A DNA stretch of 28,129 nucleotides from a virus, in the IMG/VR virus record IMGVR_UViG_3300031565_000275, positions 1 through 28,129 of that record, one strand, 5' to 3'. The stretch's first letter is position 1. The number at the start of each line of letters is the position of its first letter. The translations under genes were made by a program, and so were the position numbers. Of this stretch, positions 1 through 28,129 are shown piece after piece. Below the pieces are notes generated by a model. That model was not told where the DNA came from. It did not search any database and saw nothing but the letters and a program-made list of their open reading frames with translations.

Positions 1-8
1 AGAGCAGT

Positions 9-33
9 TTTTAAAAGAGCACTTTTAAAAGAG
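9..33. repeat. Short direct repeat in the leader before the first gene
   Basis: The 11-base string TTTTAAAAGAG occurs at 9-19 and again at 23-33, a 14-bp period, and each copy contains the palindrome TTTTAAAA. It lies just before the weak ribosome site (AGGA at 37-40) of the gene at 47. It could be a binding site or simply the AT-rich 3' end of an upstream gene cut by the window edge. Confidence 0.4.
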
Positions 34-46
34 TTTAGGAATCAAA

Positions 47-325
47 ATGGATACATTTTCAAAAAAAGTATGTGACGAGCAGGGTCTAGACCCGGCTACT
101 ATTCTTTTAATAATTCAACTCTTAACAGAACTTCTTCCTTTATTAAAAGACTGTAGAAATGTTGAAAAATTAGCAGAAGGCATTGTTAAGCCCCGTACGA
201 TACGTGACCGAATACACCGTAGGTGGCTCTTAAATAAGACCAGAAAAGTTTTTGGTGATATACCTTTTGACCCCATAAAAGCTTGTGCTACAGAAGGCTT
301 ACAAGAATGTTTGGAATCCTTTTAA
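47..325 (+). CDS. Hypothetical 92-aa phage protein
   Basis: I do not recognise this family. The protein has a short acidic/polar N-terminus, a hydrophobic stretch at about residues 17-34 (ATILLIIQLLTELLPLL) that could be an amphipathic or membrane-associated helix, and a basic middle segment (residues 48-68, rich in Arg and Lys). The ATG at 47 follows AGGA at 37-40. Its 3' end overlaps the start of the next gene by 19 bases, which suggests translational coupling. The hydrophobic helix beside a basic segment would allow a small membrane-active or lysis-associated role, but this is a guess from composition only. That it is a real gene is supported by its coupling to the downstream exported-protein genes. 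Confidence 0.6.
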   Translation: MDTFSKKVCDEQGLDPATILLIIQLLTELLPLLKDCRNVEKLAEGIVKPRTIRDRIHRRWLLNKTRKVFGDIPFDPIKACATEGLQECLESF

Positions 326-978
326 GTATCATATTAGCACCAGTAAGTATCATATTAGCACCAGATACTGCACAAGTAGGAACACCTGTCCTCATAAAAG
401 CAGAAGTGTCTGGTGACTTCCTTTTAGACATAATACCAAAGAATCCTAATGATTCTGTTTTAGAAGTAAGTGATAGGTCAGGTGCTCCTGTAATTGTTTT
501 TTGGTCACAGCACCCTGGAACACGTACTATAATACTGGTTACTGGAGAGCCTTTAAATATAGAATACAAAGAATTATCTTATGGCTCGGTACCTGTACCT
601 GTACCTCCGGTACCGGTACCTCCGGTACCCGGCCCCAGCCCAGATTTACAAAAGCTTGTTGCTCCTTTAGTTAGTTTTGTAAACGCAACAAGCGTAAAAC
701 AAGAACATTTGGCTCTTTTACAAGAATTTTATACAGACTTTGCAGAAGTTGTTTCAGAGCAAAACATTATTAAAAATAATAGTCAATTTCGAGAAGCTTA
801 CGTAAACGCGGGTAAGCTTTTCTTTAATGGTAGAAATGTTTCTTATTCTGGCTTATCAGACCTTATAGAAAAAGTTTTGATAAGTACCTTAGGTACTGAC
901 CCAAGTGCTTTTGATCGCAGTGCTACTGTCGAAGCACTACAAGCAATTTCTTGGGCCTTCAAACAAGGAGAACGCTAG
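307..978 (+). CDS. Predicted exported protein with Pro-Val linker
   Basis: The protein starts with a hydrophobic secretion signal in which a seven-residue unit (VSIILAP) is duplicated. An N-terminal beta-rich domain (about residues 25-95) follows, with the look of a small Ig-like or planctomycete-type exported domain. A Pro-Val linker at about residues 95-112 leads to an alpha-helical C-terminal domain rich in charged residues. No catalytic motif is visible. I chose the ATG at 307 because AAGG lies about 10 bases upstream. A TTG at 283 in the same frame would add CYRRLTR, which would make a more classical basic signal-peptide n-region, so the start is uncertain. It is followed by a TAGTG overlap with the PEP-CTERM gene, so the two are probably co-translated. 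Function unknown; location outside the cytoplasmic membrane is inferred. Confidence 0.65.
   Translation: MFGILLSIILAPVSIILAPDTAQVGTPVLIKAEVSGDFLLDIIPKNPNDSVLEVSDRSGAPVIVFWSQHPGTRTIILVTGEPLNIEYKELSYGSVPVPVPPVPVPPVPGPSPDLQKLVAPLVSFVNATSVKQEHLALLQEFYTDFAEVVSEQNIIKNNSQFREAYVNAGKLFFNGRNVSYSGLSDLIEKVLISTLGTDPSAFDRSATVEALQAISWAFKQGER
323..364 (+). repeat. Perfect 21-bp tandem duplication in a signal peptide
   Basis: The unit at 323-343 (TAAGTATCATATTAGCACCA plus G) is repeated without change at 344-364. It encodes VSIILAP or LSIILAP in frame, so it doubles the hydrophobic core of the secretion signal of the gene at 307. Exact identity suggests recent slippage or unequal crossing over. Confidence 0.85.
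589..630 (+). repeat. GGTACC-rich microsatellite encoding a Pro-Val linker
   Basis: Units GGTACC, TGTACC and TCCGGTACC alternate through this stretch and encode alternating Pro and Val. The resulting stiff extended linker joins the beta-rich and helical halves of the exported protein. The array is palindromic at the hexamer level and would be prone to copy-number change. Confidence 0.8.
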
Positions 979-1502
979 TGAGAAGCTTAAAAATTTTTAT
1001 TGTTTTGACTGTTGCTCTTATTGGGTCAGTAGTTAGTGCAGGTCCTATATTTAATATTAGGGGCCAACTTGCAGGAGGCTTAGACGGTAGTCCTATTTTT
1101 GAAGTTTTTGAAGGGACAATGGGTTTTGATGATGCTGGTACTGTTATGACATTAGATGCTGAAATTTTTATAGTACCTAGAGATTACAATTTAACAACAA
1201 ATATAAAAACTGACGATAATGTAGACATTAGATTCTTTAAAAATAATAATGATTATTTTGTTTTTACAGACTACGAAGGGATTGCAGGAAGCTCTTTAAA
1301 TCCTACTTTTTATACGGATGAGCTAGGCAATGGAGGCTGGGATACACTTTCTTTTTATTTTAATAGTGTTGGTGTAGACGGTAATCCTGCATCTGGTGTT
1401 ATCACAAACATTACAGAAATCCCAAACGTTAATGAGCCAAGTGCATTAGCTCTTTTGTTTTTGGGAATGGCTTTTTGTTTAGGTTTCTTTAGGAAACGTT
1501 AA
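978..1502 (+). CDS. Exported protein with PEP-CTERM-like sorting signal
   Basis: The protein has the full layout of an exosortase substrate. An N-terminal signal peptide (hydrophobic residues 5-20) has a likely cleavage after SVVSA at 21. A secreted beta-rich body of about 130 residues follows. The C-terminus has the triplet Asn-Glu-Pro at 152-154, then SALALLFLGMAFCLGFF as a transmembrane helix and a terminal RKR. Known PEP-CTERM domains use Pro-Glu-Pro, a hydrophobic helix and an Arg-rich end, and are cut and anchored by exosortase in Gram-negative bacteria; the first proline is replaced here. The GTG at 978 is chosen because AAGGAG lies at 964-969 and the codon overlaps the preceding TAG. 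A longer form from 951 would put basic residues before the signal and lacks such a site. Ligand and role of the secreted body are unknown. Confidence 0.75.
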   Translation: MRSLKIFIVLTVALIGSVVSAGPIFNIRGQLAGGLDGSPIFEVFEGTMGFDDAGTVMTLDAEIFIVPRDYNLTTNIKTDDNVDIRFFKNNNDYFVFTDYEGIAGSSLNPTFYTDELGNGGWDTLSFYFNSVGVDGNPASGVITNITEIPNVNEPSALALLFLGMAFCLGFFRKR

Positions 1503-2486
1503 ATGTTTTCAAAATGGCCCCTGGGACGTAATCCAAGTCCCGCATCACTACAGAAGCTTTACGAAGATGGCTTTCCAGGCTGTCAAGTAAATCTTGCCGA
1601 GAAAGAATTATGCTATGAACAAGGCATAATTGCCAAAGCTGTTGACGCTGATGAACTCGTACAAAAGAATCCTGGCAAAGGCAAGTCGGCTTTTTTGTGG
1701 CGTAGTAGAGAAAAATATGACCCAGGGGCTTTTGGAGAAGAAAATCAAACAACAGGCGACTGTGTTAGTCATGGTGATAGAAATGCACGAGACACAGTAA
1801 GAAGTGTAGAAGTCCATATCAAAGGAGAGCTAGAAGAATACTTCTTAAGGGGTGCAACAGAACCTACATACGGGGCAAGAGGTCACAGTAGCGAAGGCAT
1901 GGACCCTTATAGGGCGTCCAAATTTGTAACACAAAATGGCTACCTTTTAAGACAAAACTATCCTGGTGTAGTTGATCTTTCAAAATACAATAGCCGCATA
2001 GGTACAGGTTGGGGCCGCAGTGGTGTGCCTCAAAATGTCGTAAATGAGTGCAAAAAGCATAAAGTTGGTCAATATATAATACCCAAGAACTCTGATCAAG
2101 CAATGGCTTTATTCTTTAATGGGTATGCTTGTCACTCAGGCCAAAATATTGGCTTTAGTAACAAGCCAGATTCTAAAGGTATTCATCCCCGCAAAGGTAA
2201 TTGGGCTCATGATATGGCTACCCTAGGATATGATGATACACGTACTATCTGGGATAGACGTGTTTATTTTGTATTTAATAGTTGGGGCGAATGGAATGAG
2301 CAATGGGTTACATGGGTACAGGATGTAGCCTTACAAAACCTTCTAGGGCCACCTATTGACGGCGTTATCGTATGTGATGCTTCTGTGTGGGAGCAATACT
2401 TTCTCGATGATGCTATGTTTTATTCTGACATTGAAGGCATCCCAATAAAAGGGATTCCAGACTACGGTACAGGAGCTTTCCTATGA
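1503..2486 (+). CDS. Papain-like (C1 family) cysteine peptidase
   Basis: The 327-residue protein carries the papain-fold catalytic set in the right order: an oxyanion glutamine and nucleophile in NQTTGDCVSHG (Gln82, Cys87), a histidine in GNWAHDM (His236) and an asparagine in FVFNSWGEW (Asn259). In C1 peptidases these form the Cys-His-Asn active site that hydrolyses peptide bonds. There is no signal peptide and no long N-terminal propeptide, so it probably acts in the cytoplasm, is released at lysis, or travels with the virion. ATG at 1503 directly follows the previous stop, with AGGAA upstream. It sits among exported and membrane proteins, upstream of packaging genes. It could process structural proteins, act in lysis or attack host surface proteins; the sequence does not decide. 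Fold assignment is strong, substrate is unknown. Confidence 0.8.
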   Translation: MFSKWPLGRNPSPASLQKLYEDGFPGCQVNLAEKELCYEQGIIAKAVDADELVQKNPGKGKSAFLWRSREKYDPGAFGEENQTTGDCVSHGDRNARDTVRSVEVHIKGELEEYFLRGATEPTYGARGHSSEGMDPYRASKFVTQNGYLLRQNYPGVVDLSKYNSRIGTGWGRSGVPQNVVNECKKHKVGQYIIPKNSDQAMALFFNGYACHSGQNIGFSNKPDSKGIHPRKGNWAHDMATLGYDDTRTIWDRRVYFVFNSWGEWNEQWVTWVQDVALQNLLGPPIDGVIVCDASVWEQYFLDDAMFYSDIEGIPIKGIPDYGTGAFL

Positions 2487-2788
2487 GAATTTTTCTTTGT
2501 TTTTTGGTTTGTTTGGTGTGTTCTACAGCAGAAGCAGGGCGTTTTAGGGCACGATTTTTTGGTTGTATAGGTGCTGCTTGCAGTCAGCAAGAAACTGAAA
2601 CTATTATAATTAATGAAACTGTTACGTATTCAGAGCCTGTTATAGTAGAACCTATTATAACTAATGAAACTATTACATATTCAGAACCCACTTTAGCAAG
2701 CCCTAATTTTATCAGATCAAGACCTGTTAGGCGTCCAGTACGTTCTATTATGCAATTACCTAAACAGTTGTGTGTTAAAGGCCACTGA
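2483..2788 (+). CDS. Small exported protein, 101 aa
   Basis: A clear signal peptide covers residues 1-18 (MRIFLCFLVCLVCSTAEA) with a likely signal peptidase I cut after AEA. No good lipobox is present, because the residue before the cysteines is valine. The mature part is short and contains two copies of a 17-residue unit with NET and TYSEP, then a basic Arg-Pro-rich tail. The ATG overlaps the TGA of the peptidase gene in an ATGA arrangement, and AGGAG at 2471-2475 serves it. A short exported, proline-bearing protein next to a membrane/coiled-coil protein recalls outer-membrane spanin partners, but the missing lipobox argues against a classical Rz1 lipoprotein. Function is not assigned. Confidence 0.65.
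   Translation: MRIFLCFLVCLVCSTAEAGRFRARFFGCIGAACSQQETETIIINETVTYSEPVIVEPIITNETITYSEPTLASPNFIRSRPVRRPVRSIMQLPKQLCVKGH
2601..2690 (+). repeat. 51-bp tandem repeat, two diverged copies
   Basis: A copy starting CTATTATAATTAATGAAACT at 2601 recurs at 2652 with a few base changes. It encodes the paired unit with NETVTYSEP and NETITYSEP in the small exported protein. The second copy fades after about 40 bases. Confidence 0.75.
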
Positions 2789-2799
2789 AACTAGTAGAT

Positions 2800-2815
2800 T
2801 AGTGTGGTCACACTA
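2800..2815. promoter_or_regulatory. Inverted repeat replacing the ribosome site of the next gene
   Basis: TAGTGTG at 2800-2806 and CACACTA at 2809-2815 are exact reverse complements around GT. The right arm ends on the A of the ATG at 2815, and no purine-rich ribosome site is present between the two genes. It could be an operator-like site or a small hairpin that limits initiation. Confidence 0.4.
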
Positions 2816-3267
2816 TGAACATATCGCTAGATGCTATTCTTCGCGATTCGGCATTGCTTTTTATACCTCTTCTTTTGGCCTACGTAATTTGGACTGCTAA
2901 AAGTATATACGATTTAAAGAAAAACACCATTGATGGTGCATTGTGTATGGCAAAATTTAGCAACTTAGAGAATGAAATATCTTTAAGCAAGCAATGGACA
3001 GCAAAGACTGAAGCAATGCTTGAACCAGATAGAGAGCTACGTAAACAATTTCCAATTGCCTTAGATTTAATACGTCAACATGGCGAAGCTTTACAGACTA
3101 TGAGAGAAACATTACTTTTAATACAAAAAGAGATATCTATAAAATTAACAGATTTAGAAAAAAAGATGACAAAAATAGAAGAGAGTTGTTTTTTCCATAA
3201 ATCAAGCGAGTCTGAAAAATTTAGAAAGTTTCTTTTACAAGAAAATGATGATGCAACTCAACTCTAA
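2815..3267 (+). CDS. Membrane-anchored coiled-coil protein
   Basis: A single hydrophobic helix at about residues 13-27 (LLFIPLLLAYVIW) is followed by a long charged helical part with heptad-like spacing of Leu and Ile (about residues 45-130). That topology, one N-terminal membrane anchor and a coiled-coil domain, is the one seen in inner-membrane spanins and in some holin-associated proteins, so a lysis role is possible. The gene follows the small exported protein, which would fit a spanin pair, though neither member has a decisive motif. The ATG at 2815 is forced, because an in-frame TAG lies at 2800-2802 and the next methionine is 45 residues downstream. The start lacks a recognisable ribosome site and overlaps an inverted repeat. 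Function uncertain. Confidence 0.6.
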   Translation: MNISLDAILRDSALLFIPLLLAYVIWTAKSIYDLKKNTIDGALCMAKFSNLENEISLSKQWTAKTEAMLEPDRELRKQFPIALDLIRQHGEALQTMRETLLLIQKEISIKLTDLEKKMTKIEESCFFHKSSESEKFRKFLLQENDDATQL

Positions 3268-3280
3268 CCTCCTCGGGGTG

Positions 3281-3318
3281 GCGTAGGTCTTAGTTAGACT
3301 CCTTTCTGGGGCCTACGC
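3281..3318 (+). terminator. Stem-loop between lysis-like and packaging genes
   Basis: GCGTAGGTC at 3281-3289 pairs with GGCCTACGC at 3310-3318, nine pairs including one G-T wobble, around a 20-base loop. The following TATTTTCA is only weakly T-rich, so it may be a weak or attenuating terminator, or an RNA processing site. It lies in the longest gap in this part of the window (3268-3330). Confidence 0.45.
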
Positions 3319-3330
3319 TATTTTCAATAA

Positions 3331-3882
3331 ATGATAGATAATAAATTTCAACGTTGGAATACAAGTATTGATGATCCTCGTGAAAGGTGCGAGGGGACTG
3401 TTGCTACAGGTCAATGCCCTTATAAAAAGTATGAAGGCACTAATTATTGTGCTATGCACGGTAGCAATTCAGGCAGAATAAAAAAGCATGAAGAAATAAA
3501 AAGAAACTATAGGCTTAATCGTTGGCACAAAAGAATGACTGAATTTGCCGACGGTGATGAAGTCAAAAGCCTACGTGAAGAAATCGGTATCTTAAGAATA
3601 ATTATGGAAGAGATGTTAAATAAGTGCGAAGATAGTACAGATCTTTTGCTATATGCACATCGTATATCTGATTTGGCTGTAAAGATAGAAAGACTAGTTA
3701 TTAGTTGTGATAAACTTGAAGGCAGAATGAATTTGCTTCTTTCAAAGAGAGCTATTTTGCATTTGGCCAATTCTTATGTACAAATAATAAATACGTATGT
3801 CACAGATGCTGACACAATCGAACAAATAAGCACAGAAATGCTTGCAGTTACAGAACAGTTAGAGAATCCTGTTGGTGACTAA
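3331..3882 (+). CDS. Zinc-finger protein, candidate small terminase subunit
   Basis: The N-terminus holds a probable zinc site built from Cys20, Cys29, Cys40 and His43, ending in YCAMHG, a pattern seen near the start of several phage small-terminase-like and DNA-binding proteins. The rest (residues 55-180) is helical and charged with long runs suited to oligomerisation. Small terminase subunits recognise the packaging site and recruit the large subunit. The position two genes before the large terminase and the size of 183 residues agree with that role, but no helix-turn-helix is evident, so another DNA-binding function is possible. The ATG at 3331 has no clear ribosome site. Its stop is joined directly to the start of the small membrane-protein gene (TAAATG). 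Confidence 0.55.
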   Translation: MIDNKFQRWNTSIDDPRERCEGTVATGQCPYKKYEGTNYCAMHGSNSGRIKKHEEIKRNYRLNRWHKRMTEFADGDEVKSLREEIGILRIIMEEMLNKCEDSTDLLLYAHRISDLAVKIERLVISCDKLEGRMNLLLSKRAILHLANSYVQIINTYVTDADTIEQISTEMLAVTEQLENPVGD

Positions 3883-4056
3883 ATGGATACTCCGCACCCA
3901 GGTTGGGTTGTTCTTCGTGATCTTGTTAGTTATATACCTGCTATAATAGCTTTAGCTCTTATAACTAATGATTGGGATAGTGAATGGCTTGTTATAGCTT
4001 GCTTGGCAATGGGTGCAGGTGGATCAAAACTTATAGAACGTTTTAAATTAAAATAA
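3883..4056 (+). CDS. Small holin-like membrane protein, 57 aa
   Basis: This short reading frame begins MDTPHPGWVVLRDL and contains two hydrophobic segments, about residues 15-27 (VSYIPAIIALALI) and 35-46 (WLVIACLAMGAG), joined by a short acidic turn, and ends with basic ERFKLK. Two membrane helices, a basic C-terminus and small size are typical of class II holins, which open the inner membrane at lysis. ATG follows the preceding TAA immediately, and its own TAA ends two bases before the large terminase ATG, so it fills the gap exactly. This tight fit supports it as a gene. Holin identity is an inference from topology only; a membrane protein tied to packaging is another option. Confidence 0.65.
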   Translation: MDTPHPGWVVLRDLVSYIPAIIALALITNDWDSEWLVIACLAMGAGGSKLIERFKLK

Positions 4057-4058
4057 AT

Positions 4059-5702
4059 ATGCATGAACTTGCTTCTTTACTTACAGAACGATTGTCTTCC
4101 GGCCTTAGAAGGAAAAGCATTGTTACACCTTCTAAATGGGCCGAAGCATACAGAATTATGGGGATGCCTTTTACAGGCCCTTGGACTTTTAAAAGGCATC
4201 CCTGGCTTAGGGCAATGCACGACTCACCTCATGAAATAAACGTAGGACAAAAAGCTGCCCAGATGGGCTTCACTGAAACAGTTTTAAATATAGTTTTTTA
4301 TTATATTGATATACATGGTGTAGATTGCTTATATGTTTTACCTTCGAAAACTCCGGATGCAAGTGACTTTTCTGCTGCACGTTTTGATGCTGCTTTAGAA
4401 ATGTCTGAACATCTTAGAAAGATGTTTTCGAATGTAAAAAATGTAGGTCATAAAAGAGCCGGCAACACAAACCTTTACATCCGTGGTGCAAAAAGCCGTT
4501 CAGGTCTTAAGTCTGTTCCTGTTGGGATCTTGATCTTTGACGAAAAAGACGAAATGAATCAAGACAATATCCCGTTAGCTAGAGAAAGACAATCAGGACA
4601 AGACCTTACTAGAACTTGGGAAATCAGTACACCTACCGTAGATAGTTTTGGGATTAATAAAACATTTGAAATTTCAACGCAAAACGATTTCTTTTTCAAA
4701 TGTCCCAGTTGCTCTCGCTTTATTAATTTAACTTTCCCAGAATCTTATGAAATCTGCGGCACTGATTATATGGACCCAGATATTAGCAAATCGTATCTTA
4801 AATGTAATATTTGCGAGAGCAAATTAAATCACGAGAATAAACATGAGTGGTTACAAACCGGCAGATGGATACCACGCTACGAAGGAAGAGAAATTGGAGG
4901 GTGGGGTATTAGTCAAATGTACTCCACCACAATCAAACCAAGGAACTTTATTGAAAGTTATTACAGAGCAAAGACGAATCCTGCGGATGAGCAAGAATTT
5001 TATAACTCAAAGCTTGGCCTTCCTCATGTTGTTGAGGGGGCGAAACTCTCAGAAAAAGACATAGAAAGTTGTATAGGCGACCATGTTACATATGATCGAA
5101 ATAATGCTGGTCTGGTAACTATGGGTGTTGATGTAGGCACAAACCTGCATTACGAAATTGATAAATGGTTCATTGGTCCAAATACAGTAGACCTAAATGC
5201 AGAAGCAAGATGTCAAGTACTCGTAGCAGGAAAAGTTTTACACTTTGAAGAGTTAGATGAATTAATGAGAAAATATAACGTATCTAGTTGTGTAATTGAT
5301 ATACAGCCAGAACGTCGTAAAGCGTATGAATTTGCTGCAAGATTTTGGGGAAGAGTAAGACTTTGTTATTATGGTAGAGGTATTCAAGGCAAACAAATAC
5401 ACTTGGGTTCGGATGAAGACTTAACAGTAACAGTAGACAGAACATCTTGGATAGATTTAAGTCTTAGTCGTTTTAGAACTCACTCAATATCTTTACCCCA
5501 AGACATTTCAAGAGAATATAAAAATCATCTTACATCGCTTGTACGTATTTACGAAAAAGATGTAGACGGTAACCCAATAGGCAAGTATGTAAAAGCTTCT
5601 AGCAGCGAAGACCACTTTGCCCATGCTAGAAATTATTCTGAAATAGCGTTACCTTTAGGAGCTGCACTTGGTCAAGCCCACAATATAATCGGAAGAGTGT
5701 AA
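4059..5702 (+). CDS. Terminase large subunit, GpA type
   Basis: This is the packaging ATPase-nuclease that pumps DNA into the prohead and cuts it. The ATPase half has a deviant Walker A-like loop at residues 62-70 (VGQKAAQMG), Walker B at 156-164 (GILIFDEKD, with Asp161-Glu162) and a coupling motif EISTPT at 188-193. A four-cysteine zinc site (Cys215, 218, 249, 252) lies between the domains, as in lambda GpA relatives. The nuclease half shows metal-binding acids in GVDVG (Asp357), VIDIQ (Asp414) and EDHFAHA (Asp518). The length of 547 residues is usual for the family. It is followed without a gap by the portal gene (TAAATG). The family is known to make either cohesive or headful ends, so the packaging mode is not settled. 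Confidence 0.93.
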   Translation: MHELASLLTERLSSGLRRKSIVTPSKWAEAYRIMGMPFTGPWTFKRHPWLRAMHDSPHEINVGQKAAQMGFTETVLNIVFYYIDIHGVDCLYVLPSKTPDASDFSAARFDAALEMSEHLRKMFSNVKNVGHKRAGNTNLYIRGAKSRSGLKSVPVGILIFDEKDEMNQDNIPLARERQSGQDLTRTWEISTPTVDSFGINKTFEISTQNDFFFKCPSCSRFINLTFPESYEICGTDYMDPDISKSYLKCNICESKLNHENKHEWLQTGRWIPRYEGREIGGWGISQMYSTTIKPRNFIESYYRAKTNPADEQEFYNSKLGLPHVVEGAKLSEKDIESCIGDHVTYDRNNAGLVTMGVDVGTNLHYEIDKWFIGPNTVDLNAEARCQVLVAGKVLHFEELDELMRKYNVSSCVIDIQPERRKAYEFAARFWGRVRLCYYGRGIQGKQIHLGSDEDLTVTVDRTSWIDLSLSRFRTHSISLPQDISREYKNHLTSLVRIYEKDVDGNPIGKYVKASSSEDHFAHARNYSEIALPLGAALGQAHNIIGRV

Positions 5703-7502
5703 ATGGCTACTGATTTAGTTTCTAGTGCTGACTTTGACATAGCAGATATTCTTGGTGCTGGTATAAAAATCAGTGACATAAGGCACCCTGATTATACTGG
5801 TATGTGTGACGATTGGTATAAGTGGCGTTTGACTTACAAAGCAGGTGATTCTTTTATAGAAAGGTATTTAGAAAAACTTAGCACCAGAGAAGATACTACA
5901 GACTTCATAAATAGAAAACGTATGAGTTACGTTCCTGCTTTTGCAAAAGCAGCAGTCAACGAAGTCAAGGATTCTATTTTTCAAAGAATATCTGACGTTA
6001 CTCGAAAAGGTGACTCTTTAACTTATGAGAGAGCTACAAAAGGGCTTGATGGTGGTGTCGATTTAGCAGGCACCACAATGAATAGCTACATAGGTAGGTA
6101 CCTATTAGATGAGCTTTTAGTAATGTCTAAGGTTGGTGTCTTCATAGACATGCCGCCTATAAATGGTCCTACCTTAATCGATCAATACAATTCAAGACCT
6201 TATATTTATCATTATAGAACAGAGGACATTCTTAATTGGGATACAGAACACCGAACAGAAACAGTTTTTACAAAGTTATTATTAAAAGAAAACGTCTACA
6301 AGAAAGACTTAGCTACAGGCTTACCTACAGAATTAGTTGAAAGATATCGGTTCTTATGGGTACAAGATGACAGGGTTCTTGTTCATTTCTTTGATGAAGA
6401 CTCTAGACCTATAGACCGTTTTGGCATGGAAGGTATAGATGTTTTAGAAATTAATTTACCTTATATACCTTTTGTTAAATTTGACATAATGGATAGCTTG
6501 CTTACTGATGTAGCTAACTATCAAATAGCTTTACTTAATCTAGCATCATCAGATATTGCATACGCTCTTAAATCTAATTTTCCTTTTTATCTAGAACAAT
6601 TTGATCCAAGAGTAGACAACCTATATAGTAGGCCAGTTGGTCATGAATCTTTGGATGGCGTAAATATAATAAAGCCCGGAGAAAGAGACGATTCTGTAGC
6701 GGCTAAAAATTATGAAATCGAAGTAGGTTCAATGACTGGAAGACGTGTACCTAAAGGCTTAGAAATGCCTAGGTACATTCATCCTTCTTCAGAGCCTCTT
6801 AAAGCTTCGATGGCTAAACAGGAAGAACTTAAAAAAGATATTAGAATGCTTGTAAAGTTAGCAGTAGCTAACCTGTCACCAAAGATGGCATCTGCTGAAA
6901 GTAAGAATTTTGATGAACGTAGTCTAGAGGCAGGCTTAAGTGCTATTGGCTTAGAGTTAGAACATGGCGAAAGAATGATCGCTAAGTTCTGGCAAATGTA
7001 TGAAGACTCAAATGCAAATCCGCCAACAGTCAAGTATCCTCAGAAATATAGCTTACAAAGCGATAAGGAAAAACGCCAAGAAGCAAAAGACCTTCATGAC
7101 AGTCTTAAAAGTAATCCTTCTTTGACCTATAAAAAAGAAGCATACAAACTTATCTCAGAAACCTATGTAGGTTCAAGAATAGCCCAAGAAACTAGAGACA
7201 AAATAAATGAAGAAATAGATAAAGCAGAAGTAATTTATAGTGAATGGGAAGAATTAAACAGGGACGTAGAATTAACTTTAATAGATCCTGAAACAGCTAG
7301 TTTGGCAAAAGGTTATCCAGAAGGCTCTGTAGCTAAAGCTAATATTGCACATGCAGAACGGGTAAAGCGGATAGCCGAATCCCAAGCAAAAGCTAGAGGT
7401 ACAACAGATTTGGGCGGCTTAGAAAATGTAGGACGTGCTGAAAAAATAGAAAAAGATACCGAAGAAGTAGCAAAAGAAAAGACACGCGGCAATGCCAACT
7501 GA
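5703..7502 (+). CDS. Portal protein
   Basis: The portal forms the dodecameric ring at the head vertex through which DNA enters and leaves, and it docks the terminase. The protein has 599 residues and begins with the usual flexible segment. A core with an alpha/beta clip-like region follows (YIYHYRTEDILNW near residue 165), then a long helical stem and wing region around residues 265-300 (NLASSDIAYALKSNFPFYL), which resembles DUF4055-type portals. The C-terminal 120 residues are very charged and helical and rich in Lys and Glu. Location right after the large terminase strongly supports the call. GGAAG/GAG precede the ATG. The 3' end overlaps the LamG protein gene by 11 bases. No truncation is seen. 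Confidence 0.85.
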   Translation: MATDLVSSADFDIADILGAGIKISDIRHPDYTGMCDDWYKWRLTYKAGDSFIERYLEKLSTREDTTDFINRKRMSYVPAFAKAAVNEVKDSIFQRISDVTRKGDSLTYERATKGLDGGVDLAGTTMNSYIGRYLLDELLVMSKVGVFIDMPPINGPTLIDQYNSRPYIYHYRTEDILNWDTEHRTETVFTKLLLKENVYKKDLATGLPTELVERYRFLWVQDDRVLVHFFDEDSRPIDRFGMEGIDVLEINLPYIPFVKFDIMDSLLTDVANYQIALLNLASSDIAYALKSNFPFYLEQFDPRVDNLYSRPVGHESLDGVNIIKPGERDDSVAAKNYEIEVGSMTGRRVPKGLEMPRYIHPSSEPLKASMAKQEELKKDIRMLVKLAVANLSPKMASAESKNFDERSLEAGLSAIGLELEHGERMIAKFWQMYEDSNANPPTVKYPQKYSLQSDKEKRQEAKDLHDSLKSNPSLTYKKEAYKLISETYVGSRIAQETRDKINEEIDKAEVIYSEWEELNRDVELTLIDPETASLAKGYPEGSVAKANIAHAERVKRIAESQAKARGTTDLGGLENVGRAEKIEKDTEEVAKEKTRGNAN

Positions 7503-9870
7503 ACCACTGGCAGTAACTTGTGCAGGTGCAGCAACACTAGATTGTGTTGTCTCGCCTATATTATTATTAAGAGATCTTGGCGGCAACCAAGAAGGTACTG
7601 ACGGTGCAACTGTTCAAAGCTCACCAGTAGATGGTGGCGATTATTATAGTTTTGATGGTGTAGATGACGGCTTTCATTACGGTGTTTCAAGCATACCTGA
7701 GAATAGTCATGATGGACATATTAGATTTAGAGTACATGACAGGTACACTTTAAATATTACTAATGGGCGTATTCTTTGGAAATCTGGATCTAACTCGCAA
7801 GGTATAGGTGTAGGTTTTCATGTTAAAAGTGGGAGCTTTGGGTTAGGGGCTTTTTCTAGCTCAACCTACACTTACATACGGATACCTCAGTTTGTTTTAA
7901 AATTGGGTAGATGGTACGATTTTAGGTGGAGCGTAGTTAATGACAAAATATATTTAAAAGATTTACTTACGGGTGAAACGTTTTCCAAAACAGGCTCTAT
8001 AGCTGCTGGGGATAGTTCTGGTGGCTTCGAGAGTATTGGTTATTCATCAGCGTCTAATCCAGTTGGCGGAGGGCCTGGGTCTGACGGTTACTGTAATTGT
8101 GATGTAGATTTTGTAAAAATTTATGATGGTGGTAGTTTACCTATTCCTACAGGGGATAACACAGCTCCTAATGCAGAAGTAATTAAGCTTTATATTGGTG
8201 ACGACCGAGATGGAGATTGTGATTATGTAGCTTTTGGTACCTCAAATCAAGGTACCTATTATTACTTTGATGGTACTGCTGGGCTGTATGACCTAAATGG
8301 GGAGTTTTATGATGACTCTAAAATGGAGTTTGAAATCCGTTTTAGAGCACACGATAAAAATGCAGGCAGTAATCAAACAATTTTTAAGGGTGGTTCTGAA
8401 AATAACGGCGTAGCAATAGGTATTAACACTAGCGGTGATTTGGGTATTTATGGTAGAAGCGGCGGTACCTTAACAAGCATAAAAATAGCCTCAGCAAATT
8501 ATAGTGATGATGTCTGGTATATAGTAAGAGCCAGCCATACAAAAATAGAATTACAAAGAGTAAGTGATGGTGGAATACAGTCAAGTAATACTGGGACTGT
8601 TACAGCTTCAGAAGGTAATGATAGGTGTTCTGTATCCTATTCTTCTGCTGGTAAAATACTTTCTGGTACTTCTGGGACAGGCGACTATTTTGAAGGTGAT
8701 ATAGGAGAAGTTTTTGTATGGGACTCTTCACAAGGTGGTGTTCCATTTGTAGGTAATGTTGTATACCAAGAAGCATCTACAGATACTTCTAGTACAATAA
8801 CCTTCACCTCAGATGCCACTGGAAATGCAACTAGACAATTTTCAGCAACTTTATCCGGGGCGGTAACATTAGCCGCAAACCTTTCACATACTAAAAATTT
8901 TCCTGTAACTTTATCTGGTACAGGCACTGTTAATGCAGAGCTGCTTTTTGGTGGTGATGCAATAACAGTGGGGCTTGAAGGTTCTGGGTTTTTAACAGCA
9001 GACCTTACAAAGTATCCTAAGCCTTTAGATGTATCTATTTCGGGTACAGGTACTTTAGCAGCAGCACTTACAGAGACGGTTGAACAGTTTGTAGTTTCTT
9101 TAAGTGCTTCTGCTAGTGTATCTTGCAACGTATCAACGCTTCCTAAGTTAGATGCTTCATTAAGCGGGTCAGCAAGTCTTGAAGTTTCATTAAGATTTAC
9201 AGTTTCCGAAAGCGTATCTGATACTCTTACTTTTAGTGATGATGCAACAGATAGTTACAAATTAGTTTTACCTTATCTAGTAGACCCTATTACTTTTACT
9301 AGTGATGTCGTAGTATCAAATATTTTAACTATTGACGTTTCTAATGTATTAAATTTAACAGGCGTAGCAACAAGAAATTCTATATCTATAAAAGCTGTTT
9401 CAAGCACTTTAGGCTTTACACAAGATAATATTAATTATACGGGTATTACTGACTCTGTAATAGTTGTAAATTTAAAAGAAAAAACTTATGTAGTTTTGGA
9501 AGCACCTTTTGAAGCTATAGATGCTGTCATTATTTTACCAAACCCTTTACATACCGATACAGAAAATTTAATATCTAGTATTAATTTGCGACGATCTATG
9601 AATAATAAAAAATACACATACGTAAAATCTTCAGATAATAGAATCTTAAGATATACTTTTACTTTAAATAGAAATAAAGCTTTAGAATTACAAGATTTCT
9701 TTAGATTTTATAATGCAAACTTTATGAAAATGAGTAATTGGAAAGGTGAAATTTGGAAAGTCCAACTAAAAACTAACCCTATTGACTTTTCGCAAGTCAC
9801 AAGATACAGCCCTACAGGGGCACGTGTAGATGTTAATTTAGAATTTGAAGGGACTCGGGTATATGCCTAA
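7492..9870 (+). CDS. LamG-domain structural/fibre protein with 20-aa repeats
   Basis: This 792-residue protein looks like a virion surface or fibre component. Two concanavalin/LamG-like jelly rolls sit at about residues 50-215 (YYSFDGVDDG at the first strand) and 254-415 (TYYYFDGTAG). LamG folds bind carbohydrate or protein ligands. At residues 447-569 there are six copies of a 20-residue Ser/Thr/Gly/Ala unit (for example LSGTGTVNAEL) also found about 47 times in the protein at 12552. The N-terminal EPLAVTCAGAATL also matches that unit. The last 130 residues form a compact domain rich in aromatic and basic residues, reminiscent of tail adaptor domains. ATG at 7492 overlaps the portal gene. 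Virion attachment is inferred from context; no enzyme motif is seen. Confidence 0.65.
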   Translation: MPTEPLAVTCAGAATLDCVVSPILLLRDLGGNQEGTDGATVQSSPVDGGDYYSFDGVDDGFHYGVSSIPENSHDGHIRFRVHDRYTLNITNGRILWKSGSNSQGIGVGFHVKSGSFGLGAFSSSTYTYIRIPQFVLKLGRWYDFRWSVVNDKIYLKDLLTGETFSKTGSIAAGDSSGGFESIGYSSASNPVGGGPGSDGYCNCDVDFVKIYDGGSLPIPTGDNTAPNAEVIKLYIGDDRDGDCDYVAFGTSNQGTYYYFDGTAGLYDLNGEFYDDSKMEFEIRFRAHDKNAGSNQTIFKGGSENNGVAIGINTSGDLGIYGRSGGTLTSIKIASANYSDDVWYIVRASHTKIELQRVSDGGIQSSNTGTVTASEGNDRCSVSYSSAGKILSGTSGTGDYFEGDIGEVFVWDSSQGGVPFVGNVVYQEASTDTSSTITFTSDATGNATRQFSATLSGAVTLAANLSHTKNFPVTLSGTGTVNAELLFGGDAITVGLEGSGFLTADLTKYPKPLDVSISGTGTLAAALTETVEQFVVSLSASASVSCNVSTLPKLDASLSGSASLEVSLRFTVSESVSDTLTFSDDATDSYKLVLPYLVDPITFTSDVVVSNILTIDVSNVLNLTGVATRNSISIKAVSSTLGFTQDNINYTGITDSVIVVNLKEKTYVVLEAPFEAIDAVIILPNPLHTDTENLISSINLRRSMNNKKYTYVKSSDNRILRYTFTLNRNKALELQDFFRFYNANFMKMSNWKGEIWKVQLKTNPIDFSQVTRYSPTGARVDVNLEFEGTRVYA
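8832..9198 (+). repeat. Six 20-21-residue beta repeats in the LamG protein
   Basis: Copies begin near FSATLSGAVTL, FPVTLSGTGTV, ITVGLEGSGFL, LDVSISGTGTL, FVVSLSASASV and LDASLSGSASL. The DNA copies are diverged, while the pattern of alternating small and hydrophobic residues is kept. Confidence 0.75.
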
Positions 9871-10291
9871 AATATTTTTAAGCGGGACGTTAAAGCCATC
9901 TACTTTTTTAAAAAGAATGTCTGCTCATCGAGATGTTTCTGAAGGGTCAGGCCGTAGGCTTATTGCTGAAAGAAAAATACTGGGCTTTAATACTCGTTTT
10001 TATAGTGATGGTACACGTGCTGTTCAAAGATTAGATTTAACAGAAACAGAACAATTTGATTCTCAAGTTTTAAGATTTGCACATGCTAGTATTATAATTA
10101 ATGAACCAGTAGGCGATAAAAATGCCTGTTGGGTAGATGCTACTAAAAATCCTGTAGAAATTATTTTATTTAATAAGCCTATTAAATCATTTTTAAAAGA
10201 TACAAAACAGCTTGTAAGCTCTGGTAAATGTGATCCAGACTTTGTTTTAGACTCTCCTTTAGGAAAGATTTCGGAGTTAAGCCATGAGTGA
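9863..10291 (+). CDS. Hypothetical 142-aa phage structural-module protein
   Basis: I do not recognise this family. The ATG at 9863 overlaps the stop of the LamG protein gene by 8 bases, and an in-frame TTG at 9845 is a poorer choice. The protein is basic at its N-terminus (TLKPSTFLKRM, RRLIAERK), with mixed beta and helix afterwards and no signal peptide or membrane segment. It contains a NACWVDATKNPVEI segment and ends in an acidic tail. Its stop overlaps the next start by 8 bases. Because it is translated between a fibre-like protein and a Gp80-like protein, a minor virion or assembly role is likely, though nothing in the sequence proves it. Confidence 0.55.
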   Translation: MPKIFLSGTLKPSTFLKRMSAHRDVSEGSGRRLIAERKILGFNTRFYSDGTRAVQRLDLTETEQFDSQVLRFAHASIIINEPVGDKNACWVDATKNPVEIILFNKPIKSFLKDTKQLVSSGKCDPDFVLDSPLGKISELSHE

Positions 10292-10721
10292 AATGTCTGA
10301 TTATTTGGAAGATGAATTGATCAAACATATCTTCCGAACAGGTTCTTTTACAAAGCCTACAGTAATTGCTATGGCTTTGTTAACCACTGCTGCTGTAGAT
10401 GGTGACACTGGTGTTTTTACAGCTGGTACGGGTGTCGAAGTTACTAATGCAGGTGCCTATGTACGTCAAGCTAGGAACCCATTAGATGCTAATTGGTCAG
10501 CACCTTCGGCGGGTAATGGTCAAACACAAAATGTTGCAGCTATTACTTTCCCGCAAGCTACTGCTTCATGGGGTACTGTCTTGGCTATGGCTATTGTTGA
10601 CAGCGCAACTCACAATGCTGGCAATATGTTATTACACAGTACTGTAGACACTTCGCGTACTATTGACAGTGGTGATACTGCAGAATTTGCAGCCACTTCC
10701 ATTACTATAACAATGGCGTAA
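10284..10721 (+). CDS. Gp80-like small phage structural protein
   Basis: The 145-residue protein matches a pattern common in phage structural operons. It has an N-terminal DYLEDELIKHIFRTG helix, a strand with VIAMALLT, a glycine-rich GTGVEVTNAGAYVRQ stretch, then NVAAITFPQATASWGTV, and ends in a strand-rich TAEFAATSITI. I know this pattern as the phage Gp80-like or minor tail family, whose exact role (head decoration, tail tip or fibre attachment) is not settled. GGAG at 10273-10276 sets the ATG at 10284. It sits between the unknown basic protein and the sulfotransferase gene, two bases before the latter's ATG. Family recognition is from memory of the pattern, and no search was run. Confidence 0.7.
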   Translation: MSEMSDYLEDELIKHIFRTGSFTKPTVIAMALLTTAAVDGDTGVFTAGTGVEVTNAGAYVRQARNPLDANWSAPSAGNGQTQNVAAITFPQATASWGTVLAMAIVDSATHNAGNMLLHSTVDTSRTIDSGDTAEFAATSITITMA

Positions 10722-10723
10722 TT

Positions 10724-11578
10724 ATGGACTCTCCAGTTTTTGTTAACCCTTTAGACAGAAAAATATTTTGGTTAGCGAGTTATCCTAAATCAGGTAATAC
10801 TTGGGTCAGGATGTTTTTGAATGCCTATATAACAGGGTTTCCAGTTAATTTAAATTCCGCTTATCAATTTGTAAGCGGAGACTTTAGACCAGAACTTTTT
10901 CAAATGATGGTCACACGGCCTATTAACCAATTAACAATAAAAGAGCAGTACTATTTTTACCCTGGTCTTTTATTAAACATTCTAGGGATGAGTAACACTT
11001 TATACGTTTGCCTAAAAACACATCATGCAAAAGTTAAAGTAGATGAAATCCCTTTAATCCCTGTAGAACTTACTGAAAAAGCTATTTATGTAATGCGTGA
11101 CCCAAGAGATATTGTTCCAAGTCTTGCAGACCATTTTGGGTTAACTTTAGACAAAGCTATAGACTTTTTAGGAAATGAACAACAGGGGGCAGAGCAAAAA
11201 GGCACGGGCTTAACACATCTTCTTTTATCTTGGAGATTACACGTTAAAAGCTGGGCGAGCAAACCTAGCCCCATAGAAACTATAATTATTAAATATGAAG
11301 AACTTCTAGGTAATCCAAGAGGTACTTTCGAAAAAATTATAGCAGCTTTTAATTTTGAAATGGACGAAGCTCGTTTTGACTTTGCTTTAGAACAAACTAA
11401 ATTTAAGAACCTTCAAAAAATGGAACAAGAAGGTACTTTTAGAGAAAAGTCTTCAGAGAGCAAAAAGTTCTTTAGGGAAGGAAAAGCTGGCAATTGGAAA
11501 AACGTATTAAGCAGAGGGCAAGCAAAAAGAATTGAATCAGAGCATCGTGAAGAGATGAAAACTTTTGGGTACCTTTAA
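10724..11578 (+). CDS. PAPS-dependent sulfotransferase
   Basis: The enzyme would move a sulfonate group from 3'-phosphoadenylyl sulfate (PAPS) to a hydroxyl or amine acceptor. All landmark motifs of the Sulfotransfer_1 family are in place: the 5'-phosphosulfate loop YPKSGNTW (residues 20-27), a likely catalytic histidine in LKTHH (His100), the 3'-phosphate site YVMRDPRD with Ser133 (122-133), the LLSWRLHVKSW segment (167-177) and the C-terminal REGKAGNWKN (251-260). The length of 284 residues is full for the cytosolic type, with no signal peptide, so it acts in the cytoplasm. The acceptor is unknown; candidates are a virion protein or glycan, or a host surface glycan or lipid. It lies inside a run of structural genes, with the next ORF overlapping its stop by one base (TAATG). 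Confidence 0.88.
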   Translation: MDSPVFVNPLDRKIFWLASYPKSGNTWVRMFLNAYITGFPVNLNSAYQFVSGDFRPELFQMMVTRPINQLTIKEQYYFYPGLLLNILGMSNTLYVCLKTHHAKVKVDEIPLIPVELTEKAIYVMRDPRDIVPSLADHFGLTLDKAIDFLGNEQQGAEQKGTGLTHLLLSWRLHVKSWASKPSPIETIIIKYEELLGNPRGTFEKIIAAFNFEMDEARFDFALEQTKFKNLQKMEQEGTFREKSSESKKFFREGKAGNWKNVLSRGQAKRIESEHREEMKTFGYL

Positions 11579-11814
11579 TGGCAACTTTTTATGTAGATGA
11601 TACGGCTGGAAGCGGCACTGCCCCATATGATACATGGGGTAAGGCTGCAACCAGTTTTGAGGATGTTTTTGAATTCTAAATTGACTTACATAATGTTGCT
11701 ACTTACCGAGCTATAAGTAGTTATGAATATAAATTAGATTGTATTTACACAAGAGTTTTTGTAGACACAAATATAGGTGTTATTAACGTTTATCCTTTAA
11801 TAGTGTACAGTTAA
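11578..11814 (+). pseudogene. Broken beta-helix-like ORF with in-frame stop
   Basis: A 33-residue frame starts at 11578 with MATFYVDDTAGSG and stops at TAA 11677-11679. The start resembles the opening of phage parallel beta-helix or pectin-lyase-like tail proteins (YVD, Gly-rich, then W and AATS). The same reading frame then stays open for 44 more codons (including LHNVATYRAISSYEY) to a TAA at 11812-11814, directly before the methyltransferase ATG. One stop codon therefore splits a 79-codon unit. It may be a nonsense mutation, a deletion remnant that fused two ends of a larger gene, or a stop that is read through. Normal use of TAA as a terminator elsewhere in the window argues against recoding of the code. 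Confidence 0.5.
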
Positions 11815-12552
11815 ATGCCTAGAGTAGATTACAATACCAAGCAAGCCTTCGATTCAGCATATGATGTTGATGTTGAATGGGATACTGGTAGACCCCAAAA
11901 CAGAAAAGGTGTACGCTTAAAGTACTCAAGGGCAGTACTGTTGCCTTTAATAGAGACACGTGCTTTAAAATTGCTAGAAATTTTTAATTGGCCAAGTACC
12001 ATAAAACTTTTAATAGTTGGTGGTGGCTTTGGGTGGCTTGCCGAAGTCCTTGAAGAGCATTTTAATTTTAATAATATAGCGGTTACAGATACTTCTAATT
12101 ACGTACACTCTTCAAAAAATGTATCAGAAGATGAAGACATATTTGAAGCCATAAGGGGGACAGGATTAGATCCTAATTATGGAGAAGGGTCCATAATAAA
12201 AAGTAGAATACTTGGGAAAGCGAGAGGTGAAGGAGTAAGGACAAGACACTCTAAAGGCGTTCTTAATGAATCCTTAAAAAATAATGGGAGTAGAGCCAGA
12301 GTAAAAAATCAACTTGGCGGCAACCCAGATGTAATATTAACAGAGGAAGTTATTACTTGTTTAGAAGATTCAGAAACAATTAACTTATCACAAGATTTAC
12401 ATTTTTTATGTGACACAATTATACATTTAACAACTGAGCTACTCCCTAATAATCTACAAGATCTATCCTATAACTGGAAAACATTAGATGACTGGAAACA
12501 GTTACTGCCTAATGATACTTTATTGTCATTAAATACTTGGAGGGTTATTTAA
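11815..12552 (+). CDS. Class I SAM methyltransferase-like protein
   Basis: A Rossmann-type methyltransferase core is visible. Motif I is LLIVGGGFGWLAEVL at residues 65-79, an acidic residue ends the second strand (VTDTS, Asp92), and a fourth-strand motif PDVILTEEVI lies at 171-180. An unusual charged insert of about 60 residues (about 105-165, rich in Gly, Arg, Lys, Asn) separates them. S-adenosylmethionine would be the methyl donor; the acceptor is unknown. The Gly-rich loop is not the usual E/DxGxGxG, so loss of activity is possible. The ATG follows the previous TAA directly. The stop overlaps the next ATG (TAATG). Placement near the sulfotransferase and before a giant fibre-like protein suggests a surface-modifying task, but this is inference. 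Confidence 0.6.
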   Translation: MPRVDYNTKQAFDSAYDVDVEWDTGRPQNRKGVRLKYSRAVLLPLIETRALKLLEIFNWPSTIKLLIVGGGFGWLAEVLEEHFNFNNIAVTDTSNYVHSSKNVSEDEDIFEAIRGTGLDPNYGEGSIIKSRILGKARGEGVRTRHSKGVLNESLKNNGSRARVKNQLGGNPDVILTEEVITCLEDSETINLSQDLHFLCDTIIHLTTELLPNNLQDLSYNWKTLDDWKQLLPNDTLLSLNTWRVI

Positions 12553-15500
12553 TGCCTACAACAATAAAAACCTCAAGTGGAACGGTAAATTCCCAATGTA
12601 TTTGTCAAGATGGTACAAGTGTAAACGTTAGAATTGTTGCTAGGGATTCTGCTAACGGTACTATTGAATGTTGGTGGTTCTTTAATGATACTTGGTCACT
12701 TGTTGACGATGCCGATGCTCCAGCTGTAACTGGTACCCTTGTAGGCCCTGTTTGCTCAATAGCTTTAAAAGGCGACTCTGAAGTAATTGCAGCATATCTG
12801 GATGATTCTGCATCTAGTCCAGCGTTAACAGTCGCAAGATGTGGCACACCGCAATCAAGTTCACCCAGTCAATGGGGTACAGCTTCAGCCATAGATAGCT
12901 TTGGTTCCCATAATTTAGACGAAGCTAATGGTGGTTTCGTCGGGATGTCTAATGCAGGTTCTGCAGGGGTTATTTTATATTCTGGAGACCTTGATAAAGT
13001 TCATGGAACAGATTACTCTAGGGTAGACTATGCAGTTTTTCTTTCCGGGGCATGGTCCACAGGTCGTCAGATAGGCGGTACAAGCTCTGATCAAATAAAT
13101 TATTATCCTTATAGTATAACACCAGTTTCATATAACGATGGTACTTATGATAGGACATGGATAGGTTATATTGATGGGTCTACAGGTTACTTGTGGTCTT
13201 ATAACCTGGGTTGTTCAACCACTACAACAATATCTGCTAATAATACACAAATAACTTCTACATCTTTAAATACTATTTCTTCAAATCTTATGCGGCAAGG
13301 TGTAAATATTGGGCAGTATGATAATTCTGGTACAAGAGTAGTGACGTTCTTTTATTCATTAAGTGGTAGTTCAGGCACAGTAAGATCAAGAAGTTTTCAT
13401 AATGGTACACTACAAACTGAAAAAATATTATCTAGTTCGGCAGCAAATGATAACTCTTTTGTATGTAGTATAACTTCTGATGATGAAACAAATACTCATT
13501 ACGGAGTATACAACCCATCTGGCGGTGATAACAGAAATTATAAAACTTCTATAGCTGAAGCCGCTTGGGGTAATGATACTTCTTTAATAACTGCAGAAAC
13601 TAGTGTAGCTCCAGCGGTTCAGATAATCTCAAATGGGACTTCCAAAAACCTAACAATAGTTTGGAGTTCCTCAAATGGGAATAATTTGTATTATGACAAA
13701 TTATCTTTTGGTCAGACAGAACCCCTTGTTGTAACTTGTTCAGCTTCGGGTACGCTGGCAGGGAGTCTTAAAAAAACAAGAAGTCTTTCTGCCACTCTAT
13801 CTGGAACGGGCACACTTTCTGCTGCTTTAGATTTTGCTATAGTCTTAGAACCTTTAGTGGCTACATTTAATGGGGCAGCTACTTTATCAGCTGACCTATC
13901 TTCTAGTACACCTTTAGCGGCTAGTCTTTCTGGTTCTGCTTTAGTAACTGCTAACCTTAAAAAGAAGACACAGTTTTCTGCTGCCCTGTCGGGTATAGGT
14001 ACATTAGCCGCTTCCTTAACGAAGACAAAAAGTCTCTCTGCCACTTTGGCAGGTACAGGTACGCTAGCTAGTGCTTTAAACAAAACAAGAAATCTTTCTG
14101 CTTCTGTAGGAAGCGTAGGTACGTTAGTAAGTGCCTTTGAAAAGACAAGAAGCATAGTTGCTGATGTAACAGGCACAGGTACGTTAACTGCTTCCTTAAC
14201 AAATACAATAAGTCTTTCTGCAACTTCTAACAGTACAGGTACACTAACGGGTTCCTTAACAAGGACTCTAAGATTTTCTGCCACTTTGGCAGGTACAGGT
14301 ACTCTTTCTTGTACCTTAGGAGTAGCCAAAAGTGTTTCTGTTACCCTTGCGGGTACAGGTACGTTAGTTGCTTCCTTAACGAAGACAAGAAGCCTAGTTG
14401 CTGACGCAACAGGCACAGGTACGTTAACTGCTTCCTTAACGAAGACAAGAAGTCTAGTCGCTGATGCGGCAAGCACAGGTACGCTCTCAGGTTACATTAA
14501 CCTTAATAGGAGTCTTTCTGCTTCTCTCACTGGTACTGCACAAATTGCTTGTAACTATTTTGAACGTACCTTTATAGCTTGTTCCCTAAGCTCTAATGCT
14601 ACTCTTTCTGGCACCCTTACTCTTAATAGAAATCTTTCTGCTTCTGTAGGAAGCGTAGGCACATTAGCAGGTTCTCTAACAAAGACAAGAAATCTTTCTG
14701 CTTCTGTAGGAAGCGTAGGCACATTAGCAGGTTCTTTAAAGAGAATAAGAAGCCTAGTTACTGACGCAACAGGCACAGCCACCCTTTCTGCTGATATTAA
14801 TCTTAATTTGCAGCTTAGTACGTCCCTAGATGGGGTAGCCACAGTAACAAGTGCCTTAGAGCGTACCAGAAGTCTTAGTACGGCTCCTAATGGGCTAACT
14901 ACAGTAACAAGTGCCCTGGAGCGTACCAGAAGTCTTGCAGTTAGCACTGCTGGCACAGGTTCCCTGGCGGTAGATCTTTTACAATACACATACTTAGCGA
15001 CTACTTTGACAGGCACAGGTACGCTTGCAGCTAATTTAGAAAGAACTGTTCAATTATCTGCTTCTTTTGCAGGTACAGGTACTCTAGCATCAGAGCTTAT
15101 TGAACGCTCTTATTTAAGTGCTACGGCTACTGCTGTAGCTACCTTAATGGGTAATCTTAAAGGTACATTATCTGCTACACTTGCAGGTACCGCTTCAATA
15201 GATGTTAATCTTACAGATGCCGCCGGTCTTAATGCTACCTTAGACGGCTCTGCTGCTGTAGCGGCTACTTTAATAGTTAACAGAGAACTAGATGCCTCCT
15301 TAGTAGGTACAGCTTCGGTAGTAGCCGATCTAACAAGATCCAGAAGTCTATCTGCTATACTTGCAGGTACCGCTTCCCTTACAGGCTCTCTTAAAGGTAC
15401 TTTATCGGCTAGTACGACAGGCACAGGCACTCTAGTAGCAGATCTTTCTAAGAGCAGTCAGCAAGCCCTAAGTGCTACAGCTACTGCCATAGGCACGTTA

Positions 15501-16613
15501 GGAGCTGCCTTAGAAAGAACTGTCGCTTTAGATGCTACCGCCGCAGGCACAGCCACTCTTGCTGGTATTATTAATCTTAATAGAAAGCTATCTGCTACGG
15601 TTACTGCCATAGGCACAGTAGCAAGCTCTCTTAATCTTAATAAAAAACTTACCGCTAGCTTAGTTAATACGGGCACCCTAGTAGCAGATCTTTCTAAGAG
15701 TAGTCAGCAAGCCCTAAGTGCTACAGTTACTGCCGTAGGCACATTAGCGGTTGCCTTAGAAAGAACTGTTGCTTTAGATGCTACAGCAGCAGCCACAGCT
15801 ACGCTTGTAGCAGACTTATCGGTTGGAGCAGAAAAGAATTTATCTGTTACGGTTACTGCCGTAGCTACGTTAGCGGCTAACCTAGAAAGAACGAGAAGTC
15901 TTACGACTAGTGCGACAGGCACAGGCACACTAGTAGCAAACTTATCAGCGGGTGCAGAAAAGAATTTGTCTGTTACGGCTACTGCCGTAGGCACATTAAC
16001 AGGTTCTCTAACAAAGACAAGAAGCCTTTCCGCTAGTGCCTCAGGGTCAGCTACAGTAGCAGCTAATTTAGAAAGAACAAGAAGCCTATCCGTTAGTGCG
16101 GCAGGCACAGGTACTCTTACAGGTTCTTTAGAAGAGTCTACAGATTTAAGTGTTACAGCTACAGCAGTAGCTTCAGTGGCCGCTAATCTAACTGTAGAGA
16201 CACCTGGATTAACAGTTTCTTTAAGTAGCACCAGTAATCTTTCAGGTAATCTTAACCGTAATAGAAAACTTTCTTTAGCCTTATCTGCTTCTGGTAGCTT
16301 AGATGCTGACTTAAAAAGGACAAGAAATCTTTCAGCTACCGCTGGAGGGCTTGCTACGCTAATAGCAGACCTTGAAGAAAAGACTTTATTCTCTTGTGTT
16401 TTTAATACTTCTTCGCAAACATCTTCTGCATTGGTTAGAACAAGAAGCTCTTATGTATCGTTAAGTGGAGTAGCTCTTTTAAGTTGCAATTTTAGTAGGT
16501 CAAGATCGTTATCTGTTGGGGTAGATGGTCTTGCAAATTTATCTGTTGACCTTATTAAAACGGCACCTTTTAAAGCTTGGCGTGTAACCAAATATAACAC
16601 ACTTTACACATAG
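12552..16613 (+). CDS. Giant repeat fibre/adhesin-like protein, 1353 aa
   Basis: The N-terminal 390 residues are beta-rich, with repeated Trp, Gly and Asp turns and sheet segments, resembling a propeller or sialidase-like receptor-binding fold. From about residue 392 to 1335 the protein is an almost unbroken array of about 47 units of 20 residues, with consensus LSATLAGTGTLAASLTKTRS; a few units have 2-3 extra residues (SSQQA, GAEKN) or lack three. The alternating small and hydrophobic residues suggest a beta-solenoid or long stacked fibre. A short tail ends APFKAWRVTKY. GGAGG at 12539-12543 sets the ATG at 12552, overlapping the methyltransferase stop by one base. It probably forms a long virion fibre or adhesin; no catalytic residues are evident. 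Reading as a non-fibre exported protein is possible, but no signal peptide is present. Confidence 0.7.
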   Translation: MPTTIKTSSGTVNSQCICQDGTSVNVRIVARDSANGTIECWWFFNDTWSLVDDADAPAVTGTLVGPVCSIALKGDSEVIAAYLDDSASSPALTVARCGTPQSSSPSQWGTASAIDSFGSHNLDEANGGFVGMSNAGSAGVILYSGDLDKVHGTDYSRVDYAVFLSGAWSTGRQIGGTSSDQINYYPYSITPVSYNDGTYDRTWIGYIDGSTGYLWSYNLGCSTTTTISANNTQITSTSLNTISSNLMRQGVNIGQYDNSGTRVVTFFYSLSGSSGTVRSRSFHNGTLQTEKILSSSAANDNSFVCSITSDDETNTHYGVYNPSGGDNRNYKTSIAEAAWGNDTSLITAETSVAPAVQIISNGTSKNLTIVWSSSNGNNLYYDKLSFGQTEPLVVTCSASGTLAGSLKKTRSLSATLSGTGTLSAALDFAIVLEPLVATFNGAATLSADLSSSTPLAASLSGSALVTANLKKKTQFSAALSGIGTLAASLTKTKSLSATLAGTGTLASALNKTRNLSASVGSVGTLVSAFEKTRSIVADVTGTGTLTASLTNTISLSATSNSTGTLTGSLTRTLRFSATLAGTGTLSCTLGVAKSVSVTLAGTGTLVASLTKTRSLVADATGTGTLTASLTKTRSLVADAASTGTLSGYINLNRSLSASLTGTAQIACNYFERTFIACSLSSNATLSGTLTLNRNLSASVGSVGTLAGSLTKTRNLSASVGSVGTLAGSLKRIRSLVTDATGTATLSADINLNLQLSTSLDGVATVTSALERTRSLSTAPNGLTTVTSALERTRSLAVSTAGTGSLAVDLLQYTYLATTLTGTGTLAANLERTVQLSASFAGTGTLASELIERSYLSATATAVATLMGNLKGTLSATLAGTASIDVNLTDAAGLNATLDGSAAVAATLIVNRELDASLVGTASVVADLTRSRSLSAILAGTASLTGSLKGTLSASTTGTGTLVADLSKSSQQALSATATAIGTLGAALERTVALDATAAGTATLAGIINLNRKLSATVTAIGTVASSLNLNKKLTASLVNTGTLVADLSKSSQQALSATVTAVGTLAVALERTVALDATAAATATLVADLSVGAEKNLSVTVTAVATLAANLERTRSLTTSATGTGTLVANLSAGAEKNLSVTATAVGTLTGSLTKTRSLSASASGSATVAANLERTRSLSVSAAGTGTLTGSLEESTDLSVTATAVASVAANLTVETPGLTVSLSSTSNLSGNLNRNRKLSLALSASGSLDADLKRTRNLSATAGGLATLIADLEEKTLFSCVFNTSSQTSSALVRTRSSYVSLSGVALLSCNFSRSRSLSVGVDGLANLSVDLIKTAPFKAWRVTKYNTLYT
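13725..16560 (+). repeat. About 47-copy 60-bp/20-residue repeat array
   Basis: Units run end to end with a 60-bp period kept exactly for long runs, for example the consecutive copies with CTTCTGTAGGAAGCGTAGGC at 14641 and 14701. Larger segments are also duplicated. A 126-bp stretch from 15435 recurs at 15681 (246 bp apart, four units), and one from 15807 recurs at 15933 (126 bp apart, two units). Most other copies are diverged at synonymous sites, so the array is old with recent local expansions. Confidence 0.85.
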
Positions 16614-16621
16614 GGGTCAAA

Positions 16622-17404
16622 ATGGGATTTTTAAAGAGTGTTCCTGTAACGGGCTTTGCTTTTGGCTTAATTAATAAAGAAACCGGAGCATCCGTAACTT
16701 CAGGAACAGTTAATGTTTATATTACTAAAGATGGTGGTACTCAGCAAGTAGGTTCATATACGCCTGAACATGAAGGTAATGGTCAATGGACTATTAACCT
16801 TTCCGGCGATGAAATGGATGCTGACATAGTTGGCATCATTATTACACATACAGATGCCATACCACAACATTTTACTATTAAAACAGAAATAGAGGAAGAC
16901 ACTTCCGCTATAACTATAATTACTGCCACAAGTACAGGTACATCTATAACAGGGCAGTTTGAGTATTATGGAAGTATGGAAGGAGCAAATAATTATTTTA
17001 TAAAAAGATTAAATACAGGTGCTTGGGATAGTGCTCTTTATAATGATAGAGAAGCTGCACTTATTCAAGCTACTAGAAGTATTGACAAATTAAATTATGC
17101 TAACAGTAAAGCAGAATCTTCGCAGAACTTACAGTTTCCGAGAGGAAACGATTCTACTATTCCTGCGGAGATTGAGTACGCTTGTTATGAAATAGCTTTA
17201 AGCCTATTGGACGGTGTAGATATAGAGCAGGAAGCTCAAACTATTGGTGTTTCTTCAGAAGGTTACTCAGGGGTACGTACAACCTACGACGTTTCCTACC
17301 ATAACGAGCATATAAGGGCAGGTATCCTAAGTATAGAAGCTTGGGGCTTTTTAAAGCCTTTCCTTAGAGACCCGTTAGCACTGAGGGTAAGTAGGGTTAG
17401 TTAA
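16622..17404 (+). CDS. Ig-like domain fused to DnaT-like head completion protein
   Basis: Two modules are joined here. Residues 1-90 are an Ig-like beta domain (ETGASVTSGTVNVYITKDGG and EGNGQWTINLSGDEM) common in phage fibre and decoration proteins. Residues about 112-205 carry the pattern of the DnaT-like / head-tail connector adaptor family: FEYYGSMEGANNYFIKRL, REAALIQATRSIDKL, LQFPR and then IEYACYEIALSLL. Such adaptors sit under the portal and complete the head. The last 50 residues are predicted strand and turn. The ATG at 16622 follows the repeat protein by 8 bases, and GGGG is upstream. The downstream scaffold and capsid genes agree with a head-completion role. Either domain could be the main function, and the fusion is unusual in my experience. 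Confidence 0.65.
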   Translation: MGFLKSVPVTGFAFGLINKETGASVTSGTVNVYITKDGGTQQVGSYTPEHEGNGQWTINLSGDEMDADIVGIIITHTDAIPQHFTIKTEIEEDTSAITIITATSTGTSITGQFEYYGSMEGANNYFIKRLNTGAWDSALYNDREAALIQATRSIDKLNYANSKAESSQNLQFPRGNDSTIPAEIEYACYEIALSLLDGVDIEQEAQTIGVSSEGYSGVRTTYDVSYHNEHIRAGILSIEAWGFLKPFLRDPLALRVSRVS

Positions 17405-17415
17405 AAGGAAGAAAA

Positions 17416-18198
17416 ATGGCAGACGACATTAATAATGAAAATGAAGAAGTAGAAGATCAGGAATCTACCGAGGGTGCAGAAGATGTTTCTTTATCAAATT
17501 TAATAAAGAAGCACAATCTGCAAGATGAACTTAACACTTTGATGGCTGACAATCGTCGCAAGCTAACAAAGCAGAATACAGACTTAATTAAGCAACTAGA
17601 AGGCTTTAAGAATGCTGCTAATACTACGCAGCAACAACGTGATGAACTTCAAGCACGTATCGAGCAACTAGAAGTTCAGCATATGTCTAAAGAAGAATTA
17701 GCAAAACGCGAAAAACAAAAAGAACAACGCAAATACAAAGAAGACGTTACACGATTAGAAAAAGATTTAGAAGGTTGGCGTGACTTGTATACAACGTCCA
17801 CAATTGAACGTTCGCTACAAGATGCAGCTATTACAGGTGAGGCCGTACAACCCGGTCAACTAGTAGAAATTCTTAAAAATAAAACAAAACTTTCAGAAGT
17901 CTTAGATGAGGGGCAACCTACGGGTAAGTATGCCCCAGTAGTTAAATTTGCTGATATGAATGAGGAAGGCAAACCAGTAATGTTGGAGCTTTCCCCAGCA
18001 GACGCTATTAAAAGAATGAAGGAAATGCCAGAACATCATAACCTTTTTAAAGGTACTGCTTCTGGCGGTCTTGGAGAAACCGGCGGTGCTCATAGCCCCG
18101 GCGGAACTCCTTCCATAGACATTTTAAAAGACCCGGCAAAATACGTCGAATGGCGGAAGAAGAATCCAGACTTAGACATTTCAGGTTTTAGGAGATAA
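17416..18198 (+). CDS. Capsid scaffolding protein
   Basis: This acidic, highly helical protein has the signature of a prohead scaffold. The acidic N-terminus (EDQESTEGAED) is followed by a long Lys/Glu/Gln-rich coiled coil at about residues 25-125 with LTKQNTDLIKQLEG heptads. A conserved-looking middle has QPGQLVEILKNK and ADAIKRMKEM. A Gly-rich segment leads to a basic C-terminal hook ending DPAKYVEWRKKNPDLDISG. Scaffolds guide coat protein assembly and bind coat through a basic C-terminal helix. AAGGAAG before the ATG at 17416 is a good ribosome site. It directly precedes the major capsid gene (3-base gap), the usual order. No protease domain is visible, so it is not a fused maturation protease. 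Confidence 0.8.
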   Translation: MADDINNENEEVEDQESTEGAEDVSLSNLIKKHNLQDELNTLMADNRRKLTKQNTDLIKQLEGFKNAANTTQQQRDELQARIEQLEVQHMSKEELAKREKQKEQRKYKEDVTRLEKDLEGWRDLYTTSTIERSLQDAAITGEAVQPGQLVEILKNKTKLSEVLDEGQPTGKYAPVVKFADMNEEGKPVMLELSPADAIKRMKEMPEHHNLFKGTASGGLGETGGAHSPGGTPSIDILKDPAKYVEWRKKNPDLDISGFRR

Positions 18199-18201
18199 TA
18201 A

Positions 18202-19584
18202 ATGGCAAATCTACTTGACGCCTATATTCCAGAAATATGGGTTAACGAGTCAGTAGCAATTCTCGTAGAGAATATGGTGGTTGCTAATCTTATCCACCGT
18301 AATTTTTCTTCGGACGTTGCTCGCTTTGGTGACATCGTGCATACACGAAAACCGGGTGAGTTCACAGCAAAACGTAAAGTAAATGCTGACTCTGTAACAA
18401 TTCAAGATGCAACTGCAGCTGATATTCAGGTGCCTCTTGACCAACACATCCACACTAGCTTTATGATTAAAGATGGTGAGGAGACGAAAAGCTTTAAACA
18501 GTTACGTGACGAATATCTGTTCCCCGCTGTACTGTCTATTGCACGTTCAGTGGACCAAGTTATTCTTGGTGAAATGACTTCGCTCTATGTTAATGGTGAA
18601 GGTATTGCTGGAGGTCTTTCGACCACCAACATTATTAAATATATTGTTGAGACACGTAAGCGTCTTAATATTAATAAGGCTCCTGAACAGGACCGTAGTC
18701 TTATTTTAACACCAGATACGGAAGCTATTGCTTTACAGACTGGTACATTCCATGAAGCCGACAAAGTTGGCGACAATGGAACTGCTTTGCGTGAAGCTTC
18801 GCTTGGGCGTAAGTTCCAATTTAATACGTTCATGTGTCAAAATGCTTCTAACTTTGCAGATATTCCTGCAAATGCTAGTCAGCCTTTAGTTGACTTGTCT
18901 GCTGGTTATCCTATTGGAACGACAACGTTCCATGTTGACACTGCCGGTTCTGCTTTAGCGGTAGGCCAGTGGTTAAGTGTAGGTGGTGCCCTTCATCGTG
19001 TTACGGCTTTGGGTACTTTAGCTACGCAGGATATTGACGTTACGGTTTCTCCCGGTCTTCGGGTAGCTGTTGCTGATGATGATCCCGTAACCATTGGTGA
19101 CGAAGGTGCTGTTAACCTTGTAGCAGGTTATGCTGCTGGTACTGTTGGGGAAATAGCTATTGACGCAATTGTCGGAAGTATTCCGGTAGGCTCATTGGTT
19201 TCTTTCTCAACTCCTGGTACTCCTAATGTTGCTAAGTCTGGTGTATATTCGGTTGTTGAAACCACTGACAGTGGTGGCAATACGATTGGTATCACTTTGC
19301 ATAAGCCTTTAGGTGTTGCTCTGGCTGATGACGATGTTGTTCAATTTGCCCCTCCGGCACAATTGAACCCAGCTTTCCATCGTAATGCTATTACTATGGT
19401 TAGTCGTCCTCTGGCTCCTGCCCCAGCGGGCTTGGCTCTGTCAGCAGTTGCCAATTTTGGTGGTGTTGGTATCCGTATTACTATGACGTATGATGGAAAT
19501 AAGCAAGGTACGCTTGTTACAGCGGACCTTCTTTGCGGTATTCAAACCCTTGATACGAATCTTGGCGGTTTGTTGATTGGCTAA
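18202..19584 (+). CDS. Major capsid protein, P22-like coat
   Basis: The sequence follows the P22-like coat family. It begins with a short N-terminal arm, IPEIWVNESVAILVEN, then a segment RFGDIVHTRKPGEF, a spine region VDQVILGEMT, and near the end AFHRNAITMVSRPLAP followed by GVGIRITMTYDGNKQGT. These proteins form the icosahedral shell with an HK97 fold. Between residues about 230 and 380 the protein carries two tandem beta-rich domains, each ending with an almost identical block (LRVAVADDDPVTIG, LGVALADDDVVQFA). Start is the ATG after the scaffold stop. Codon choice is distinct: arginine is mostly CGT here, unlike AGA in many neighbours, which fits a very highly expressed gene. Length of 460 residues fits the family plus inserts. 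Confidence 0.88.
   Translation: MANLLDAYIPEIWVNESVAILVENMVVANLIHRNFSSDVARFGDIVHTRKPGEFTAKRKVNADSVTIQDATAADIQVPLDQHIHTSFMIKDGEETKSFKQLRDEYLFPAVLSIARSVDQVILGEMTSLYVNGEGIAGGLSTTNIIKYIVETRKRLNINKAPEQDRSLILTPDTEAIALQTGTFHEADKVGDNGTALREASLGRKFQFNTFMCQNASNFADIPANASQPLVDLSAGYPIGTTTFHVDTAGSALAVGQWLSVGGALHRVTALGTLATQDIDVTVSPGLRVAVADDDPVTIGDEGAVNLVAGYAAGTVGEIAIDAIVGSIPVGSLVSFSTPGTPNVAKSGVYSVVETTDSGGNTIGITLHKPLGVALADDDVVQFAPPAQLNPAFHRNAITMVSRPLAPAPAGLALSAVANFGGVGIRITMTYDGNKQGTLVTADLLCGIQTLDTNLGGLLIG
18889..19345 (+). repeat. Tandem duplicated beta domain in the capsid protein
   Basis: Two successive protein segments have the same order of motifs. One begins DLSAGYPIGT at 18889 and the other NLVAGYAAGT at 19111. 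Both contain a VGQWLSVGG or VGSLVSFS strand and end in an ADDD block. At DNA level the copies are diverged. Confidence 0.6.
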
Positions 19585-19586
19585 AG

Positions 19587-20135
19587 ATGCATACAAAACT
19601 TAAATTTATCCGAAATGTAATCTACAAGCTTGAGCGTTCCTATGGGACGCCCGTAGATTACCATATTGTAGACCAGCATACTACAGATCCTGAAACAGGG
19701 GTCAAGACTAATGTTTTACAAGTAATTAAAATTAATAAAGCTGCGGTATTAAGAGCCAGAGAATATAGAAGTTTTGTGTACGATTTAGCTTACATTTCAG
19801 CAAACAAAGATTTTACGGCAGGTGCATTTTTTGATCCTGAAGACAGAAGGATTATTATTAGGGCTTCCCATCTTAATGGGCATGTTCCTCAAATAGATGA
19901 TTATCTTATAATTAATAACTTCCTGTATACAGTAACAGAAGTATTTAATTATTCTGGTGACTATGCTTATGAGCTTGTTACAAAGAAGCTTAAAGGTTCT
20001 ATTATTGTTAGAATCGTTACAGGCTTAAATGTATTAGACTTTCAGCATACAGCCACATCACTAATTAAAGGTCTATTAGACCGTGACGTATCTTCAGAAC
20101 TTGTGCTTACCCAAGATCTTAAAGAGGTGCCATAA
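19587..20135 (+). CDS. Head-tail connector/stopper-like protein
   Basis: I do not recognise a specific family. The 182-residue protein is mixed beta with a PQIDDYLIINNFLYTVTEV segment, which is the kind of repeated strand-turn pattern found in phage head-tail stoppers and neck proteins, and it lacks membrane or signal segments. Location after the major capsid gene and before a tail terminator-like gene is where connector and stopper genes usually occur. The ATG at 19587 follows the capsid stop by two bases. The stop overlaps the next ATG by one base (TAATG). Structural role is mainly inferred from synteny, and a specific stopper assignment would need structure-based comparison. Confidence 0.55.
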   Translation: MHTKLKFIRNVIYKLERSYGTPVDYHIVDQHTTDPETGVKTNVLQVIKINKAAVLRAREYRSFVYDLAYISANKDFTAGAFFDPEDRRIIIRASHLNGHVPQIDDYLIINNFLYTVTEVFNYSGDYAYELVTKKLKGSIIVRIVTGLNVLDFQHTATSLIKGLLDRDVSSELVLTQDLKEVP

Positions 20136-20686
20136 TGGCTGAAGTGTTAAGAAAAACTGCTTCTAGTCAATTGACTATGGATTATCTTCTTAGTGTCGAA
20201 CTGGCACAAGATGAGAAACATATTAGTTGGGTAAAGTGGCTTTATGCTTCGGTTAACAAACATTTTATGGATCGTAAAGGATCTTATAATTTGTATATTG
20301 AGGGTGATGAAAGAGTATTTCAAAACGAGTCAGAATTTGCAGAATTACGTATTGATGGGCCTTTTATAAAACAGCCTCAAAAGAATTTATATTATTTTGA
20401 TTTAGAAATTAATGTGCTTATTCAAACTCATTTAGACCCAAATAAGCTCTACAAAAATTTAGAAGCTATTGGGGTCTTTACAAAAGCATTTTCAAATACC
20501 ATATGTGTTTACCGTTATGGTGACGGTATTTTTGACACTAGTACGTTGATGGGTGAACTTCATCTTCAACGTGATCTGGGTGAAAATGTTGATATTAATA
20601 ACTATTCAATAATTAAGGAAGATACTCGTTTGACTCAATCGACGATTGAGGGTCACTATCGCTTAGAACTTTGGACTGGAGTTTGA
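20135..20686 (+). CDS. Tail terminator/completion-like protein
   Basis: This 183-residue protein has an alpha/beta pattern. A helix early on (HISWVKWLYASVNKHFM) is followed by a strand and turn with YNLYIEGDER, then YYFDLEINVLIQTHLDPN, and finally an even-strand C-terminus ending HYRLELWTGV. That layout resembles tail terminator proteins, which cap the tail tube and set its end near the head. The ATG at 20135 overlaps the preceding stop by one base, with AAGAGG in front. It is immediately before the tail tube gene, the position usual for this protein. No motif is decisive, so the call rests on fold impression and gene order. Confidence 0.55.
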   Translation: MAEVLRKTASSQLTMDYLLSVELAQDEKHISWVKWLYASVNKHFMDRKGSYNLYIEGDERVFQNESEFAELRIDGPFIKQPQKNLYYFDLEINVLIQTHLDPNKLYKNLEAIGVFTKAFSNTICVYRYGDGIFDTSTLMGELHLQRDLGENVDINNYSIIKEDTRLTQSTIEGHYRLELWTGV

Positions 20687-20689
20687 TCA

Positions 20690-21505
20690 ATGGCTAAAAT
20701 CGATCTCAAAGAAGTAACCATCAAAATTTTCGATGGAACTCTTGGTACAGCTACGTTGGATTCGACCAACGCTGATGCTGATCTTACCTTTACGGCTAAA
20801 AGCCGGCACATTGGTACTGATAAAATCAGTGTCACTTTAGCAGACCCTGCAGCAGCTAGTGCTTCTTTAGGTGTTGTTGTGACAGGTCGCGACATTGTCG
20901 TGAACCTGGCTACCTCAACAGGTAGTGCCATTACGAGCACTGCTGCATTAATCAAGACAGCAATTGAAGCTTTGCCTGCGGCGAATGCTTTAGTTACTGT
21001 TGCCCTTGAGACTGCTGGGACTGGAGTTGTTGAAGCTATAGCTAAGACGACTTTGGATGGTCAACAGTCTTTAACTGCTAAGGTTGGAGAAGGTAACTTG
21101 TCGTACAGTGAGCATCGCAATGTCGAGTTCACTCGTGACCGTGGTTTGTTGGATACTGTTCGTGAAGCAGATGAAGAGCCTGTTGATGTCTCGATGGATA
21201 TCACATGGGAAGAACTTACTGCCATGACTGGTGATCCGCCGACCATCGAAGATGCCTTAAAGAACATTGGAGAAGCGTCAGCTTGGATCACTACTGCTGA
21301 TGACCAGTGCCAGCCTTTCTGCGTGGATATTGAGTTCCACAATGCTCCGAATTGTACTGGTACGGATGACGAATTTATCACTTTGGAAGAGTACTACTAC
21401 GAGACACTCGACCATGATATGCGTGAAGGTACCATTTCAACGAGTGGGCGATGTAACCGTAAGCAAGCTACTGTTCGTCGTGTAGCAGCAGCTGATATTG
21501 CGTAA
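20690..21505 (+). CDS. Major tail tube protein with inserted domain
   Basis: The 271-residue product is a likely tail tube subunit. The N-terminal strand (EVTIKIFDGTLG) and the C-terminal part (RNVEFTRDRGLLDTV, DVSMDITWEEL, then FITLEEYYYETLDHDMREGTIS) match the tube fold, in which subunits stack into the tail channel. Between about residues 30 and 125 lies an inserted beta-alpha domain (GTDKISVTLAD, RDIVVNLATS, STAALIKTAIEAL). I have seen this domain type inside many phage and prophage structural proteins, where it projects from the surface. Like the capsid gene it favours CGT arginine, consistent with high expression. It precedes the tail assembly chaperone, as usual. GGAG precedes the ATG. 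Confidence 0.75.
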   Translation: MAKIDLKEVTIKIFDGTLGTATLDSTNADADLTFTAKSRHIGTDKISVTLADPAAASASLGVVVTGRDIVVNLATSTGSAITSTAALIKTAIEALPAANALVTVALETAGTGVVEAIAKTTLDGQQSLTAKVGEGNLSYSEHRNVEFTRDRGLLDTVREADEEPVDVSMDITWEELTAMTGDPPTIEDALKNIGEASAWITTADDQCQPFCVDIEFHNAPNCTGTDDEFITLEEYYYETLDHDMREGTISTSGRCNRKQATVRRVAAADIA

Positions 21506-21531
21506 ATACTTTAAAATCCTGAGGAGGAGTT

Positions 21532-22002
21532 ATGCGTTACAAAGGTCGAAAAATTGAAGGACGAAATAGTGATATCCTTGTTCTTATAAAGAATGGGGAA
21601 AAGATTATGTTTAAAGCAGAAGCGGTTTCTGATTATGCTGCTTTTGAAAAACTTGTACCCCTTCCTACGCCCCCTCAGGTCTTACGACCTGGGGGCGTCA
21701 GGGAGGCTAATATCCATCACCCTGAATACAAAAAAGCTTTAGAAGCATATGCTGAAAGCAAAACTAATTACCTTATAATTAAATCTCTTGAAGCTTCACA
21801 AGATGTGGAATGGGATAATATTGATGCAACGAAACCAGATACTTGGAAAAATTGGAAAACAGAATTAACAGAATCTGGATTTACTGAGATTGAGATATTA
21901 AGAATTGTTCAATTGTGTACTAGAGTTAATAGCCTTGATGATGAAATGTTGGAAGAGGCTAAGAACGATTTTTTGCGTCAAGCCTCTCAGCCAGAAGAAT
22001 AG
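21532..22002 (+). CDS. Tail assembly chaperone, zero-frame form
   Basis: This is the short product of a tail assembly chaperone gene, comparable to lambda gpG: a soluble helper that binds the tape measure protein before the tail tube forms. The 156-residue protein has a small beta-rich N-terminus and a helical C-terminal half (KNWKTELTESGFTEIEILRIV). A strong ribosome site GAGGAGGAG sits 3-11 bases before the ATG at 21532. It is placed between the tail tube and the tape measure gene, the conserved position. A slippery run TTTTTTG at 21969-21975 near its end allows a longer -1 frame product. A GC-rich hairpin is also present inside it at 21667-21698. Confidence 0.8.
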   Translation: MRYKGRKIEGRNSDILVLIKNGEKIMFKAEAVSDYAAFEKLVPLPTPPQVLRPGGVREANIHHPEYKKALEAYAESKTNYLIIKSLEASQDVEWDNIDATKPDTWKNWKTELTESGFTEIEILRIVQLCTRVNSLDDEMLEEAKNDFLRQASQPEE

Positions 22003-22205
22003 TCTTACCGTCTGGGAGGACAGCAAAGTACATTATTTGGAGGGCGTGCGAACGTTTTAGTCTTCTGCCGCCTGGATTACATGCCAAGTTTGAAGACAAC
22101 TCACCTTGGCAGCAAGCTTTGATAATTGCCTTTGAAAACATTCGTGAAATTGAAGAGGTAAAAATGTATGTTAACAGTCAAAGGCACAATGCTGGGCTTG
22201 GCTAG
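21532..22205 (+). CDS. Tail assembly chaperone, -1 frameshift fusion (gpGT-like)
   Basis: Slippage on TTTTTTG at 21969-21975 (zero frame GAT TTT TTG) would move ribosomes into the -1 frame, which is open to TAG at 22203-22205. The fused protein has about 148 zero-frame residues plus about 76 new ones, including IIWRACERFSLLPPG, WQQALIIAFEN and IREIEE. A helix-rich tail of this kind and a frameshift at this position are a widespread conserved trait of long-tailed phages, where both short and fused forms are needed to build the tail. The downstream frame has no good start of its own, overlaps the next gene by 38 bases, and the intervening sequence is otherwise gene-free. Frameshifting itself is inferred from the sequence layout. 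Confidence 0.75.
21667..21698 (+). other. GC-rich bulged hairpin inside the chaperone gene
   Basis: ACGCCCCC at 21667-21674 pairs with GGGGGCGT at 21691-21698, and AGGTC at 21677-21681 pairs with GACCT at 21686-21690, with a two-base TC bulge and a TTAC loop. It is far more GC-rich than the surrounding gene and has no T-run after it, so it is not a standard terminator. Confidence 0.7.
21969..21975 (+). promoter_or_regulatory. Putative -1 ribosomal frameshift slippery site
   Basis: T TTT TTG fits the X XXY YYZ heptamer relative to the zero frame of the chaperone gene. It is placed nine codons before the zero-frame stop, and the -1 frame continues for 76 codons beyond it. Confidence 0.75.
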
Positions 22206-22812
22206 AGGTAAAAGGTCTTTACGGGCTGAAATAGAAAAAGCAACTAGAGAAGGATTTATAGCTGGTGTCCGTGAATGGGTGAGAGCAGCTGTTGAAAGCA
22301 CGCCAGTATATACTGGTACAACTATGGGGACATTTGCACCCTTAGGAAGAGTAATTAAACAGCATGTTCCACCTGTTTCACCTATTAACAGTGCAGCTAG
22401 CGCAAAAAAATATTTTATATACCCTAAAGGTGGTAAAAAATATCCATTAGGTTTTGACTATGCAGCATCAGAAGCTCAACCTTATTCTAAGTATAACATA
22501 AAACCAAACTTAGGAGATATTTCTAGGGTTGAGCATATTACAGGAAATGCTAAACAGACTTTAGATTTTCAATTCTCGTTTTCACATCTTCTGCCATATG
22601 TAATTTGGAATAACACTACCCCGGGACCAATATGGATGAATCTTAAAAAAGAAACACCCTGGGATACTTTGAAAAAAGCTGATGCAGCTATGTCTTTAAG
22701 GCTAGGCCAGCTTAATAAAGAATTAAGATTAATAAAAACGAAAGGTATATTGGGGCGTTCAGTGTTAGCTGGTTCCGTTAAGTTTTTCAGGATTGAGATA
22801 AAAAATGGCTGA
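22168..22812 (+). CDS. HK97 gp10-like minor tail/tail completion protein
   Basis: The N-terminus has a basic helix (LARGKRSLRAEIEKATREG) leading to VESTPVYTGTTMGTFAP. This last stretch is the kind of P-V-x-T-G-x-x segment seen in HK97 gp10-like tail proteins. The rest (214 residues in all) is mixed, with a FSHLLPYVIWNN segment and a positively charged helical C-terminus. Such proteins act at the tail end or neck. GAGG at 22154-22157 sets the ATG at 22168. The start lies inside the chaperone's frameshift extension and the stop overlaps the tape measure start by 8 bases. An unusual feature is its place after, rather than before, the tube and chaperone genes. Family assignment is tentative. Confidence 0.5.
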   Translation: MLTVKGTMLGLARGKRSLRAEIEKATREGFIAGVREWVRAAVESTPVYTGTTMGTFAPLGRVIKQHVPPVSPINSAASAKKYFIYPKGGKKYPLGFDYAASEAQPYSKYNIKPNLGDISRVEHITGNAKQTLDFQFSFSHLLPYVIWNNTTPGPIWMNLKKETPWDTLKKADAAMSLRLGQLNKELRLIKTKGILGRSVLAGSVKFFRIEIKNG

Positions 22813-25800
22813 ACCAAACACTAGTGTCTTTAGGTATGCTGTCGAAGGTCTCAACCAATTAACAAGGGCACAAGCTGCTCTTGAAAAGTTGGGCCTTTCG
22901 CATCAGCAGTTAGCTAGCAAACTGTCTAGCTTTAACCAAAAGACAACTAAGGTTGCAACTTCTTATACTGCATGGAGTAAAGAAGGTTTTGCTGTAACTG
23001 TCTCACAAGAAAGACTGGGACAACAGTTGCTCGCCCAGAGCACTCATATTGATGAAACTAGACAAAAAACAGATTCTTTAGTACTATCTACAAAACAACT
23101 TAATGCAGCTATAAAAGGTCTTGGTTATGATAAAACAATAGCAGATCAAAGTAAACTTATAACAGGGCTGACGGCAGAAAATGCTGCTCTTAAAAAGAAA
23201 GTAAGTTCTCAAGAGAGTGTGGCAGCTGCCACAGACAGAGCTACACAAGCTACAAGAGCACAGACTGCTGCGAGTAAAGAAAACTTAGCTATTATTCGGG
23301 CACAAACTAAAGCTGTCCAAAATTTAGTAGCTGCAAATATCCCTAACTCAGGTGTACAAGCTCCTGGTGCTATACCTTCTGGCACTGTAGCCCAAAACTT
23401 TGTACCTATACCTAAGAAACAATTAGAAACAGTAACACAAGAAGTAGTTAACCTTGACAGGCAACGTGAAGCTGTTAGTAGGGTTGTTCAAAGTCTTGAG
23501 ACTAAATATGCTGCCCAAGTAAAACTTAAAGGTATAGATGCAGCTGCTTCTGAAACTTTAAGGCAGCAAATCTCTACCCAGCTACAACATGAAACAACTT
23601 TAAGAAATAATACTAAAGCTGTTATTCAAAACTTTGAAGCCGAGCTGCGTAGTAAAGGCGTCAAAGAACAAATAATTGTTGGGCTAAAAACTCTTATAAA
23701 TGCAGAGAGACAAGCTGCTGTAAGAGTAGATCAATTAACTACCTCTAATTTAAAAACAGTAGCAGCACAACAAGCTCTTAATGCTGCTATTTCTAGTTCT
23801 GGAAAGTCTTATAGTTCGGCTACGGGCTTTGCAACAGCTTACAGTTCTGCATTAGCCAAATTAACAGCAGACCTTAAAGCTGCTCAACTAAGTTCATCCA
23901 AATCTTTATTTTTAGGTAAGGTTGGTTTGTCTGGGTCGCTTGACCCTAAAGCTCTTGCTGCTGTAACGGCGGCTCAGCAAACACTTAGTACTAAAACAAA
24001 AGCTTTCTTAGGGCTGCCTCTAGGGCCAAGTTTAAATAATATTAACGAAGCCTTTAAGAAGGTTTCAGTATCTACTAAAGAATTCGGTTTCCATATTCAC
24101 GGTCTTTTAAGTAGGGTTGTTATAGGCTCTCTTATAGCTCGATCTATAGGCTTAATTACAAGAGCCTTTAGTGAAGGTATAAGAACTGTTGAAGAATTTA
24201 CTATACGTATTGGTGAAGTTAGGACAATTTCCCAATCCAATCAGTTAGCTACTCAACAATGGACAGACTCTTTACGTGACTTATCTGATGCTTGGGCCTT
24301 ACCTTTATTAGATACTGTTGAAGGTGCCTATCAATCTATATCTAATCAAATAGCCAAAGGTGCAGAGACAACAGCCTTTATGGCTGAAGCACAACGGTTT
24401 GCACTTATAGCTGTTACTTCTACTGAAAATTCAGTCAATCTTTTAACTGGTGCTCTAAATGCTTATGGGTCAGGTGCAGAAAGAGCTAGAGAAGTTTCGG
24501 ATGTCTTCTTTAAGACTATTGAATTAGGTAGGTTACGTGCTGACGAAATAGCTAATACGTTTGGGCGTGTAGCAATTTTAGGTAATCAATTAGGCATAAG
24601 TATTGAAGAGCTAGGTGCTTCACTAGCTACTCTAACTATTCAAGGTATTGGAGCCCAGGAAGGTATGACCTTCCTAAGAAATGTTTTATTAAAGCTTGTC
24701 AGACCTACTGACAGAATGCGGGAGATTTTTGATTCTTGGGGCGTATCTTCTGGTGAAGCAGCAATAGCGGCTTTTGGTTTTGAAAATGTTTTAAAGAAAT
24801 TAGCTGCAAGGGCAGAAGCTTCTAATGATCCGCTTGATGAATTGGGCGAAGCGTTTGGTCGTATTAGAGCTATTGTAGGTGCAGTTGGTCTAACTTCAGC
24901 TTTTGACAGATTCCAAGAAAACTTAGCAGAAATTAAAAAAGGTGCCGATAGTGCCGAAGAAGCTTTACGGCTTGTCCGAGAAACAGTAGGATTCCAATTT
25001 AAACAAGAATTAAATAAACTAAAGAATTTTTTAACAGTAGATATTGGAATTGGCTTACAGTCTGCTTTTGTTGATCTTAATAAAAATTTCTTAAGTTTAA
25101 CTACTACGGCTAAAGTTTTGACTCAAGCTGTCAAAGTTTTAGGCTCTGCTCTTACAGGTATTGCATTAGGTAAAATAGTTACTTCTACAGTTGCTTGGGC
25201 TACTAACTTAATAACTGTCCAGAAAAATATTTTAGGTACAGTTACCGCTACTAATACTCTAAGATTAGCTTGGGCTTCTCTAACTTCTGTAGTGTCTGTT
25301 GCAACCTTAGGGTGGGGAGCCTTTGGCATTGCAGCAGTTGGTGCTTTTTCTTTAATTCGTAGAGAGATAAAAAGAACTCAAGGTAGTATTTTTGATCTTG
25401 CTAGAGGTGAAATAGCAGCTGCTCAAGCCGCAGCTAATGAAAGATTAGACATAGAATTAAGGGTACTTTCAGCAAAACAAGATGCTACTAAATCGGCCTT
25501 TTTAACAGCGACACAATTTTACAGGTCTGAAGTAGCTGAAATACGGGCAGCCCTAAATGAATTATCAAAATTAAGCAATACTCAAGAAGCATTTAAAGAA
25601 CTTACTTTAGAGTTAGATCTAAAAGCTCTTGAAGATACCGGGCAGCTTGATGCAGCTGCAAAACTTATACAAAAAGAATTATCAGAAATCTTTAAAGCAG
25701 CATCAGTAACACCTGTTGCTGATTTTGATGCTTTTAAAGAAATGAGTAAGCAAGTTCAACAACTTACTCAAAGATTAGAAGACTACCAAGGTAAACGTTC

Positions 25801-28129
25801 CTTTGTTAATGACCAGCTTAGTAAAAATGCCAATGGTGAAGTTTTAATATTAAGAGGTGCTAATAAATTATTAAGAAATAATGTTACATTAATTGAACGT
25901 AGCAGTAAAGCATTGGATACTACTAACAGGCAAACTATACAAACTATTACTGGGGCCAGAGATTTTGCAAAAGCACAAAGAGACGCTTTTTCAAACTTGC
26001 TAAAAGAAAAACAAAAACTTGCAGCTGAAGGCGGTGACGTTGACAGAAGGACACTTTTAAGTCAGCAAAAAATTCTTGATACTCTTGAAGACTCTGTAGG
26101 AAAAACATCCAAAGACGCTGAAGTCGGTATCAGTTTAATACAAGAAACAGCTACTAAAAACTTTAAGGACGCATCTTCTACTTTACAGACAATACGGGAT
26201 CAAATTGTAAATTTAAATGCTGCCACACCTGGAGTTATTAAAAGAAGTGTTGCACGTCTTTCTACTGCTAGGCTTGAAGATGGTACTGTTCAACCATCTG
26301 TAAATCTTGACAAAATTCTAGACGGCATTGAAAAAGCAAAAGAAGCAAAAGAAGTCTTTACAGAGATTATAAAGGAAATAGATGTTTTAAAAGAGAAAGT
26401 TGAACTTTCTACTGAAGGAAAATTCGTCCCTGGCTTAGAAGAGTCTATAACTTCTCTTCTAGCCAAAGTTGATAAAGCTGTAATTGCTTTCAAAAGTTTT
26501 GATAAGGTCTTTAGTAGTAATAAAGACACAGAAGTAAGTATTAAATCTCTAGCCCAAGCTGTTGTTGAATTAGGCAAAGAGATTAGTGATGGCTTAAATT
26601 CTGCAGAAGCAAGTAATAATCTTAATAAGTTGAGCCAGTTACTGGCACTTGTAAAGGGTAATGTTTCTGATCTTGGCGTCGAACTTAAAGGTCTTGAAAG
26701 CAATGAAAAACTTGCACGCCTTGGGGATGAACTCAAATTAGATAAAGACGCCTTTGAAAGTGTTAAGCCACTTTTGGAAACAGTTATAACTCTTAAAGAT
26801 GAATTATTAAAAACAACACAAGCAACAAATTTCTTAGGGTCTGAGACAGCTAATCAAACTTCTGCGGCTGTTCAAACTGCTACAGAAATACAAAAACAAA
26901 GTGTTGCACGCTTTATACAATTTCTTACTAATAGTCTGTCTGATTTAAATGCAAAAGCAGAAGAAACAAAAGACACTGTAGTCCAAGAAAAATTAGCAAA
27001 ACTAAAAGAAGATTTGGCATTAGTTGAGCAAAGCTTAACACAAAATGTCAGCTACCAAAGTATAATAACAAACCTTATAGATATTGGTATACAAGCAACA
27101 CAAGTACATCACCAGTTAGCCGCTAGTGTTAAAGGCGATATTGATAATATAAATTTATCGTATGATGCTACCGCTGAAAAAGTTAAAGAATGGGATTCTA
27201 AGCTTAACGTGGTAAAAGGGCAGCATGAAACCCTTATACAGAAAGTACTGGAGTATAATAAGGCAATATCTAACACACCTGCACCTAGCATCTTACCGGA
27301 AAGAGGGAGACCGTTCCCAGCACAATATGGTCCTGGGGCCTTTAGTAAGGGCGGATTCGTTCAGAAGTTTGCTAAAGGCGGCTTTATAGGGGGTGCTCGT
27401 GTAGGTGGTAAAGGTTACGATATTGCACAAAGAGGTAGCATATATAAAAATTTAATACCTCCAGGTGAAGATCAAATAATTGCAGTACGAAATGGTGAAT
27501 TTGTCTTAAGAGAAAAAGCTGTAGACAGGTTACTGAAATCTGGCTTAAATCTCGACCAAACAAATAGGACCGGTGAATTAACCTTTGATAAAAGTACTCA
27601 AAAATTTGAAGATATAAATGTTAATGAAAAACTACAAGAGCTTACAAAGCAAGGTAATACTTATCTCTCTAAGTTACTTTCTAAAAAGAGTATAGCTTCA
27701 GAAACTACTATAAACAAATCAATAGAAAATTTTAAAGTTGGTAAGTCTTCAAAAAGTACAGTAGATAAATACCTAGAAAGATTTGCAAAGAAAGCATCTT
27801 CAGAAAATACTGTAAGTAAATCACTAGCTCGCAGCTTATCTTCAGAAGACACTGTAAGCAAATCACTAGCTCGCAGCTTGTCTTCAGAAGATACTGTAAG
27901 CAAGTCCTTAGAAAACTTTAAAGTTAACAAGTCCTTAGAGAATCTTTCTAAGCGGGTAGCTTCAGAAGACACTGTAAGCAAATCACTAGCTCGCAGTTTG
28001 TCTTCAGAAGATACTGTAAGCAAGTCCTTAGAAAACTTTAAAGTTAACAAGTCCTTAGAAAATCTTTCTAAGCGTACAGCTTCAGAAGATACTGTAAGCA
28101 AATCACTAGCTCGCAGTTTGTCTTCAGAA
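22805..28129 (+). CDS. Tape measure protein, 3' end beyond window
   Basis: An unbroken frame from ATG 22805 runs 1775 codons to the window edge with no stop. The N-terminal 420 residues are helical and coiled-coil rich. Residues about 425-710 show the TP901-type tape measure core, with FHIHGLLSRVVIGSLIARS, MAEAQRFALIAV, RADEIANTFGRVAILG, LGASLATLTIQG and MTFLRNVLLKLV. Hydrophobic segments around residues 780-850 may form the membrane-active part. At about residues 1512-1580 lies the hallmark GGFVQKFAKGGFIGG, PPGEDQIIAVRNGEFVLREKA, which usually closes such proteins, but here it is followed by a repeat array that continues past the window. The protein sets tail length and may help DNA pass the host membrane; the length suggests a tail longer than 250 nm by the usual proportion. 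The ATG overlaps the preceding stop. Confidence 0.88.
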   Translation, partial: MAEPNTSVFRYAVEGLNQLTRAQAALEKLGLSHQQLASKLSSFNQKTTKVATSYTAWSKEGFAVTVSQERLGQQLLAQSTHIDETRQKTDSLVLSTKQLNAAIKGLGYDKTIADQSKLITGLTAENAALKKKVSSQESVAAATDRATQATRAQTAASKENLAIIRAQTKAVQNLVAANIPNSGVQAPGAIPSGTVAQNFVPIPKKQLETVTQEVVNLDRQREAVSRVVQSLETKYAAQVKLKGIDAAASETLRQQISTQLQHETTLRNNTKAVIQNFEAELRSKGVKEQIIVGLKTLINAERQAAVRVDQLTTSNLKTVAAQQALNAAISSSGKSYSSATGFATAYSSALAKLTADLKAAQLSSSKSLFLGKVGLSGSLDPKALAAVTAAQQTLSTKTKAFLGLPLGPSLNNINEAFKKVSVSTKEFGFHIHGLLSRVVIGSLIARSIGLITRAFSEGIRTVEEFTIRIGEVRTISQSNQLATQQWTDSLRDLSDAWALPLLDTVEGAYQSISNQIAKGAETTAFMAEAQRFALIAVTSTENSVNLLTGALNAYGSGAERAREVSDVFFKTIELGRLRADEIANTFGRVAILGNQLGISIEELGASLATLTIQGIGAQEGMTFLRNVLLKLVRPTDRMREIFDSWGVSSGEAAIAAFGFENVLKKLAARAEASNDPLDELGEAFGRIRAIVGAVGLTSAFDRFQENLAEIKKGADSAEEALRLVRETVGFQFKQELNKLKNFLTVDIGIGLQSAFVDLNKNFLSLTTTAKVLTQAVKVLGSALTGIALGKIVTSTVAWATNLITVQKNILGTVTATNTLRLAWASLTSVVSVATLGWGAFGIAAVGAFSLIRREIKRTQGSIFDLARGEIAAAQAAANERLDIELRVLSAKQDATKSAFLTATQFYRSEVAEIRAALNELSKLSNTQEAFKELTLELDLKALEDTGQLDAAAKLIQKELSEIFKAASVTPVADFDAFKEMSKQVQQLTQRLEDYQGKRSFVNDQLSKNANGEVLILRGANKLLRNNVTLIERSSKALDTTNRQTIQTITGARDFAKAQRDAFSNLLKEKQKLAAEGGDVDRRTLLSQQKILDTLEDSVGKTSKDAEVGISLIQETATKNFKDASSTLQTIRDQIVNLNAATPGVIKRSVARLSTARLEDGTVQPSVNLDKILDGIEKAKEAKEVFTEIIKEIDVLKEKVELSTEGKFVPGLEESITSLLAKVDKAVIAFKSFDKVFSSNKDTEVSIKSLAQAVVELGKEISDGLNSAEASNNLNKLSQLLALVKGNVSDLGVELKGLESNEKLARLGDELKLDKDAFESVKPLLETVITLKDELLKTTQATNFLGSETANQTSAAVQTATEIQKQSVARFIQFLTNSLSDLNAKAEETKDTVVQEKLAKLKEDLALVEQSLTQNVSYQSIITNLIDIGIQATQVHHQLAASVKGDIDNINLSYDATAEKVKEWDSKLNVVKGQHETLIQKVLEYNKAISNTPAPSILPERGRPFPAQYGPGAFSKGGFVQKFAKGGFIGGARVGGKGYDIAQRGSIYKNLIPPGEDQIIAVRNGEFVLREKAVDRLLKSGLNLDQTNRTGELTFDKSTQKFEDINVNEKLQELTKQGNTYLSKLLSKKSIASETTINKSIENFKVGKSSKSTVDKYLERFAKKASSENTVSKSLARSLSSEDTVSKSLARSLSSEDTVSKSLENFKVNKSLENLSKRVASEDTVSKSLARSLSSEDTVSKSLENFKVNKSLENLSKRTASEDTVSKSLARSLSSE
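27799..28129 (+). repeat. 120-bp tandem repeat array at the tape measure 3' end
   Basis: The segment at 27841-27960 is repeated almost unchanged at 27961-28080 and a third copy starts at 28081. A shorter diverged piece precedes them at 27799-27840. Each 40-residue unit holds two copies of SEDTVSKSL and the block ENFKVNKSLENLSKR. The repeat is cut by the window edge, so copy number is unknown. Confidence 0.9.

Follow-up and report, generated by a model that had tools for sequence, protein, structure and literature searches.

The PEP-CTERM system was proposed from comparative genomics as a protein-sorting route in which a signal peptide directs export, a C-terminal helix provides retention, and EpsH/exosortase recognises the PEP motif at the periplasmic face (Haft et al. 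2006, PMC1569441). In Zoogloea, floc formation requires a PEP-CTERM protein together with exopolysaccharide (PMC9012009).

Here we describe gene 3 of an IMG/VR virus record (G000), whose whole stretch of 28,129 bases, with a GC content of ~38%, was analysed and is referred to below as the window. Like PEP-CTERM proteins of the EpsH system (TIGR02595, PF07589; PMC1569441), the gene 3 protein has a predicted signal peptide, no further membrane segment and no known domain, is low in Cys and basic residues and high in Asn, and terminates in a motif, a helix and a basic tail. It would also share its predicted sorting route with PepA, the flocculation-associated PEP-CTERM protein (NF033554; role reviewed in PMC9012009), although it gave no match to the PepA model NF033554 itself. 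That the protein has no close homologue likewise fits the PEP-CTERM family description. Unlike the cellular members, which are mostly encoded in single-gene operons, gene 3 is phage-encoded within a tight operon, carries NEP in place of PEP and obtains borderline model scores.

Two phage systems are also close. Unimolecular spanins, of which gp11 of phage T1 is an example, consist of an export signal, a beta-rich ectodomain and a C-terminal helix. The gene 3 protein resembles them in its predicted export, its C-terminal helix with basic tail and a possible lysis neighbourhood, and perhaps also in a beta-rich ectodomain, the strands of gene 3 being seen only in a low-confidence model; unlike them it lacks a lipoprotein signal. 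Strict identity as a unimolecular spanin was ruled out, as there is no lipobox and the only Cys is residue 167. The lipoprotein Llp of phage T5 is the product of a moron gene that alters the host surface, and gene 3 appears similar to such morons in being accessory, lineage-specific and envelope-directed, but it would employ exosortase instead of lipoprotein sorting.

Gene 3 is a real gene in a probable, tightly packed operon

The main genes of the window (terminase, portal, P22-type coat and tape measure) are found on the + strand, and those surrounding gene 3 are listed in Table 1; a tRNA search of the window found none. The ORF at 978-1502 is confirmed as a real gene. It extends from a GTG start (978-980) to a TAA stop (1500-1502), with its start overlapping the TAG stop of gene 2 (976-978) and the ATG of gene 4 following at 1503. 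Its coding score is +0.38 bits/codon in frame and negative in all other frames, its GC3 of 0.20 matches that of the neighbouring genes, and its codon usage is that of the phage in the correct frame only.

Table 1. Features of the gene 3 region (L009 is the nearest related phage)
Feature	Position	Strand	Basis
Gene 1, small protein with LLPLL amphipathic stretch	47..325	+	small counterparts at same spot in relatives (by eye)
Gene 2, gene 4 partner with a hydrophobic N-terminus, a PxP linker and the conserved terminus ...AISWAFK	307..978	+	41% to L009 product
Shine-Dalgarno AAGGAG	965..970	+	7 nt 5' of GTG; sequence
Gene 3, PEP-CTERM-like protein, 174 aa, GTG start overlaps preceding stop	978..1502	+	TIGR02595, 17.4 bits
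Gene 3, predicted signal peptide, residues 1-21, cleavage between VSA and G, no lipobox	978..1040	+	rule-based; helix 2-19 in low-confidence model
Gene 3, mature body, no Cys, pI ~4.05, Asn 10.7%, K+R 3.8%, predicted beta strands	1041..1430	+	composition, AF2
Gene 3, PEP-CTERM-like sorting signal NEP-SALALLFLGMAFCLGFF-RKR	1431..1499	+	profiles, layout
Gene 4, papain-like cysteine peptidase homologue, 327 aa	1503..2486	+	motifs QTTGDCVSH, HDMAT, NSWG (alignment)
Gene 5, short protein, signal peptide	2483..2788	+	L009 counterpart at 2496-2789
Gene 6, coiled coil and N-terminal membrane segment	2815..3267	+	ORF list
Probable small terminase subunit	3331..3882	+	62% in L009, directly 5' of TerL there
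Large terminase subunit (TerL)	4059..5702	+	PF05876, phrog_675
Portal protein	5703..7502	+	phrog_145

The gene 4 product is 44-61% identical to its nearest counterparts in viral and Pirellulales contigs, and was assigned to the papain-like class by eye, having no match in Pfam.

Repeats were seen at several places in the window. A perfect 21-base tandem duplication (323-364; SIILAPV-SIILAPD) falls within the part of gene 2 that encodes its hydrophobic N-terminus, a 1,358-residue protein at 12537-16613 is made of ~20-residue repeats (LSATLAGTGTLxASLTKTRS; DNA periods 30/60/126), and the gene at 7492-9870 has repeats resembling these. At the contig end (27796-28129) the tape measure gene closes in repeats of 42/120 bases (SEDTVSKSLARSL), and these may explain the end of the contig there. 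A PF00685 sulfotransferase gene (10724-11578) was found within the structural block; it is also present in L009 and L010, while L011 and L012 have two copies.

Layout and composition of the gene 3 protein

The protein starts as MRSLK-IFIVLTVALIGSV-VSA followed by G, predicted to be a Sec-type signal peptide by hydropathy and the -3,-1 rule, and finishes at its extreme end as EIPNV-NEP-SALALLFLGMAFCLGFF-RKR, where a hydrophobic stretch of the PEP-CTERM type (~14 residues) precedes the terminal basic cluster. KD windows >1.6 are restricted to residues 1-27 and 153-172, indicating that there is no internal membrane segment, and the sole Cys is located inside the C-terminal helix. An AF2 model computed without an alignment contains a helix at 2-19, eight strands and a helix at 155-173, with low confidence (pLDDT 45.6, pTM 0.28), and by this model the body is probably beta-rich. 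The layout described by the sequence-only reading (signal peptide, beta-rich body, C-terminal helix and RKR) is therefore borne out by the rule-based signal peptide and by hydropathy, the strands coming from the low-confidence AF2 model.

Compared with the phage's own proteins, the gene 3 body is poor in K+R (3.8 versus 10.5%), has 0 Cys and is rich in Asn (10.7 versus 5.1%). Thr is about equal and Ser is lower (4.6 versus 8.8%), where more would be expected of a PEP-CTERM protein.

Match of the C-terminus to PEP-CTERM sorting signals

With TIGR02595 the gene 3 protein scored 17.4 bits in the genome scan and 14.0 bits in whole-protein hmmscan (cut-off 16), and with PF07589 15.6 bits, below the cut-off of 20.7. 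The near-invariant Pro-Glu-Pro is replaced by Asn-Glu-Pro at residues 152-154, the TIGR02595 match beginning at the Glu (position 3), and this loss of the first Pro is the likely cause of the borderline scores. Because the curated models were borderline, we built a profile from ~50 PEP-CTERM tails of Pirellulales genomes and scored it against the end of every stop-to-stop ORF in the related viral contigs (n = 7,104), including those of the second PEP-CTERM phage (L134), which was put into the set because of its TIGR02595 hit. Gene 3 ranked first among the 7,104 viral ORFs (23.1 bits, E 2.3e-5), followed by L134 at 13.3 bits and the next at 7.6. The top score was 11.9 bits in 71,040 shuffled ends, and 9.0 bits in 20,000 shuffles of the gene 3 end. 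A signal-peptide-like start combined with a terminal helix and basic tail was found in 8 of 4,466 viral ORFs, with the EP motif in gene 3 alone.

PEP was present in 37 of the 39 Pirellulales tails that were read, the remaining two apparently being in wrong frames, and no further virus was hit by a DNA pattern written for the NEP tail. Since NEP departs from the near-invariant motif, we refer to the gene 3 product as PEP-CTERM-like and not as a strict member of the family; it could still work like a PEP-CTERM protein. Taken together, the earlier interpretation is partly supported: the proposed sorting signal stands insofar as the C-terminus matches TIGR02595 weakly and the Pirellulales profile clearly, but not as a PEP motif proper or by PF07589.

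Gene 3 as a lineage-specific accessory gene

Genes 1, 2 and 4 form a module that recurs in other phages, consisting of a small LLPLL protein, an exported PxP-linker protein and the papain-like peptidase homologue, and this module is envelope-directed. In the nearest phage, L009 (TerL 71%, peptidase 61% identity), genes 2 and 4 directly adjoin, and recognisable gene-2-like products adjoin the peptidase gene elsewhere too (e.g. L003, L039, L040, L050 and L060), whereas in the window gene 3 is placed scarlessly between them. None of the 35 nearest related viral records gave a TIGR02595 match above cut-off. The adjoining genes 2 and 4 of the relatives, together with the lack of such a gene in these 35 records, indicate that gene 3 is a lineage-specific accessory gene, and its absence from them that it is dispensable.

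Searches for relatives of the gene 3 protein found none in IMG/VR or plasmids, and one match of E 0.8 in deposited phages. Against 397 Pirellulales genomes there were five hits at E <= 0.01, approximately the number expected by chance; PEP-CTERM-type ends are present in all five, and in most of them it is this end that aligns. One hit, outside the tail, was obtained from 392 planctomycete genomes. These searches thus yielded no cellular donor of gene 3. As a separate candidate, a defence function was rejected, PADLOC giving no match for genes 2-7.

PEP-CTERM genes in other phages

That gene 3 is phage-encoded, as had been claimed, holds, and phage-encoded PEP-CTERM proteins recur in IMG/VR. 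A second phage of the gene 4 network (G095, 155 kb) encodes a 193-residue exported protein ending in VPEPSTIIMSIICIGVLIGVKSLC, which scored 16.2 bits with TIGR02595 in the scan and 13.1 bits in the whole-protein scan. This phage also encodes a DUF1559 pilin-like protein, DUF1559 being a family expanded in planctomycetes. DUF1559 / H-X9-DG pilin-like genes (PF07596, E down to 1e-50) were seen in phage records L068, L073, L074, L083, L120 and L121 (G059, G064, G065, G072, G094 and G095, respectively), where they represent a further kind of surface protein of planctomycete hosts.

IMG/VR was scanned with two DNA patterns written for VPEP tails. The first found true C-terminal tails in 45 of 45 contigs and the second in 23 of 76 contigs by our criteria, a few of them doubtful; about 60 further contigs carry canonical PEP-CTERM tails. 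Part of these may be proviruses with host flanks. Surroundings were checked in named contigs, among which the PEP-CTERM gene is flanked by portal and major head genes in L195 and by terminase and a major head gene in L206, lies close to the major head gene in L225, and is found 3' of tail genes in L222. Three phage-borne proteins, of L206, L210 and L234, are weakly PepA-like (49, 42 and 39 bits versus the NF033554 cut-off of 80). Clustering of the phage-borne proteins was used only as a rough count, as it is inflated by the shared tail. Deposited phages gave no PEP-CTERM protein, although two of the queries used (one joined protein excerpt and one of 25 residues) count as weak evidence, and the open-access literature, which leaves most subscription journals outside its scope, gave no paper on phage-encoded PEP-CTERM proteins.

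Further arrangements were seen among these contigs. The phage-like L230 has two PEP-CTERM genes (1898-2476 and 4122-4832) ~1.6 kb apart on opposite strands. Short phage proteins of L248 (2345-2647), L262, L247 and L302, each kept in two contigs, have a VPEP-helix-basic tail with no evident signal peptide, a topology that is puzzling for an exosortase substrate.

Candidate hosts and their exosortase

The virus probably infects planctomycete bacteria, to judge from gene 4, whose six best cellular matches (44-53%) are all in Pirellulales/Planctomycetaceae MAG contigs. Weaker matches come from bins assigned to Flavobacteriales, Lokiarchaeota and SAR202, making a planctomycete host likely rather than proven. 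A pattern-based scan of genome contigs found no relative of TerL, and the planctomycete relatives of TerL are only distant (24-29%), so that TerL does not fix the host. Exosortase, which candidate hosts had been predicted to possess, was found in 82 of 98 sampled Pirellulales genomes and in all seven planctomycete MAGs holding related phage genes; several planctomycete MAGs are rich in PEP-CTERM proteins, with a maximum of 48 matches in one. Hence a model match at the C-terminus and an exosortase in candidate hosts, the two points on which the sequence-only reading had staked its proposal, were both found. Its mention of lysogeny went unsupported, given the lack of a TerL relative in the same pattern-based scan, and a role for gene 3 in lysogenic conversion was rejected, with nothing in the 28 kb fragment in its favour.

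By eye, L039 is a phage-like region of a Pirellulales MAG contig in which terminase-like as well as portal-like genes are seen. It contains a Kelch-like PEP-CTERM gene (2027-3166, - strand) ~7 kb away from the gene for the phage peptidase, and the Kelch-like gene is either prophage cargo or host flank.

Possible role of gene 3

We lean slightly towards gene 3 being a tailed-phage accessory gene, set between two genes of a conserved envelope-directed module, with a product that would be a substrate of the host exosortase. Judging by its position and overlaps, gene 3 would be translated in a tightly packed operon beside the terminase genes; its product is predicted to be exported by Sec, trimmed by signal peptidase and anchored in the inner membrane through its C-terminal helix, the RKR lying on the inner side. 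Following the PEP-CTERM/EpsH model, host exosortase would recognise and cleave the NEP site and the acidic body would be passed to the outer surface or the exopolysaccharide matrix, where it may change the surface of the infected cell. Our guess at the likeliest benefit, a doubtful one, is altered adsorption (a block of re-adsorption or superinfection) or a matrix loosened for release.

The main alternative, which we consider rather unlikely, is an ordinary phage membrane protein anchored by its C-terminal helix and serving in spanin-like lysis or superinfection exclusion, with a fortuitous NEP and no action of exosortase. The gene 3 module, in which signal-peptide proteins, a peptidase and a membrane protein precede the terminase, is a possible lysis-cassette site, and export or membrane segments are also encoded by genes 2, 5 and 6; yet the insertion is missing in the nearest relative, and gene 3 is thus not an essential lysis gene. 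Export signal, beta body and C-terminal helix are equally the layout of T1 gp11, but a protein with no lipobox and no Cys before residue 167 is not a unimolecular spanin as defined. The NEP motif and the borderline curated cut-offs would suit a fortuitous resemblance, whereas the Pirellulales profile score far exceeds those of the other viral ORFs and of the shuffles.

It is improbable that gene 3 is passenger DNA, a former host PEP-CTERM gene whose product was once an exosortase substrate and which now drifts from PEP towards NEP and brings the phage nothing: its presence in one lineage only and its departure from the host consensus are as expected, but its codon usage is fully phage-like, its frame is intact with Shine-Dalgarno and overlaps kept, and such genes recur independently in other phages. 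A chance resemblance of the C-terminal helix of a signal-peptide protein to a sorting signal, or an assembly artefact, is very improbable, for although the motif has only 24 residues and the curated scores are weak, the tail ranks first among all scored viral ends, no shuffle came near it and the junctions of gene 3 are scarless on both sides.

If gene 3 does encode an exosortase substrate, it would not stand alone, as the dozens of other uncultured phages with ordinary-tag genes suggest that phages may use the host exosortase export route. Whether unrelated tailed-phage lineages of exosortase-bearing bacteria (here the planctomycete phages, and the phages whose PepA-like genes are interspersed with those for terminase, portal and capsid) encode exosortase substrates independently of one another, and so place a viral protein on the surface or matrix during infection, is a wider reading to which we give slightly less than even chances. 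If true, exosortase, a sorting route that is poorly understood in its substrates and purpose, would give phages access to the outer surface and the exopolysaccharide of environmental bacteria. Phage resistance and superinfection in bacteria that form biofilms or flocs would then become easier to approach, and compact phage-borne substrates would be available for the study of exosortase.
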